Below are positions 1-64,000 of a stretch of DNA of 64,000 nt, in pieces. The notes beneath the pieces are model-generated. The model had not been told where the DNA came from. It did not search any database and saw only the letters and a program-made list of their open reading frames with translations. The DNA is from Zetaproteobacteria bacterium CG1_02_55_237 (GTDB lineage Bacteria; Pseudomonadota; Zetaproteobacteria; Mariprofundales; Mariprofundaceae): contig MNXA01000042.1 of assembly GCA_001871195.1 (NCBI GenBank), positions 1 to 64,000 of the forward strand, in the 5' to 3' direction. The stretch's first letter is position 1, and the number at the start of each line of letters is the position of its first letter. Made by a program: the position numbers and the translations under genes.

Positions 1-42
1 GCGGAGCTGACCAGTACTAATTGCCCGTGCGGCTTGACCATG
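1..42 (+). rRNA. rrl: 23S ribosomal RNA, 3' end (partial)
   Basis: The first 42 bases match the conserved 3' end of bacterial 23S rRNA: a GTACTAATTGCCCGTG core followed by GGCTTGACC, equivalent to the E. coli end GGCTTAACC that pairs with the 5' end of the molecule. The rest lies to the left of the window. The exact 3' end is estimated from the E. coli pattern. Confidence 0.9.
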
Positions 43-109
43 CAATATTAAGACATTGGATGCTTCTAACGAGGCAAAATATCATCAAATTTCCTGCTTG
101 TTACCAGTT

Positions 110-226
110 TCCTGGTGACTATGGCAGAGAGGAAACGCCTGATCCCATCCCGAACTCAGAAGCTAAGCTCTCTAGCGCCAATGGTACTGTGGGGGTCCCC
201 ATGGGAGAGTAGGACGTCGCCAGGAA
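110..226 (+). rRNA. rrf: 5S ribosomal RNA
   Basis: The start TCCTGGTGACTATGGC and the end GTCGCCAGGA pair with each other as helix I. The internal landmarks CCCATCCCGAACTCAGAAG and GGGAGAGTAGG are universal for bacterial 5S. It lies about 67 bases after the 23S end, as expected for the last genes of an rrn operon. Length is about 117 nt. The boundaries are good to a few bases. Confidence 0.96.
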
Positions 227-236
227 TTTAATCAAA

Positions 237-277
237 AGGCCCATCGTTGAGCGCAAGCTCCGATGGGCCTTTTTTTA
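237..277 (+). terminator. Rho-independent terminator of the rRNA operon
   Basis: The stem AGGCCCATCG (237-246) pairs perfectly with CGATGGGCCT (261-270). Inside it a second stem GAGC/GCTC is closed by a GCAA tetraloop, and a run of seven T begins at 270. This closes the rRNA operon 11 bases after 5S and separates it from the polysaccharide genes. Confidence 0.95.
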
Positions 278-379
278 TTTTACCGCTGCGTCTGCCGGGA
301 TGCTTAATCCTTGGTTTCAACAATGAGGTGACATCGCAGGCGCCGCGTGTAAGGTTTTCTTGGATGATGACAATATTTA
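278..379 (+). other. Leader of the polysaccharide cluster
   Basis: Short intergenic stretch between the rRNA terminator and the flippase gene. A weak sigma-70-like match, GTGACA (328-333), a 16-base spacer and TAAGGT (350-355), could drive the downstream genes, but the -10 box matches poorly. No conserved RNA structure was recognised. Confidence 0.3.
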
Positions 380-1951
380 TTGCCAGAAGATGAAACTGTC
401 CTACGTCCTGCAGGAAACGACACTGCGCCCCCAAATTTCTATGCACCTGGCAGTGCCTTTGTGAGTCGCTGGCTGGATCAAAGCCTGACAGCGGCTGAGT
501 TAAAGCATGCCTCAGTACGGGGTGGCGTCATCACTTTTTCCGCCCAGCTAATTAAACTCATAATGAATATGTTGGTCACCATCTGGTTGGCCCATATTCT
601 GGTGCCTGATGATTTCGGTTTGGTGGCCATGGTGATGGTCATCGTGAACTTTTTTGTGTTGTTTAAGGACGCAGGCTTTTCTACCGCAACCATACAGCAG
701 GAAACTGTAAGCCATGAGCAGGTAGGTCTGTTATTTTGGTTGAGTGCCGTGATTGGCATTGTATTGGGCTTGATACTGTTCTTTATAGCGCCTGCTGTTG
801 CTCTATTTTTCCATGAGCCGCGTTTGGTTGAGATTGTACAAGTCTTGTCGCTGGTCTTTTTCCTGGGTGGGCTGGGTGTTCAGCACGAGGCATTGATGCA
901 GCGTCAGATGCGGTTTCGTGGTCTGGTGGCGATTGAATTATTGGGGCTCTTGCTGGCTTCAATTACGGCCATTTGCTTGGCGCTATCAGGCGCCGGCTAT
1001 TGGGCCATGGTCTGGATGCAGGTTGTGGCCATTGTCGTGCGGGTTGTGCTGTTGTGGTTGATGGCGGGCTGGATCCCATCGCTACCCGTGCTCAAGGTCG
1101 GGGTGCGCAAGATGGCGGAGTTTGGTGGCTATATGACGCTTTCCAATGTCATTCATTATCTGTCCCGTCAGTCTGATCAGGTGCTTCTGGGCTGGTGGTC
1201 GGGTGCCCATGCCCTGGGTCTTTATTCAACAGCGATGCAGATGCTGCTGTTGCCGATACAACAGGTTCTTTCCCCCTTAAGTCGGGTCGCTGTCGTGACA
1301 TTGAGCCGCGTACAAGGCGATGATGCAGGATATCGGCGAGCCTTTCTGTTGCTGGTGAAAATCGTTGCCTATATGACCATGCCTCTCATGGCTGTACTGG
1401 CTGTACTGGCTGATCCTGCTGTTCGTCTTTTTTTAGGGGAGCAATGGCTGGAGGCTGTGCCGATTGTTTCCATTTTGGCATGTGCAGGCTGGATTTTACC
1501 TTTGGGCAATACGATGGGTTGGGTGTTGATGTCGCGCGGGCTAGGCCGACGAATGGTGATATGGACCATGATCATGGCTCCCGTAATGCTTTCAGCCTTC
1601 GCCATTTCCCTGCCGTGGGGTGCATTTGGTATGGCCGTGGCGTTTACGCTGGTGATATATGCCAGTCGCTACTTTCATTTCAGGTATGTATTGTATGGTA
1701 CGCCTGTATCAGTGAGGGATTTGTGTTGGGCTCTGATCTGGCCTGCCTGTTTGAGTTTGCTGCTTGCAGGAACTGCCTTTGTGGTGATGCATGTGTTTTC
1801 ATTCATTGAGCTATGGCTGTCGATGGCAGCAAGCCTACTGGCTGTTTTGTTTGTTATGATTGCTTGTGTTTTATGGATTCCGCCGATGAAAAGAGAGTGT
1901 CTCGAAATTTGGCAATTGTTGAATGTTATTCGCCATAAGGAAATAGCATGA
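380..1951 (+). CDS. Polysaccharide flippase, Wzx/PST family
   Basis: This 523-residue protein is almost entirely hydrophobic helices, about 12-14 of them. A short N-terminal tail precedes the conserved start of the family (residues about 45-85: VRGGVITFSAQLIKLIMN, then LAHILVPDDFGLVAMV). That pattern marks the WzxC-like polysaccharide transport branch of the MOP superfamily, which moves lipid-linked oligosaccharide units across the inner membrane. The start is TTG, the first possible codon after an in-frame stop at 368. A GTG at 461 is an alternative, and neither has a clear ribosome site. The gene overlaps the next by 4 bases (ATGA), so it appears to be the first gene of the cluster. Family assignment is firm; the substrate is unknown. 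Confidence 0.88.
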   Translation: MPEDETVLRPAGNDTAPPNFYAPGSAFVSRWLDQSLTAAELKHASVRGGVITFSAQLIKLIMNMLVTIWLAHILVPDDFGLVAMVMVIVNFFVLFKDAGFSTATIQQETVSHEQVGLLFWLSAVIGIVLGLILFFIAPAVALFFHEPRLVEIVQVLSLVFFLGGLGVQHEALMQRQMRFRGLVAIELLGLLLASITAICLALSGAGYWAMVWMQVVAIVVRVVLLWLMAGWIPSLPVLKVGVRKMAEFGGYMTLSNVIHYLSRQSDQVLLGWWSGAHALGLYSTAMQMLLLPIQQVLSPLSRVAVVTLSRVQGDDAGYRRAFLLLVKIVAYMTMPLMAVLAVLADPAVRLFLGEQWLEAVPIVSILACAGWILPLGNTMGWVLMSRGLGRRMVIWTMIMAPVMLSAFAISLPWGAFGMAVAFTLVIYASRYFHFRYVLYGTPVSVRDLCWALIWPACLSLLLAGTAFVVMHVFSFIELWLSMAASLLAVLFVMIACVLWIPPMKRECLEIWQLLNVIRHKEIA

Positions 1952-2889
1952 TGCAGATGTTGTATCCTCTATATGATGTTCTTTCCCGTCTGGGTAAGAT
2001 TGTAACGCGTCGTGCCTGGCCCTTGCGTTGTCATGAAGACGTTGCGCCTTTTTTTATTGTCGGTGCCGGACGATCCGGAACGACACTGTTACGGCGCATG
2101 CTGGTGGCATCCGGACAGGTTCATATTCCCCCTGAAACCTATGTGTTATCACAGGTGATTGAACATTACCGTCGTAATGCGTATCTGGATTGGCCGACTC
2201 TTGTTAATCAGTGTATGGCACTGTTTGAGTTACATCCTGAATTTCATACATTTCAAATTACCCTGCGTCCCCTATTGCCAGCCTTGCATGCCTTACCCGA
2301 AGATGAGCGCAGCCTTGCCCGCATCCTTGATATGTTTTATCGCTTCCATGCCCGGCAAACCGGGGTTGACTGTGAGCGCTGGGGCGATAAAACGCCAATC
2401 AACACCTTTGCTTTGGATGATATTTATGCCGTTTTTCCCAAGGCGCGTTTTATTCACCTGCTTCGCGATGGGGTGGACGTTGTATCGTCTTTTATGGATA
2501 CAGGCTTGATGCCAAGGCTGGAAGACGCTGCTTCTCACTGGAAGGCTTCCATCAGGGCAGTAAATCGTTTTGCATTAAAGCATCCAAAACAATGTCTTGA
2601 GTTGCGCTACGAGTGTTTAATAAGCAACACGGTTGAGGAAATAAAAAATATCTGTGAATTTTTGAATCTGGATTATAAAGAAACAATGATAGAAAGCTTG
2701 GAGCATACGCAGTCTATGGGTGATATGCAGAATTATGCCCATTATAAGCACGCCAATGAAGGCGTTACGCCGAAGCATATTGGCAAAGGGCGAAAGTCGT
2801 TGTCGCAGGAAGAGAGGCTGGCCTTGCAGGTGGCGTTGGGCAGTCTGTTGCGAGAGTTGGGTTATGCTCCCGCTGATCGGGAAGCTTAA
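1948..2889 (+). CDS. Sulfotransferase family protein
   Basis: Residues about 36-50 read FFIVGAGRSGTTLLRR, the P-loop that binds the 5'-phosphosulfate part of PAPS. A second block near residue 170, ARFIHLLRDGVDVVSSF, is the 3'-phosphate-binding region. Both define the sulfotransferase fold, which moves sulfate from PAPS to a hydroxyl or amine. At 313 residues the length is normal, and there is no signal peptide, so it should act in the cytoplasm. Being second in a polysaccharide cluster, it may sulfate a sugar or glycolipid, but that is inference. Its start overlaps the flippase stop by 4 bases. Confidence 0.85.
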   Translation: MMQMLYPLYDVLSRLGKIVTRRAWPLRCHEDVAPFFIVGAGRSGTTLLRRMLVASGQVHIPPETYVLSQVIEHYRRNAYLDWPTLVNQCMALFELHPEFHTFQITLRPLLPALHALPEDERSLARILDMFYRFHARQTGVDCERWGDKTPINTFALDDIYAVFPKARFIHLLRDGVDVVSSFMDTGLMPRLEDAASHWKASIRAVNRFALKHPKQCLELRYECLISNTVEEIKNICEFLNLDYKETMIESLEHTQSMGDMQNYAHYKHANEGVTPKHIGKGRKSLSQEERLALQVALGSLLRELGYAPADREA

Positions 2890-2997
2890 TGTTTGAAACG
2901 CAGCGGGTTCTCTTTTCACTGTTGAGGCATTTGTGCCACCGGGAAGATTGTGATTCTCAATAATGCAGGCTTTTGCACTTCGGGAAGAGAGCAATAG

Positions 2998-4155
2998 ATG
3001 AGCAAACATGTGCGTCTCTATAATACCGAATATGTGCCGAAGATGGGCGGCATTATTACGCATATGCAGGATGTGTCGCGAGTGCTTGTCTCGCATGGTT
3101 ATAAAGCCGACATTGTTTGCGATCAGTGTGCTGCCGCACTGGATGCGCGCGTGCCTGTCATCCGGATTCCTGAATTCCAGCCGCTTGGCATCAGGCAAAA
3201 AATCTATCGCCCCCAAGGCAAGGTGCGGCATCTGTGCGCATCCCTGCCCGATGCTTCAGGTGTTGATATGCATTGGCCCAGAGAGGCGGATTATGCCCGG
3301 GCGATTATGGAGAATTACGGGCCGGAGAAGATGCTGTACATCATGGCAACCGTACACCCCAGAATGTTTGATCATGCGGCGCAGTGGGGCTGGAAAAACA
3401 GATTGCGCAGCCTTGTGTTCCGCCCCCAAATGGCACGCATTGAGGCAGACGTTGTCGCACACTGCCAGGTGGCTGTGGATAGCCAGGCCCGCAAAGATGA
3501 AGTCATCAGTTTCTATCATGCCAACCCTTCCCGTGTGCATGTCGTGCCGCTGGGTGTTGATGTAAAGCGCTTTTCACATGTCATGGCCAGGAAAAATGAT
3601 ATCCCCACCGGATTAACAGTCGCCAGGCTTTCCCCCGAGAAAGGCGTGCAGAGTTTGCTTGAGGCCTTGGCTCAGCTCAGGGGTAAAAACTGGCAGTGGA
3701 TTATTGCCGGCGATGGCTGGATGCGCCCCCAACTGGAGACTATGCGGGCCAGACTGGGATTGGAAAATCGTGTGCGCTTTGTCGGTGCAGTGGATCCCAT
3801 ACCCTATTATGCCGCAGCAGATATGTTTGTATTGCCATCACACTACGAAGGGTTTGGTCTGGTCTTGCTGGAAGCGATGGCGAATCGCTTGCCATGCATT
3901 GCTTTTGACTCGAAACCGCCTGAGGTGATCACTGCCTCCAGGGAAATTATTGTGCATGATCAAACCGGATTTGTGGCCGAAGCGGGGAATAGTGGAGCAA
4001 TGGCGGCATGCATTGATCGTCTGATCGATGATGCCAGGCTGCGCAGCGAGATGGGCGAACAGGGCTATCAACGATGTGTTGCACAGTTTACCTGGGAGCG
4101 TTGTGTCGAGGGTTATTTGAATATCAGTGGCTATTCGCTGGCATCGGATGCATAA
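2998..4155 (+). CDS. Glycosyltransferase family 4
   Basis: This 385-residue GT-B enzyme has an N-terminal acceptor domain with the glycine motif KMGGIITHMQDVSRVL near residue 15. Its C-terminal donor domain carries the family 4 signature: LTVARLSPEKGV near 205 and HYEGFGLVLLEAMANRLP near 281, with the E-x7-E pair that binds the nucleotide sugar. It would add one sugar from a nucleotide donor to the lipid-linked glycan at the cytoplasmic face. A 108-base gap with no recognisable site separates it from the sulfotransferase. The sugar specificity cannot be read. Confidence 0.9.
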   Translation: MSKHVRLYNTEYVPKMGGIITHMQDVSRVLVSHGYKADIVCDQCAAALDARVPVIRIPEFQPLGIRQKIYRPQGKVRHLCASLPDASGVDMHWPREADYARAIMENYGPEKMLYIMATVHPRMFDHAAQWGWKNRLRSLVFRPQMARIEADVVAHCQVAVDSQARKDEVISFYHANPSRVHVVPLGVDVKRFSHVMARKNDIPTGLTVARLSPEKGVQSLLEALAQLRGKNWQWIIAGDGWMRPQLETMRARLGLENRVRFVGAVDPIPYYAAADMFVLPSHYEGFGLVLLEAMANRLPCIAFDSKPPEVITASREIIVHDQTGFVAEAGNSGAMAACIDRLIDDARLRSEMGEQGYQRCVAQFTWERCVEGYLNISGYSLASDA

Positions 4156-4293
4156 AGTGGCGATATCCGGTAATTTGCTGAAACCATTTGATTTTCCGGT
4201 TGTAAGGAGGCTTCTCATTCGGCCTTACACATATCAGGTCGTGCCATGCGACTTGCCGGGAAGCTGAATTTTCTGGAGGTGAGGTCAGGTACT

Positions 4294-5502
4294 ATGAAGA
4301 ACAAGTCTGCTATGCCTCACCGGCTGTTTTTTATTGTGGTTGGAGATATTTCTTTCAGTGCAGGAAGCAGAACCTTGTTTCGTGAATTGATACTGGCATG
4401 GAAACGAATGGGCATTGATGTGCAATGCCGGATTTATCAATTGCGCACAGATGTCCTGCCTGAAGCAAACGCGGATGGGACCGTTCGGCTCAAGGATTTT
4501 CCAGATCCGGTCTACAGCCCTACAACGAAGAAGCTGTTTGATCGATTGCCTCGTCAATTGTTTCGTTTATACGAACGTATGGTGATCGCTGGCTGTTTAT
4601 GGCGCTGGCTAAGAGAGATCAGGGCGGAGGACCGACTGGTGTTGAATGGATGCCTGGGTCTCCTGCATCTATTGCCAATAAAAAGTCCGACGGAACATCG
4701 CTGGTGGTATAAGGTCGGTGTGATTGAAGAAGAGGCCGTTTCAGGGTTGCGGTTTCGTGTCCGGAAATGGATTGAATCGTGGAATGCCAACCGTCTGGGT
4801 AAACGAATGGTGGTTTCCCGTCCTATGGGGGAATTTCTTGAACAGGCCTACGGTTATAACCGGCAGGGAGTATTTATCGTTCCCTGTCTGGTTAATGAAG
4901 AGCAATTCAATTTCAATATCAATGCACGTGACGCATGCAGATCAAAAATGGGCTTGAGTGATAAGCTGGTTGTACTGTATCTGGGTTCTGCTGAACCGCA
5001 GCAAAGTCCGGTTGAAACGATAGCTTTTTTCAAGGCTTTACATGGGCGCTTCGCGAATGCCTATTTTTGGATTTTATCGCATGAGAAGGAAACGTTCAAA
5101 AGGCTACTTTGCGAAGCGGAACTGCCAAGCGATTGCTGGCATGTGGATTCCAAACCATACAATGAATTGGGCGAGTGGCTGCCTGCAGCCGATATCGGGT
5201 GCTTGATGCGTCCCGGTGGCCTGATTAACAGGGTGTCATCACCGGTCAAATTCCCCGAATATATGATTAATGGCTTGAGTGTTGTGGTAGGTCCGGAGGT
5301 CGGCGAATATACTGAGCTGGTCCGCAAGGAGAAGGTCGGCGTGGTGGTCGATCCCGGTGATGACGCAACATGGGTGCCTGCCATCGAAGCCTTGTCCACA
5401 TTGCTTGAAGATCGTGAATCATTGAGAAAACGCTGTTTTAAAGTAGCCCGCCAACTCTCCTGGCAGGGGAATGAGCAGCGCATAAGCGACGAGTTTTTCT
5501 GA
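4294..5502 (+). CDS. Glycosyltransferase, GT-B fold (GT4-like)
   Basis: This 402-residue protein has a Rossmann-like N-terminus (LFFIVVGDISFSAGSRTLF). Its C-terminal half resembles family 4 donor domains: VVLYLGSAEPQQSPVET near residue 225, then SPVKFPEYMINGLSVVVG near 312, with the glutamate in the usual place. The N-terminal domain is poorly conserved, so it is a divergent member. An ATG at 4246 would add 16 residues. I prefer 4294 because GGAGGTGAGG (4276-4285) lies just before it. Its stop shares one base with the next start (TGATG). Confidence 0.75.
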   Translation: MKNKSAMPHRLFFIVVGDISFSAGSRTLFRELILAWKRMGIDVQCRIYQLRTDVLPEANADGTVRLKDFPDPVYSPTTKKLFDRLPRQLFRLYERMVIAGCLWRWLREIRAEDRLVLNGCLGLLHLLPIKSPTEHRWWYKVGVIEEEAVSGLRFRVRKWIESWNANRLGKRMVVSRPMGEFLEQAYGYNRQGVFIVPCLVNEEQFNFNINARDACRSKMGLSDKLVVLYLGSAEPQQSPVETIAFFKALHGRFANAYFWILSHEKETFKRLLCEAELPSDCWHVDSKPYNELGEWLPAADIGCLMRPGGLINRVSSPVKFPEYMINGLSVVVGPEVGEYTELVRKEKVGVVVDPGDDATWVPAIEALSTLLEDRESLRKRCFKVARQLSWQGNEQRISDEFF

Positions 5503-7319
5503 TGTGCGGTATCGCTGGGTATGTCGGCCCGGGTAACCAGAAGTATCTGCAGCGCGTAACGCAATTGTTGCAACATCGCGGTCCTGATGCGTCCGGTGTA
5601 TGGAACGATGAGAACGCCGGTCTGGCACATACACGACTATCCATTCAGGACTTAACCGAGGCGGGCGCTCAGCCGATGCTGGCGCATGGCGTATGTCTCT
5701 CTTTCAATGGCGAAATTTACAATGCGCCGGTTTTGCGCAAGTTGCTGATTGAAGCAGGCCATCAGTTTCGCGGCCATAGCGATACAGAGGTCATTTTGCG
5801 TGGCTACCTGCAATGGGGAAAGGATGTGATTCCGCGTTTGTCGGGCATGTTTGCCATTGCGCTTTGGGATGAGAAACAACAGGTCATGTTGCTCGCACGG
5901 GACAGGGTGGGTATCAAGCCGCTTTTTTATGCCAGATATAAGCACGGCATGGTGTTTGCTTCAGAGATCAAGGCTATTTTCGCCCATGAAGCCATCAAAA
6001 AGCGGCTTAACCGCCCCATGGTTGATGCCTATATGGCATTGGGATATGTGCCACGTCCACATACCATCTTCGAAGGTGTGCAGATGCTTTTGCCTGCACA
6101 CACACTGCTCTGGCAAGGTGGTGATTTCAGTCTTGAACCCTATTGGCAGTTGTCCGATTCACATGCCATATCGGGCAGTGAAGATGATTTGGTGAATGAG
6201 CTTGATCAGCGTCTGAATGATGCCGTCGCATCACATTTGCTGGCAGATGTGGACATCGGCGCGTTTTTATCCGGTGGTGTGGACTCCTCTCTGATCTGCG
6301 CTATAGCTGCGAAGCAGATGGATCAGCCATTACAAACGTTCACCATTGGTTTTGAAGGCGGTGGTGATGAACGGGGCTGGGCGAGGACGGTAGCCAGGCA
6401 TATTGGTAGCCAGCATCGCGAGCATGTTGCAGGCCTGGATCTGGTGGAAAAACTCCCTCAACTGCTACGTCACCTGGAGCAACCCCTGTTTGATAACTCA
6501 ATCCTGCCGACCTTCCTGGTTTCTCAGGTAGCGGGTGAGCACGTGAAGGTTGTTCTGGCCGGTGATGGCGGAGATGAACCTTTCTTCGGTTATGAGTGGA
6601 CGCGCCGGGCTTTGAGTTTGCCACGCATCTTGCCTGCTCTGCCATTTTCAGGCTGGAAGTGGGGTTATCGTTCAGGGGCATTGGGTTTGTTGCAGCGCAC
6701 ACTGTTTGATGTGTCTCACGGGGAGGATGACCGCTATTTGCGCCGCATCAGTACATCGCAGGCTTTTCGACATGCGTTGTATACGGATGCGTATCGGACG
6801 TCATTGCAAGAAGAGCCTGTTGATTTGTTATCCAGAGCCTTGATCAGCGCAACAGGCGATGCTCGTTTCGCCTGCACGGATTTGGCCTACTACCTGCCCG
6901 AAGATGTGTTGTTCAAAGTGGACAGGATGAGTATGGCGCATGGTCTGGAGGTGCGCGTACCCTTGCTGGATCATGCCTTGCTTGAGTGGGAAATGAGCCT
7001 GCCTGTTCATATGCGTTTCCGGAAGGGGCGGGGAAAGTATCTGTTAAGAAAAGTGGCTGCGCGTTATTTGCCACCCGAAATTCTTAAGCCGCGAAAACAA
7101 GGGTTTACCATTCCGATAGGCCAATGGTTGCGAGGTGATTTGGGGCATTGGGCGGAAGCACTGTTCAAATCCCGTCAATTTTCCGATCGTGGGCTCTTTG
7201 AGCCTGAACATGTTCTGAGCCTGCTACGCATGCATCGCAGTGGTGATTATGAACTGGGGCATCGAATCTGGAGTTTGATTGTGCTGGAGATGTGGTTCCG
7301 GGAGTGGCTGGATGAATAA
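5502..7319 (+). CDS. asnB: Asparagine synthase (glutamine-hydrolysing), AsnB type
   Basis: The protein begins MCGIAGYVG, so Cys2 is the N-terminal nucleophile of a class II glutaminase domain; HRGPDASG and SFNGEIYN follow. The synthetase half starts with the pyrophosphate loop SGGVDSSL near residue 256 and ends with PRKQGFTIP near 535. At 605 residues it has the family's full length. Such proteins make asparagine or amidate other carboxylates with ammonia channelled from glutamine. Its place inside a glycan cluster is common and suggests that a sugar acid or precursor may be amidated, but this is not proven. It overlaps the following gene by 8 bases. Confidence 0.92.
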   Translation: MCGIAGYVGPGNQKYLQRVTQLLQHRGPDASGVWNDENAGLAHTRLSIQDLTEAGAQPMLAHGVCLSFNGEIYNAPVLRKLLIEAGHQFRGHSDTEVILRGYLQWGKDVIPRLSGMFAIALWDEKQQVMLLARDRVGIKPLFYARYKHGMVFASEIKAIFAHEAIKKRLNRPMVDAYMALGYVPRPHTIFEGVQMLLPAHTLLWQGGDFSLEPYWQLSDSHAISGSEDDLVNELDQRLNDAVASHLLADVDIGAFLSGGVDSSLICAIAAKQMDQPLQTFTIGFEGGGDERGWARTVARHIGSQHREHVAGLDLVEKLPQLLRHLEQPLFDNSILPTFLVSQVAGEHVKVVLAGDGGDEPFFGYEWTRRALSLPRILPALPFSGWKWGYRSGALGLLQRTLFDVSHGEDDRYLRRISTSQAFRHALYTDAYRTSLQEEPVDLLSRALISATGDARFACTDLAYYLPEDVLFKVDRMSMAHGLEVRVPLLDHALLEWEMSLPVHMRFRKGRGKYLLRKVAARYLPPEILKPRKQGFTIPIGQWLRGDLGHWAEALFKSRQFSDRGLFEPEHVLSLLRMHRSGDYELGHRIWSLIVLEMWFREWLDE

Positions 7320-8538
7320 GGCGCTAGCTTTTTTGAGCAGCCGATGGGGCTTGTTCATTCTGTTCATTATTGCGCTAGCCATTCGCCTCATTGCTGTTGA
7401 TATGTTGTCGGCACCACCAGAGAAGGATGCCTTACAGTATCATCAAATTGCATTGCACCTTGTTTCAGGGGCTGGGTTTTCTCTTGATGGTCTGGAACCA
7501 ACGACCCTGAGGCCGCCTCTATATCCATTGTTTATTGCGGCTGTGTACGCCTTGTTTGGGGTGGAATACCATCATGTGCTGATGGTTCAGGCAGTGATAC
7601 ATGCTGCACTTGTTTTTCCCGTTTTCTGGTTGGCGCTTCGAATTAGTGGTTCTGCAGTTGTCGGATGGATAGCTGCCGGTCTGTTTTCCGTGCTTACATC
7701 ATTTGAAATTGTCACGCGCCTCTATGCTGAAAACATGCTGATCTTACTCATGTTGGCATTTGTTATAGTGATATATCGAATGCTTTCGCACGTAACCCAT
7801 CGTGGGCGATATGCTGTTGCGGCTGGTGTGTTGGCCGGTTTAATGGGATTAACAAAGCCGGAATTTGCCATGCTGGGCATGGCCACATTCCTGTTTGCGC
7901 TGCTCTGGCGGTCTACGCGCACATATTGGCGTCTTTGGCTCATGCTTTCGATTGTATCATTGCTTGTTGTTGGCGGGTGGCAAATGCGCAGTTTTAATGT
8001 CCCCCCGTCTGGGCAGTCATTTGCAAATGAAACGCTTATTTTTTCCAACTGCCCAGCCTTGTTGGGCGATGGTTTGTGGGCCGTGACTGACATGGCGCGG
8101 CTTGAACAACAACGGGAGAGATGCCATCGGGAGCTTGATGCGTTGCCTCGCGAGCAGTTGGTAGCAAAGGTTCGCCAGATTTGGCTTGATGATCCCTTGA
8201 TGATGATCAAGCTGATTGTTAATCGTGTTCTGATTCTATGGGTATCCCCGCCGGTGGGTAGTAGTGCCCTGGCCGCCCTTTCGCCTTTGGTGGTATGGGT
8301 AGCCCTTCTGGGGCAGTATCTGATTGTTGCTTTGGCGTTGGCTGCAATGCTCACGGGTTTTTCGGGCAGGAAAGAGATGTTCCCGTTTCTGCTTGTTGTT
8401 GTATATATGACGGTTATCTACGGCCTTTTGCATTCAATTCGCAGGTATGGTTATCCATTTGCGCCCGAGTTGTGCATTATGTTTTCTTGCGGCTTGCTAA
8501 TGCTGTATGACAAATGGAAGAAACGAAAAGGGGAGTGA
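7312..8538 (+). CDS. GT-C membrane glycosyltransferase (GT39/ArnT-like)
   Basis: This is a 408-residue protein with about 9-10 membrane helices. Between helix 1 and helix 2 lies a loop with acidic and aromatic residues (PPEKDALQYHQ), then TTLRPPLYPLFIAAVY. That arrangement is typical of GT-C enzymes related to protein mannosyltransferases and ArnT, which use polyprenyl-phosphate sugars outside the membrane. It sits just before a dolichol-phosphate-sugar-synthase-like GT2 gene, which would supply such a donor. I use the ATG at 7312 inside the asnB end; an upstream start at 7279 would add 11 unlikely residues. Confidence 0.75.
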   Translation: MNKALAFLSSRWGLFILFIIALAIRLIAVDMLSAPPEKDALQYHQIALHLVSGAGFSLDGLEPTTLRPPLYPLFIAAVYALFGVEYHHVLMVQAVIHAALVFPVFWLALRISGSAVVGWIAAGLFSVLTSFEIVTRLYAENMLILLMLAFVIVIYRMLSHVTHRGRYAVAAGVLAGLMGLTKPEFAMLGMATFLFALLWRSTRTYWRLWLMLSIVSLLVVGGWQMRSFNVPPSGQSFANETLIFSNCPALLGDGLWAVTDMARLEQQRERCHRELDALPREQLVAKVRQIWLDDPLMMIKLIVNRVLILWVSPPVGSSALAALSPLVVWVALLGQYLIVALALAAMLTGFSGRKEMFPFLLVVVYMTVIYGLLHSIRRYGYPFAPELCIMFSCGLLMLYDKWKKRKGE

Positions 8539-8539
8539 C

Positions 8540-9430
8540 ATGGGTAGCAGTAGCGGTGAAATAGGCGGATTAAGCGTTGTTGTTCCTGTGTACAACGAGG
8601 TTAACGCTGTCCTGCCTGAGATTCGCCGAATCCAGCAGGTTTTGGCCGGGTTGAAATGCCCATCGGAGTTGATTCTCGTTGATGATGGCTCGACGGATGG
8701 CACAGCCGATCTTCTGAAGCAGGCTGATGATGAGTCCTTTCTGCTAATTGCCAGTGAGTCCAATTGTGGCTACGGGGCATCGCTGAAGAAGGGGATAAGG
8801 CAGGCTAAATATCCGGTTGTGGCCATTACTGATGCCGACGGCACCTATCCGAATGAGGAAATACCGGCGATGCTGGAAAAGATGCGCGATGCGGACATGG
8901 TCGTAGGTGCGCGTACGGGGGATAAAGTTCATATCCCGCTTGTTCGCCGACCGGCCAAATGGATGCTGAATAAGCTGGCCAACTATCTGAGCAATGCTGA
9001 CATTCCCGATTTGAATTCAGGTCTGCGCATCTTCCGGAAGAAGGTCGCAGAGCGTTATTTTCATATCCTGCCAAGTCGATTTTCGTTCACCACGACGATA
9101 ACCCTGGCCATGTTCGCTGATGGTTATCGCGTCTGCTATCACAGTATCGATTACCACAAACGGGAGGGCTCCTCCAAGATTAAGCCGTCGGATGCGATCG
9201 GTTTCTTTATTCTCATATTAAGGACGATTACCTATTTCAGTCCGCTGCGCACTTTTGTGCCATTGTTTCTTCTGTTTGCCTCGCTTGGTGGTGTGAAGCT
9301 TGCCTATGATATTTTTGTACTTCAAAACATTACAGATACGACAACCTTTATTTTGTTATCGGCGCTTCAGGTTATCCTTATCGGCGTTGTTGCTGACCTT
9401 ATTGTACGACGAGGGGATTCGGAACGCTGA
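8540..9430 (+). CDS. Glycosyltransferase family 2, polyprenyl-phosphate sugar synthase type
   Basis: The N-terminal catalytic domain has LSVVVPVYNEVNAVLPEI at about residues 12-29, VDDGSTDGTADLL, the metal site ITDADGTYPNEE, and PDLNSGLRIFRK. This is the pattern of DPM1/GtrB-like enzymes that load a sugar onto a polyprenyl phosphate. Two membrane helices close the C-terminus, which also fits GtrB-like proteins. It probably feeds the GT-C enzyme encoded just upstream. The start at ATG 8540 has AGGGGAGTG just before it and follows the upstream stop by one base. Specificity is unknown. Confidence 0.88.
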   Translation: MGSSSGEIGGLSVVVPVYNEVNAVLPEIRRIQQVLAGLKCPSELILVDDGSTDGTADLLKQADDESFLLIASESNCGYGASLKKGIRQAKYPVVAITDADGTYPNEEIPAMLEKMRDADMVVGARTGDKVHIPLVRRPAKWMLNKLANYLSNADIPDLNSGLRIFRKKVAERYFHILPSRFSFTTTITLAMFADGYRVCYHSIDYHKREGSSKIKPSDAIGFFILILRTITYFSPLRTFVPLFLLFASLGGVKLAYDIFVLQNITDTTTFILLSALQVILIGVVADLIVRRGDSER

Positions 9431-9484
9431 TGTTGATGAACATTCCTGGGCCCGTCGTTTGCAAGATCCAAGCCTGAGGTGACG

Positions 9485-10240
9485 ATGCATATCCCGGCAG
9501 AGTTTGAGGCGGCGCATCTGGATGCACAGGAACGCATGGGGCGTTTGGGCAGCTATTACCAATGGATCATCAATAATGTTCGGCCCTACATCGGCCGGCG
9601 CATTTGGGATGCCGGCGCCGGGGTCGGGCATGTTTCCTCAACACTGATTGCCGATGCTGACTATCTTCTGGCCACCGAATTCACCCAGGAAAATGTAAAA
9701 ATTCTTCATGAAAAGTTCGATGCTCTGAGTGCGGCTGAAGTGGTTTTTTGCGATTTGCTCGATGAACAAACATCAAGGTTTGAGTCGCGACATCTGGATA
9801 CCATTGTAAACCTTGATGTGATTGAGCACTTACCAGATGATATGCCTGCTTTGCGCACCTTTTACCGGAATCTTGTGCCGGGAGGGCATTTGTTGATAAA
9901 AGTTCCTGCGCATCCTTTTTTGTTTGGCACGATGGACGAGGCATCGCTTCACTATCGTCGATACAGCGGGAAGATGCTCAGAAGCCGCCTGGAAGATGCC
10001 GGGTTTGAGGTGAAACATATGCGGCATATGAACATGGCTGCAGTGCTGCCGTATTTCATCAAGGGCAGAATATTGAAACGGCAAGGGAACTTTTCGCGTC
10101 AAATCAGCAGTTCACGTATCGGGATGTACAATAAGCTCATCCCGCTCCTGGAAGATTTTGAACGTATTTGCCCTGTTTTTTTTGGCTTGAGCCTGATCGC
10201 TGTTGCCATGAAACACGAGGTGGGAGAAGGTGGTGAATGA
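9485..10240 (+). CDS. Class I SAM-dependent methyltransferase
   Basis: Motif I reads RIWDAGAGVGHVSSTL near residue 40, followed by the acidic residue after strand 2 (LLATEFTQEN) and motif IV/V as TIVNLDVIEHLPDD, with LVPGGHLLIKVPAHP. These make a complete Rossmann methyltransferase of 251 residues. The target could be a sugar hydroxyl or carboxyl, given the context. A GTG at 9479 could start it, but GAGG at 9476-9479 overlaps that codon, so ATG 9485 is preferred. Between it and the previous stop lies only a 54-base gap with no convincing gene. Confidence 0.85.
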   Translation: MHIPAEFEAAHLDAQERMGRLGSYYQWIINNVRPYIGRRIWDAGAGVGHVSSTLIADADYLLATEFTQENVKILHEKFDALSAAEVVFCDLLDEQTSRFESRHLDTIVNLDVIEHLPDDMPALRTFYRNLVPGGHLLIKVPAHPFLFGTMDEASLHYRRYSGKMLRSRLEDAGFEVKHMRHMNMAAVLPYFIKGRILKRQGNFSRQISSSRIGMYNKLIPLLEDFERICPVFFGLSLIAVAMKHEVGEGGE

Positions 10241-10295
10241 GAATGGATAGCAATAGCAGACTATATCAGTGCAGCAAGCTGTCTTGGTTTCAGGC

Positions 10296-11063
10296 ATGAG
10301 TGAGAGATCGCATTTGCAGCGTGAAATCGAGTTGCACGAAAGGATAGCCGAGGATTACCGATTACGTTATGGCTATTCTTTTTCGTTGTATTATAACAGA
10401 TATTGGAACCGCGTGTTGATTAAGCTATTGCCTCAAAAGAGAGATTTGCGGGTTCTCGATCTGGGATGTGGAACAGGGTTTTTTCTTGAAGACGTTTCCA
10501 GAATCCACACTCAATCTGTTGGGCTGGATCTTTCCGTGGCTATGCTGGCAATTGGCCGAGAGAAGCCTGGATTGGAGCGTTTTGTGGCTGGTGATGGATC
10601 GTGCCTGCCATTTGCATCTGAATCGTTTGATGTGATTGTTTGCAGAGGAAGCCTGCATCATATGCCTGACTTGGAGAGAACACTGTCTGAAATGCATAGG
10701 GTATTGGCTCGCGGAGGGCGAGTTGTCATAACTGAACCTAGCAATGACGCGCTGCTTATCCGTTTGGCCAGAAAGTTTATGTATCATGTTTCAGAGAATT
10801 TTGATGAGGAGGATGAAGGGTATCACCTAGATGATCTGGAGAAGCGTTTTGAGAAGGCCGGGCTTAGCCCTATAGTCGTCAGACGTTTTGGCTTTTTTGG
10901 ATATGTTTTCGCAGGATTTCCAGATCGACTGGGCATATTGAAGTATATTCCTGGAAGCCTCCTGTTTACCAAGGTGTTTATCTGGATGGATAACATTGTG
11001 GAAAAAACCCCTATTTTGAAACATCTCTGTTTCCAGATTGTGGGAAGTTTTGAAAAAAAATGA
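10296..11063 (+). CDS. Class I SAM-dependent methyltransferase
   Basis: The SAM motif RVLDLGCGTGFFLEDV stands near residue 53. It is followed by GLDLSVAMLAIG, VAGDGSCLPFASESFDV, and LARGGRVVITEPS, the ubiE/type 11 pattern. At 255 residues the domain is whole. Base composition drops in A+T-rich direction from about here to 12050, unlike the flanking genes, which suggests a separate origin for this part of the cluster. A GTG at 10269 would add nine residues. The stop overlaps the next ATG by 4 bases, so both are probably translated together. Substrate unknown. Confidence 0.85.
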   Translation: MSERSHLQREIELHERIAEDYRLRYGYSFSLYYNRYWNRVLIKLLPQKRDLRVLDLGCGTGFFLEDVSRIHTQSVGLDLSVAMLAIGREKPGLERFVAGDGSCLPFASESFDVIVCRGSLHHMPDLERTLSEMHRVLARGGRVVITEPSNDALLIRLARKFMYHVSENFDEEDEGYHLDDLEKRFEKAGLSPIVVRRFGFFGYVFAGFPDRLGILKYIPGSLLFTKVFIWMDNIVEKTPILKHLCFQIVGSFEKK

Positions 11064-12034
11064 AGCTTGCATTTTCGGTACTGGTAACCCTTCTATTTGT
11101 TGGCATCTGCCTGTACTGGATAGGTGTTGAGCATTTCTATCTTACACTGTTGACCCTGCAACTCTCTCAAGTAGGGGCTATTTTCATTCTTTTTTTTATA
11201 AGTATTTTTCTAAGAGGATGGCGGATTGAATTGACGTTGGGTGGCGAGCTGTCTATGCCACACCTAGAGTATTTCATTGTGGCATCTCTGCATAATATAG
11301 CAAATCAACTCATGCCTATTCGTTCTGGGGAGTTGGCATACCCGTATCTGTTACATCGTTATTTTGGTTACAAATTGGCTAAAGGGGCAGCTTCTCTTCT
11401 CTATATTCGGTTCTTTGAGCTGTTTGTTCTTTTCATTCTTTTTTTGGCGGCTCTTTTTGGTATTGCCGGTGTAAAAACAGGCTATGGTATTAATCAGGTT
11501 TTCGCTGGGGTTGCGGTACTGGCATTGGTGGCAGTGATCACTTGGTTAAATCTTTCTAAGATTTTGAAGTGTGTCTCGACGTGGTTGGCAAGAACGATTC
11601 ATAATCGTTCTGGGTATTTGATTGGCCTATTAGAGGTTCTTTCAAAGCTGTTGGAATCTCTCTCTGATGAGTTGAACCTGAAAAAAACTCTGGCTTTGCA
11701 TTTTGTGACGGGGATATTGACCCTACTGAACTGGGTTTGTCTCTTTATGATTTTTTATGTTGTTTTGCATGCTGTGGGAATATCAGTGAGTGTTTATGAA
11801 ACAATCATTGGCTCTACTATTGCGAGTTTGGCGCAATTAATTCCTGTGAGCACGATGGGGAGTTTTGGTTCTCTTGAGGCGGGCTGGACAGCAGGCTTTA
11901 TGATGGTTGGCGTTGATATGAAATCGGCTTTGAATTCCGGTCTGGTGATGCATTTTATGGTTGTTTCATGTTCGATAATACTGGCAAGTTTAGGCTGGTT
12001 AGGTTTGCAACTTATGCAGGGTAGAAGAGATTAA
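11060..12034 (+). CDS. YbhN/UPF0104-type membrane protein (LPG synthase TM-like)
   Basis: About eight membrane helices span 324 residues. The family landmarks are seen: a conserved RGWRIEL after helix 2, LMPIRSGELAYPYLL near residue 90, and IPVSTMGSFGSLEAGW near residue 265. This is the flippase-like domain also found in the membrane part of lysylphosphatidylglycerol synthase. Proteins of this group often stand beside polyprenyl-phosphate sugar genes, where a role in lipid handling has been suggested but not settled. The gene is clearly A+T-rich compared with its neighbours. A second, unlinked family member is at 23431. Confidence 0.82.
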   Translation: MKLAFSVLVTLLFVGICLYWIGVEHFYLTLLTLQLSQVGAIFILFFISIFLRGWRIELTLGGELSMPHLEYFIVASLHNIANQLMPIRSGELAYPYLLHRYFGYKLAKGAASLLYIRFFELFVLFILFLAALFGIAGVKTGYGINQVFAGVAVLALVAVITWLNLSKILKCVSTWLARTIHNRSGYLIGLLEVLSKLLESLSDELNLKKTLALHFVTGILTLLNWVCLFMIFYVVLHAVGISVSVYETIIGSTIASLAQLIPVSTMGSFGSLEAGWTAGFMMVGVDMKSALNSGLVMHFMVVSCSIILASLGWLGLQLMQGRRD

Positions 12035-12080
12035 TTGAACAGTAGAATAATGGATCAGGGTGAGCGGCACGGGAGTTATT

Positions 12081-13034
12081 ATGGCACGTGATTTTCAGGC
12101 GCTCTTTGCACAGGCTGAGTGGAAACAGGTGGAGGCTTCTCGAAGCTGGGTGCGCTTTCGTAATGATAAAGCGGCAAATGGTCTCTGCTGGCATGTTCAA
12201 GCAGATGGTGAGCCGCTAATATCGGTTATTATTCCGACAGCTGATGCCGATCGTGGAGGCTATTTTAACAAGCTGATGGCATCGCTTTCTGCTCAGGAAA
12301 TGCAGAGCTTTGAGTTGATTGTGCTCAAAGGTGATCGGCGACAAGGCCGTGGAATCAATATTTCAGTCGATTTTGCGAAAGGGAAATACATCCTGACCTT
12401 GGATGATGATTCATCACTCCCTGACTCGAAAACTTTTAGCAAGCTTGTCGATGCTATGGACGAGCATTTGGATATCGGCATGGCCGGGGGTAATAATACT
12501 GTTCCTGACTGGGCCACCCCCTTCGTCCGAAGGGTGATGCAACAAGTGCCGCGACGCAGCTGGAAGCCGGTAACCGAGATTGTTGATTCCGATTTGGCTG
12601 AGCATCCCTGCCTGATCATGCGTGCGGCTCTTTTTCGCGAAGTCGGCGGAGAGAATGAACAGATTCCACGTGGACTTGATCCGTATTTGCGCAAGGTTTT
12701 TCGCGAGACCGGTAGCCGAGTGGTTATTTTACCCGGTATTATTTATCACCATCTGCCACCGGAAACATGGAAGAAGCTACTGACCCAGTTTTATCGCAAT
12801 GGACGACATGCAGCTTATGCCAATATTCATTCCCCCGAATGGGTGATTGAGACACCCTCTGAGCACGGTGAATTCATTGAGTATGTACCTTTATGGAAGC
12901 GTATCTTCCGTTTTCCTGTGCGTATGCTGGCCAGTCTGTTGCAGGGTAAGTGGGTGTGGGTGATTTGCGAGGCTTGTTATGCTTGGGGCTTCCTGGTCGG
13001 CTGGGTGACTGAGAAGGCTAAACAAAAGGGGTAG
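12081..13034 (+). CDS. Glycosyltransferase family 2
   Basis: After about 45 residues comes ISVIIPTADADRGGYFNKLM, the nucleotide-binding strand of GT2 enzymes, then ILTLDDDSSLPD with the metal-binding DDD. A later block, FREVGGENEQIPRGLDPYL, matches the acceptor region of the family. The C-terminus carries an amphipathic or membrane-associated segment with Arg and Trp. The enzyme is 317 residues long from ATG 12081, chosen because GGGAG lies five bases before it; a GTG at 12060 is the alternative. It is probably a cytoplasmic-face sugar transferase of the same pathway. Confidence 0.82.
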   Translation: MARDFQALFAQAEWKQVEASRSWVRFRNDKAANGLCWHVQADGEPLISVIIPTADADRGGYFNKLMASLSAQEMQSFELIVLKGDRRQGRGINISVDFAKGKYILTLDDDSSLPDSKTFSKLVDAMDEHLDIGMAGGNNTVPDWATPFVRRVMQQVPRRSWKPVTEIVDSDLAEHPCLIMRAALFREVGGENEQIPRGLDPYLRKVFRETGSRVVILPGIIYHHLPPETWKKLLTQFYRNGRHAAYANIHSPEWVIETPSEHGEFIEYVPLWKRIFRFPVRMLASLLQGKWVWVICEACYAWGFLVGWVTEKAKQKG

Positions 13035-13037
13035 TTG

Positions 13038-13910
13038 ATGAGTGACGAGGTGAAGAAAGTGAAAAAGGTGAAACGATCATGGGCCGGCGAAGAAAAATTC
13101 TTTGACCGCTCATGGACGCATATTTTTTATTTTTGGAAGCTGCGTCAAATGATGCTCGGGCGGACGGTCGAGCGCCTGTTGTCTGCACGTTCGGACACGC
13201 AAGGTGTGCGAGTGATTGATCTGGGTTGCGGCCCCGGCACGAACCTGTTTGAGGTGGTGGACCGGTGCGCACGCTTTAAGGGTGTCGAATGGTTTGGACT
13301 TGATTTGAACCAGAGCGAAGCGGCTATGGCTGCGGATCGAAGCGCATGGCGGGTGAACGAGCGCAAGCTGCAAGCGCTGCGCTTTCTTAGTGGCGATATC
13401 TTCAATCTGCCGCTGCCGGATGCGAGTGTGGATATCATCGTGTCCTCGGAGGTGGTCGAACATCTGCCCGATCCGACCCCTGCGCTCATGGAAATGGCGC
13501 GCGTGCTCAAGCCCGGCGGTTATGCCATGGTGACCACCCCTAACCCGCACAATCTCCCTGAACTATTGGGCTATGCGCTGGACTTTATCACGGGCGGGCG
13601 TTTCAAGAAGTTCTATTGGAAGGGTCAGGATGATATATCTGCACCGCCTCTGGAGGCTGCCGTAGGTTTCGGCCATGTCTCGGTACATCCGTTCCCGGTG
13701 TGGAAGGCGTGGCTGCAGCAGGCCGGTATTCCAGTGGTGAAAAAGGTGCGTGGTCCGATGGTGTTCGGAAGTCCTTTTTTTGACAGGCAACGGTTTCTAT
13801 CCGGATTGTTTATTGCGCTCGATCCATTGTTGGATGCGCTTCCCGGGCGTTTCCTGACCACCACTAATCTGGGAATGCTCTGTCGTAAACCCAAGGCGGA
13901 TCAGGGTTGA
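13038..13910 (+). CDS. Class I SAM-dependent methyltransferase
   Basis: This 290-residue protein has motif I VRVIDLGCGPGTNLFEVV near residue 56, then DIFNLPLPDASVDIIVSSEV and VLKPGGYAMVTTPNPHN, a standard type 11 methyltransferase. The N-terminus is rich in Lys and Val-Lys repeats (KKVKKVKRSW). Base composition returns to the level of the housekeeping genes. It starts three bases after the upstream stop. It is the third methyltransferase of the cluster, so the final glycan probably carries several methyl groups, though none can be assigned to a position. Confidence 0.85.
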   Translation: MSDEVKKVKKVKRSWAGEEKFFDRSWTHIFYFWKLRQMMLGRTVERLLSARSDTQGVRVIDLGCGPGTNLFEVVDRCARFKGVEWFGLDLNQSEAAMAADRSAWRVNERKLQALRFLSGDIFNLPLPDASVDIIVSSEVVEHLPDPTPALMEMARVLKPGGYAMVTTPNPHNLPELLGYALDFITGGRFKKFYWKGQDDISAPPLEAAVGFGHVSVHPFPVWKAWLQQAGIPVVKKVRGPMVFGSPFFDRQRFLSGLFIALDPLLDALPGRFLTTTNLGMLCRKPKADQG

Positions 13911-14025
13911 TGCCATATCTTCAATGCCATCCGACCTCATCCGGGAGGATAGCGCTGCATAAGTCGGGATGCGTACGGCTTGGTGGTGTGGCCCTGAAGC
14001 ATGCAACAGGCTCAGGGGACGGGTT

Positions 14026-15195
14026 ATGGTGAAGATTCTTCTTGTCTCCGACATCTCCGCCGAGGAAGCCAGCGGCGGCGCAGAGCGCGTATTGATACAT
14101 CATATTCATGCACTGAAAAATGCCGGATACAGTCTAACCATATTGACGCGCCAGCCGGACCCATTATCCCCGACAAGGGTCGAATTGGAGGGTGGTCTGG
14201 TGGAACATCGCCTGGCCTATTCCGGGGACAGAGGACTGGCGGGGATGGTTGAGCTCTTCAAGGGGGCTCGTGAGTGGTGGAAGCACAACAATCAATTTGA
14301 TCTTGTTATTTCGCATCAGCCCTTTGTGATGTGGGCGCTGTTGTATGCCGGATGCAAAATACCGCGCCTGCAGGTCTGCCATTCCTTTGCGTTTGAAGAA
14401 TATGCCGCCCGTCACGGCCTGGGCATGAACCTGAAAAGCAGGCTGGTTGCCGCCGGCATGCGACGCATGGAAAGAAAAATCTATCGTTCTGCTGACCGGA
14501 TACTGGTGCTCAGCGATTTTACCCGCCGCAGGCTCGGTGAATGCTTTCAAATCAGTCATGAGCGTATTGATGTGGTACCGGGCGGGGTTGATCTGCCTAC
14601 CCTGATGAGCGCATCGCAACGAGAAAAAGCACGTGTCCAGCTTGGTTGGAAAGCTCCTGTGGTGGTGACGCTACGCCGTTTGGTGCCCCGGACGGGCGTA
14701 GATATGCTGGTTCAGGCGGCAGCCATTTTGCATCAGGACATGCCGGATGTTCGCTGGTGCATCATGGGTGACGGGCCCTTGCTCAAACCCCTGAAGTGGC
14801 TGTCCGGGCAGCTGCAAGCGACAGAATACATCGAATTTACAGGCTTTATTCCGGAAGAAGACGTGAATAAGAGGCTGCAGGCGGCAGATGCATTTGTATT
14901 GCCCACCCGCTCGCTGGAAGGTTTTGGCCTGGTTACAGTTGAAGCCAATGCCTGCGGCCTGCCGGTGATCGCTACCCCTGTCGGCGCCAATCCTGAAGTG
15001 GTGGCTTCAAGTCCGGATAATGCATTGGCGGAAAATATCAGTCCGGAAGCGCTTGCGGCAGCAGTGCAAAAACAACTGCAAGGCGTTTCGGATGCACGGG
15101 GGCGGGCAGTTCGCTTGCATGAGCATGTCTCGCGCCATTACAGCTGGAAAAAACACGAGAGTAGGTTTGAGCAAATCGTGACGGGTTGCTTATAG
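14026..15195 (+). CDS. Glycosyltransferase family 4
   Basis: The N-terminal domain opens with KILLVSDISAEEASGGAERV, including the GGAE loop of GT-B enzymes. The donor domain has VVVTLRRLVPRTGVDMLVQA near residue 206 and LEGFGLVTVEANACGLPVIA near 300, with the paired glutamates of family 4. Length is 389 residues. ATG 14026 is preferred over the far upstream 13969 because the conserved strand begins at the third residue and CAGGGGAC precedes it. It is followed after one base by another GT4 gene. Confidence 0.9.
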   Translation: MVKILLVSDISAEEASGGAERVLIHHIHALKNAGYSLTILTRQPDPLSPTRVELEGGLVEHRLAYSGDRGLAGMVELFKGAREWWKHNNQFDLVISHQPFVMWALLYAGCKIPRLQVCHSFAFEEYAARHGLGMNLKSRLVAAGMRRMERKIYRSADRILVLSDFTRRRLGECFQISHERIDVVPGGVDLPTLMSASQREKARVQLGWKAPVVVTLRRLVPRTGVDMLVQAAAILHQDMPDVRWCIMGDGPLLKPLKWLSGQLQATEYIEFTGFIPEEDVNKRLQAADAFVLPTRSLEGFGLVTVEANACGLPVIATPVGANPEVVASSPDNALAENISPEALAAAVQKQLQGVSDARGRAVRLHEHVSRHYSWKKHESRFEQIVTGCL

Positions 15196-15196
15196 C

Positions 15197-16336
15197 ATGC
15201 ATATTCTGCATGTGATCACGCGCATGGATGGCGGCGGTTCGGCGATGATCGCCTTGCGCATTGCGACCGAGCAATTGAAGCAGGGGCATGAAGTATGTTT
15301 GGCCTTCGGAGAAACTACCGAATCAAACATGTCCCAGGCTGAGCAACAGAATGTGAACGGCAGGCTGTCCACCTTTGCAAGCCTGGGCGGGAATATTCGT
15401 GTGTTGCATTCGCTTAAGCGAAATATTGGCATCCATGATGTATTCGCCTACAGGGAGATAGGAAAGTTAATCGGGCAGGGCTTTGATCTGGTCCATACGC
15501 ATACCTCCAAGGCCGGTGCGCTTGGTCGACTGGCCTTCTCCCGCAAACATGCCAGGGCGATTGTACATATGCCGCACGGGCATATCTTTAACGACTATTT
15601 TGGAACATTGGCAACCCGTTTTTTTGTCGCTATGGAACGCTGGTTGGCGACAAAGGCTGATGCCCTTATAGCGATTACACGCGCGGAAATGGAAGATAAT
15701 CTGCAGCATGGGGTTGGCACCCCTGAACAGTGGCACGTCATTCCAAGCGGGGTGGATGTCGCTGACATCGAACAGTTTACCACTGCAATAAGAGCACAGG
15801 CATCGCATAAGATTGTGTGGGATGCCATTTGTGTTGGTCGCCTGGTTGGCATTAAGGGCATGGACCGTCTGTTGCGGGCGTGGGCTGAAGTTTGCAAGCA
15901 CAAACCGGATGCCCGACTGGTGATTGTTGGTGACGGGGAGGAAATGCATGCCCTGAAGGCACTGCAGCATGATCTCGGGATGGACGACAATGTAGTGTTT
16001 GCGGGGTGGGATGATCCAAGACCTTATCTGGCGGCCAGCAAGTGTTTTGTATTACTTTCGCGGAATGAAGGCATGGGGTGTTCGGTTGTGGAGGCGATGG
16101 CTGCTGGTTTACCCTGTGTGGTATCCAATGTCTGTGGTTTAAAGGAACTGGTCAGCGAAGAGATTGGTGATGTGGTGGATGCCGATTCTCCTCAATGCGT
16201 TGCACAGGCATTGCAAAAGGAATGGCCCGTTGAAATGTCCCGGGCTTGCCGGGAAAGGGCGAAGAACTTTTCTGATGTGGTAATGGTTGAGCGGCTCGGA
16301 GCCCTGTATGAGCAGCTAACAGGTGGTGATCGATGA
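15197..16336 (+). CDS. Glycosyltransferase family 4 (WcaL/PelF-like)
   Basis: The protein starts MHILHVITRMDGGGSAMI, the strand 1 and glycine loop of GT-B enzymes. HTHTSKAGALGRLAF near residue 97 is the block seen in family 4 members related to Bacillus EpsD and similar capsule enzymes. The donor site has ICVGRLVGIKGMDRLLRAW near 212 and NEGMGCSVVEAMAAGLPCVV near 289. It is 379 residues long and complete. Its stop overlaps the next start by 4 bases. Donor sugar and linkage are unknown. Confidence 0.9.
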   Translation: MHILHVITRMDGGGSAMIALRIATEQLKQGHEVCLAFGETTESNMSQAEQQNVNGRLSTFASLGGNIRVLHSLKRNIGIHDVFAYREIGKLIGQGFDLVHTHTSKAGALGRLAFSRKHARAIVHMPHGHIFNDYFGTLATRFFVAMERWLATKADALIAITRAEMEDNLQHGVGTPEQWHVIPSGVDVADIEQFTTAIRAQASHKIVWDAICVGRLVGIKGMDRLLRAWAEVCKHKPDARLVIVGDGEEMHALKALQHDLGMDDNVVFAGWDDPRPYLAASKCFVLLSRNEGMGCSVVEAMAAGLPCVVSNVCGLKELVSEEIGDVVDADSPQCVAQALQKEWPVEMSRACRERAKNFSDVVMVERLGALYEQLTGGDR

Positions 16337-17715
16337 AGGTTTTCCTGATTGTTTGTGCGCTGTTGCTTGCCCCAGTTCAGGCCTGGGCAATTGAGTCACC
16401 GCTGCGCGTGCTGATCGATGTGCGCAGCAATCATTCCGACGGGGAACACGATTTTCAAACCCTGACCAAGCTGGCTGAAAAGCGAGGCATCGATGTCCTG
16501 GCCTTTACCGAGCATGATCGTTACAGCATTCGTCTTGGCCTGGAGCCTGTGCCACAGATTCTCGGTTATGCCATGCAGCACCCGTCACTGTATGTGACAG
16601 GCGTGGAAAAGTTCTTTGATGATCTTGCCAGTATACGCAAGCAACATCCCGAAATGAGTTTCATGGCTGGTACCGAATCAACGCCAGCTTATACATGGAG
16701 CGGTATCCCGTTTCGCGATCTTACCCTGATTGATGCCGAGCGGCATATCATCACCCTGGGCATAGAGAAGCCTGAGCAGGTGCGTGCCTTGCCCAGTTTT
16801 GATTTGCGTCACGCACATGGTCCCTTTGCCTTATCCATGGTCATCTGGTGGGTGGTGGTGGGCGGCTTGGTGTTTGTGCTGATTCGCAAGCGACAGGAGG
16901 CAATAGCCCTGTTGTTGTTTGCCGCTTTCATGGCCCTGCTGGCTTTTTGGTTCACTCGGCCAGCGCTTGATGCGGATGCTGATTTTATCGCCAAGGCAGA
17001 GCAACAGGGATTGTTTACCATCTGGACGCATCCGGGGACATTGTCCGGAATTCGCCCCGGACCGTTTGGCGTGTTGCTTGATACGCCGCCGTATAGCGAG
17101 CGGGTATTCCGTGATCCGACTGCCAATGCATTTTCTGCCGTTTATGGTGATACAGACAGCAATCCTGTTCCCGGTGGCCCGTGGGACAGCTATTTGATCG
17201 AGTACATGATGGGGCGGCATGCCGCTCCGCTCTGGGCCGCATCTTGCGGTGATTACCACGGAGAGGGTCTTGCCAACGAATATCTTGGCAATTTCCCGAT
17301 GGACGTATGGGCGGACAATGCGTCGCCGGAAGGTGTTTTGCAGGCCCTTCGTTTAGGGCATATGGTTGCCTGGTACATGCCTGCCGAAAGGAATATTCGC
17401 GTAAGCGAGCTATACCTTGAAGATATTAACGGGCGCCGGTTGATACCCGGGGATGAAGCTGCCGTTTCTTCTGATCTTATGCTCAACTTTTCTCTGGAAA
17501 AAATGCCATCTGACAAGATGAAGGATAACAATCGTCCCATCGGGGTCGAACTGGTTGTAGATGGGCGTGTAGTCCGGCGTATGGCGATGAATTTTGCTGA
17601 GCCTTTGCGGGAAAGTTTGCATTTGGTTTCCGGCGCTCATGTTGTGCGTGTGCGTATACCAAAGCAATGGACTGGCTGGATGGAAGCCAATCCATTCCTG
17701 CTGCGTGTGAAGTAG
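16333..17715 (+). CDS. Membrane-anchored PHP-domain protein
   Basis: A signal peptide-like N-terminus (residues 1-20, ending QAWA) is followed by a PHP-type start, LIDVRSNHSDGEHD, then DVLAFTEHDR. Later candidate metal ligands are FMAGTEST, FTIWTHPG and SCGDYHGEG. PHP proteins are phosphoesterases or related hydrolases with three metals. Two membrane helices at about residues 165-205 interrupt the domain, which would leave the active residues outside the inner membrane. The usual first motif HxH reads RSNH here, so the metal site is altered. Length is 460 residues. The role in the glycan pathway is unknown; activity on a phosphodiester or lipid phosphate is a guess. Confidence 0.7.
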   Translation: MKVFLIVCALLLAPVQAWAIESPLRVLIDVRSNHSDGEHDFQTLTKLAEKRGIDVLAFTEHDRYSIRLGLEPVPQILGYAMQHPSLYVTGVEKFFDDLASIRKQHPEMSFMAGTESTPAYTWSGIPFRDLTLIDAERHIITLGIEKPEQVRALPSFDLRHAHGPFALSMVIWWVVVGGLVFVLIRKRQEAIALLLFAAFMALLAFWFTRPALDADADFIAKAEQQGLFTIWTHPGTLSGIRPGPFGVLLDTPPYSERVFRDPTANAFSAVYGDTDSNPVPGGPWDSYLIEYMMGRHAAPLWAASCGDYHGEGLANEYLGNFPMDVWADNASPEGVLQALRLGHMVAWYMPAERNIRVSELYLEDINGRRLIPGDEAAVSSDLMLNFSLEKMPSDKMKDNNRPIGVELVVDGRVVRRMAMNFAEPLRESLHLVSGAHVVRVRIPKQWTGWMEANPFLLRVK

Positions 17716-17717
17716 TC

Positions 17718-18410
17718 ATGCTACTGGCTATCCATCAGCCCAATTTCATGCCATGGGCCGGGTTTTTCCATAAATGGATGATTTCCGATGCGATGCTTTT
17801 GCTCGATACCGTGCAGTATGAAAAGAACGAATGGCAGAATCGCAATCGCATCAAGACTGCACATGGCGTGCAGTGGATGACGGTGCCGGTGAATTACCGG
17901 TATCCGCAGACCATCCGTGAAGTGGGTATTGCCGATCGTCGCTGGCCACGCAAGTTAAGCATCAGTATTGAACAGGCTTATGCCAAGGCTCCGTATATCG
18001 GAGACTATTGGCCTGAACTGCGCAAGGTGATGCATGAGCCGTATGATTTACTGCGTGATTTGAATGCCGCGCTGATACGCGTGCTGGGAGGGTTTCTAGG
18101 CTGTAGCGCGCCTTTGTATATGGCATCCGATCTGGGTGTGGAGAATACTGATCCGACCGGCCGCTTGCTGGAACTCTGTGATGCGCTTAAGGCCGATGCC
18201 TATCTGTCGGGCCAGGAAGGGCGTGTGTATCTGGACAGGGATGTATTTGCCAGCCGGGGTATATCATTGTATTTTCAGGCCGTAGAAGCACCGGTATATC
18301 CTCAGTTGTATGGAGCCTTTGCCTCACATCTGTCGGTTCTGGATATGCTGCTCAATGTTGGCCCTGAAGCTGCAGCACTGGTAAGAAACATGGGAGACAA
18401 AACGGCATGA
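17718..18410 (+). CDS. WbqC family protein
   Basis: The protein begins MLLAIHQPNFMPWAGFFHK and continues with DTVQYEKNEWQNRNRIK, the hallmark opening of the WbqC family (about 230 residues, as here). Members occur in O-antigen and other polysaccharide clusters, mostly near amino-sugar genes; the biochemical role is not well established. The start is the ATG two bases after the previous stop. A start at 17667 would overlap that gene by 49 bases. The stop overlaps the next ATG by 4 bases (ATGA), linking it to the deacetylase. Confidence 0.88.
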   Translation: MLLAIHQPNFMPWAGFFHKWMISDAMLLLDTVQYEKNEWQNRNRIKTAHGVQWMTVPVNYRYPQTIREVGIADRRWPRKLSISIEQAYAKAPYIGDYWPELRKVMHEPYDLLRDLNAALIRVLGGFLGCSAPLYMASDLGVENTDPTGRLLELCDALKADAYLSGQEGRVYLDRDVFASRGISLYFQAVEAPVYPQLYGAFASHLSVLDMLLNVGPEAAALVRNMGDKTA

Positions 18411-19018
18411 ATAAGGTCCTGGCTTTGGCTGCACACCCCGACGATATTGAAATCGGTTGCGGTGGCTCACTTGCCGAATACGCCAAGCGTGGCGCAGAGG
18501 TATATCTGTTTGTGGCAACCGATGGTGCTTATGGTGGCGATGCTGCCGAGCGCAGACGGGAGCAGGAGGCATCGGCGCGTATTCTGGGTGTCAAAGAGGT
18601 ACGCTGGGGTGGCTTTGAGGATACCGAATTAACGGCGGGCACTGAGTTGATTCATGCCCTGGAGAAACAGGTCAAGGATGTGGCGCCCTTTACGGTGCTG
18701 GTGAACTTTCATGAAGACACGCATCAGGATCACCGAGCCCTGGCTCGCGCGGCCTATTCGGCAACGCGCTATGTGCCCAATGTACTGGCTTATGAAACAC
18801 CGACCACACTGAATTTCGATCCGCATGTTTTCATGGATATTCATGCCACGCTGCCGAACAAGCTTGAAGCACTCAATGCGCACGCCTCACAGGTAGAGCG
18901 AACCAATATTCATGGGGTGAACATCGTCGAGATCGCTTTGGCAACCGCTCACTTCCGTGGTGTGCAGGCCAAATTATCCTCGGCGGAGGCTTTTGTTCCG
19001 ATCCGGGTACGTCTCTGA
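18407..19018 (+). CDS. PIG-L/LmbE family N-deacetylase
   Basis: The metal-binding motif AHPDDIEIGCGG sits at residues 8-19, and the second histidine motif, NFHEDTHQDHRALARAAY, near residue 102. Both identify the PIG-L family of zinc-dependent de-N-acetylases that act on N-acetylglucosamine-type substrates. At 203 residues it is a compact, single-domain cytoplasmic member. The order WbqC, PIG-L, DegT aminotransferase suggests a small module that makes or alters an amino sugar in the glycan; this is inferred from position. Confidence 0.88.
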   Translation: MNKVLALAAHPDDIEIGCGGSLAEYAKRGAEVYLFVATDGAYGGDAAERRREQEASARILGVKEVRWGGFEDTELTAGTELIHALEKQVKDVAPFTVLVNFHEDTHQDHRALARAAYSATRYVPNVLAYETPTTLNFDPHVFMDIHATLPNKLEALNAHASQVERTNIHGVNIVEIALATAHFRGVQAKLSSAEAFVPIRVRL

Positions 19019-19037
19019 TTCCTGTTCTGGTCAGTCA

Positions 19038-20066
19038 ATGATGATCCCCCATTCAAGACCGGTATTCGGTGCCGATAGTGCGCGTGCCGTAAGCGCTGTC
19101 GTGCATGGCGGGCATACTGCCCGCGGCCCGGTCAGCGAGGCTCTGGAGGAGCGCATTGCATCCCTGACCGGCAGGACGCATGCCGCTGCGGTGGATAGCG
19201 GAACCAGTGCGTTGATGCTTGCTCTGCGTGCCCTTGCAGTTGATGGCCGTGAGTTGCGCAGGGTTGGAGTCCCGGCCTATGCCTGCCGGGCTTTACTGCA
19301 TGCGGTACGCGCATGCGGTGCCGAGCCGGTGTTCATGGACTGTGCGGCAGACCTGCGTCTGGATCGTGTTCAGGCGGAAGCATTGGCCCCGATGCTTGAT
19401 GCGGTTATTATCAACCATCCCTTTGGCTTGATCGAACCCCTGGTGGCAGAGGCCTGGCCCTGCCCCGTGATTGAGGATATTGCACAGGCGGCGGGTGGCC
19501 GAATCGGAGAAGATGAACTCGGAGGCTTTGGCGATATCAGTATTGCTTCTTTTTATGCAACCAAGCCATGGGGTGGTGCCTACGGTGGCATGGTGTTAAG
19601 CAGTTTGTCCTGTTATGTCGAGCAGGTTTTCCGCATGCGCAATGCGGATGCCGCCGATGTGTCTTTGCCTTATGCAGGCAATCACCAGATGTCGGATGTG
19701 CATGCGTCTCTGGCAATATCCCGGCTCGATAAGGCATCTGTGGAGATAGAGCAACGTCGCAGCCTGGCGCTTAGATATGACGATTACTTACAGGGCAAGT
19801 CTGCTGAACCGGTGCGCCGCGATGCATTGTGTAATCATTATCGCTATATCGTGCGTGTCGAAGATGCCGTTCGGGTTGTTGAGGCTTTTCGTACCCATGG
19901 GGTGGCGGCGGCCCATCCGGTATCGATGCCGCTTTCCCGGCTCATGGGGCAGGTGTGTCCCGGAGCTGATGTGGCCATGCAGCAATGCGTTTCCTTGCCG
20001 GTGTTGGCTGATATGAGCGATGCGGAAGAGGACCAAATGTGCAAGGCGATGGCGGCTTGCCTGTGA
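19038..20066 (+). CDS. DegT/DnrJ/EryC1/StrS family aminotransferase
   Basis: This fold-type I PLP enzyme has AAVDSGTSALMLALRAL near residue 50 (cofactor phosphate), PVIEDIAQAAGG near 145, and the Schiff-base lysine in FYATKPWGGAYGGM near residue 175. DegT enzymes usually move an amino group from glutamate to a keto-sugar nucleotide. At 342 residues it is slightly short, mainly at the C-terminus. Both ATG 19038 and 19041 are possible. It follows the deacetylase by 19 bases and overlaps the next gene's GTG by 4 bases. Confidence 0.87.
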   Translation: MMIPHSRPVFGADSARAVSAVVHGGHTARGPVSEALEERIASLTGRTHAAAVDSGTSALMLALRALAVDGRELRRVGVPAYACRALLHAVRACGAEPVFMDCAADLRLDRVQAEALAPMLDAVIINHPFGLIEPLVAEAWPCPVIEDIAQAAGGRIGEDELGGFGDISIASFYATKPWGGAYGGMVLSSLSCYVEQVFRMRNADAADVSLPYAGNHQMSDVHASLAISRLDKASVEIEQRRSLALRYDDYLQGKSAEPVRRDALCNHYRYIVRVEDAVRVVEAFRTHGVAAAHPVSMPLSRLMGQVCPGADVAMQQCVSLPVLADMSDAEEDQMCKAMAACL

Positions 20067-21226
20067 ATATCGATAGGTATGGCCCACGGCTGGCGGCTCT
20101 TGTTGCCGGCATGCTGCTTGCTTTGCCATGGTATGGCCTGGGGCTGATTCTGCAGAGCATCAAGCTGGTTCTGGCTTCGGCCCTGCTGACCTATGCATTC
20201 ATGCCTGCGGTTATCTGGTTGGCACACCGTATCGGGGCACTGGATCGTCCCGGTGCGCGACGGGTTCACCAGCAGCCCACGCCGCGTATTGGCGGTCTGG
20301 CGGTGTTTATTTCGGTGAATATTTCCCTGCTGTTTAATTTCAACTATTCCGTTGAACTCAAGGCCATATGCATTTCCGGGGCACTGGTGGCTGCCTTATC
20401 CATGTGGGATGACGTGAAGGGCCTTTCAGCATCCTGGAAATTGTTGGGGCAGCTGGTCGCCATGCTCATCCTGTTTCAGTCAGGCATGTTGCTTGAGTTC
20501 AATCAAGAGGAACGGCTTGTTGCCCTGCTGGGTAGTAGTTGGGGTATTGGGATAGACATGTTTCTGGAATATCTAATCACGGCGCTGTGGATTATCGGCA
20601 TTGCCAATGCTTTTAATTTTCTCGATGGCATTAATGGCCTGGCCGCAGCACTTGCAGCAGCGGTCTGTCTGTTGATGGGTCTGCTTGCGGCGGTAACAGC
20701 TCAGGTGTTTATGTTGTTGTTGTGCGTGGCAGTGGCAGGTTCGGCCATCGGTTTCCTGCCGGACAATGCACGCTATACTCGTCCGGCGCGCGCCTTTCTG
20801 GGCGACACGGGCAGTATTTATCTCGGTTGGATGATGGCCGGCATTGCAGTGATGGGTGAATGGTCCGATACAAGTTCCTTGCAGGCCTATGCCGCACCGT
20901 TATTAATTTTTTCAGTCATGATTTTTGACATGATTTATACAACGATTGCACGTATCCACCGCGGCGATGTGACCGGCCTGAGCTCATGGGTTTCCTACGT
21001 CGGGCGTGACCATCTGCATCATCGCCTGATGTATCTGGGTCTGTCACAGAAGCAGACTGTTATGGCGGTTGTTGCTATTGCGCTGATTACCGGGCTGGCA
21101 GCACTGGTGTTGGTTAAATCAGGCTATCTGTCCATCTGGTTGCTTCTTGGTCAGGGGCTGGTGATATACCTGCTTCTCAGTTTTATCATGGTGATGGCGG
21201 CGCAGCGTGTGGAGGATGGTGAATAA
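20063..21226 (+). CDS. wecA: Undecaprenyl-phosphate sugar-1-phosphate transferase, WecA/MraY family
   Basis: This 387-residue protein with about 11 helices carries the family motifs in order: PRIGGLAVFISV, the DDxxD-like MWDDVKGLSASW, NAFNFLDGINGLAAA, FLGDTGSIYLGWM, and the C-terminal histidine motif GRDHLHHRLMYLGL. It joins a sugar 1-phosphate, often GlcNAc, to undecaprenyl phosphate and so starts the polysaccharide on the lipid carrier. It stands last in the cluster. The start is GTG 20063 within the GTGA overlap with the DegT gene. The sugar is not certain, so the symbol is by family. Confidence 0.88.
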   Translation: MNIDRYGPRLAALVAGMLLALPWYGLGLILQSIKLVLASALLTYAFMPAVIWLAHRIGALDRPGARRVHQQPTPRIGGLAVFISVNISLLFNFNYSVELKAICISGALVAALSMWDDVKGLSASWKLLGQLVAMLILFQSGMLLEFNQEERLVALLGSSWGIGIDMFLEYLITALWIIGIANAFNFLDGINGLAAALAAAVCLLMGLLAAVTAQVFMLLLCVAVAGSAIGFLPDNARYTRPARAFLGDTGSIYLGWMMAGIAVMGEWSDTSSLQAYAAPLLIFSVMIFDMIYTTIARIHRGDVTGLSSWVSYVGRDHLHHRLMYLGLSQKQTVMAVVAIALITGLAALVLVKSGYLSIWLLLGQGLVIYLLLSFIMVMAAQRVEDGE

Positions 21227-21911
21227 ACAGGCATTGCTACAGCGTTGGCATGCACTGTGTGCCGAATTGGAAAGCGATCATGTAACAATGCTGGCTGTTT
21301 CCAAGTATGCCCCGGACGAGGCAGTGCAGTGTTTGATTGATGCCGGACAGATGGATTTTGGCGAATCCAGAGCACAAAATTTACGCGACAGGGCATTGCA
21401 GTTTCCATCCGTGCGCTGGCATATGATCGGCCCTCTTCAGAAAAACAAGGCCAAGTACATTGCCCGTCACGCGGCCATGTGGCACAGCGTGGAGGATATT
21501 GAGACCGCCCGCGCCGTAGCCGGCCATGTTTCTGATCGGCGCCTTCCGGTGTTGGTGCAGGTGAATGTTGCCGATATCGGACATCAGCACGGGGTGTCTC
21601 CCGATGCTGTAGCATCTTTGCTCAGCGAGCTTGAGAAATTGCCTGCGTTGCAGGTGATTGGTCTGATGTGTATGGCGCCGCGACAGGGGGATGCGCATGC
21701 CTGTTTTGCTGCGCTGCGAAGTTTGCGGGATGGGTTGCTGAACAGGAGTCTTGATGCATACGCGAGCCAACAGCCTTCCCGGTCCGGCGCACCGGGTTCT
21801 GAATCCTCCGGTTTAAGTTTGTGCATGGGGATGAGTGGTGACTATCGCATTGCCATTGCCGAGGGAGCGGATATGGTGCGACTTGGTTCTGGTTTGTTTG
21901 ACGCTGGTTAA
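21216..21911 (+). CDS. yggS: YggS family PLP homeostasis protein
   Basis: The 231-residue single-domain PLP barrel has LAVSKYAPDEAVQCLIDAG with the PLP lysine, FGESRAQNL, WHMIGPLQKNKAKYI and the phosphate-binding LCMGMSGDYRIAI with VRLGSGLF at the end. The family keeps cellular pyridoxal phosphate in balance and is typically paired with proC, yggT and yggU, as here. It overlaps the end of the wecA-type gene by 11 bases. GGAGG abuts ATG 21216, so GTG 21219 is equally possible. Confidence 0.93.
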   Translation: MVNKQALLQRWHALCAELESDHVTMLAVSKYAPDEAVQCLIDAGQMDFGESRAQNLRDRALQFPSVRWHMIGPLQKNKAKYIARHAAMWHSVEDIETARAVAGHVSDRRLPVLVQVNVADIGHQHGVSPDAVASLLSELEKLPALQVIGLMCMAPRQGDAHACFAALRSLRDGLLNRSLDAYASQQPSRSGAPGSESSGLSLCMGMSGDYRIAIAEGADMVRLGSGLFDAG

Positions 21912-21955
21912 GCGATGAGTTTTCCGGGGTGAGTCCCGGACAAGGGCATTTAAGG

Positions 21956-22762
21956 ATGAACAGCATGCAAAACCTCAATATAGGATTTATCGGTGGCGGC
22001 AATATGGCCGAGGCACTGATTGCCGGTCTGACTGCTGCCGGACATGCGGCGGAACGGGTGCGGGTAACTGATATCAGCAAGGCACGCCTGGATGTCTTGC
22101 AGGGGCAGTACGGCATCAACGTGTGCGCGGATATTGCTGAAGTAGCGGCAGCCAGCGATGTGCTGCTGCTGGCCGTCAAGCCACAGCAGATCGACGACGT
22201 GTTGACCAAGTTGGGTAAGGTTGGCGCAGAGAAGACTGTGATCAGTATTGCGGCCGGTATTTCGGCGAAACACATTGCGCTGGTTCTCGGTAATGATGCT
22301 GCGGTGGTGCGCGTCATGCCCAACACCCCTTGCCTGGTTGGTGAGGGTATGTCCGTGCTGTTTAGCAATGCAGGCCAGATACATTGCGAGCGTGCAGAGT
22401 ATGTACTGGCCGCGTCGGGACAAACGGCGTGGATCAAGGATGAACAACAGATGCATGCTGTTACAGCCGTTTCGGGAAGCGGGCCGGCGTATTTCTTTCT
22501 GCTGGCCGAGCTGATGCAGGCTGCCGGCCAAGCGCTGGGCCTGCCACGCGATCTTAGCGAAAAACTGGTCGGGCAGACTGCGCTGGGAGCCGCGCGCATG
22601 CTCACCGAAAGCGGCAAAACGGCCGAACTTCTGCGTCAGCAGGTAACCAGTCCCGGCGGTACCACGCAGGCTGCATTGGAAGCGATGTTCGAGGGACAGC
22701 TGCCTGATGCCGTGCGCAATGCCATAAGCGCAGCGGCCAAGCGTTCGCGAGAGTTGGCATGA
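21956..22762 (+). CDS. proC: Pyrroline-5-carboxylate reductase
   Basis: This enzyme makes L-proline from pyrroline-5-carboxylate with NAD(P)H, the last step of proline synthesis. The N-terminal Rossmann motif IGFIGGGNMAEALIAGL, then LLAVKPQQIDDVL, RVMPNTPCLVGEG, and the C-terminal AVSGSGPAYFFLL and TSPGGTTQAALEAM all match ProC. It is 268 residues, the normal size. ATG 21956 follows TTTAAGG closely; ATG 21965 is an alternative. It stands between yggS and yggT in the usual proteobacterial order. Confidence 0.95.
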   Translation: MNSMQNLNIGFIGGGNMAEALIAGLTAAGHAAERVRVTDISKARLDVLQGQYGINVCADIAEVAAASDVLLLAVKPQQIDDVLTKLGKVGAEKTVISIAAGISAKHIALVLGNDAAVVRVMPNTPCLVGEGMSVLFSNAGQIHCERAEYVLAASGQTAWIKDEQQMHAVTAVSGSGPAYFFLLAELMQAAGQALGLPRDLSEKLVGQTALGAARMLTESGKTAELLRQQVTSPGGTTQAALEAMFEGQLPDAVRNAISAAAKRSRELA

Positions 22763-22790
22763 TGTTGTCCTGGATGCTAAGGGAGGTTTG

Positions 22791-23090
22791 ATGTTTCTTG
22801 TTGGGTATTTTTTGCAGGCGCTGGCCGGTTTGCTGCATTTCCTTCTTTCGGCCGTGATTATCGTGGTGGTTGCCCGCGCGGTTTTGTCGTGGGTGTCGCC
22901 CGACCCTTACAATCCCATTGTACGCATCATCATCCAGTTGTCCGAGCCTTTGCTTTATCCGCTGCGCCGTCGCCTGCCGGTGCTCGGTGGCATGGATCTG
23001 TCCCCGATGCTGGTGATACTGGCGGCGTACTTTCTCGATGGTTTTCTTGTACCCAGCCTGCAGCGCATCGCCCAGAATCTGCTTGCGTGA
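22791..23090 (+). CDS. yggT: YggT family membrane protein
   Basis: A 99-residue protein with two hydrophobic segments (about residues 5-30 and 68-90). Between them is the family motif RAVLSWVSPDPYNPIVRII and the SEPLLYPLRRRLP block. YggT proteins have been linked to ion or osmotic stress and, in other lineages, to cell division, but no firm activity is known. GGGAGG lies just before ATG 22791. Its stop overlaps the next GTG by 3 bases. Confidence 0.92.
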   Translation: MFLVGYFLQALAGLLHFLLSAVIIVVVARAVLSWVSPDPYNPIVRIIIQLSEPLLYPLRRRLPVLGGMDLSPMLVILAAYFLDGFLVPSLQRIAQNLLA

Positions 23091-23404
23091 CAGATCAGGA
23101 TTGCGCAGCAGCGCTGACGTCTGGTAACGGTGGCGTGTATATCAACATCCACGCCCAGCCGGGAGCGCGTCGCGAAGCTTTATGCGGCATGCATGGCGAT
23201 GCCCTGAAGATTGCTGTGCGGCAGGCGGCGCAGGATGGAAAGGCCAATGCGGCCATCGTTGATTTTCTGGCCGATGCACTGGGCATGGCCAGACAGGATT
23301 TGCAAGTAAGCTCCGGCCATGCCTCGCGCCGTAAGCGCCTGTTTGCAAGAGGTGACGCAGTGCAAATTGCCGGGCGCATCGAGGAGTTGTTGCGCAATGT
23401 TTGA
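23087..23404 (+). CDS. yggU: DUF167/YggU family protein
   Basis: A 105-residue protein with the family pattern: VYINIHAQPGARREAL near residue 17, LKIAVRQAAQDGKANAAIVDFLAD, and SGHASRRKRLFARG. It is small, soluble and of unknown function, though widely conserved after yggT. The start is GTG 23087, which overlaps the yggT stop; the reading frame stays open further upstream inside yggT, but the conserved domain begins only here. Confidence 0.88.
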   Translation: MTDQDCAAALTSGNGGVYINIHAQPGARREALCGMHGDALKIAVRQAAQDGKANAAIVDFLADALGMARQDLQVSSGHASRRKRLFARGDAVQIAGRIEELLRNV

Positions 23405-23430
23405 ATCTATGGAGGAGGGATGGGCCGGAC

Positions 23431-24366
23431 ATGATTAAATCCTTGCTGAAAATCCTTATCAGTATCGCCCTGCTGGCCCTGCTCGTTCATTATATTGATC
23501 TGGAGGATGTGCTTGTGCGCCTGCAAAAGGTCAATTACTGGTGGGTGGCGCTTGCCTGTGCGGTGCTGGCAACAGGCATGGTTATGTCAGCCATCCGCTG
23601 GACCTGGCTGGCACGGGGTCTGGGTCTTGTGGTGCGCACCTCGCGTAAAATCCAGATTTATTTTCTCGGTATGTTTTTGAGCATGTTCCTGCCTTCCACG
23701 ATCGGTGGCGACTTTGCACGCGGGTTTTTGTTGGCACGAGGTCGGCCGGGTGCCGGCTGGACCGCTGCGGCCAGTATCATTCTGGAGCGGATCAACGGCC
23801 TGCTCGCCCTGACCATTGTTACCTCGGTGTGCATGCTTTCTGCCGATGTTCCGACGCACTGGCGGAACCTCTGGCTGTTGGGCGTTGCTGTCCTGTGGGC
23901 AGGCATGCTGACCTATCCCTTTTGGCATCGCCGCCTGCCGCGATTCCTGCATCGCTGGAAGGATGTGGGCATTGACCGTCCTGAATTCTTTACCGCCTGG
24001 TGGAAGGCCATGCTGTTGTCGCTGAGCTTTCAGTCGGTGCTGGTTATTGCGACGATGATTCTTGGCCATGCTACAGGGCTGGAAATGTCGTGGGCAGCTT
24101 ATGGCGTGATGGTTGGTTTGGTAGGCATTGCCTCGACAATGCCGATTTCCTTCAATGGCTTCGGTATACGTGAGGCCGGTTATGTCGGTTTCGCCACTTA
24201 TTTCGGCGGCAATCCCGAGGCCGCTGCCGCGATGGCTGCCTTATGGGTGATTGTGCTCGCCGTAGTGGCAGCGCCGGGTGCCTGGGTATTGTGGCGCATG
24301 GGTGGCACTGCTGCCTTGCGTCAGAAATCGTCGTCGCAGGCCGATACGGATGAAAAGGCTGCCTAA
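23431..24366 (+). CDS. YbhN/UPF0104 family membrane protein
   Basis: This 311-residue protein has about eight helices and the flippase-like landmarks SAIRWTWLARGLG after helix 2, FLPSTIGGDFARGFLLARG near residue 85, ILERINGLLAL, and STMPISFNGFGIREAGYV near residue 245. It belongs to the same broad family as the protein at 11060 but is a different branch, closer to the G+C level of its neighbours. GGAGGAGGGATGGG lies before ATG 23431; an upstream TTG at 23401 is possible. It closes the yggS-proC-yggTU transcription unit. Exact substrate unknown. Confidence 0.83.
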   Translation: MIKSLLKILISIALLALLVHYIDLEDVLVRLQKVNYWWVALACAVLATGMVMSAIRWTWLARGLGLVVRTSRKIQIYFLGMFLSMFLPSTIGGDFARGFLLARGRPGAGWTAAASIILERINGLLALTIVTSVCMLSADVPTHWRNLWLLGVAVLWAGMLTYPFWHRRLPRFLHRWKDVGIDRPEFFTAWWKAMLLSLSFQSVLVIATMILGHATGLEMSWAAYGVMVGLVGIASTMPISFNGFGIREAGYVGFATYFGGNPEAAAAMAALWVIVLAVVAAPGAWVLWRMGGTAALRQKSSSQADTDEKAA

Positions 24367-24411
24367 GCGAGATCTGGCGCGAAGCCGCGTATGCGGTTTC
24401 ATCACATATAG

Positions 24412-24440
24412 CTGACAGGCTCTACTCTTTTCTCTACAAT
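24412..24440 (+). promoter_or_regulatory. Sigma-70-type promoter of the B-box/pseudopilin pair
   Basis: CTGACA (24412-24417), a 17-base spacer, and TACAAT (24435-24440) match five of six consensus bases each. The position, about 65 bases before the B-box gene and after the end of the yggS operon, makes it a good candidate for a separate transcript. A short hairpin without a T run lies just upstream (24381-24400). Not experimentally supported. Confidence 0.6.
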
Positions 24441-24505
24441 GAAGTGAATTTCTGTCTATGATGTGTATAGGCATGGGTGCGTATTGCCTGTGTTCTGGAG
24501 GTGCG

Positions 24506-25189
24506 ATGGCTGTGGCAGATAAGGGCTCATTGGGGAATTGCACCATCCATGCCGGGAGTAAGGCGAGTTTCCGGTGCTCCCAATGCAAACGCTCCTATTG
24601 CCCGGATTGTATCGGTCGGGAAGAAGCCGGGCAGATGATATGCACTCAATGCATGATCGCCATTAACCATCAGGAAAAAGAAGAATTAAAGAAGGCCGTT
24701 GAGTTCGATCTCAAGGAAAAGCGCGCAGCGGAAAAAAACATCCCGGCGCAGAAGGTCAAGTCCGGCAAAGGGCTGTTCTATGGTTTTATAGCCGTAGCTG
24801 TTCTGGGGATCGGCTTTAATCTTTATGTTCTTTATCAGGATCGTACCCAGGCCTCTGCCGCTGATGTGGCCAAGACGCCGGCCATGTCCTCCCAGCTTGC
24901 CGGCATCCGGCTATGCCGCCATCGCTTAACTGCTCTTTCGGAGGCTGTGGTGGCCTATCAGAATGAGCTTGAAGCAATGCCCGAAAATCTTGATGACCTG
25001 AAGCCGAGATTGGATTCGCAGGATATTACGCGCGATCCGGTATCGGGGCTTGAATACAGATTTGCCAAAGATGCTGGTGGTGGCTTGGTGCTTCAATGTC
25101 CATCTCCTTCTGCCCATGGTGTTGAGTCGATTGAGGTGCAACCGGGGAAGGCCGCCGTGGTGAAATATCTGGAGCTGGGGAACAGATGA
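24506..25189 (+). CDS. B-box zinc-finger membrane protein with pilin-like C-terminal domain
   Basis: Residues about 9-45 form a B-box type zinc site: CTIH, then FRCSQC, YCPDC and MICTQCM, with spacing suited to two metal ions. A charged Lys/Glu linker leads to one membrane helix at about 90-110 ([20 protein letters not shown]). The remaining 115 residues, presumably outside the membrane, have [19 protein letters not shown] and [12 protein letters not shown], which resemble the C-terminal part of GspG-like pseudopilins. The start ATG 24506 has TGGAGG six bases before it. The stop overlaps the pseudopilin start, so the two are probably made together. Function unknown. Confidence 0.72.
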
Positions 25190-26145
25190 TGGCGACGAAA
25201 CATAGCCAAGGGTTTACCCTCATTGAACTCCTCACCGTGATTGTCGTTGTCGGGATATTGGCGGCAACATCAATTACTTCATTTAAAACCACTGTAAAAC
25301 AGGCAAATCTGCTGACTGCGGAAGTTACCCTGAAGCAGGCGATTGATGCTTATAGTGTAGCCAATGATTATAGCCCGGCCATGCTGGAGGATCTGGTTAC
25401 AGAGGGTTTTTTGACGGATATTCCCAATGATCCTTTTACCGCATTGGGAAGTGCAACGCTTGTGGCTTCAAGCCCCGTGGGTGGTTTTGTTGCAGCCGCC
25501 TATGCAGCGCTTGCCGGAACCGGGGTTGATGAGGCTGGCGACTGGTTTTTTGAGAACGATGGTCAGAATGTGACGCTCTATGCGCTCAGTCATCCGGGTC
25601 GGGATTATGTGCTGGCGAGTTTTGGTATGCCTCCTGGTATTGCACCCCCTTCCGCGGGTGGTACGCCTACCCCAACGCCTACCCCAACGCCTACCCCAAC
25701 GCCTACCCCAACGCCTACCCCAACGCCTACCCCAACGCCTACACCAACGCCTACACCAACGCCTACACCAACGCCTACCCCAACGCCTACCCCAACGCCT
25801 ACCCCAACGCCTACCCCAACGCCTACCCCAACGCCTACACCCATAATCATGACCGATAGCGAGGCCAAGGCTGCAGGGAAGGCCCTGGTGGCTGATGTGC
25901 AAGCAGCCCAGAAGGCACTTGTTAAACAGGCGGAAGCAGACAGTGAAGCCCTGATCAAGCAGGCAGAGAAGGATGCCAAGAGCCTCTCCAAGAATGACGG
26001 GAAAGCTCTTATTTCAGCAGCAGAAAAGGAAGGCAAAGCATTGATATTAGCGGCTAAAAGCGTTGAGAAGGCTGCGCTTGCAGATGCGAAAGCCGAGCAG
26101 AAGGCCATGGAAGCTGCTGCCAAAGCGGGCATTCCTTATCCATAA
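25186..26145 (+). CDS. Pseudopilin-like protein with Thr-Pro linker and Ala/Lys-rich tail
   Basis: Residues 9-30 hold a prepilin peptidase site and helix, [20 protein letters not shown], with the glutamate at +5. A pilin-like domain follows to about residue 155, with [19 protein letters not shown] and [10 protein letters not shown]. Then comes a linker of 30 Thr-Pro pairs (residues 160-219), encoded by a 12-base tandem repeat. The last about 100 residues are rich in Ala, Lys and Glu with a regular heptad-like spacing, suggesting a long helix or coiled coil. The 319-residue length and the C-terminal tail are unusual for a pilin. No other secretion or pilus genes are in the window. Confidence 0.8.
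25663..25842 (+). repeat. 12-base tandem repeat inside the pseudopilin gene
   Basis: Fifteen copies of the unit ACGCCTACCCCA, each coding Thr-Pro-Thr-Pro, lie head to tail in frame. Copies 7, 8 and 9 share an ACC-to-ACA change, and the last copy ends ACACCC. The block of three identical variants points to recent duplication or slippage. Because the unit is a multiple of three, copy-number change would lengthen or shorten the linker without breaking the frame. Confidence 0.97.
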
Positions 26146-26166
26146 GCCTGCGTTTGCTTAGGGTAG

Positions 26167-27300
26167 TTAGCTGATTTCTAGTTTTCTGCGGAATCTTGTC
26201 AGGTTGTCGCAGCCATCTTTCCGCACCACAACCAAATCCTCCAGCCGTACACCGCCGATATCGGGGTAGTACAGACCCGGTTCGACGGTGACTACGTGGC
26301 CGCTCTTTAAGGTATCGTCGCGCACCGAGATGCGCGGTGATTCATGCACATCGAGACCGACGCCGTGGCCGGTGCCGTGGAAGAAGCCGACCTGCTTACC
26401 CCGTCTGGTTCCGGTGAAAAAACCCTGCTTTGAGAAATGTGCCTGAATGGCCCGATGGATATTCAGGCCACTGGCACCGTCGCAGACCATGGAGAGGCCG
26501 ATATCCTGCCCTTGGCGCACGGTGAGGTAGAGCTTTCGCAGCTCAGATGAGGCGCGTCCCTTTACAAAGGTGCGCGTCATATCGCCCCAGTAGCCGGAGC
26601 TCACCAGGCGCGGAAAGATATCGACAATGATCGGTTGATGGGCTTTCAGATAACCGCTGCCGATTTGATGCGGGTCGGATGCTTCGCGACCGCAGGCGAC
26701 AATGGTGTGCGAAGGAATTGCGCCGCGTGAGATAAGAAAGGTTTCGATGACGGCGCGCAGGTGCGCAGATTTCACTCGCCCGGCCACATCCTTGTGGCGA
26801 AGAACCCCATCGTCGCCGATGCTGGCCTCGGCCAGAAACGACTCGGCGGCAGCCATGGCCTGCCGGGTCAGGCGCTCCGCTTTAGCCAGTTGGGCAATCT
26901 CGATTTCGCTTTTGATGGCGCGTTGGGGGAATAAGGTTCCCTGTGCTGCCTGAAGTTCAAAACCCAAGCCCCGCAATTGGTCGGCATATTGCAGGGGAAA
27001 TGAACCGGGCACCCGCACAGCGTGAATATCGTGGTTGCGCAGGAAGGCGGCGGCGATGCCGGCCAAGCTGTTGCCAAACCCCTGTGTTGCCGCCATTTCG
27101 CGCCATGCCGTGTCGAGATGGATATGATCAAGGCGTGAAGTCTTGCGCGCCCGGTCGACCTCCAGTGGGGAAAGCAGGCCGTGCCACGCACCATTGATGC
27201 CGATGACGATAAAAGGGTCGGGCACGAACAGACCGGAGATATACAGCATGTCGGCATCGTGTTCTGAACCTGCAATCAGCAGGCTGGCTGGCTCAGACAT
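26167..27300 (-). CDS. M24 family metallopeptidase (Xaa-Pro aminopeptidase-like)
   Basis: The C-terminal pita-bread domain shows all five metal ligands in order: the aspartates in PIIVDIFPRL and WGDMTRTF, the histidine in GTGHGVGLDVHE, and the glutamates in VTVEPGLYY and VRLEDLVVV. The N-terminal 130 residues form the smaller creatinase-like domain. At 377 residues it is in the range of PepQ/PepP-like peptidases that split Xaa-Pro bonds in the cytoplasm. It overlaps the end of the upstream YihY gene by 8 bases and so shares its transcript. The start ATG directly follows GGAG. Confidence 0.9.
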   Translation of the reverse strand: MSEPASLLIAGSEHDADMLYISGLFVPDPFIVIGINGAWHGLLSPLEVDRARKTSRLDHIHLDTAWREMAATQGFGNSLAGIAAAFLRNHDIHAVRVPGSFPLQYADQLRGLGFELQAAQGTLFPQRAIKSEIEIAQLAKAERLTRQAMAAAESFLAEASIGDDGVLRHKDVAGRVKSAHLRAVIETFLISRGAIPSHTIVACGREASDPHQIGSGYLKAHQPIIVDIFPRLVSSGYWGDMTRTFVKGRASSELRKLYLTVRQGQDIGLSMVCDGASGLNIHRAIQAHFSKQGFFTGTRRGKQVGFFHGTGHGVGLDVHESPRISVRDDTLKSGHVVTVEPGLYYPDIGGVRLEDLVVVRKDGCDNLTRFRRKLEIS

Positions 27301-28675
27301 CTCCGTTATCCCTTTCGCCCTGCATCAACTGTCGAATCGAAATCTCGCCCAGCATGGCATTGCGCTCGCGCTCCAGTCTGAAATACAGGCCGGCAAGTGT
27401 CTTGCCAATGGCAGTGTCAGTCCATTCTGCAGGCACGCGCATGGGGTGTTCGGCCAATGCCTTCTGAATGTCGGCAAGAAACAGCGAGTCCGGGTCACGG
27501 GCCAGGGTCCAGCGCTCGATGCCGCCAGTCTGGATCTGGTGCAACAGGCCGCAGGCGCACAACTGATCCAGCCATTCCTGCAGGATGTTATCCGGAACCT
27601 CAGTTTCAGCGGTCAGGTCGGTTATGCGCAGGGTATCGCCGCGTTGCATGCTTTGTGCTGCGCGCAGCACGATAAGATGCGAGAAGAATTTGCGTATGCC
27701 CTGATCGGAATAGGCGGAATGCTGGCGGTTGGATTGCTCCGGATGTTGCAGGCAGAAGACGATCTCCGAGCCGATCAGTACCACCACCCAGGCCAGATAC
27801 AGCCAGATCAGGAACACCGGCAGGGTGCCTAGTGCGCCATACAACCCTTCGTAATTGGCCAGATTGGTGACGTAAAAGGCGAAACCGATTTTGGTCAGTT
27901 CGAACAGGGCGCCGGCAGCCAGGCCCCCGACCATGGCAAAACGGAACGGGACACGGGTGTTGGGCAAAACGGTGTACAACGTGGCCAGTGCCAGCGACGA
28001 CATCATCCAAGGGAGTATGAAGGGGATCTTGTCGAGCAGAGCAGCTCCCGCACTTACCTTATCGATCAGGGGCAATGCAGTGAAATAGGAGGTGATGGTG
28101 ATGGAAGCACCGATCATGATGGGAGCTAAAGTCAGCGTGGCCCAGAAGGCCATGAACTTGGACATCAGGGGGCGGGAGCGGGTGATGCGCCAGACATGGT
28201 TAAAGGCTTCCTCAACGGTGTTGAGCAGGGCTGTGGATGTCACCAGCAGGCCGAGGATGCCGAAGATGGACAGGGCGGTCGCCTTGTCGGCGACGCTGCT
28301 CAGATAAGTTTGTACGACATCCTGACTGGTAGGCAGGAGATTGGTGAGCAGCATGTCGCGGATCTTGCCGGCGGCAGCATCGAAGGCGCTGAAGCTGGTG
28401 AAAACAGACATGCCCAAGGCCACCAGTGGCACAATGGCCAGCAGTGAGGCATAGGCGAGGGCCGAGGCGCGCTGGATGCACTGATCGGCAACGAAGCGGC
28501 GGATCAGGCGGTAGATGAAACGCAGCAGTTGAATCAGCAGGCGCTTGATGCCGGGCACGCTGGCCAGATCGGCGACATCCATGTGCAGAAAATGCCGAAG
28601 CTGCTTCCTTAAGGCGCTTTCTTCCGGGTCGTCCCGCCGTTCTCTCAGGTGTTCTTTCAGTTGATGTCTCCCCAT
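27293..28675 (-). CDS. YihY/virulence factor BrkB family membrane protein
   Basis: Six membrane helices lie in residues about 45-315. The family motifs are QRASALAYASLLAIVPL near residue 65, NHVWRITRSRPL, and LYGALGTLPVFLIWLYLAW near 280. The last 140 residues are soluble and look like a winged-helix region (TEVPDNILQEWLDQL). That extension is seen in the longer members (about 430 residues and more), compared with 290 in E. coli YihY. The old name RNase BN for this family is incorrect. Function is uncertain. It overlaps the peptidase start. Confidence 0.88.
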   Translation of the reverse strand: MGRHQLKEHLRERRDDPEESALRKQLRHFLHMDVADLASVPGIKRLLIQLLRFIYRLIRRFVADQCIQRASALAYASLLAIVPLVALGMSVFTSFSAFDAAAGKIRDMLLTNLLPTSQDVVQTYLSSVADKATALSIFGILGLLVTSTALLNTVEEAFNHVWRITRSRPLMSKFMAFWATLTLAPIMIGASITITSYFTALPLIDKVSAGAALLDKIPFILPWMMSSLALATLYTVLPNTRVPFRFAMVGGLAAGALFELTKIGFAFYVTNLANYEGLYGALGTLPVFLIWLYLAWVVVLIGSEIVFCLQHPEQSNRQHSAYSDQGIRKFFSHLIVLRAAQSMQRGDTLRITDLTAETEVPDNILQEWLDQLCACGLLHQIQTGGIERWTLARDPDSLFLADIQKALAEHPMRVPAEWTDTAIGKTLAGLYFRLERERNAMLGEISIRQLMQGERDNGDV

Positions 28676-28766
28676 TCTCTCTGCTCGTTTGCTTGCTACT
28701 TTAGCCGCAAGGCATATTCAATGGCAATGCCGCGTTGGATTGAAAGCACCTGTTTGCATGGGCGGC

Positions 28767-28795
28767 TTGACCGGGGGGATGGGCGGCAATACTCT
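28767..28795 (+). promoter_or_regulatory. Probable tRNA-Val promoter
   Basis: TTGACC (28767-28772), a 17-base spacer and TACTCT (28790-28795) stand about 30 bases before the tRNA. A G+C-rich stretch follows the -10 box, as in stringently controlled stable-RNA promoters. The -10 match is only moderate. Confidence 0.5.
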
Positions 28796-28826
28796 TCGGC
28801 CCCCTCGCAAGAGGGATACCCAGTAT

Positions 28827-28901
28827 AGGCTCGTAGCTCAGGGGTAGAGCACCACCTTGACATGGTGGGGGTCGGCGGTTCGAAACCGCCCGAGCCTACC
28901 A
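28827..28901 (+). tRNA. tRNA-Val (anticodon GAC)
   Basis: A complete cloverleaf can be drawn. The acceptor AGGCTCG pairs with CGAGCCT; the D stem is GCTC/GAGC; the anticodon stem CCACC/GGTGG encloses the loop TTGACAT with anticodon GAC at 28859-28861; and the T stem GGCGG/CCGCC has the TTCGAAA loop. The 3' ACCA end is encoded. It reads the valine codons GTC and GTT. No other tRNA is adjacent. Confidence 0.96.
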
Positions 28902-28923
28902 TCTTCAATATTGCGATATGATC

Positions 28924-28955
28924 GGGCCGGACTTATGTAGTCCGGCCCTTTTTTT
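28924..28955 (+). terminator. Rho-independent terminator after tRNA-Val
   Basis: A perfect 10-base stem, GGGCCGGACT (28924-28933) with AGTCCGGCCC (28939-28948), a five-base loop, and a run of seven T. It ends the tRNA transcript and isolates it from thrS. Confidence 0.95.
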
Positions 28956-29038
28956 GCTACATAGTTTTCTTCGCCCCTTGGCCTGTCCGCCTTTGGCGAT
29001 AGGATGCAGCGCCAGTACCACGGAGGATGACCATCGCC

Positions 29039-30943
29039 ATGAATATTCAATTGCCTGACGGCTCAAGCCGTACCCTTGCCGATGGCGCAACAGCCTATGA
29101 TCTGGCGACCGATATCGGTCCCGGCCTGGCGCGCGTAACCATCGCGGCAATAGTCAACGGCAAGCAGGTTGATGTATCCCATGCGCTGAACGATGGCGAC
29201 AAAGTTTCCCTGATTACCGAAAAATCCGAGGAGGCTCTGGAGATTATCCGTCATTCCACCTCGCATCTGATGGCCATGGCCGTGCAGGAATTGTTTCCGA
29301 AATCGCAGGTGACCATCGGCCCGGTGATTGAGGATGGTTATTACTATGACTTTGCCTTTGAGCGCCCCTTCACCACGGATGATCTGAAAAAGATTGAAGA
29401 GAAGATGCGCGAAATTTCCAATCGCAAGCTGGATGTCAGTCGCGAGGAATGGGATCGGGATGATGCCATCAGGCACTTTGAGGAAATCGGTGAGAGCTAT
29501 AAGGCCAAGCTGATTGCGCGCATTCCTGCCGGTGAAACCGTCAGCCTGTACAGACAGGGCGAATGGGCCGATCTGTGTCGTGGCCCGCATGTGCCGAATA
29601 CCGGCATACTCAAGCACTTCAAGCTGATGAAGGTGGCCGGCGCCTACTGGGAAGGTAACTCCGAAAACGAGCAGTTGCAGCGCATCTACGGCACCGCCTG
29701 GGCTTCCAAGTCCGATCTGAAGGACTATTTGCACAGGCTTGAAGAGGCCGAGAAGCGCGACCATCGCAAGCTGGCCAAGACGCTTGATCTGTTCCATCTG
29801 CAGGAAGAAGCGCCGGGTATGATTTTCTGGCACCCGAATGGCTGGAGCATCTGGCAGTGCGTGGAGAATGAAATCCGTTCAGTGATGCGCGATAACGGCT
29901 ACAAGGAAATCAAAACCCCGCAGATTGTGGATCGCAAGCTTTGGGAAAAATCCGGTCACTGGGACAAGTTCCGCGACGAGATGTTTACCACCAGCACGGA
30001 GAATCGTGACTACGCCATCAAGCCGATGAACTGCCCCTGCCATATTCAGGTGTTCAACCAGAACCTGCATTCGTATCGCGATCTGCCCTTGCGTCTGGCC
30101 GAGTTTGGCTCCTGCCATCGCAAAGAGCCTTCGGGTACCTTGCATGGCCTGATGCGTCTGCGTAACTTCGTGCAGGACGATGCGCATATTTTCTGCACTG
30201 AGGGGCAGATTCAGGATGAGGTGTGCAACTTCATCGACCTGACCTACGAGGTGTACAAGCGTTTCGGTTTTGAAGAGGTGATTATTTTCCTCTCTGACCG
30301 TCCGGACAATCGCGTTGGAACCGATGAGCAGTGGGACAAGGCCGAGGCCGCACTGCATCTGGCACTGCAGTCCAAGGGAATTGCATACGGCGAGAACAAG
30401 GGTGAGGGCGCCTTCTATGGTCCGAAAATCGAGTTTTCTCTGAAAGACTGCCTTGGCCGCGTGTGGCAATGCGGCACCATTCAGGTGGATTTCTCTATGC
30501 CCGGCAGGCTCGATGCGGAGTATGTGGCCGAAGACTCCTCGCGGCAGACGCCGGTGATGCTGCATCGCGCCATTTTAGGTTCCATGGAGCGTTTCATCGG
30601 CATTCTGATCGAGCATCATGAAGGTCGTTTCCCGTTCTGGCTTGCTCCGCGGCAGGCTGTAGTGTGCAATATCACCGATGCGCAGGCAGATTATGCCCGC
30701 GAGGTGCGTGATGCGATGCATCAGGCGGGATTTCGTGTAGATGCGGACTTGCGTAATGAGAAGGTGGGCTATAAAGTGCGCGCCCTTACGCTAGACCGAG
30801 TGCCGTTTATTGTAGTGGTTGGTGATCGTGAACGTGAGGAAAAAACAGTAGCGGTGCGCAACCGGAAGGGTGAAGACCTCGGGACGATGCCGCTGGATGC
30901 ATGGCTTGCAGAGATGCAACGTATGCAGCAGGAGTACGAATAA
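29039..30943 (+). CDS. thrS: Threonyl-tRNA synthetase
   Basis: The class II enzyme that charges tRNA-Thr. Domains in order: TGS (residues about 1-60), the editing domain with [15 protein letters not shown] near 72 and the second metal-binding site, the catalytic core with [10 protein letters not shown] (zinc cysteine) near 330 and FYGPKIEF near 457, and the C-terminal anticodon domain from about 530. At 634 residues it is full length. GGAGG touches an ATG at 29027, which is too close, so ATG 29039 is preferred; the longer form would have four more residues. It heads the thrS-infC-rpmI-rplT-pheST group. Confidence 0.95.
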
Positions 30944-30972
30944 ATTGAATGAAACACTGACAGGAGCTTCTT

Positions 30973-31488
30973 ATCGCTAAAAAGGAATTGCCGGTCAATT
31001 ACGAAATCCAGGCCGCGAAGGTTCGAGTAATTGGCAGTGATGGGGAACAGGTTGGTGTTTTGCCTTTAAGAGAGGCCATTGCACAAGCGGAAGCGGACGG
31101 GTTTGATCTGGTGATGATGTCACCGAATGCCGAGCCCCCGGTGTGCAAGATTATGGACTACGGCAAGTTCAAGTATGAGCAGAGCAAGAAGGCCAATCTT
31201 GCCAAGAAGAACCAGCATGTCGTGCAGGTCAAGGAAGTGAAGGTTCGTGCCAGTACTGACCAGCATGATCTGGATGTCAAGCTGGACCGTGCCCGCAAGT
31301 TTTTGACGGATGGCAACAAGGTCAAGATGACCATGCGCTTCCGTGGTAGAGAAATGGTGTATGCCTCGCGCGGCGCCGATCAGTTGAAGAAGATCAGCGA
31401 GCTGCTGCAGGATGTGGGTAAGGTTGAGAACATGCCCAACATGGAAGGCCGCCAGATGATTATGGTCCTTGGACCGATAAAGAAATAA
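30973..31488 (+). CDS. infC: Translation initiation factor IF-3 (AUC start)
   Basis: IF-3 binds the 30S subunit and checks initiator tRNA and start codons. The protein has EIQAAKVRVIGSDGEQVGVL near its start, the middle KIMDYGKFKYEQSKK block, and the C-terminal domain to MIMVLGPIKK. The reading frame has no ATG or GTG at its start. AGGAG (30962-30966) is followed after six bases by ATC at 30973, giving (M)AKKELPVNYEIQA, which matches the family N-terminus, for 171 residues. A TTG at 30988 would cut off five residues and is badly spaced. Rare AUU/AUC starts on infC are known to allow feedback by IF-3. Confidence 0.93.
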   Translation: MAKKELPVNYEIQAAKVRVIGSDGEQVGVLPLREAIAQAEADGFDLVMMSPNAEPPVCKIMDYGKFKYEQSKKANLAKKNQHVVQVKEVKVRASTDQHDLDVKLDRARKFLTDGNKVKMTMRFRGREMVYASRGADQLKKISELLQDVGKVENMPNMEGRQMIMVLGPIKK

Positions 31489-31522
31489 GTTTTAAGTACG
31501 AATAGACGAGAGAAGGTTAGTT

Positions 31523-31720
31523 ATGCCAAAGATGAAATCACATAGTGGCGCAGCCAAGCGTTTTTCCAGGACCGGCAGCGGCAAGTGGAAACGCAGCAAT
31601 GCGAACGGTCGTCATATCCTGACCAAGAAGTCACCGAAGCGTAAGCGCAATATTCGCGGCTACGAGTTGGTTGCTGCGTCTGATGTGCGTTCTATCAACC
31701 GCCTCGTTCCGTATAAGTAA
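31523..31720 (+). CDS. rpmI: 50S ribosomal protein L35
   Basis: 65 residues, very basic, starting [20 protein letters not shown] and ending SINRLVPYK, as in bacterial L35. It lies between infC and rplT in the standard order, 34 bases after infC, with GAGAAGG before the ATG. Confidence 0.97.
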
Positions 31721-31734
31721 GCAGGAGATAAACC

Positions 31735-32091
31735 ATGCCACGCGTTAATTCTACCGTTCAGGCTCACGCCCGACACAAAAAAGTCGTCAAGGCTGCCAAA
31801 GGCTACCGCGGTCGTCGCAAGAATTGCTTCCGCATTGCCACGCAGGCTGTGGACAAGGCTCGCCAGTATGCCTATCGCGACCGTCGCGTTAAAAAGCGCG
31901 AGTTCCGTGCTCTGTGGATTGCCCGCATCAATGCGGCTGCCCGCCTGAATGACATGAGCTATTCAGTGTTCATGCATGGTCTGGGCAAGGCCGGTATTGA
32001 GCTGGATCGCAAGGTTCTGGCCGATATCGCTGTGAACGATGCGGCTGCATTTAGCAAGCTGGCCGAAGCAGCTCGCGCACAGATTCAGTAA
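31735..32091 (+). CDS. rplT: 50S ribosomal protein L20
   Basis: 118 residues beginning [18 protein letters not shown], with the long basic N-terminal arm ([18 protein letters not shown]) and the globular end with [18 protein letters not shown]20 is needed for early 50S assembly and in E. coli also represses its own operon by binding the rpmI leader region; whether that occurs here cannot be read. It starts 14 bases after rpmI. Confidence 0.97.
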
Positions 32092-32138
32092 ACAGCACCG
32101 ATCCGGCTTGGCCGGCATTGCGTGTGATGAAATCGAAG

Positions 32139-32165
32139 GCAGGGCTGTTCGCAGTCCTGCTTTTT
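32139..32165 (+). terminator. Terminator or attenuator between rplT and pheS
   Basis: GCAGGGCTG (32139-32147) pairs with CAGTCCTGC (32152-32160) around a TTCG tetraloop, with one G-T pair, followed by TTTTT. It lies 47 bases after rplT and 28 bases before pheS. Partial read-through would lower pheST relative to the ribosomal genes. In E. coli a Phe-codon leader (pheM) controls an attenuator at this same place. A smaller hairpin CCGGC-TTG-GCCGG lies just upstream. Confidence 0.8.
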
Positions 32166-32193
32166 CGTTTTGAGGCGAACAAGGTGAGGGATT

Positions 32194-33264
32194 ATGAGTG
32201 ACATTGATGCGATGAAGGCTCAGTTGGATGAGATCCGGCAACAGGCGCTGGATGCCTTCGCGGCTGCCGAAGATTCGGATGCATTGCAGGCGCTGAAGGT
32301 CAAATACCTGGGCAAAAAGGGCGAGTTGACGGGCGTGCTCAAGGGCGTGGGTGGCCTGTCTGTTGAAGACCGGCCGCGCATCGGTCAGGTGGTCAATCGC
32401 ATCAAGGCGGAGCTGGAACAGGCTATCGAGGCAAGCAGCAGCGTGCTCGAGGCCAAGGCCGGCGAGGCGCGTGTTGCTGCCGAACGTATTGATGTGAGTC
32501 TTCCGGGACGCAACCGGCCGCGCGGTGCATTGCATCCCGTGCAGCAGGGACTCGATGAGATGGCCGCCATCTTCGAACATCTCGGGTTTGAGATTGCTGA
32601 AGGCCCTGAAATCGAGACCGAATTTCATAATTTTGATGCCCTGAATATTCCGCCGGAACATCCGGCGCGCGCCATGCACGACACCTTTTTCCTGCGCGAC
32701 ACCGAAGACGATGAACCGATGTTGCTGCGCACCCACACATCCCCCGTGCAGATTCGCGCCATGCAGCGCTTCGTTGCTGAAGGGCACGAGCCGCCGCTGG
32801 CTGTGGTGGCACCGGGCAGGGTGTATCGCTGTGATTCCGATGTAACCCATTCGCCGATGTTTCATCAGGTGGAGGTGTTCAAGGTGGATCGCGATGTATC
32901 GATGGCGCACCTGAAAGGCGTGCTGCAATATTTCCTGTCGGCCTACTTCGAGAAGGAAGTACCGATTCGCCTGCGGCCGCATTATTTCCCCTTCACCGAG
33001 CCATCCGCCGAGGTGGATATCGGTTGTGTGTTCTGCTCTGGCAAGGGTTGCCGCATCTGCAAGGGCAGCGGCTGGCTGGAGGTGCTGGGCAGCGGCATGA
33101 TCCATCCGAATGTGCTGCGCTCGGTTGATATCGACACATCCATTTATTCCGGTTTCGCTTTCGGTCTGGGGGTGGAACGATTGGTGATGCTCAAGCACGG
33201 CATTCCTGATCTGCGGCTGTTTTTCGAGAATGATGTTCGTTTCCTGCGGAGGATGGGCGCATGA
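32194..33264 (+). CDS. pheS: Phenylalanyl-tRNA synthetase alpha subunit
   Basis: The class II catalytic subunit of the (alpha-beta)2 enzyme. It has an N-terminal coiled-coil arm (residues 1-90) that contacts tRNA, then [54 protein letters not shown] (motif 2), and [19 protein letters not shown] (motif 3). Residues about 270-290 include [17 protein letters not shown], a cysteine-rich insertion seen in many bacterial PheS proteins. It is 356 residues and complete. It overlaps pheT by 4 bases. Confidence 0.96.
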
Positions 33265-35615
33265 AGATTCCATATTCATGGTTGAAGGATTATGTGGCGC
33301 TGGAATCCGATGCGGCCGATGTGGCTGCAGACATGGTTCGTCTGGGTCACGAGGTTGAGGGGATTGAGCAGCCGCGTCAGGGCGTGCTGGGCGTGCGCGT
33401 GGGTCACATTCTGTCGAAAGTGTCGCATCCCGATGCCGACAAGCTAAGTCTGCTCAAGGTGGATATCGGTGAGGCTGAGCCGCTGGGAATTGTGTGTGGC
33501 GCATCGAATATGGACGTGGGGGATAAGGTTCCTGTTGCCACCATCGGCACGACATTGCCCAACGGGCTGACCATCAAGCAGGGCAAGATTCGCGGTGAAA
33601 CAAGCTTTGGCATGTGCTGCTCGGAAATGGAGCTTGGTCTGGCCGAGGAAGCATCCGGCCTGTTGATCCTGTCTGCCGACGCACCGGTCGGTGCCGAGAT
33701 GGGCGAGTATCTCGGGCTTGAAAAGGCCGTGTTCGATCTTTCCATTACCCCGAACCGCGGCGATTGCATGAATGTTCGCGGCCTGGCTCGCGATCTGGCC
33801 GCAGATGCGAATCTGCCGCTGGCTGCGCACGACAGTAAAGCTGTGCCAGCCGAGGCCGGTGTCGGCACGCCGGCTGTTGCTATCGAGGCGCAGGATGATT
33901 GCCCGCTGTATCTGGGCAGGCGCATAGAGGGTGTACGGGTTGCCGATGCACCGGCATGGATTGCTTCGCGCCTGATTGCTGCCGGCCAGCGGCCGGTGAA
34001 CGGCATCGTTGATGTGCTTAACTACATCATGCTGGACATGGGCCAGCCGATGCATGCTTTTGATGCCGACACCCTGAAGGGTGCGGTGACTATCCGTTCG
34101 GCCAACGACGGGGAGAAGTTTGACGCCCTCGATGGGCGGGAAGTGACCTTGGCTGCCGGTGATCTGGCGGTGAGCGATGAGGCCGGCGTGATAGCACTGG
34201 CCGGCATCATGGGGTCCATGCCCTCCGGCGTGACCGGGACGACCAGCAACATCCTGCTCGAAGCTGCCTTTTTCCGCCCGGCACGGGTGAGTCTGACGCG
34301 GCGCAGATTGGCCATGGTTTCGGAGGCCTCGATGCGTTTTGAGCGCGGTATTGATCCGGCCATGGTTGAGGCAGCCATGCAGCGTGCCACACGCATGATC
34401 GTCGAGCTGTTCGGTGGCCAAGCAGGCGAAATCAAGGTCTGTGGCGATGCCGCCTACGGTCAGGCTGGGCGTACGCTTGAATGCAGCATGGGCAAGCTTG
34501 AATCGCGGCTGGGTGTAACGATCTCCGAAAGCGTGGACGATGTATTGCGCCGTATGGGCTTTGCTTTGACGCGGGAGGGTGATGCCCTGCATGTCGGCAT
34601 TCCGTCCTTCCGTCATGATGTATCCATCCCCGAGGACATGTCGGAAGAATATGCGCGCATCATCGGTTTCGATGCGATTCCTGCCGCACTGCCGCCGCTG
34701 GCCGCATCCCGGCCTGCGAAGGCTGATCGCGCCGTACATACCGCAGTTGCCGCAGGTTTTGTGCAGGTGGTCGGATATGCCTTTATTGCACCAAACGAAC
34801 AGCGTTTATTTACTGCTCCGGATGACAACGACATCGTGCTGGCCAATCCTATTTCCGAGGATATGGCCGTGATGCGCCGCAGTATGTGGCCGGGACTTTT
34901 GAAGATTGCCCGGCACAACCTGAACAGGCAGCAGCCGGGCGTGGCACTGGTTGAGCAGGGGCGGACGTATTGCAAATCCGCCGACGGTCATAGCGAGGAT
35001 AATGCCATCGCCTGGCTTTTGACCGGCGAAATGCAGCGTGATGCCTGGCATGGTGCCGCGCGCGAGGCCGACTTCTTCGATCTGAAGGGGGCGGTTGAGG
35101 GCTGGTTGCAGGCACAGGGGCTGAGTGGGCGTTTTCTGGCTGAAGAAATTCCCGGCCTGCAAGCCGGGCAGAGTGCGAAGATTCTGGTCGGACGCGCAGC
35201 TGTGGGTCTGATCGGCCGTGTGGATGCAGGGATTGCTGCAGGCTTCGATATTGTCAGGCCGGTATTTGTCGCAGTTATTGATCTCGATGCCCTACCCGCA
35301 GGCAAACGGCAGAAATTTGTAGCGCTGCCGGAGTTCCCCGGTGTCGAGCGCGATCTGGTTTTCCTGTTTGATAAGGATGTTGTTGCCGAAGAGATTGTTC
35401 AGACGGTCACCAAGGTTGGCGGTAACCTGCTCACCGAAGCGCGCATCTTCGATCGCTATGCAGGCAAGGGCGTGCCCGAGGGCAAGGTCAGTCTCGGTAT
35501 TCGTTTCTCTCTGCAGGATGGCAAGCGCACCCTGACGCAGGAGGATTCCGATACCGCATCCAGAGCCATTGTGAAGGCCATGGATAGCCGCTTCGGAGCC
35601 ACACTGCGCGCTTAG
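33261..35615 (+). CDS. pheT: Phenylalanyl-tRNA synthetase beta subunit
   Basis: 784 residues, with the normal domain series. First is an EMAP-type tRNA-binding domain (residues about 40-150, with [13 protein letters not shown]). The B3/B4 editing region, B5 (with [13 protein letters not shown]) and the catalytic-like domain follow. Last is the C-terminal anticodon-binding fold ([16 protein letters not shown]), ending near [14 protein letters not shown]. It forms the full PheRS with PheS and is translationally coupled to it through an ATGA overlap. Confidence 0.96.
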
Positions 35616-35662
35616 TTGTCTGGTAAAGTCACCTGCCCTACAGCAGGTCGGGAGGGTTTTGC

Positions 35663-36256
35663 TTGATATTGGCAGGTGTTGATGAGGTTGGGCGCGGGCC
35701 GTTGGCGGGCCCGGTGGTGACGGCGGCGGTGATTCTTTCACCGGACGATCCTTATCTTGGTCAATATCGTGATTCCAAGAAGGTGGCGGAGAAGAAGCGG
35801 CTGAAGCTGTATCACCATCTGCGCCGGCATGCAGTGGCCTATGCCGTGACCATGGCCAGCGTGGAAGAGATTGACCACCTGAATATTCTGCATGCCACCA
35901 TGCTGTCCATGCGGCGCAGTGTTGATGCCCTTGGTGTTAAGCCAAGCAGGGTGCTGGTGGATGGCAACCGCATCCCGAAACTATCCGTGCCTGCCGAGGC
36001 CATCATCGGTGGCGACAACAGCGTGCAGGAAATCGCTGCAGCCTCCATCATGGCCAAGGTGGTGCGCGACCGCCTGATGCGCATGATCCACGCGAAATTT
36101 CCGCTCTATGGCTTTGCCGGACACAAGGGCTACGGCACCGCCGAGCATCTTGCTGCGCTGCGCCAGCACGGGCCATGCATTTGGCACCGCACCTCCTTTG
36201 CGCCGGTAGCACGTTGTTTGCCCATCTCTGAGCAAGGTCGCAGTACAGAGGCGTAA
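35663..36256 (+). CDS. rnhB: Ribonuclease HII
   Basis: The metal-binding signature [20 protein letters not shown] stands at residues 4-23; [10 protein letters not shown] and [15 protein letters not shown] (with the last catalytic acid region) follow. The enzyme cuts RNA in RNA-DNA hybrids and removes single ribonucleotides. Length is 197 residues, as usual. The start is TTG 35663, set by GGAGGG six bases upstream; the conserved strand begins at residue 2, so no later start would work. The gene is 47 bases after pheT. Confidence 0.94.
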
Positions 36257-36436
36257 TCCCTTTTATTAAGATATTTCGTTTCGAGCCGATAAATAAACTA
36301 TCAGGGGCGCAGCAGCGTTCCGAAGTGATAACCGCGGCTTGGGGATTACACATGCGGGCTCCCTCCCCCCTCCCCGTCCCGTATGTCCCCGAGCTGCATG
36401 GTTATCGCAAGGCCTCCAAGCTGCTAGTTTCCCGCC

Positions 36437-39079
36437 ATGTCCGCCCTCTCCAGTGAAAATATAGTCGACGAACCCGATTTCTCCGGGCAAACGCCAATGA
36501 TGCAGCAGTATCTGCGCATCAAGGCTGCGTATGCGGATTGCCTGCTGTTTTATCGCATGGGCGATTTCTACGAGATGTTTTTCGACGATGCCGTACAGGC
36601 ATCGAAGATCCTCGATATCACCCTGACCAAGCGCGGCAAGGCCAACGGTGCGGATATTCCGATGGCCGGCGTCCCCTGGCATCAGGCGGAGCAGTATCTG
36701 CCGCGTCTGGTTGCAGCCGGCGTGCGTGTGGCCATCTGCGAGCAGATGGAACCGCCAGGAGCGGCCAAGGGACCGGTGCGCCGCGAGGTTGTGCGCGTGG
36801 TCACGCCGGGCACGATTACCGAAGCAGAACTGCTCGATGAAACTTGCGTGCGGCCACTGGTTTCCCTGTGTGGCACGCCTGCTCACTGGGCGCTGGCTGC
36901 AGTGGACCTGTCCAGCGGCTCTTTCCGCCTGCTGGAAGGGCGGGGTGCTGCAGCCCTTGATGAGGAAATGGCTGTGCTCGATCCCTCCGAGTTGCTTCGG
37001 CAAGCCGATTCGGACGCGTTTTCCACTTTAAACTGCAAAGCCCCGGTGCACCATCCGGGCGACTGGTGCTTCACCACCGAGGTGGCCGAAGAGCGCATCG
37101 GGCGCTGTTTCGGGGTGGGCGAGATGGCTTCGCTGAATCTCGATAAGGCACCATTGGCTGCCGCTGCTGTGGGCGCGGTACTGGTTTATCTGGAGCAGAC
37201 GCAGAAACGGGCACTGGCCCATTTGCAACTTCCCGTGTTGCGCGAGGCTCAGGGGTGCCTGGGCATTGATGCGCGTTCGCGGCGCAATCTGGAGTTGTAC
37301 GAAAGCCTGTCGGGCGATCCGCACGGCGGCATGATCGGTGTGCTGGATCAAACGGCCACGCCGATGGGGGCGCGCATGTTGCGCGACTGGCTGGATCGGC
37401 CGCTGAACGAGACGACAGCGATTGCCGCAAGGCAGGATGCCGTGCAGAGCCTGATCGACGATGCGGATGCCCTGCGTGCGATTCGCCACAGTTTGAAGGA
37501 TATCCGCGACATCGAGCGCATGCTCACCCGCCTGGCGCTGGAGCGTGCCGCCCCGCGTGATTATCGCGGTCTGGCCAATTCCCTGCTGGTATTGCCGCAA
37601 TTGGTGGAGGCATTGGACGGGCGCAGCGGCTTGTTTGCCGGAGTGATTGCCGCCATGGGTGGACTGAATGATCTGGCTGTCCGGTTGCATGCAGCTCTCG
37701 CCGAGCCGCCGCCGGCGCATGCAAGGGATGGCGGGGTGATTTGTGCAGGCTTTGATGCAGAGCTGGATCGGCTGCGTAATCTGGCACGCGGTGCCGATGA
37801 CTGGCTGGCCGCCTTTGAGGCCGAGCAGCGCAAGATCAGTGGCATCAGTAAATTGCGCGTGAAGTACAACAAGGTATTCGGTTATTTCATCGAGATTCCC
37901 AAATCGCTGGCCGATCAGGCACCGGTGCATTACGTACGCAAACAAACACTGGTGGGAGCCGAGCGATTCATCACCGATGAGCTGCACCAGCACGAGGAAG
38001 AGGTGCTGCGCTCGAAAGAGTCGGCTCTCACGCGCGAATGGGAATTAATTGATCAGCTGCGCCGCGAGATTGTCGGGCGCGCGGCAGCTATTCAGACGGC
38101 TGCGGCTGCGGTGGCCAGGCTGGATGTGCTGGCCTGTTTTGCGGCGCTGGCGATTGAACATCGCTATGTACGTCCCGAGGTGCATGGCGGGCATGCGCTC
38201 ACGGTGAAGGGCGGGCGGCATGCGCAGGTTGAGCAATGTCTGGAGCCGGGGAGTTTTGTCGCCAACGATACCGAAATGCATATGCAGCGCCGGCGTTTCA
38301 TGCTGCTCACCGGGCCGAATATGGGCGGAAAATCGACCTATATGCGACAGGTGGCGTGGGTCGTCTGGCTGGCCCATACCGGTTGTTTCGTACCCGCCGA
38401 TGCTGCGCGCGTTCCGCTGTTAAGTCGTATTTTCACCCGTATCGGTGCCGGCGATGAGCTGGCGGCGGGGCGCTCCACCTTTATGGTCGAGATGATGGAG
38501 ACGGCGCATATCCTTAATCAGCTGGGGCCACGCTCGCTGGTGATTATTGATGAAATCGGACGCGGTACCAGCACCTGGGATGGTCTGGCTATTGCCTGGT
38601 CGGTGGCCGAGCAGCTTATGCAGGCGCGCGATGTGTTCACCCTGTTTGCCACGCATTACCACGAACTGACGGGCCTGCCCGATGAATATACGCAGAGCTT
38701 TAATGCCTCTGTCATGGTGCGTGAGCATCGTGGCGACGTGGTGTTTCTGCATCGGGTCGAAGATAATGCCGCCGATCGATCTTACGGCATCGCCGTGGCC
38801 AAACTGGCCGGCCTGCCGCGCGAGGTGGTAAAAAGGGCACGTGAGCATCTGTTCCGGCTTGAACACGATGCCGAGATGGCAGCTGAATCGGGTAAGCCGC
38901 AGTTGGGGCTGTTTGCCGAGGCCGAGCGGCGTGAAAAACAGGAGCGCGAGCGGCTGCATGCGGCACTGGCGGCACGCTTGTCCGAGCTGGATGTATCCGC
39001 CATGCGCCCGCTGGAGGCGCTTAATACACTGGATGAGCTGGTACGCATGGTGACCGGGAGTGACGATGGGCATGAGTAG
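36437..39079 (+). CDS. mutS: DNA mismatch repair protein MutS
   Basis: 880 residues. The N-terminal mismatch-binding motif reads [13 protein letters not shown] near residue 40, with the Phe and Glu that contact the mispair. The clamp and lever domains fill the middle. The ATPase has Walker [17 protein letters not shown] near 625, the D-rich Walker [17 protein letters not shown] near 700, and the [10 protein letters not shown] switch. It finds mismatches after replication and recruits MutL. The start has no clear ribosome site. The end overlaps glnD by 14 bases. Confidence 0.97.
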
Positions 39080-41648
39080 TGAGGTGTTGCCTGCAGCCCG
39101 TTATGCGGGTGAGCTGAAGAAATTACTCGCTGAGACAGAGACTCTGTTTGCGGCAGGCGAGATGGGCAGCGTGCTGGTGCATCGTCTGAGTGACGGGGTG
39201 GATAGCCTGCTGCGTGACATATGGCAGGAGATGGCCTCGGATATTTCCGACCGGGTTGATCTGCTGGCCGTTGGTGGCTTCGGGCGTGGCGAGCTGTGCC
39301 CGTATTCCGACTGGGATTTGTGGTTCCTGCTGGGTTCGGAGTCCGATGCGCAGGTGAATGAGCGCATCGAGCGCTTTATTTATGTGCTGTGGGATATGAA
39401 TGTGAAGCTCGGCCATGCCGTGCGCACAGTGGATGAAACCATTGAGGCCATGGGTGGTGACGGGAATACAGCAACGGCGGCACTGGAGATGCGCTTGATC
39501 TGCGGTAGTGGTGCAGGCTATGCCGTGCTCAGGGGTAAGGTGGATGCCTTCTTTGCCCGTCGCCGTAAGGCCTTTGTCGAGGCCAAACTGGATGAGATGC
39601 AGCAGCGCCATCATAAAGCGGGTGATACGGCCTTTCTGATGGAACCTGATCTGAAAGAAGGGCGGGGCGGCCTGCGCGATGTGCAGACCGTCTTCTGGCT
39701 GGCCCGTGCCTGGCATGGCAGCAGCGATATCAGACAACTGGTTGAACTCGGTTTTATCAGCGAAACCGAACACATGCATTTGATGCAGGCCCAGGATTTC
39801 CTGTACCGCTGCCGCGTTGGTCTGCACGTCGAGGCAGGGCGGGGCAATGATCGACTGGGCTTTATGCAGCAGATGCAGTTGGCCGAACGCATGGGTTACA
39901 GGAACGAACCCTACCGCCCGGGCGTGGAAGTGTTTATGAAGGATTACTTCCGCCATGCAGGGCGCATTCAGCGCGTGTCCGGCCTGTTGTGCCTGCATTT
40001 TCAGGAGGAGTTGCATCCGCAGTGGCTGACGCGACGCAGGGATATCGGTGACGGCTTTGTGCTCGAGGGGCAGCGACTGGGTGTGCGCGACGGCAAGGTG
40101 TTTGAGCAGGATCCCCTGCGCTTGCTGCGCATCTTTCATGTTGCGCAGGAGGGTAAGCGGCATTTATCCGGCGGTGCATTGCGCCAGGTGCGCGAACATG
40201 GGGGGCTTATCGACGATGCATTTATTGCCAACCCCGAAGCGCAGCAGACCTTCCTTGATATCCTGAGCGACTCGCGCAATGTTTCCTCAGTGCTCAAGGA
40301 GATGAACGATACCGGCATACTGGGGCGTTTTATTCCCGAGTTTCGCCATGCCGTAGGTCTCGGGCAGTTCAATAATTATCATGCCTATACCGTGGATGAG
40401 CATACCATTCGCGCGGTGGCCGAGGCGCGCAATATGGCGCATCGCCTGCATGGCGAACGATTGACGCTGGCCTGCGATATATTCGCCCGTCTGCAGCGCC
40501 CCGAGTTGCTGTATATAGCTATCTTGTGCCACGACATCGCCAAGGGCATGCCCGGCGATCATTCGGATCTGGGTGCGGTGATTGCCGCTGATGTGTGTCG
40601 GCGTCTTGGTGTGAGCCGTGATGCACAGGAACTGGTCTCCTGGCTGGTGCGCCATCATTTGCTGATGGCCATTACCTCGCAGCGTTGTGATTTAACGGAC
40701 CCCCACGCCATAGCCAGCTTTGCTGAAAAGGTCAGCGATATGGAACGGCTGCGCTATCTGTTATGCCTGAGTGTGGCCGACATCGCTGCCGTCGGACCTG
40801 GCGTGTGGAACGAATGGAAGGGCAGCCTGCTGCGTGAATTGTATCTGGCCACCGAGCGTCACCTGATGGGTGAGGAGGATGCCAGCCGTGGCACGCAGGA
40901 GCGCGTGGCTGTGCGCATTGAGAGCACTCTGGCCAAGGTGCAGACAGCGCAGCGCAGCGGGTTGAAGAAGGTTCTGCAGCAACTGCCGTGGCGCGCGGTG
41001 ATGGGGTTTCCGCCACGGCATCTGTTGCGTGTTGGTTCCCTGATGCAGGCCTCACCGGAGGGTGGGGTTGATGTGTTGGTGGATCAGAGTCGCGGCGAGA
41101 GCCTTGTTTTTGTGCTGGCGCCCGACCGCAAGCGTCTGCTAGCCGACCTGACAGCAGCCTTGTCCTCCGGTTACGTCAACATTGTTGCGGCGCATGCCTA
41201 TCAGATTGATGCCAATCGAGTGCTCGATGTGTTTCATGTGCAGGGGGGCGATGGCAAGGCATTAAGCGAGAAAAGCGATCTACACAGATTGCAGCAACGC
41301 ATGCAGAAGGTCGTTGAAGGCGAGGATGTGAGCAGGGCCAAGCCAGGCAAGCAGCATATACTGATGCATCATGTTTCGGTGTCGGCCAGACCCTTGCCCC
41401 TGGCCTCAAGCCGGCAGACGGCCATTGAGGTGGTGGCTGCCGATCGCACAGGTCTGTTGGCAGCGCTTGCCACGGAGATCGACGATGCCGGTTTCAGTGT
41501 GCGTGGCGCCAGTATCAGCACCTTCGGCGAACGCGTTGTGGACGTGTTTTTCCTGACCCACGGCAATGGCGATACCCTGTCGCCGGCGGAAGTCGATGCG
41601 ATATGCGAGCGTCTGAGCCGGGCAGCTGAATTGCCGACAGCAGCATGA
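39066..41648 (+). CDS. glnD: Bifunctional PII uridylyltransferase/uridylyl-removing enzyme
   Basis: This 860-residue enzyme senses glutamine and adds or removes UMP on PII signal proteins. The N-terminal nucleotidyltransferase site is [19 protein letters not shown] near residue 75. The HD domain has [20 protein letters not shown] near 480, and two ACT domains end the protein (from about 680 and 785; [16 protein letters not shown]). GGGAG five bases before ATG 39066 sets the start; GTG 39060 is an alternative. The adjacency of mutS and glnD, with overlap, suggests co-transcription. Confidence 0.94.
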
Positions 41649-42538
41649 GATTGTTCGGCAGACATCCTACCGGCTTTGTGCTGGCACTGGCTGGTGGCGG
41701 TGGTCGCGGATTGGCGCATCTGGGTGTGCTCAAGGCGCTGGAGGAACACGGGCTTCGTCCGGATGCTATTGTCGGCACCAGCATCGGCGCCCTGTTCGGT
41801 GCGATGTATGCGCTGAATCCGGATGCCGGGGAAGTCCGTGATCGCGTATTCAAATTCCTTGATTCGGATGTGTTCCGCAATATCAACCTGCCCAGCGTTC
41901 AAGATGATACGGGAGCCGAAGATGATTCATGGCTGACGCGTTTAACGGCTGTGGCAAGGCAGACGATTCTGTACACCAGAGCGATGAACGACATTGCCAT
42001 TGGCGATCCCAGCGCGCTGACCAGGGTGGCTAACCTGTTTTGCGGTGGGGGGAGTTTCGAGGCGGCGAAGATACCCGTTTATGTTACGGCAGTGCGTTTT
42101 CCCGGCGGCGAGTGTCAGCTCTTTTCGCAGGGGGATTTGTGCATGGCGCTGGCGGCCAGCATGGCGGTTCCGGGGGTGTTCGCCCCTGTTGAGATCGATG
42201 GTGAACGTTATCTCGATGGAGGACTGGCCAGTGAGGTGCCGGCCAAGGAGGCGCGAGACGTGGCTGGCGATTCGCAGTTGGTGGTTGCGGTGAATACCGG
42301 TGCCAACCCCGATCCTTCATATGAACCGTACAATGTGCTCGGTATGCTGGATTGGACAGCGCAGGTGAAATCCTTGTATCTGCGCAAATATCAGAAGGAA
42401 CACGCCGATGTGCTCATCGAGCCATTGGTCGGCGCCACGCAGTGGCACGATTTTTCCAACTCTTATGATGAGGTCGGGTGCGGCTATGAAGCGACGCTGG
42501 GAATGATTCCTGAGCTGCGTAAACGGCTTGGTCGCTAA
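41645..42538 (+). CDS. Patatin-like phospholipase (RssA-type)
   Basis: The oxyanion loop LAGGGGRGLAHLGVLKALEE sits at about residues 16-35, the nucleophile elbow GTSIGALFGAMY at about 45 (Ser in GTSIG), and the catalytic aspartate in LDGGLASEVP near 195. These make a Ser-Asp dyad lipid hydrolase. It is 297 residues with no signal peptide, so it is cytoplasmic or membrane-associated. Natural substrates of bacterial RssA-like proteins are mostly unknown. The start overlaps glnD by 4 bases. Confidence 0.92.
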   Translation: MRLFGRHPTGFVLALAGGGGRGLAHLGVLKALEEHGLRPDAIVGTSIGALFGAMYALNPDAGEVRDRVFKFLDSDVFRNINLPSVQDDTGAEDDSWLTRLTAVARQTILYTRAMNDIAIGDPSALTRVANLFCGGGSFEAAKIPVYVTAVRFPGGECQLFSQGDLCMALAASMAVPGVFAPVEIDGERYLDGGLASEVPAKEARDVAGDSQLVVAVNTGANPDPSYEPYNVLGMLDWTAQVKSLYLRKYQKEHADVLIEPLVGATQWHDFSNSYDEVGCGYEATLGMIPELRKRLGR

Positions 42539-42573
42539 GCCCGTATGCATGTGTCTTCATCGAGAGATATGTG

Positions 42574-43251
42574 ATGGTTGTTGAGCGGGCGGTTATTCTG
42601 GCCGCAGGGCTTGGCACACGGCTGAAGTGGCTGACGCGAGAGTGCCCCAAGGCCTTGATGCCGGTGGCCGGAGCCCCGGCCATTGTGCAGGTGATCCGGG
42701 GGCTGGCATCGCAAGGTGTGCGTTATATCGCCGTCAATGTGCATCATCATGCCGATGCATTGTGTGCCGCGCTGGGTGACGGGTCGCGTTACGGTGTGCG
42801 TCTGTATTACAGCCCTGAGAAAAACCTGCTTGATTCGGGCGGTGGTGTGCGTACGGCGATGGAGAAGCTGCCGGGCGAAGGCCTGCTGGCAGTGCACAAT
42901 GCCGATGTGCTGTGCAATGTCGATGTGCGGCAGTTGGCCGGCATATGTCCTGCTGCTGGCTGCGCAATCGGACTGGTGCCCAATCCGGCGCATCATGCGG
43001 CGGGGGATTTCTCCCTGCACGGCGGTCGTGTCACAGATTCCGGTGAGTCGCGTTTTACCTTCTCCGGTGTGTCGGTCTGGCAGGCGGAGGCACTTTCAAC
43101 CTATGCTGTCGGGGAAAAGTTTTCTCTGGTACAGCCAATGCGCCGGCTGATTGATGCGTCTTTGTGTGCAGGGTTTGTATATCGTGGTCCGTGGTTCGAT
43201 ATTGGTCGGCCCATCGATCTGATTCGTGCCAGAAGGCAGTGGGGAGGATGA
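42574..43251 (+). CDS. Sugar-1-phosphate nucleotidyltransferase, MurU-like
   Basis: The N-terminal signature RAVILAAGLGTRLKWLT and CPKALMPVAGAPAIV mark the nucleotidyltransferase fold. The size (225 residues) and VNVHHHADALCAAL, HNADVLCNVDVRQL and FTFSGVSVW match MurU, the enzyme that makes UDP-MurNAc from MurNAc 1-phosphate during cell-wall recycling. The partner kinase AmgK, often adjacent, is not in this window, so mannose-1-phosphate guanylyltransferase-like activity is also possible. GTG 42571 is an alternative start. Confidence 0.8.
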   Translation: MVVERAVILAAGLGTRLKWLTRECPKALMPVAGAPAIVQVIRGLASQGVRYIAVNVHHHADALCAALGDGSRYGVRLYYSPEKNLLDSGGGVRTAMEKLPGEGLLAVHNADVLCNVDVRQLAGICPAAGCAIGLVPNPAHHAAGDFSLHGGRVTDSGESRFTFSGVSVWQAEALSTYAVGEKFSLVQPMRRLIDASLCAGFVYRGPWFDIGRPIDLIRARRQWGG

Positions 43252-43252
43252 C

Positions 43253-43678
43253 GTGAATTTTGATTTGCATCCCAGATTGGCACAGGACTGCTTTATCGTC
43301 GGGTACTTCGATTTATGTGTCCTGTTACTGATGAACGATGCGCGCTATCCGTGGTTTATTCTCGTGCCGCAGCGGGCAAACATCAGCGAAATTCACCATT
43401 TGAGCGGCGCGCAGCGGCAACAGCTGATGAGCGAGTCGGCGGCCCTGTCCGAGGCGCTGGAGGCGGCCTTTTCCGCCGATAAAATCAATATCGCAGCCCT
43501 GGGCAATGTCGTGCCGCAGTTGCATATCCACCACATCGTGCGCTATCGCAGCGATCCGGCCTGGCCGGCGCCCGTATGGGGAAAATTACCTGCTATCCAC
43601 TATGCCGATGGTGCACAGGTTGCTGTGATGCAGCGCCTGCTCGCGCAGCTTCCCGCTGATCTTTTGCAGGGTTCGTGA
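43253..43678 (+). CDS. HIT family protein (Ap4A hydrolase-like)
   Basis: The histidine triad appears near residue 92 as PQLHIHHIVRY, and the N-terminal half has LLLMNDARYPWFILVPQR, as in the branch of proteobacterial HIT hydrolases that split nucleoside phosphates or dinucleotides. It is 141 residues. The start is GTG 43253 with GGGGAGG five bases upstream; the frame is open further back, but that part overlaps the previous gene and is not conserved. Confidence 0.88.
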   Translation: MNFDLHPRLAQDCFIVGYFDLCVLLLMNDARYPWFILVPQRANISEIHHLSGAQRQQLMSESAALSEALEAAFSADKINIAALGNVVPQLHIHHIVRYRSDPAWPAPVWGKLPAIHYADGAQVAVMQRLLAQLPADLLQGS

Positions 43679-44889
43679 TGAAATCGGTCGCTGAACAAAG
43701 GCTTCTCCTCGCCATGATTGTCGGCATCGTGGCCGGCGGCCTTTCAGGCTTCCTCTGGGGTGAGGCCATGCTGAGCGTTAAATGGCTGGGCGACCTCTTT
43801 TTAACGATGCTGAAGATGCTCATTGTGCCTCTGGTTGCGGCCAGTGTGATTACCGGCGTGGCAGGCCTTGGTGATGTGCGCAGGCTCGGGCGCATGGGCG
43901 CCTATTCCGTGGCCTATTATCTGTGCACCACGCTTATCGCCGTGTCCATCGGACTGATGATGGCCAATCTGTGGCAGCCGGGTGTGGGTGTTTCTCTGGG
44001 GGCCGATCTGGCGGCGTCCCGGCCGGCAGCCGGTGATATCGGTGTGACGGACCTGATCCTGTCATTGGTGCATCCAAACATCATTGCGGCTGCGGCTGAT
44101 ATGAAGCTGTTGCCGATCATCGTTTTCTGCATCGTCTTTGCTGCAGCCCTTTCCACGCTGGGTGAGCGGGGCAAGCCGGTCATCGCCTTCTTCGAGGGTC
44201 TGAACGACGGTATGATGAAGCTGGTTGAGTGGATCATGTGGCTGGCCCCCTTGGGGGTATTCGCACTGATTGCTTCAAGGCTGGGGGCGGCCGGTGGCGG
44301 CGAGGCCTTCCTTGGCCAACTGGCCGGGCTGGCGAAATATGCGGCTGCTGTGATATCCGGCCTGCTGACCCATGCAGCCGTTCTCTGTCTCGTTCTGGCT
44401 GTGCTGGCGCGGCAGCATATCGGGGCCTATCTGAAACATATGGCGGCGGCCCTGATAACCGCCTTCTCCACCGCGTCATCCAGCGCCACCCTGCCGCTCA
44501 CCATGGAAGGGGTGAAACTGGCGGGCGTGGATGAAAAGGCGCGGCGTTTTGTGCTGCCACTGGGCGCAACCATCAATATGGATGGAACAGCTCTTTATGA
44601 AGCGGTTGCTGTGCTGTTTATTGCCCAGGCCTATGGCATCGATCTCTCTTTCGGGCAGCAGATGGTGGTGCTGCTGACTGCGACCATGGCAGCCATCGGG
44701 GCGGCTGGTATCCCTGAGGCGGGATTGGTCACCATGGTTATCGTGCTCGAGGCCGTTGGCCTGCCTCTGGAGGGCATTGGCCTGTTGCTGGCGATTGACT
44801 GGTTCCTCGACCGGTGCCGGACGACGATCAACGTGTTCGGTGATTCGGTGGGCGCAGCCGTAGTCGGGCGCTTTGCGCCCGGAGGCTGA
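43678..44889 (+). CDS. Dicarboxylate/amino acid:cation symporter (DAACS family)
   Basis: About eight helices plus two re-entrant hairpins in 403 residues. The serine-rich hairpin AFSTASSSATLPLTMEGV near residue 270, the NMDGTALYEAVAVLFIAQ motif near 300, and IPEAGLVTMVIVLEAVGLP near 345 are the GltP/GltPh signatures. It brings glutamate, aspartate or C4-dicarboxylates in with protons or sodium. The first base of its ATG is the last base of the HIT gene's stop. Confidence 0.93.
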   Translation: MKSVAEQRLLLAMIVGIVAGGLSGFLWGEAMLSVKWLGDLFLTMLKMLIVPLVAASVITGVAGLGDVRRLGRMGAYSVAYYLCTTLIAVSIGLMMANLWQPGVGVSLGADLAASRPAAGDIGVTDLILSLVHPNIIAAAADMKLLPIIVFCIVFAAALSTLGERGKPVIAFFEGLNDGMMKLVEWIMWLAPLGVFALIASRLGAAGGGEAFLGQLAGLAKYAAAVISGLLTHAAVLCLVLAVLARQHIGAYLKHMAAALITAFSTASSSATLPLTMEGVKLAGVDEKARRFVLPLGATINMDGTALYEAVAVLFIAQAYGIDLSFGQQMVVLLTATMAAIGAAGIPEAGLVTMVIVLEAVGLPLEGIGLLLAIDWFLDRCRTTINVFGDSVGAAVVGRFAPGG

Positions 44890-44957
44890 GCCATTACTTT
44901 TAAATTGGCGCAAAACAATCGATTTGGTGCTTTGATGTATGTGTCGCTTGCCGGTAG

Positions 44958-46469
<1,512 letters not shown>

Positions 46470-46490
46470 GCGACGAAAGGCGGACTAAAC

Positions 46491-48038
46491 ATGGAAAAGA
46501 TTCTTATTCTCGATTTTGGCTCGCAGTACACCCAGCTGATTGCGCGTCGGGTGCGCGAGGCCGGCGTGTTCAGCGAATTGCACCCGTGGGACATGACGGC
46601 GGCGGAGATTCAGGAATTCAAACCTTCCGGCATCATCCTTTCCGGTGGTCCGAACTCGGTTTATGAGCAGGAAACCCCGAAGGTGCCCGGGATTGTTTTT
46701 GAGCTTGGCGTACCCGTGCTCGGTATCTGCTACGGCATGCAGACCATGGCGGCTCAGCTCGGTGGCAAGGTTGAAACAGGGCATGTGCGCGAATTCGGCT
46801 ATGCAGAGGTTTTGAGCAGCGGCAATTCGGCTTTGTTGAGGGGGATCGAAGACAAGCCCGACGGCGTGCTTGATGTGTGGATGAGCCATGGCGACAAGGT
46901 GACCTCGCTGCCCGATGGCTTCCATGTTTTGTGCAGCAACGATTCCACGCCGATCGCCGGTATGGCTGATGAAACACGCCATTTCTATGCCCTGCAGTTT
47001 CACCCCGAGGTGACGCATACGCATCAGGGTAAGGCAATTATCAGTCGTTTTGTGCACGATATCTGCGGCTGTGGACGCGACTGGAGCATGCCGCACTACA
47101 TCGATACCGCAGTGGCGCATATTCGCGAGCAGGTGGGTGAGGAAGAGGTGATTCTGGGTCTTTCCGGTGGGGTGGATTCATCGGTTGCAGCCGCTTTGCT
47201 GCACCGTGCTATCGGCGATCAGCTGACCTGCGTGTTTGTCGATAACGGCTTGTTGCGCCTGAATGAGGCCGAGCAGGTGATGGCTACCTTTGCCGACCAT
47301 CTGGGTGTGAAGGTGGATCATGTCGATGCAGCGGATCGTTTTCTCGGTCATCTGGCCGGGGAGAGCGATCCCGAAGCCAAGCGCAAGATTATCGGCCGTG
47401 AATTTGTGCATATTTTTCAGGAAGAAGCGGAAAAGATACCCAAGGCCAAATGGCTGGCACAGGGCACGATTTATCCCGATGTGATTGAATCCGCCGGTTC
47501 GAAGACCAAGAAGGCGCATACCATCAAGAGTCACCACAATGTTGGCGGCCTGCCCGAAACCCTGCATTTGAAGTTACTCGAACCCTTGCGCGAGCTGTTC
47601 AAGGACGAGGTGCGAGAGCTGGGTGTGGCCTTGGGCCTGCCGCGCGAGATGGTGTACCGGCATCCCTTCCCGGGGCCCGGACTGGGTGTGCGTATTCTGG
47701 GCGAGGTTAAGAAGGAATATGCCGATCTGTTGCGTCTGGCCGATGCAATTTTCATCGAGGAGCTGCGTGCATCCGGCTGGTACGACAAGACCAGTCAGGC
47801 ATTTGTCGTCTTTCTGCCGGTGAAAAGTGTCGGTGTGATGGGCGACGGACGGACCTACGAATGGGTGGTGGCTTTGCGGGCGGTGCAGACGCAGGATTTC
47901 ATGACCGCCCACTGGGCAGAGCTTCCGCATGCGCTGCTGGCCAAGGTGTCGAATCGCATCATCAACGAGGTGCGCGGTATCAACCGTGTTGTGTACGACG
48001 TGTCCGGCAAGCCGCCGGCCACCATTGAGTGGGAATAG
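46491..48038 (+). CDS. guaA: GMP synthase (glutamine-hydrolysing)
   Basis: 515 residues. The class I glutaminase has its catalytic Cys in [11 protein letters not shown] near residue 82 and its His-Glu pair in [12 protein letters not shown]. The synthetase part starts with the ATP loop [16 protein letters not shown] near 224 and ends with the dimer domain ([15 protein letters not shown]). It makes GMP from XMP. The order guaB-guaA matches the E. coli operon. Confidence 0.97.
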
Positions 48039-48104
48039 ATTTTACTGGCAACGAGTGATTAAAAAAACCGAAGGGGCCACAGGTCCTGTATCCAAGGAGA
48101 ACAC

Positions 48105-48830
48105 ATGAAGAAGATTGTTACTATCGCAGCAGTACTGCTGCTGGCCGGCTGTAATGCCGCTGATGACAAGGCTCCCGCAGCCAAGGCTGGCGCGCTGGAC
48201 AGCGAAAACGCCAAGTTCAGCTATGCCATTGGTCTGGATGTCGGTCGTTCGCTATCACGTATCGACGAGAAGCTGGATATGTCCGCTTTCAACGAAGGCC
48301 TGATGACGTCTGTGGACGGTAAGGAATCCAAGCTGACTGAGCAGGAAATTGCCGAGGTGAAACAGGCTGTATTCAAGCGCCAGCAGGAAGCCATGATTGA
48401 GAAACAGAACAAGCTGGCGGTGGAGAATAAGGCCACCGGCGGCAAGTTCCTGCAGGAAAATGCCAGTGCAGAGGGCGTGAAATCGACAGAAAGCGGCTTG
48501 CAGTACAAGGTGCTGACCGAAGGCGCAGGTCCGAAGCCGACGCTCGACGACACAGTGAAGGTGAATTACGAGGGTAAGTTGCTCGACGACACCGTGTTTG
48601 ATTCCTCCTACAAGCGTGGCCAGCCGGTCACATTCCCGCTGGGCAGCGTGATTGAGGGCTGGAAGGAAGGCCTGCAGTTGATGCCAGTGGGCAGCAAGTA
48701 TCGTTTGTTCATCCCGGCCGCACTTGCCTACGGTGAACGCGGTGCCGGCAACATCATCGGCCCGAACGCGGTGCTGGTATTTGATGTCGAACTGCTGGAT
48801 ATCGAGAAACCAGAGGCCGCAGCGCAGTAA
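48105..48830 (+). CDS. FKBP-type peptidyl-prolyl isomerase, lipoprotein (FkpA/Mip-like)
   Basis: A lipoprotein signal ends in LLLAGCN (Cys at about residue 16), so it is probably lipid-anchored in the periplasm or outer membrane. Residues about 25-120 form the helical dimer arm (FSYAIGLDVGRSLSRI). The FKBP domain follows with SGLQYKVLTEGAGPKP, VNYEGKLLDDTVFDSSYKRG and PAALAYGERGAGNIIGPNAV. It speeds proline isomerisation in exported proteins. AAGGAGA lies before the ATG. The stop shares one base with ffh (TAATG). Confidence 0.94.
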   Translation: MKKIVTIAAVLLLAGCNAADDKAPAAKAGALDSENAKFSYAIGLDVGRSLSRIDEKLDMSAFNEGLMTSVDGKESKLTEQEIAEVKQAVFKRQQEAMIEKQNKLAVENKATGGKFLQENASAEGVKSTESGLQYKVLTEGAGPKPTLDDTVKVNYEGKLLDDTVFDSSYKRGQPVTFPLGSVIEGWKEGLQLMPVGSKYRLFIPAALAYGERGAGNIIGPNAVLVFDVELLDIEKPEAAAQ

Positions 48831-50191
48831 TGTTTCAACGCCTGAGTGAGAAGCTCGGCGGTATCGCCGAGCGCCTCAGGGGTGCGGCACGCGTCTCTGA
48901 GGCTGATCTGGATGCCACGCTGCGTGAGATGCGGCTGGCCCTGCTGGAGGCCGATGTAGCGCTTCCCGTGGCGCGTCATCTGATGGCCGAGGCACGGCAG
49001 CGTGCCATGGGTGCTGAGGTGGCCAAGAGTCTGAATCCGGGACAGGTCATCGTTAAAATCCTGCATGATGTGCTGGCCGATGTGCTGGGCGGTCAGCGGC
49101 GCGATCTGGATATCTCACGCATTCCATCGGTGATTCTGTTGTGTGGTTTACAGGGCGCAGGTAAAACAACCACGGCCGGTAAGCTGGCAAAGCTTCTTGC
49201 CGGGCAGGGGCGCAAGGTTGCGCTGACCAGTGTCGATGCGACACGCCCTGCGGCGCGTGAGCAGTTGCAGGTGCTGGCTGGTCAGGTGGATGTCCCCTAT
49301 GTGCAGGGCGAGGGAACTACAGCGGCTGCCATGGCGCTTTCTGCCCTGAATCGGGCACGCAGCGAGGGTCATCATGTGCTGATTCTCGATACCGCCGGCC
49401 GACAGGTGGTGGATGATGGTCTGATGGCCGAAATCCGCGAGGTGGCGGAAAAGATTCAGGCATCCGAGCGTCTCTTGGTGCTCGATTCGATGACCGGACA
49501 GACAGCTCTGACCATCGCCGAGCAGTTCCATGCTGCGGTGGATATGTCCGGCTGCATTCTTACCAAAACGGATGCCGATGTGCGCGGCGGTGCGGCCCTA
49601 TCGGTGGCGCATATTACCGGTGTGCCGATCCGTTTTGTCGGTACGGGCGAGAAGATTGATGCCTTCGAGACCTTTGATCCGCAGCGTTTTGCAGGGCGGA
49701 TTCTCGGGCAGGGCGATGTTGTCGGGCTGGTTGAGAAGGTTCAGGCCCATGTTGACCAGGAGCAGGCCGAGAGACTGGCCGGCAAGGTCAGGAAGGGCTC
49801 CTTCGATCTGATGGATTTTGCCGATCAGCTTGGCCAGATGCAGAAGATGGGTGGCATGGGCAGTATGCTAAAGATGCTTCCCGGGGTGAAGTTGCCGCAG
49901 GAAGCCTTGGCGCAGATGGATGACAAGCCGGTGAAACGCATGCAGGCCATGGTGTATTCGATGACGCCGAGGGAGCGGCTTTATCCGAAGCTGATCAATG
50001 GCAGCCGCAAGAAGCGTATTGCTGCCGGTTCGGGCACCAGTATTCAGGAACTGAATCAGATGCTCAAACAGTTTGCCCAGATGCAGAAGATGATGAAGAG
50101 AATGAAGGGTGATAAGGGCAAGCGCATGATGGCCCAGATGGCCGGCAAGTTCGGTGGTTTCGGCGGCATGGGTGGTATGTCTAAGATGTAA
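48830..50191 (+). CDS. ffh: Signal recognition particle protein Ffh
   Basis: The GTPase that binds signal sequences on nascent membrane proteins together with 4.5S RNA. It has an N domain with LSEKLGGIAERLRG, a G domain with LLCGLQGAGKTTTAGKLAKL near residue 104, DATRPAAREQL, LILDTAGRQ and TKTDADVRGGAALS, and a methionine-rich M domain (MQKMMKRMKGDKGKRMMAQM) ending in a Gly-Met tail. 453 residues is normal. Confidence 0.97.
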   Translation: MFQRLSEKLGGIAERLRGAARVSEADLDATLREMRLALLEADVALPVARHLMAEARQRAMGAEVAKSLNPGQVIVKILHDVLADVLGGQRRDLDISRIPSVILLCGLQGAGKTTTAGKLAKLLAGQGRKVALTSVDATRPAAREQLQVLAGQVDVPYVQGEGTTAAAMALSALNRARSEGHHVLILDTAGRQVVDDGLMAEIREVAEKIQASERLLVLDSMTGQTALTIAEQFHAAVDMSGCILTKTDADVRGGAALSVAHITGVPIRFVGTGEKIDAFETFDPQRFAGRILGQGDVVGLVEKVQAHVDQEQAERLAGKVRKGSFDLMDFADQLGQMQKMGGMGSMLKMLPGVKLPQEALAQMDDKPVKRMQAMVYSMTPRERLYPKLINGSRKKRIAAGSGTSIQELNQMLKQFAQMQKMMKRMKGDKGKRMMAQMAGKFGGFGGMGGMSKM

Positions 50192-50442
50192 AGTTGCTGG
50201 CGTTTGTAAAACGCCAGAGGTAAGGCTGATAGGGAATGGATTTCTTCTTTCTTGATCGGCCAAGAAAGAAGCAAAGAAGGCCGCCCACGGGTAGCTGTGA
50301 ATTCCCGGCCCGATCACTCGTCCAGCGGGCGCAAACCGGGAGTAAGGCCCCCTTTATTTACGCAAGACCCCACTGGCCAAGCGCCCGATCCGGCACAGCT
50401 ACAAGCGGGACCCGGAGTCAAAACATGATTGTGATTTTCGGG
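50192..50442 (+). repeat. Intergenic stretch with two inverted repeats, possible repeat element
   Basis: The 311 bases between ffh and rpsP hold no credible gene. CTGGCGTTT (50197-50205) pairs perfectly with AAACGCCAG (50209-50217) but has no T run. TTCTTTCTTG (50245-50254) pairs with CAAGAAAGAA (50261-50270), followed by GCAAAGAAGGCCGCC. That second block resembles short intergenic repeats scattered in several proteobacterial genomes. I recognise the pattern by eye only; its copy number in this genome is not visible here. The reading frame crossing it is not protein-like. Confidence 0.5.
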
Positions 50443-50470
50443 GTGACATTTTATACAGACGCGATATAGT
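50443..50470 (+). promoter_or_regulatory. Promoter of rpsP-rimM-trmD
   Basis: GTGACA (50443-50448), a 16-base spacer, and TATAGT (50465-50470), about 33 bases before rpsP. The match to sigma-70 boxes is good, and the position is right for the ribosomal protein operon. Confidence 0.6.
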
Positions 50471-50502
50471 GCGCGACCTGATTTTCCGGAGGTATTGATT
50501 TT

Positions 50503-51015
50503 ATGGCAACAATGATTCGCCTGCAGCGCGGTGGCCGCAAGAAGCGTCCGTTTTACTCCATCGTTGTGATGGACAAACGTGATCGCCGTGACGGTGCATT
50601 CATCGAGAAGCTCGGCTACTACGATCCGTGCACGACGCCTGATGTGCTCGAACTCAATCTGGAGCGCGTCAATGCGTGGAAGGCGGAGGGCGCTGAGGTG
50701 TCCGGTCGCGTTGCCAGCCTGATTCGTCTGGCTGAGAACCCTGAGCTGGCCGCCAAGGCATCTGCCAAGGCAGAAGCAGCTGTCGCAGCCAAGAAGGCAG
50801 CCGCAGAGGCCAAGATCAAGGCTGAAGCTGAAGCTGCTGCCAAGGCCAAGGCTGATGCCGAAGCTGAGGCCAAGGCTGCCGAGAAGGCCGCTGCCAAGGC
50901 TGCTGCCGACGAAGCCGCTGCTGAAGCTGCTGCCGCAGAGCCAGCTGTTGAGGCCGCTGCTGAACCAGCTGCAGAGGCTGAAGAAGCTGTCGCTGAGGAC
51001 AAAAAAGACGTCTGA
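50503..51015 (+). CDS. rpsP: 30S ribosomal protein S16 with long alanine-rich extension
   Basis: Residues 1-85 are a normal S16 (MATMIRLQRGGRKKRPFYSI, then GAFIEKLGYYDP and ASLIRLAENPE). The usual protein ends near here, at 80-90 residues. This one continues for about 85 more, almost only Ala, Glu and Lys, turning to Ala/Glu/Pro near the end. The extension should form a long charged helix and then a flexible acidic end. CCGGAGG lies before the ATG. Its last part overlaps the possible start of rimM. Confidence 0.95.
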   Translation: MATMIRLQRGGRKKRPFYSIVVMDKRDRRDGAFIEKLGYYDPCTTPDVLELNLERVNAWKAEGAEVSGRVASLIRLAENPELAAKASAKAEAAVAAKKAAAEAKIKAEAEAAAKAKADAEAEAKAAEKAAAKAAADEAAAEAAAAEPAVEAAAEPAAEAEEAVAEDKKDV

Positions 51016-51550
51016 GCACCTGCTTGAGGTCGGGGCGGTTCATAAGCCTCATGGCCTGAAGGGAGCCCTGACTATTTATTCATATACCCGGCCTGCCATC
51101 GGCATCGCCGGGTATTCTTTTTGGTGGCTGGGAAGTACGGCCGCAAACGCCACCCGCCATTCAGTGCAACGCTGCTGGCAGCATGGCAGGCGCATTCTCG
51201 CCGAACTGCAGGATATATCCGACGTCAATGCAGCAGAACGCCTGGCTGGCATGAAGGTCTGGGTTCCTGTGGAAGAAGTCGACGTCGACGATGACGAATA
51301 CCTGTGGCAGGACCTGATCGGTTGTGAGGTCTATCAGGCTGATGGCGGTCTGTTGGGTTCGGTAACAGCGCTGGAGGAATACGGCGCTCAGGATATTCTG
51401 ACCGTACAATCGCCTGCTGATGCAGCACAGCCGGGCGAGTGGATGTTGCCCTTTATCGAAGAGGTGGTTGCCGATGTGGATATCGATGCAAAACGCATCA
51501 CGGTAAACCTGCCTGAAGGGATGGATGCTTGTTTTACGCCCAGATTCTGA
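50948..51550 (+). CDS. rimM: 16S rRNA processing protein RimM (start uncertain)
   Basis: RimM helps mature the 3' domain of 16S rRNA. The conserved N-terminus LLEVGAVHKPHGLKGAL begins at 51020, the linker has AAERLAGMKVWVPVEE, and the PRC-barrel part has DLIGCEVYQADGGLLGSV and MLPFIEEVVADVD. No ATG, GTG or TTG lies between the rpsP stop region and this conserved start. The nearest ordinary codon in frame is TTG 50948, inside rpsP, which would add 24 atypical residues. CTG 51020 or ACG 51008 would fit the family better. Overlap with rpsP is 68 bases if TTG is used. The function call is solid; the start is not. Confidence 0.85.
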   Translation: MRPLLNQLQRLKKLSLRTKKTSEHLLEVGAVHKPHGLKGALTIYSYTRPAIGIAGYSFWWLGSTAANATRHSVQRCWQHGRRILAELQDISDVNAAERLAGMKVWVPVEEVDVDDDEYLWQDLIGCEVYQADGGLLGSVTALEEYGAQDILTVQSPADAAQPGEWMLPFIEEVVADVDIDAKRITVNLPEGMDACFTPRF

Positions 51551-52197
51551 CCCTTTTTCCTGAGTTTTTTGCTTCGCCGTTAGCCTGCTCGATTCCCAAA
51601 AGGGCGATTGAGGCCGAACTGGCCAGGGTGGATTGCATCCAGATTCGCGATTTTGCTACCGATAAGCATCGCAGCGTTGATGATTCGCCCTATGGCGGCG
51701 GGCCGGGCATGCTGATGAAGCCCGAACCGTTGGTGGCGGCAATTCGCGATGCCAGAAGGCGACGCCCGGAAACCCGGGTGGTGATGCTCACTCCGTCCGG
51801 TGTGCCATTCACCCAGGACAAGGCGCTGGAGTATGCCCGCATGTCTGATGTCACCCTGCTCTGCGGCCGTTATGAGGGCTTCGACGAGCGCATTGTTGAT
51901 TATGTCGATGAGCAGCTGTCGCTGGGTGATTATGTGCTCTCCGGCGGCGAGCCTGCAGCCTTGTGTGTACTTGATGCAGTGATTCGCCTCTTGCCCGGTG
52001 TGCTTGGCTCTGCCGAGTCAGCTGTGCTCGATTCATTCAGCGAGGAAGGCATCCTCGATTGGCCGCATTACACTCGTCCTGAGGAATTTGAAGGTAAGCG
52101 CGTACCTGATGTGTTGCTCTCCGGGAACCATGCGGAGATTGAGAAATGGCGGAAGGAACAATCACGGCTGCGCTCCAAGCGCAGAAGCTCATCCTGA
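51529..52197 (+). CDS. trmD: tRNA (guanine-37-N1)-methyltransferase
   Basis: It methylates G37 next to the anticodon to prevent frameshifting. The SPOUT fold appears as ILTLFPEFFASPL, VDDSPYGGGPGMLMKPEPL, LLCGRYEGFDERIVDYVDEQ, and the knot loop SLGDYVLSGGEPAAL, ending with GNHAEIEKWR. At 222 residues it is shorter than E. coli TrmD (255), missing part of the C-terminal domain. The start is TTG 51529, which overlaps rimM by 22 bases and gives the family N-terminus. The usual next gene, rplS, is absent here. Confidence 0.93.
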   Translation: MFYAQILTLFPEFFASPLACSIPKRAIEAELARVDCIQIRDFATDKHRSVDDSPYGGGPGMLMKPEPLVAAIRDARRRRPETRVVMLTPSGVPFTQDKALEYARMSDVTLLCGRYEGFDERIVDYVDEQLSLGDYVLSGGEPAALCVLDAVIRLLPGVLGSAESAVLDSFSEEGILDWPHYTRPEEFEGKRVPDVLLSGNHAEIEKWRKEQSRLRSKRRSSS

Positions 52198-52227
52198 GCT
52201 GGCGTGTGCTGCCATATAATGGATAAA

Positions 52228-52251
52228 AAACGGGGCCTGATGGCCCCGTTT
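52228..52251 (-). terminator. Terminator shared by trmD and the convergent acidic-protein gene
   Basis: AAACGGGGCC (52228-52237) pairs with GGCCCCGTTT (52242-52251) around a TGAT loop. Read on the minus strand, the stem is followed by a run of six T (52225-52230 complement), so it is strongest for the leftward gene. It may also end trmD, as only TTT follows on the plus strand. Confidence 0.85.
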
Positions 52252-52277
52252 GCATTGCTGTTGCGCTGTCGAAAGGC

Positions 52278-52583
52278 TTAATCGGCTGGTGGCGTGTCCA
52301 CTATCGCTTCATCTTCCGGAGCAGCTTCATCACTTCCCTGTTCATCTTCGGGTAAGACATTTTCATCACTTCCCTGCTCATCTTCGGGTAAGGCGTTTTC
52401 ATCGCCGCTTCCGATGGCTTCGGAATATTCCGATGGTTCAGTGTCGCATGGGTTATTCTCATCAGCGTACTGCCCGTTATCGCAAGGGCTTGCCATCTCG
52501 CCTTCATTTGCCATGAGTATGGCGGGTGCCAGCATAAGGCTAATTATTGATGCAGCCAGCAGTGTTTTCAGTTTTATTGCCAT
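52278..52583 (-). CDS. Small secreted acidic protein with internal repeat
   Basis: A 101-residue protein with a clear signal peptide (KLKTLLAASIISLMLAP, cut near residue 25, after MANA-like MAN/E). The mature part has two cysteines (CDNGQYADENNPCD) that could form one disulfide. It is otherwise very acidic, with a 12-residue unit ENxLPEDEQGSD present twice. AGGAGA lies before the ATG. No family was recognised. It resembles calcium- or metal-binding acidic exported proteins only in composition. It follows the gene at 52595 by 11 bases on the same strand. Confidence 0.75.
   Translation of the reverse strand: MAIKLKTLLAASIISLMLAPAILMANEGEMASPCDNGQYADENNPCDTEPSEYSEAIGSGDENALPEDEQGSDENVLPEDEQGSDEAAPEDEAIVDTPPAD
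52331..52402 (-). repeat. 36-base direct repeat, two copies
   Basis: Copies at 52331-52366 and 52367-52402 differ at about three bases and encode the 12-residue acidic unit of the exported protein. Their head-to-tail order and high identity suggest a recent in-frame duplication. Confidence 0.9.
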
Positions 52584-52594
52584 AGATCTCCTGT

Positions 52595-52777
52595 CTACCA
52601 GTCATTCACATCATCAGAGCTGTCATAGTCATCGACATGGCTGATCCAGTCATCGATAAAATCATCATCGGGTTCCAGATTGCGTTGTAAATCAATGGCT
52701 CCCGTCGCGCCGGAATCTTCATCCTCATCATCCAATTCATTGCCGACAGAAACTTCCTGCATCTGAGGTTTTCCCAT
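52595..52777 (-). CDS. Hypothetical small acidic protein
   Basis: 60 residues starting MGKPQMQEVSVGNELDDEDE and ending in an Asp/Trp-rich tail, FIDDWISHVDDYDSSDD. AAGGAG lies seven bases before ATG 52777; the frame is open further upstream to 52864, but that part lacks a ribosome site. No family was recognised. It forms a pair with the exported acidic gene just downstream and is divergent from the LysR regulator gene. Confidence 0.6.
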   Translation of the reverse strand: MGKPQMQEVSVGNELDDEDEDSGATGAIDLQRNLEPDDDFIDDWISHVDDYDSSDDVNDW

Positions 52778-52890
52778 AAAACTCTCCTTCAACAAGTCGT
52801 GTTTGTGTTCCTTACCTCGGCAATGTGTGGACAGGGGGGTAGGGAGTAAAGCAAAATAATTCATTCAGCCTGTTCGAATATGGAGAACAC

Positions 52891-53742
52891 ATGAATATTG
52901 ATCTTCTGCGTACGTTTCTGGCGGTTGCGGAACATGAAAGCCTGCGGCGTGCAGCCGATTATATGCATCTCACGCCTTCGGCAGTGTCGGCCAGAATCAG
53001 GCAGCTTGAACGATCACTGAACACCCGTTTGTTCGAACGCAGCAAGTCAGGTGTTCAGCTAACCCCGGCAGGTCTTAAGCTGGCCAGTCGCTCCCGCAAT
53101 CTGCTCCGCGAGTGGCAGGATATCCGGCAGGAGGTTGGGCAGGGCAGCAGCGACTCGATTCTCGTCCGCCTGGGCGCTCCGGGGGCCTTGTGGCAGGCAA
53201 GACTGCTGGCAGCAACAGCGGATTTTTGCCGCAGCAGGCCGAATATGCATTTCGTCCTCAAGACCGGGGGCCGCCGTGAACTGGCGACCATGTTGATTGG
53301 TGATGAGCTGGATTGTGTGGTCCTGCCTGAGCAGCTGGCATATCCCGGTTTTGAAAGCCGGAGGGTTGCTGTGTTGCGCCTGATCCCCGTTGCCACGCCC
53401 GATATTCCAGCCGATGAGGCAGTGCGCTTCAGTCATTTTGTCGAGGTGGATTGGGGGGACTCCTTTCGCGACCGTCTTGAACAGGTGGGCGTGTTGCTGC
53501 CGGTCGCTGCCGTGCAGATCAATGTGGCATGGCTTGGCCTTGACTGGTTGCTGCGCACCGGCGGTACGGCATGGCTGCCGCAGCACTTGGTGCGCGCGCA
53601 TATTGAAGCCGGACGTCTTGTCCGCATTCCGGGTCCGGAGACGGTAAATCTGGATGTCTATGCGGCTTTTAATCAGGAACATATCGGAGCAGAGGCGATG
53701 GTTCGCGCTTTGCGCGATTCGATGGCCGAGGTTGAAGGGTAG
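52891..53742 (+). CDS. LysR family transcriptional regulator
   Basis: The winged helix-turn-helix is at residues 1-60: IDLLRTFLAVAEHESLRRAA, then HLTPSAVSARIRQLERSL and LFERSKSGVQLTPAG. The effector-binding domain follows from about 90 to 270. It is 283 residues, similar to HdfR-type members. It is transcribed away from the two small acidic-protein genes with a 113-base gap, so these could be its target, which is the usual arrangement for LysR proteins. GGAGAAC precedes the ATG. The effector is unknown. Confidence 0.92.
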   Translation: MNIDLLRTFLAVAEHESLRRAADYMHLTPSAVSARIRQLERSLNTRLFERSKSGVQLTPAGLKLASRSRNLLREWQDIRQEVGQGSSDSILVRLGAPGALWQARLLAATADFCRSRPNMHFVLKTGGRRELATMLIGDELDCVVLPEQLAYPGFESRRVAVLRLIPVATPDIPADEAVRFSHFVEVDWGDSFRDRLEQVGVLLPVAAVQINVAWLGLDWLLRTGGTAWLPQHLVRAHIEAGRLVRIPGPETVNLDVYAAFNQEHIGAEAMVRALRDSMAEVEG

Positions 53743-53827
53743 GCAACATTGCGGTGAGGCCCCGGCAACTGCATTATGCACATCCTGATGCCCGCATGGC
53801 ATGAGGAAATCGTTGGCAGGAGACATG

Positions 53828-55741
53828 ATGGCTGAGTGGAAGGTTGAGGATGCCGCGGAACTTTATCAGGTGCAGGGCTGGGGCAGCAGTTTTTTCGGGG
53901 TGAACGAAGAAGGCCATATGGTGGCCATTCCTGACGGGAAACATCCTGTTGATCTGAAAAAGCTCTACGACGAATTGACCACGCGCGATTTGTATGCGCC
54001 GCTTCTGCTGCGTTTCTCCGATATCCTCAGGGAGCGTATGGCGCAGATCCATGAGCGCTTCACGATTGCCCGCGATGAGGCGGAATATCAGGGCCAATAC
54101 TTCGGCGTCTATCCCATCAAGGTGAATCAGCAGCGCCAGGTGGTCGAAGAGATTGTTGAATTCGGCAGCGCATTCAACTGGGGTCTGGAGGCCGGTTCCA
54201 AGCCCGAATTGCATGCCACCCTGGCCATGCTGGAAGACGTTGAGGGCCTGATCGTGTGCAACGGCTACAAGGATCGCGAATTTATCGAGCTGGCCATGAT
54301 TGGCCGCAAGATGGGTAAGCGCGTGTTCATTGTGGTCGAGAAGCCCAATGAACTGGATCTGATTCTGGAAGCCGCAAAGCGCTTTGAAGTTGAGCCGCTC
54401 ATCGGGCTGCGTTGCCGTCTGGCCGCGACCAGCAAGGGTCTGTGGGAAGATTCCGGCGGCGATAACTCGAAGTTCGGGCTCTCCGCTTCCGATCTGGTGG
54501 AGGTGATCGACAAGCTGAAAAGCGTGAATATGCTCGATTGCCTGCGTCTGCTGCACTTTCATATCGGTTCGCAGGTGCCGCAGATCAGGCGCATCAAGCA
54601 GGCCATGCAGGAGGCGGCGCGCTTCTATGTAGAGATGCGCAAGCTGGGTGCACCGATCGAGTTCATGGATGTGGGCGGCGGTCTGGGTGTCAATTACGAT
54701 GGTTCCGTTTCGGCCAATATTTCATCGGTGGATTATTCCCTGCAGGAGTATGCCAACGATATCGTCTGGACGATGAAAATGGTTTGCGATGACGAGGGAA
54801 TGCCGCATCCGAATATTATTTCCGAATCGGGCCGGGCACTGGTGGCGCACCATGCGGTGCTGCTGATTGATGTGCTCGGCGTATCGCAGCGCAGCAGCGG
54901 CCTGCCACTTGCGGAGCCATCTGCAGACGCGCCGATGCCCTTATACCAGCTATGGGAGACACTGCAGGATTTGCCTGAGGTCAATCCACGCGAAACCCTG
55001 CATGATGTGGTCTCGCACAGGGAGGATGTGAACAAGCTGTTTGCACTGGGACATTGCTCGCTGGCCGACCGTGCGCATGCGGATGCCCTTTACTGGCATA
55101 TGCTGGGCATCCTGATCGGCAAGCTGGATGAGGAGGAGCTCGATCAGCAGATTCCCGGCATCCGAACCCAGATGGCGGATCGCTACTTCTGCAATTTTTC
55201 CCTGTTCCAGTCGCTGCCCGACTCATGGGCGATTGATCAGGTATTTCCGGTGGTGCCGATTCACCGCTTGAATGAAGAACCATCACGGCAGGCCATTCTG
55301 GTTGATATCACCTGCGATTCGGACGGCAAGATTCAGCAGTTTCCGCTGGCAGGTCATGTGGCGCAAACCCTGCCCCTGCATCCGGTCAAAACGGGCGAGG
55401 AATATATTATCGGTATTTTCCTGACCGGTGCTTATCAGGAAATCCTCGGCGACCTGCATAATCTGTTCGGCGATACGCATGCGGTGCATGTACGCATGGA
55501 CGGTGACCACTATGAACTGGAGCAGGTGGTCGAGGGCGAATCGGTGGCCGAGGTGCTCGATTATGTGCAGTTCCACGAAACCGTGCTGCTTGATCGTATG
55601 CGCCGGCAGCTGGCGCATGCACGTAAGGAAGACCGCATCACGGCCAAGGAATCCACGGCCTTCCTCAACTACTACCGCGAGGGCCTGAAGGGCTATACCT
55701 ATCTGGAGGAGAACGCTCCGATGGGGCTGCTCAAGGAATAG
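53828..55741 (+). CDS. speA: Biosynthetic arginine decarboxylase
   Basis: It makes agmatine from arginine, the first step of one putrescine route, with PLP. The PLP lysine lies in YFGVYPIKVNQQRQVVEE near residue 97, followed by LLHFHIGSQVPQIRRIKQA, the GGGLGVNYDG phosphate loop near 285 and SESGRALVAHHAVL. Length is 637 residues, as for SpeA and unlike the inducible acid form. AGGAGA lies five bases before ATG 53828; ATG 53825 is less well placed. Confidence 0.96.
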   Translation: MAEWKVEDAAELYQVQGWGSSFFGVNEEGHMVAIPDGKHPVDLKKLYDELTTRDLYAPLLLRFSDILRERMAQIHERFTIARDEAEYQGQYFGVYPIKVNQQRQVVEEIVEFGSAFNWGLEAGSKPELHATLAMLEDVEGLIVCNGYKDREFIELAMIGRKMGKRVFIVVEKPNELDLILEAAKRFEVEPLIGLRCRLAATSKGLWEDSGGDNSKFGLSASDLVEVIDKLKSVNMLDCLRLLHFHIGSQVPQIRRIKQAMQEAARFYVEMRKLGAPIEFMDVGGGLGVNYDGSVSANISSVDYSLQEYANDIVWTMKMVCDDEGMPHPNIISESGRALVAHHAVLLIDVLGVSQRSSGLPLAEPSADAPMPLYQLWETLQDLPEVNPRETLHDVVSHREDVNKLFALGHCSLADRAHADALYWHMLGILIGKLDEEELDQQIPGIRTQMADRYFCNFSLFQSLPDSWAIDQVFPVVPIHRLNEEPSRQAILVDITCDSDGKIQQFPLAGHVAQTLPLHPVKTGEEYIIGIFLTGAYQEILGDLHNLFGDTHAVHVRMDGDHYELEQVVEGESVAEVLDYVQFHETVLLDRMRRQLAHARKEDRITAKESTAFLNYYREGLKGYTYLEENAPMGLLKE

Positions 55742-55757
55742 GGCCTGTTTCGCCGCT

Positions 55758-56615
55758 CTACTCAGGGACCAGCCAGTCGCTACGCGCAGTGCCGGCAGTG
55801 GGGCAGAGCACCTGTTTCAACCAGTTCAATGAGATGCGAATCGACTGTGCGGCATGCCAGGGCGGGTTGACGATGAGCATGCCCGAGCCTTGCATCTGCA
55901 TGGGCCTGTCGGTATCCCCGAAGGCCCCGTTGCCTTCGAGTTCGACACGCAGAATCTTGCGTATGCCCGATTTCTGCAATGCGCGAAACAGCTCGCGCTG
56001 CCTCCCGGCAGGCAAGAGCGGATACCAGATCAGGTAGACCCCGGCGCGAAAGTGCGGATAAGCGTCGGTGACAGCCTGTGCGATGCGGCGGTATTCATCC
56101 TTTTCCTCATACGACGGATCAATAAATACCAGGCCACGCTTTTCCTTTGGTGGCAACAGCGCGCGCAGGGCTTCATAGGCGTCGCGCTTGTGCAGGGCAA
56201 GACTGCGACTGCTCCTGAAGGACGAGCGCAGGGCATCGAATTCCTGCGGGTGCATCTCGCAGGCGGCAAGCCTGTCCTGATCGCGTTGCCAGTGGTGCAG
56301 CAGGGCGGTGGAGCCGGGGTAGGTGGTACATCTGTCGTCGTTATTCATGGAACGCACAGCCAGCAGCCAGCGGGCCACGCCCTCGGGCATGGGCTCATGC
56401 CGATGCGGCCAGATGCGGCCGATGCCGCTATCAAATTCCCGGTTCTTCAGTGCCTCTGCTGAATCCAGATCGCAGTTTCCGCGGCTGGCAAAGGCATCAA
56501 GCGCAAACATCGGCGCATCCTTCTGCTGCATGGCGGCGAGCACCTCGCCGAGCACGATATGCTTGAGCACATCGGCATGATTGCCGGCGTGGTAGCTGTG
56601 CTGATAACTCAGCAC
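55758..56615 (-). CDS. rlmJ: 23S rRNA (adenine2030-N6)-methyltransferase RlmJ
   Basis: The N-terminus LSYQHSYHAGNHADVLKHIV and the end block GMLIVNPPWHAAQSI with DWLVPE follow E. coli RlmJ closely, and YPGSTALLHHWQRDQD and GIRKILRVELEG are also shared. It has 285 residues. The SAM-binding segment, DTHAGAG in E. coli, reads DAFASRG here, and the catalytic DPPY is DPSY. The enzyme may still work, but key positions have changed. It converges on speA with 16 bases between the stops. Confidence 0.88.
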   Translation of the reverse strand: MLSYQHSYHAGNHADVLKHIVLGEVLAAMQQKDAPMFALDAFASRGNCDLDSAEALKNREFDSGIGRIWPHRHEPMPEGVARWLLAVRSMNNDDRCTTYPGSTALLHHWQRDQDRLAACEMHPQEFDALRSSFRSSRSLALHKRDAYEALRALLPPKEKRGLVFIDPSYEEKDEYRRIAQAVTDAYPHFRAGVYLIWYPLLPAGRQRELFRALQKSGIRKILRVELEGNGAFGDTDRPMQMQGSGMLIVNPPWHAAQSIRISLNWLKQVLCPTAGTARSDWLVPE

Positions 56616-56631
56616 GGCAAAGGGTTCTGCA

Positions 56632-57912
56632 TCAGCGCTCTAATTGCCTGGGGGTAGGTCCCGTATACAGCTGGCGCGGACGGTCGATGCCATGCCCTTC
56701 CTGCTTGAGTTCCAGCCAGTGCGAAACCCAGCCGACGGTGCGGGCTACGGCGAATACGGCGGTGAACATGCGGCTCGGGAAGCCCATGGCACGCAGCAGA
56801 ATGCCGGAATAGAAATCGACGTTCGGATACAGCTTCTTCTTGATAAAGTATTCATCCGACAGCGCGATGCGCTCGAGTTCGAGGGCTGTGGCCATCAGCG
56901 GGCTATTTTCCATGCCGAGATGGGAAAGCACGTTCAGGGTGGTGTCGCGGATGATGGCTGCGCGCGGATCGTAGTTCTTGTACACGCGGTGGCCGAAGCC
57001 CATCAGGCGGAAGGGATCGTTCTTGTCCTTGGCGCGTTTCACCACATCGGGAATGCGCTCGGGCGAGCCGATCTCCTCCAGCATCAGCAGCACGGCTTCG
57101 TTGGCTCCGCCATGCGCCGGGCCCCACAGGGTGGCGATGCCGGCCGACAGGCAGGCAAACGGGTTGGCCCCGGATGATGCAGCCATGCGTACAGTGGAGG
57201 TGGAGGCATTCTGTTCGTGATCGGCGTGCAGAATCATGATCAGCTCAATGGCCTTGGCCAGTACCGGATCGACGATATACGGCTCATTGGGCTTGCCGAA
57301 CATCATCTGCAGAAAATTGGATGCATAATCCAGGCTGTTGTCCGGGTGGCGGATCGGGCGGCCGGCACTGTAGGTGAAGCTGGCGGCGGCAATCGCCGGC
57401 ATCTTGGCGACCAGACGAATGGCGGCCTTCTGCTGATCGGCATCGCGATTGTAGTCCTGCGAATCCTGATAGAAGGCGGACAGTGCGCCGACCACGCCAA
57501 CCATCACCGCCATCGGATGGGCATCGCGGCGGAAACCGCGATAGAAGGACAGAACCTGATCATGCAGCAGATTGTGGTCGCGAAGATCCTGCTGGAAGCT
57601 GGCCAGTTCCTCAGCATTGGGCAATTCGCCGTGCATCAGCAGATGTGCCACCTCGTCGAAATTACACTGTGCAGCCAGTTGCTCAATCGGATAGCCGCGA
57701 TACAGCAGCTGTCCCTTGTCGCCATCGATGTAGGTAATGGCACTCTGGCAGGAGGCTGTGGAGCGGAAGCCGGGATCGAAGGTCAGCAGGCCCTGCTTAT
57801 CGAGCAGCGCGCGCACATCAACCGCATCGGGGCCGATGGTTCCCTTGAGGATGGGGAGCGGATTTTGTGCCGACGCATCGCCGACAACGAGATTTGCAAA
57901 CTGATTGGACAT
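56632..57912 (-). CDS. gltA: Citrate synthase
   Basis: It joins acetyl-CoA and oxaloacetate at the entry of the TCA cycle. The N-terminus has [30 protein letters not shown], and the catalytic series [28 protein letters not shown] and [16 protein letters not shown], with the active histidines and aspartate region. It has 426 residues, typical of the hexameric bacterial type. It stands 16 bases upstream of rlmJ on the same strand, so the two may share a transcript. Confidence 0.97.
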
Positions 57913-58106
57913 GGCTTTTCTCCACGTGGTTACGGGTCGCGCCCGTTAGCGCAATTGTCGTGCCCGACACATCCATTTGTCCAGCAGGATAATGTCTTTT
58001 GCACAGCACTGGCGATTTTCAGGGTGGCGGATTTTAACTGTGCTGGACAGGCGAGGACATGGAGGTTCATGATGATGGGCGGCAGAAAACCTGTGGCGGA
58101 GGCAGC
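57913..58106. promoter_or_regulatory. Divergent region between gltA and the MgtC-like gene
   Basis: The 194 bases hold the control signals of gltA (leftward) and perhaps of the MgtC-like gene (rightward). TGTCCAGCA (57978-57986) and TGCTGGACA (58041-58049) are inverted copies 54 bases apart, which could be operator half-sites or chance. I find no strong -35/-10 pair on either strand. Confidence 0.3.
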
Positions 58107-58616
58107 ATGATAAGCGATTTTATTGGCGACGGAGCATTCATTTCTCTGGTCGGGGTATCCATCCTTTGCGGTATCATGATCGGGCTGGAGAGACAGATCC
58201 GCGGTAAACCGTCCGGCGTCCGTACCAGCATCCTTGTCTGTATAGGAACGGCGGTTTTCGTGCATCTCGGGGAGCAGGTGGGAGGTCCCGGTGCCGATCC
58301 GGGGCGCGTGCTGGGGCAGGTGGTGACCGGTGTGGGCTTTCTTGGCGCAGGAGTCATGTTCATGCGCGAGGGGACGGTGCTCGGTGTAACAACGGCTTCA
58401 GTGATATGGATACTGGCCGCCATCGGGGCAACGATTGGTCTGGGCAAGTATCACATGGGTATCGGCCTGGCCCTGACCACCGTCACCATACTGGTTGTTA
58501 CCGAGTGGCTGGAGCGGACCTTCAAGGGCATGCGCCGGGGAGCACATGAAATGTATCGTTCTCCGCCCGAGTCCCGGGATCAGGACGGGCAGGAAAAAGG
58601 CAAGCGCGACAGATAA
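58107..58616 (+). CDS. MgtC/SapB family membrane protein
   Basis: The 169-residue protein has four helices and the family's N-terminal signature CGIMIGLERQIRGKPSGVRTS near residue 20, followed by GVGFLGAGVMFMREG. These regions match the membrane domain of MgtC, which in pathogens modulates the F-type ATPase and is controlled by magnesium. The function in free-living bacteria is not clear. The charged tail (ESRDQDGQEKGKRDR) replaces the ACT-like domain of longer members. ATG 58107 follows GGAGGCAGC. Confidence 0.88.
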   Translation: MISDFIGDGAFISLVGVSILCGIMIGLERQIRGKPSGVRTSILVCIGTAVFVHLGEQVGGPGADPGRVLGQVVTGVGFLGAGVMFMREGTVLGVTTASVIWILAAIGATIGLGKYHMGIGLALTTVTILVVTEWLERTFKGMRRGAHEMYRSPPESRDQDGQEKGKRDR

Positions 58617-58756
58617 AGCGCATCGCTCCGGCAGGGTGGCTGGTATTTTTCACCACGCTGTGCGAAACATTGCGTTTTACTTGCTCACCCCCATTCCCTT
58701 TAAATTGGCCGCAGGGAATCACGATTCCCCAAGAATATAAACTGATGGAGCGAAAC

Positions 58757-58915
58757 ATGGGATACGTTCCCGAGCATGAACAGCAGGAAGAAATTCTTCC
58801 ATACAGGTCGAAGGGCCATGGACACAAGCCGAAGAAAAGGGAGTCGAAGCCTCTTCCCAAACGCAAGGGAGAAGATGAGTGGGGCGACGATTGGGACGAT
58901 CACGAGATTGACTAA
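58757..58915 (+). CDS. Hypothetical small charged protein
   Basis: 52 residues with a basic middle (KGHGHKPKKRESKPLPKRK) and an acidic, tryptophan-rich end (EDEWGDDWDD). GGAG lies six bases before ATG 58757; ATG 58745 would add four residues. No family was recognised. A 7-base inverted repeat GGGAATC/GATTCCC (58714-58729) is just upstream. The charge pattern and SD make it a plausible gene, but it is short. Confidence 0.5.
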   Translation: MGYVPEHEQQEEILPYRSKGHGHKPKKRESKPLPKRKGEDEWGDDWDDHEID

Positions 58916-58923
58916 GCTCGACT

Positions 58924-58947
58924 AAAAGGCAGGGGGTATCCCTTGCC
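58924..58947 (-). terminator. Terminator of the coproporphyrinogen oxidase-like gene
   Basis: On the minus strand GGCAAGGG pairs with CCCCTGCC (one G-T pair) around a small loop and is followed by TTTT. It lies seven bases after the stop of the leftward gene. Confidence 0.7.
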
Positions 58948-58953
58948 ACCGAC

Positions 58954-59991
<1,038 letters not shown>

Positions 59992-60041
59992 GGGTAAATA
60001 CCTTTTGTGTTTGGTGGGAAAGATCTGTGTGGCAATCAGCC

Positions 60042-60323
60042 TTAGCGATACAGGCAGAGGTAGGCTGTCTGGCCGATGCTCTTCACGCCGAAGCTTTCGC
60101 CGGCCTCGACAGTGAACTGGCCGCCTGCAGCGATAGGCATCCATTCCCTGGAGCCGGGAAGCTTCACATCGAGATTGCCGGAGACAACCGACATGATTTC
60201 CTTGCTCGATGTGCCGAACTCGTATTCGCCCTCGGCCATCACACCGACCGTGGCCGGTCCTTCTGCGGTCTCAAAGGCAATGGATTTCACCTTGCCGTCA
60301 AAATACTCATTGGTTTTGAACAT
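60042..60323 (-). CDS. ppnP: Pyrimidine/purine nucleoside phosphorylase PpnP
   Basis: A 93-residue cupin-like protein with [38 protein letters not shown] and [13 protein letters not shown], as in E. coli YaiE, now PpnP, which splits nucleosides with phosphate. It is complete. It lies 50 bases upstream of the hemF-like gene on the same strand. The SD before its ATG is AAGGAAA. Confidence 0.92.
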
Positions 60324-60533
60324 GTTGTTTCCTTTTTATCTGTGATTTGCTGCGCGGCGATGTCTTGCATGCGGCGCCTGATTCGGGGGCCATACTAGCG
60401 CGCAGGCTGATTCAGCCAACATTTGTTGCGCTATTACCTGCCGCGCAGTACGGGCTTGTATGCAAGGGGGCGGAAAAATGCAATACTGGTGACGTTCGAC
60501 CCCGGGCTTTCTTTCCCTTAGAGGTACATCATT

Positions 60534-61184
60534 ATGTTGCAGGCTGTCGCCTTGCAAGACCCTGTTCAAGATGATCAGGCGAATTTCAACGCCGTCGTAA
60601 ATGCGCTGGCCGGCCAGGGCTGGTGCGTGATCCCCGATTTCATGCCGCCCGAGCAGTGGCAGCCGCTGGCTGCAGAAGCGAAGCAGCTGTATGCCGCCGG
60701 TGAGTTCCGGCTGGCCCGTGTGGGGCATGGCGATGCCGCCAAGGTTCGCCCCGATGTACGCACCGACCGGGTGCGCTGGATTGATCCGCTGGAGGCAACG
60801 CCCTTGCAGCAGGCCTATCTTGAGCGCATGGAAGCACTGCGTCTGTTTATCAACGGTGAGCTATCGACCGGCCTGTTCGATTTCGAGGGACATTTTGCGC
60901 TGTATCCAAAGGGTTGTTTCTATCGCCGGCATCTGGATCGTTTTGCCGATGCCAAGCACCGTGCCGTGAGCTGTATCCAGTATCTGAATGAGGACTGGAA
61001 ACCGGAGGATGGCGGGAATTTGCGCATCTACCTGCCGGATGGAAAGGGTAAGGAAACGTATACCGATATTCAGCCGATTGGCGGCAGCGCCGTGATTTTT
61101 CTCAGTGATCAATTTCATCACATGGTCATGCCGTCCAAGCGCGAGCGACTGAGCCTGACCGGCTGGTTCTGCAAACGCCGTTAA
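60534..61184 (+). CDS. 2OG-Fe(II) oxygenase family protein
   Basis: 216 residues. The iron ligands are seen in CFYRRHLDRF (His-x-Asp) near residue 135, and in FHHMVMPSKRERLSLTGWF near 197, where the His is followed by the Arg pattern that binds 2-oxoglutarate. The pattern is that of the SM-20/prolyl 4-hydroxylase-like group. A typical role is protein or small-molecule hydroxylation; here the substrate is unknown. It is divergent from ppnP, with a 210-base gap in which no clear promoter was found. Confidence 0.88.
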   Translation: MLQAVALQDPVQDDQANFNAVVNALAGQGWCVIPDFMPPEQWQPLAAEAKQLYAAGEFRLARVGHGDAAKVRPDVRTDRVRWIDPLEATPLQQAYLERMEALRLFINGELSTGLFDFEGHFALYPKGCFYRRHLDRFADAKHRAVSCIQYLNEDWKPEDGGNLRIYLPDGKGKETYTDIQPIGGSAVIFLSDQFHHMVMPSKRERLSLTGWFCKRR

Positions 61185-61199
61185 CCGGCCAGTTCATGC

Positions 61200-62399
61200 T
61201 TACGGTTTTTTTGATGGCTCGCCAATCCGGTCTCTGGCGTGAATCCTGCGCGCCTCGCGTCTCAGGCTGTAGCGCTCCATCATCAGATCGACATAGTTGA
61301 GCAGCCATTCGCGCAGCCGGGAGCTTGCCGGCCGCTTTAACCATGCCTCCAGCGTGATTTCCTTTGCTTGTGCAAAGGCCTCGTTGAAACAGGTCTCGAC
61401 ATCCGTGCACAGGGCGGCATCGTCACTCTCCAGATTGGCCTCCAGATTCCAGCGCAGGCCCCAGCGATCGATATTGCATGAGCCGATGGAACACCATGTA
61501 TCGCACAGGTAGAACTTGGCATGCATGAAGGCCGGCTGATATTCGAAGATGCGGATGCCATGGCGCAGCAGGTAGTGATAATAGCGTTGTCCGGCATGAT
61601 AGACGGCGGGGTGATCGTTGAACGGGCCGGGCAGCAGCAGGCGCACATCCGCACCGCGTCGTTTGGCGGCGCGCAGCGCCCACAGGATTTTTCGGCTGGG
61701 TATCCAGTAGGCCGTTCCCAGCCATGCCCGTTCGGTGGCATGCCGGATTCTGAACAGCAGTGATCGGCGGATGTATTTGCGCAGGCCGCGCAGGCTGACG
61801 GCAAGCCGGCCCCTCTGACCCCCTGCTTTCTCTACTTCCACTTCCGGCAGGTCTATTGCGCCATCCCAATGTTGCCAGACATGGACAAACTGTTCCTGCC
61901 AGTCGACGACGACCGGCCCGCGCATCTCCACCATCACATCAAACCACGCCGGCCTGAATTCGTTGCTTACATAATCGTCGGTGATGCCGGCGCCACCCGT
62001 ATAGGCCAGCTCGCCGTCGATCAGCAGCACCTTGCAATGGTTGCGCGGCAGGCCGCGGAAGAAGTGGCTTAAGTAGGCAGGGTTGTAGAACAGGATGGAA
62101 ATCCCTGCATGTATGATGCGCAGCCGGTCGGATGCTGTGAGCCCGCGCGCCCCGAAATGATCGATGAGCATATACACCGGCACCCCGCGTTGCACACAGC
62201 CGGCAAAGGCATCGAGGAAGCGATCGGCGATCTCGCCTGAACTCATAAGATACTGCTCAAAGAGCACGAAGCGCCTGGCGCGATGTATGGCCAACTCCAT
62301 CACTGGGAGGAAGTTCTCTGCACCGGCCAGCAGCCGGAAGGTGTTGCCCTCGCGTTCGGGATACGGGTTACTTGCAGCCATGTCCTGATTGTATGCCAT
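61200..62399 (-). CDS. Phospholipase D-like / cardiolipin synthase family protein
   Basis: Two HKD motifs are present: NHCKVLLIDGELAYTGG near residue 120 and MHAKFYLCDTWCSIGSCNID near 300, each with its downstream Gly-Gly or Gly-Ser. This makes a full PLD-superfamily enzyme of about 399 residues, close to ClsB in layout; it probably makes or exchanges phosphatidyl groups at the membrane. The start is uncertain between 62399 and 62381; a start at 62501 would overlap the hemerythrin gene and is unlikely. Confidence 0.88.
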   Translation of the reverse strand: MAYNQDMAASNPYPEREGNTFRLLAGAENFLPVMELAIHRARRFVLFEQYLMSSGEIADRFLDAFAGCVQRGVPVYMLIDHFGARGLTASDRLRIIHAGISILFYNPAYLSHFFRGLPRNHCKVLLIDGELAYTGGAGITDDYVSNEFRPAWFDVMVEMRGPVVVDWQEQFVHVWQHWDGAIDLPEVEVEKAGGQRGRLAVSLRGLRKYIRRSLLFRIRHATERAWLGTAYWIPSRKILWALRAAKRRGADVRLLLPGPFNDHPAVYHAGQRYYHYLLRHGIRIFEYQPAFMHAKFYLCDTWCSIGSCNIDRWGLRWNLEANLESDDAALCTDVETCFNEAFAQAKEITLEAWLKRPASSRLREWLLNYVDLMMERYSLRREARRIHARDRIGEPSKKP

Positions 62400-62441
62400 T
62401 TTGCCCGTGTTTGTTGGATTCCCGTGGAGTAGGCTTGAGGT

Positions 62442-62861
62442 ATGAAGCTGAATCCATCCGATATCCCCGAAGTTGCCATGCCGTTTATGCAGCAAACTCA
62501 CCTCGAAGAGGTGGCCATGCTCAATGAGCTATACACCCTGTTCGACAGGTTGGGGGAAGGGGAAGATGTTCCACAGCTGGCCGGCAAGCTTGAGGCGCTG
62601 GCCGAGCATACCCATGCCCATTTTGCGCGTGAGGAGGAGAAGATGCTTGAACTGGATTTCCCTCCCTACCCGATGCACAAGCAGGCGCATGATGAATATC
62701 TGGCCGGGTTCGATGCGCTGCTCGATGCCTGGCGCGCGAGCGGCGATGTCGCACCGCTTGCCGATTTTCTGCAGCACAGCACACCGGATTGGATGCAGCA
62801 GCATATCGGCTGTATGGATTTCGTAACGGCAAGGTTTTTTGCCATGAGTGAGGGTGGCTGA
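62442..62861 (+). CDS. Hemerythrin-like protein
   Basis: A 139-residue four-helix protein. Candidate di-iron ligands are in THLEEVAMLNELY, HTHAHFAREEEKM, YPMHKQAHDEY and WMQQHIGCMDF, in the spacing of bacterial hemerythrins. These bind oxygen or NO, or act as sensors; this single-domain form has no fused signal domain. It lies only 28 bases before the tail sheath gene and so could share its transcript. It diverges from the PLD gene with 42 bases between the starts. Confidence 0.9.
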   Translation: MKLNPSDIPEVAMPFMQQTHLEEVAMLNELYTLFDRLGEGEDVPQLAGKLEALAEHTHAHFAREEEKMLELDFPPYPMHKQAHDEYLAGFDALLDAWRASGDVAPLADFLQHSTPDWMQQHIGCMDFVTARFFAMSEGG

Positions 62862-62889
62862 AAAATGCAGCCCCACGCAGGAGACAGGC

Positions 62890-64000
62890 ATGCCGTATAA
62901 CAAGATGCCGGGTATTTACCTTGAGGAGGTTTCTGCTGCGCCGCGCTCCATCAGTGAGGTGGAGACGGCCATTCCCGCTTTTATCGGCTATACGGAGAAA
63001 GCGCAGGAGCGTGATGAAAACGACCTGTTCATGCGCCCCCTGCGCATTGCTTCGCTGGCCGAATACGAAGGCTTGTATGGCGGCCCGATGCCTGAGGCCT
63101 TCGATGTCAGCCTGCTGGAAGTGGGTGGTACAATCACCCCCACAGTTCGCCCCGCGCGCAGGCTGGCGGCAAACAAGTACAGAATGCACTACGCCATGCA
63201 GATGTATTTTGCCAATGGCGGTGGCCCCTGCTACATCGTGTCGGTCGGCGGCTATGATGATGCCATCACCCGTGGACGCGGTAGCGGCAGAAGATCGGTC
63301 GGCCTGCTGGGCGGACTGATTATGCTTGAGGCGGTCGATGCAGTGACCATGATCGTCTTTCCCGATGCCACAGCCCTGCCGGAGGGGGACTATTACAAAC
63401 TCATCAACAGGGCCCTGACGCAGTGCGCAACCCTGAAAGACCGGATGGCCATCCTTGATGTATTTGCCGGAGACACAGCTGCCTTCAGGGACAAGATATC
63501 GCCGCTGGATGCGGATCCGCTGAAATATGGTGCGGCCTATCATCCCTGGCTGGAAACCTCGCTGCAGGTCGCCTTCGCTGAGCAGGATGTCGTCGTTCGG
63601 GCACACAGCGATGAGCACGGCGCAGAGGTCGCCTCGGGTAGCCTCAGGGGGGCTTGCCTGTCGGATGCCCCGATCAAAAAGCAGAATCCTGCGCTGTATC
63701 AGCATATCCGCGACGAAGTCCTGAAAACAGTCATCACCCTGCCGCCATCGAGTGCCATCGCCGGTGTTTATGCCGCAGTCGATAAGAGTCGCGGTGTGTG
63801 GAAGGCTCCGGCGAATATCGAGCTGCAAAGTGTGCGCCGCCCGAGCATTGCCATCAGTAGCGCAGAGGGTGCGGCGCTCAATGTCGATGTATCAGGCAAG
63901 TCGATCAATGCCATCCGCGCCTTCCCGGGTCGGGGCACGCGCATCTGGGGCGCACGCACCCTGGCCGGCAACGATAACGAATGGCGCTACATTCCGGTGC
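62890..64000 (+). CDS. Contractile tail sheath protein (phage-tail-like), partial
   Basis: The frame is open from ATG 62890 to the window's edge, at least 370 residues, with AGGAGA five bases upstream. The N-terminus MPGIYLEEVSAAPRSI and VETAIPAFIGYTEKAQ is the sheath opening seen in contractile injection systems of the Afp/PVC type and related phage tails. The C-terminal part reads AFPGRGTRIWGART with NEWRYIPV, the conserved end region of sheath subunits. Sheath rings contract to drive a tube through a target envelope. No capsid or integrase genes precede it, favouring a free-standing system over a prophage. The rest of the locus is to the right. Confidence 0.92.
   Translation, partial: MPYNKMPGIYLEEVSAAPRSISEVETAIPAFIGYTEKAQERDENDLFMRPLRIASLAEYEGLYGGPMPEAFDVSLLEVGGTITPTVRPARRLAANKYRMHYAMQMYFANGGGPCYIVSVGGYDDAITRGRGSGRRSVGLLGGLIMLEAVDAVTMIVFPDATALPEGDYYKLINRALTQCATLKDRMAILDVFAGDTAAFRDKISPLDADPLKYGAAYHPWLETSLQVAFAEQDVVVRAHSDEHGAEVASGSLRGACLSDAPIKKQNPALYQHIRDEVLKTVITLPPSSAIAGVYAAVDKSRGVWKAPANIELQSVRRPSIAISSAEGAALNVDVSGKSINAIRAFPGRGTRIWGARTLAGNDNEWRYIPV

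Follow-up and report, generated by a model that had tools for sequence, protein, structure and literature searches.

What are two overlapping genes doing side by side when one encodes a membrane protein with a zinc-binding type of domain and the other a prepilin, and do their products act together? The genes lie in a stretch of 64000 nucleotides (the window) from Zetaproteobacteria bacterium CG1_02_55_237 (contig MNXA01000042.1, positions 1 to 64000). A first-pass annotation of the window had read them as a joint, orphan pilin system with a zinc-binding cytoplasmic partner; its observation of both genes is confirmed as real and its interpretation is partly supported. Our own answer, to which we give an even chance of being right, is that the pair is a two-gene type IV pilus accessory unit, made up of a modular minor pilin and a dedicated inner-membrane partner.

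Gene layout and genomic setting

The two genes, P0001 and P0002, occupy 24506–26145 and overlap as annotated, sharing an ATGA (Table 1). The start of P0001 at 24506 is preceded by TGGAGG, whereas the longest frame in the open reading frame list would begin at 24458. The promoter with which the pair had been credited was not borne out, as promoter-like sites numbered 2 against 1.5 ± 1.2 expected, i.e. no better than chance.

Table 1. Coordinates of the two genes and of their parts within the window
Feature	Position	Strand	Basis or remark
P0001: B-box-type zinc domain, one membrane helix and probable GspG-like outer domain	24506..25189	+	227 aa
Predicted zinc domain, P0001 residues 12–49	24539..24652	+	Ligand spacing, Pfam, alignment
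Membrane helix, P0001 residues ~90–110	24773..24835	+	Hydrophobic stretch
Outer domain of P0001	24896..25168	+	Two invariant Cys, CPxPxxH motif, profile match
ATGA overlap of P0001 and P0002	25186..25189	+	Sequence
P0002: modular prepilin	25186..26145	+	319 aa
Pilin module (GFTLIE cleavage/methylation motif, N-terminal helix, GspG-like head), residues 9–147	25210..25626	+	Profiles
(Thr-Pro)30 linker	25663..25842	+	12-bp tandem repeat ×15
Tail, predicted two-helix hairpin	25843..26142	+	AlphaFold, sequence

A flippase-like gene flanks the pair on one side and an M24-peptidase-like gene on the other. These two flanking genes are directly convergent, with the junction closed, in three relatives (G002, G001 and G033); among the other loci compared at this junction, L083 ends there, and L084 and L087 carry other frames. 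Between the window's genome (G000) and its congener G001 the flippase is 70% identical, the B-box region 22% and the pilin head 46%, the corresponding values for G000 and G008 being 47, 40 and 55%, which indicates that the two genes have travelled, or been lost in some lineages, together. A plasmid search gave no match to P0001 or P0002.

Elsewhere in the window, a long same-strand run of polysaccharide synthesis/glycosyltransferase-like genes (380–21226) stops approx. 3.3 kb before the pair, and GC content drops to 0.435 at 10001–12000. The ribosomal protein S16-like gene at 50503–51015 has a repetitive Ala/Lys/Glu-rich extension that covers the tandem repeats at 50806–50972.

The zinc domain and membrane helix of P0001

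The description of P0001 as a protein with a B-box-type zinc site held up at the level of sequence: eight candidate ligands (C12, H15, C24, C27, C32, C35, C46 and C49) stand in B-box spacing, and in Pfam it is B-box models that score highest, with 25.2 bits for PF22586 (cut-off 27) and, for PF00643, 23.7 bits in the Pfam scan, under the cut-off of 24.1, and 25.8 bits, over it, in a six-frame search. In the relatives, this six-frame search placed PF00643 over the cut-off in G011, G044 and G001 and under it in G033, and left the B-box regions of G008 and G020 unmatched at E 0.001. The nearest solved sequences were RING/B-box proteins, all of them weak matches (RNF4, E 0.0022; Midline-1, E 0.016). 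Across seven aligned relatives C12, C24, C27, C35, C46 and C49 are invariant, and the positions of H15 and C32 vary. The single membrane helix that had been proposed was also found, as one hydrophobic stretch, and is preceded by a Lys-rich stretch, which by the positive-inside rule would place the N-terminus, and with it the predicted zinc domain, in the cytoplasm.

The outer domain of P0001

The part of P0001 beyond the helix had been likened to the C-termini of pseudopilins. A resemblance to GspG does exist at profile level, but the domain is absent from the B-box proteins of G001, G011, G033 and G044, so it is not required for the pair. Its profile matched only four of 388 genomes (G000, G008, G020 and G045), in each case in the family's B-box proteins. 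Aligned with seven GspG sequences by hhalign, it scored 27.9 (E 1.4e-4, probability 52%, 65 columns), and none of 200 column shuffles reached this score (maximum 20.7), a significance that is overstated because column shuffling also destroys helix periodicity. In a control with natural windows, the best of 209 others scored 18.2 against GspG, many of the control families having two members and the query four; a first grouping had given 2 families and 7 windows, and a looser one gave 32 families and 211 windows, two of which were left out as containing the outer domain itself. Reversed controls scored 8.2 and 8.5. The score was carried mostly by the helix half, and single outer-domain sequences gave 9.9–19.5 against GspG, the window's own being the lowest at 9.9, no better than shuffles. 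The match to the partner pilin heads was weak (score 17.0, probability 2.5%, E 0.019, reached by two of 200 shuffles).

Structural comparison gave the following. The AlphaFold model of P0001 is of low confidence (mean pLDDT 55.6), and shows the outer domain as a helix, a short helix and strands with pLDDT mostly 53–79. Foldseek returned 435 matches at E ≤ 10, none of them at E ≤ 0.001; in VIA, 47 of 999 chains reached Z ≥ 2 and none reached Z ≥ 5. No pilin was among the matches listed by either, and a search of PDB sequences with this domain as query yielded 42 rows, none of them a pilin. Taken together, the profile comparisons make a pilin-like (GspG-like) outer domain likely but unproven. 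Its two invariant Cys residues would be in keeping with an extracytoplasmic disulphide bond. The pattern said to be common to both outer domains, P-x-x-L-x-D-L and then DP, is indeed found in both proteins, but its spacing in P0002 is specific to the window, with two extra residues in seven relatives.

P0001 might instead be a regulator, in which a cytoplasmic B-box domain, acting through zinc or proteolysis and driven by the pilin pool outside, controls pilin expression or turnover. It is the zinc domain that stays invariant, whereas half of the family has lost the outer domain, and both facts would suit such a role; however, family-profile scans found no protease, kinase or DNA-binding domain in P0001, and no regulator gene is common to the settings examined, and we regard this explanation as unlikely, if a serious one.

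P0002 is a modular prepilin by sequence

The assignment of P0002 as a prepilin is borne out by its N-terminal cleavage/methylation motif, with 29.2 bits for PF07963 (cut-off 21.2) and 28.5 bits for TIGR02532 (cut-off 16.3). Its head aligns with GspG by hhalign at E 4.1e-7, a score reached by none of 200 shuffles, and in a sequence search seven of nine rows were named protein G/EpsG, all at E 0.013 or worse. The linker consists, as annotated, of exactly 30 Thr-Pro units (residues 160–219). The helical Ala/Lys tail is likewise predicted, as two helices (224–264 and 269–314) that fall in a block of pLDDT 77–93 across residues 221–310, within an AlphaFold model that as a whole is of low confidence; a Pfam scan recognized no domain in the tail. 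The fold neighbours of P0002 (119 Foldseek matches, none at E ≤ 0.001; 33 of 301 VIA chains at Z ≥ 8, those listed falling on the tail) were taken to be common helical hairpins and set aside. We also discounted a defence system, the only PADLOC match (E 0.0059) being to the low-complexity Thr-Pro linker.

Among the relatives the linkers are Thr-Pro, Gly-Thr-Pro-Pro or Gly/Ala runs, except that G045 has an acidic linker rich in Ser, Glu and Asn. The tails of G000, G008, G011, G033 and G044 are Ala-rich (23–29%) with a net charge of +1 to +16, that of G045 is acidic (−13) and not Ala/Lys-rich, and the G001 pilin extends to the end of its contig. A conserved head with changing arms and tails fits the idea of a modular pilin in which the head is the carrier.

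Alternatively, P0002 might never enter a fibre, staying anchored in the membrane after cleavage while its arm acts in the periplasm in a TolA/TonB-like spanning manner. Linker and tail do match TolA at 24.2 bits, under the cut-off of 59.45 and probably by composition, but the pilin module, including GFTLIE and Glu5, is conserved while linkers and tails differ, and we judge this reading improbable.

The two genes form a unit

The distribution of the pair was assessed in 74 genomes of the family and 398 of the phylum. At E ≤ 0.001 the head profile matched nine and the B-box/helix profile ten of the family genomes. Seven strong head matches were used; G012 was kept apart and G106 was dropped since the match was its own GspG. 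On the B-box side eight family members were used from the ten genomes, with G005, G004 and a second place in G045 set aside. The two genes stand side by side on one strand in seven of the 74 genomes (G000, G001, G008, G011, G033, G044 and G045), which are all of those that carry a closely related pilin, and in six genomic settings, G011 and G044 having one in common. Six of the seven pairs overlap, by 4–8 bp (4 or 1 bp in G001, depending on the choice of start), and that of G045 has a 2-bp gap. In this respect the joint system first suggested for the window was upheld.

Seven of the eight family B-box genes adjoin this type of pilin, and the eighth, which in G020 encodes a long B-box protein, is separated by 103 bp from a divergently oriented prepilin gene whose product is similar to the PilA of G000 (32% over 179 residues). 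No prepilin motif occurs in the ~3-kb loci of five other B-box genes from the phylum sample. Other B-box proteins of approx. 450–500 aa, with multiple hydrophobic stretches and not beside prepilins, were seen at L098, L101, L104 and L105 (G005, G045, G181 and G208).

The phylum head search matched 19 of the 398 genomes. Eight matches were strong (E ≤ 1e-30), all within the family, with no strong match outside it among the genomes sampled, and the 11 weak ones (E 3e-6 to 7e-4; five in the family and six outside) were taken as general pilins, G106 being the one inspected. A contig scan with a one-peptide pattern gave 26 candidates, four of which were confirmed as relatives. The pilin of G012 is more distant (E 7.6e-22) and has a different, 300-residue tail, and the B-box/helix profile found no match in this genome at E ≤ 0.001. 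This pilin (L058, 4764–6155) has the same type of head, and its long tail carries repeated LTPEQIA-like units.

The two proteins also diverge together: B-box and pilin identities correlate with a Spearman coefficient of 0.75, compared with 0.32 and 0.33 for either against the flippase (21 non-independent pairs). The pilins fall into two subtypes, heads with SHP(G/N)R..SFG accompanying long B-box proteins (G000, G008 and G045) and heads with SG(R/K)G..SLG accompanying short ones (G001, G011, G033 and G044), and subtype agrees with presence of the outer domain in all seven pairs. The pair is thus a real unit. Simple co-transfer of P0001 and P0002 as neighbours that are functionally unconnected would accord with their patchy distribution and with the closed junction in relatives, which speak for movement or loss, but the overlap in six of seven pairs, adjacency across six settings and correlated divergence make it very improbable.

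A type IV pilus is the favoured machine

That assembly genes are not adjacent is true in the window, but in G033 the pair ends approx. 300 bp from a convergent pilQ. Similarly, the system is an orphan only locally, as the window's genome has PilQ on contig C51 and GspD and GspG on contig C8. PilQ is above cut-off in all seven genomes with the pair; since it is near-universal in the family (matched in 72 of 74 genomes and over cut-off in 58), this is merely compatible with a type IV pilus and says little by itself. GspG, in contrast, is above cut-off in 49 of the 74 genomes, but not in G011, G033 or G044, and the incomplete G001 and G045 likewise have no GspG above it; GspD is not above cut-off in G011, G033, G044 or G045. 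Both are present in G000 and G008, and G001 has GspD only. As G011, G033 and G044 are 99% complete, two of them each in one contig, and retain the pair without type II secretion, it must use another machine there.

The term pseudopilin is therefore not apt for P0002, which reaches 27.6 bits with the GspG model TIGR01710, far under its cut-off of 88.85. A role for P0002 as a GspG paralogue and substrate of the type II secretion pseudopilus, suggested by the closeness of its head to GspG and by the GspD and GspG of the window's genome, is scarcely credible in the face of that score, of the three genomes just named and of a long arm that would be unsuited to a short periplasmic pseudopilus. Mariprofundus aestuarium CP-5 and M. 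ferrinatatus CP-8 are described, in a passage of PMC5513912, as carrying Flp/Tad pili. P0002 is of the N_methyl type, which favours a type IVa machine over Tad as its likely carrier.

Proposed function

In the mechanism that we infer for a type IV pilus accessory unit, prepilin peptidase would cut P0002 before F10 and the pilin module would be incorporated into the pilus, from which the Thr-Pro arm would project the two-helix tail, probably for binding or bridging. P0001 would span the membrane with its single helix, as the pilin does, and its zinc domain may bind a cytoplasmic component, i.e. the assembly platform, the motor or a protease/chaperone, while in one subclade the GspG-like outer domain would contact the pilin head. 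In this way P0001 may retain modular pilin subunits before assembly, hand them over to the machine or set how much of this pilin is present. A more specific possibility, which we hold only tentatively and think unlikely, is that P0001 is an uncut pilin mimic, its leader replaced by the cytoplasmic zinc domain, which through GspG-like pairing signals to the cytoplasm or the assembly motor that a subunit is ready. If so, the type IV pilus would have in P0001 a loading or checkpoint factor devoted to one particular subunit.

P0001 is probably a dedicated helper that mounts this pilin on the type IV pili of some marine iron-oxidizing bacteria. To our knowledge, what makes a type IV pilus machine pick a given minor pilin in preference to another is little understood, and P0001 offers a small, testable case of a co-inherited, subunit-specific pilin helper with a predicted cytoplasmic zinc domain and, in some members, a probable pilin-like outer domain. 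In addition, one conserved head bears differing arms (Thr-Pro, Gly-Thr-Pro-Pro and Gly-Ala) in iron-oxidizing bacteria.

Comparison with known systems

A literature search for B-box proteins together with pilins, type IV pili or rhomboid, with subscription papers mostly outside its reach, returned nothing relevant. The closest parallel for P0002 is with the modular type IV pilins PilB and PilC of Streptococcus sanguinis, which are described in part of PMC8179133 as a pilin module plus an extra module; P0002 similarly has a pilin module followed by an extra module presumably meant for carriage on the fibre. However, it differs from them in its long low-complexity arm, in a helical hairpin in place of a recognized Pfam domain and in its co-inherited, predicted zinc-binding membrane partner, of which the available part of PMC8179133 makes no mention. 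With GspG, P0002 shares the head profile and a DP(W/F) turn, and the outer domain of P0001 resembles GspG too, but P0002 lies under the family cut-off and occurs in genomes with neither GspG nor GspD above cut-off. Prokaryotic B-box proteins were reportedly described by Burroughs et al. in 2011. A summary of them is included in PMC4506424. P0001 is like them in having a predicted B-box-type zinc domain in a membrane protein, but differs in that its last ligand pair is C-x2-C, that proteins of its type are paired with a pilin, and that four members are fused to a probable GspG-like outer domain.
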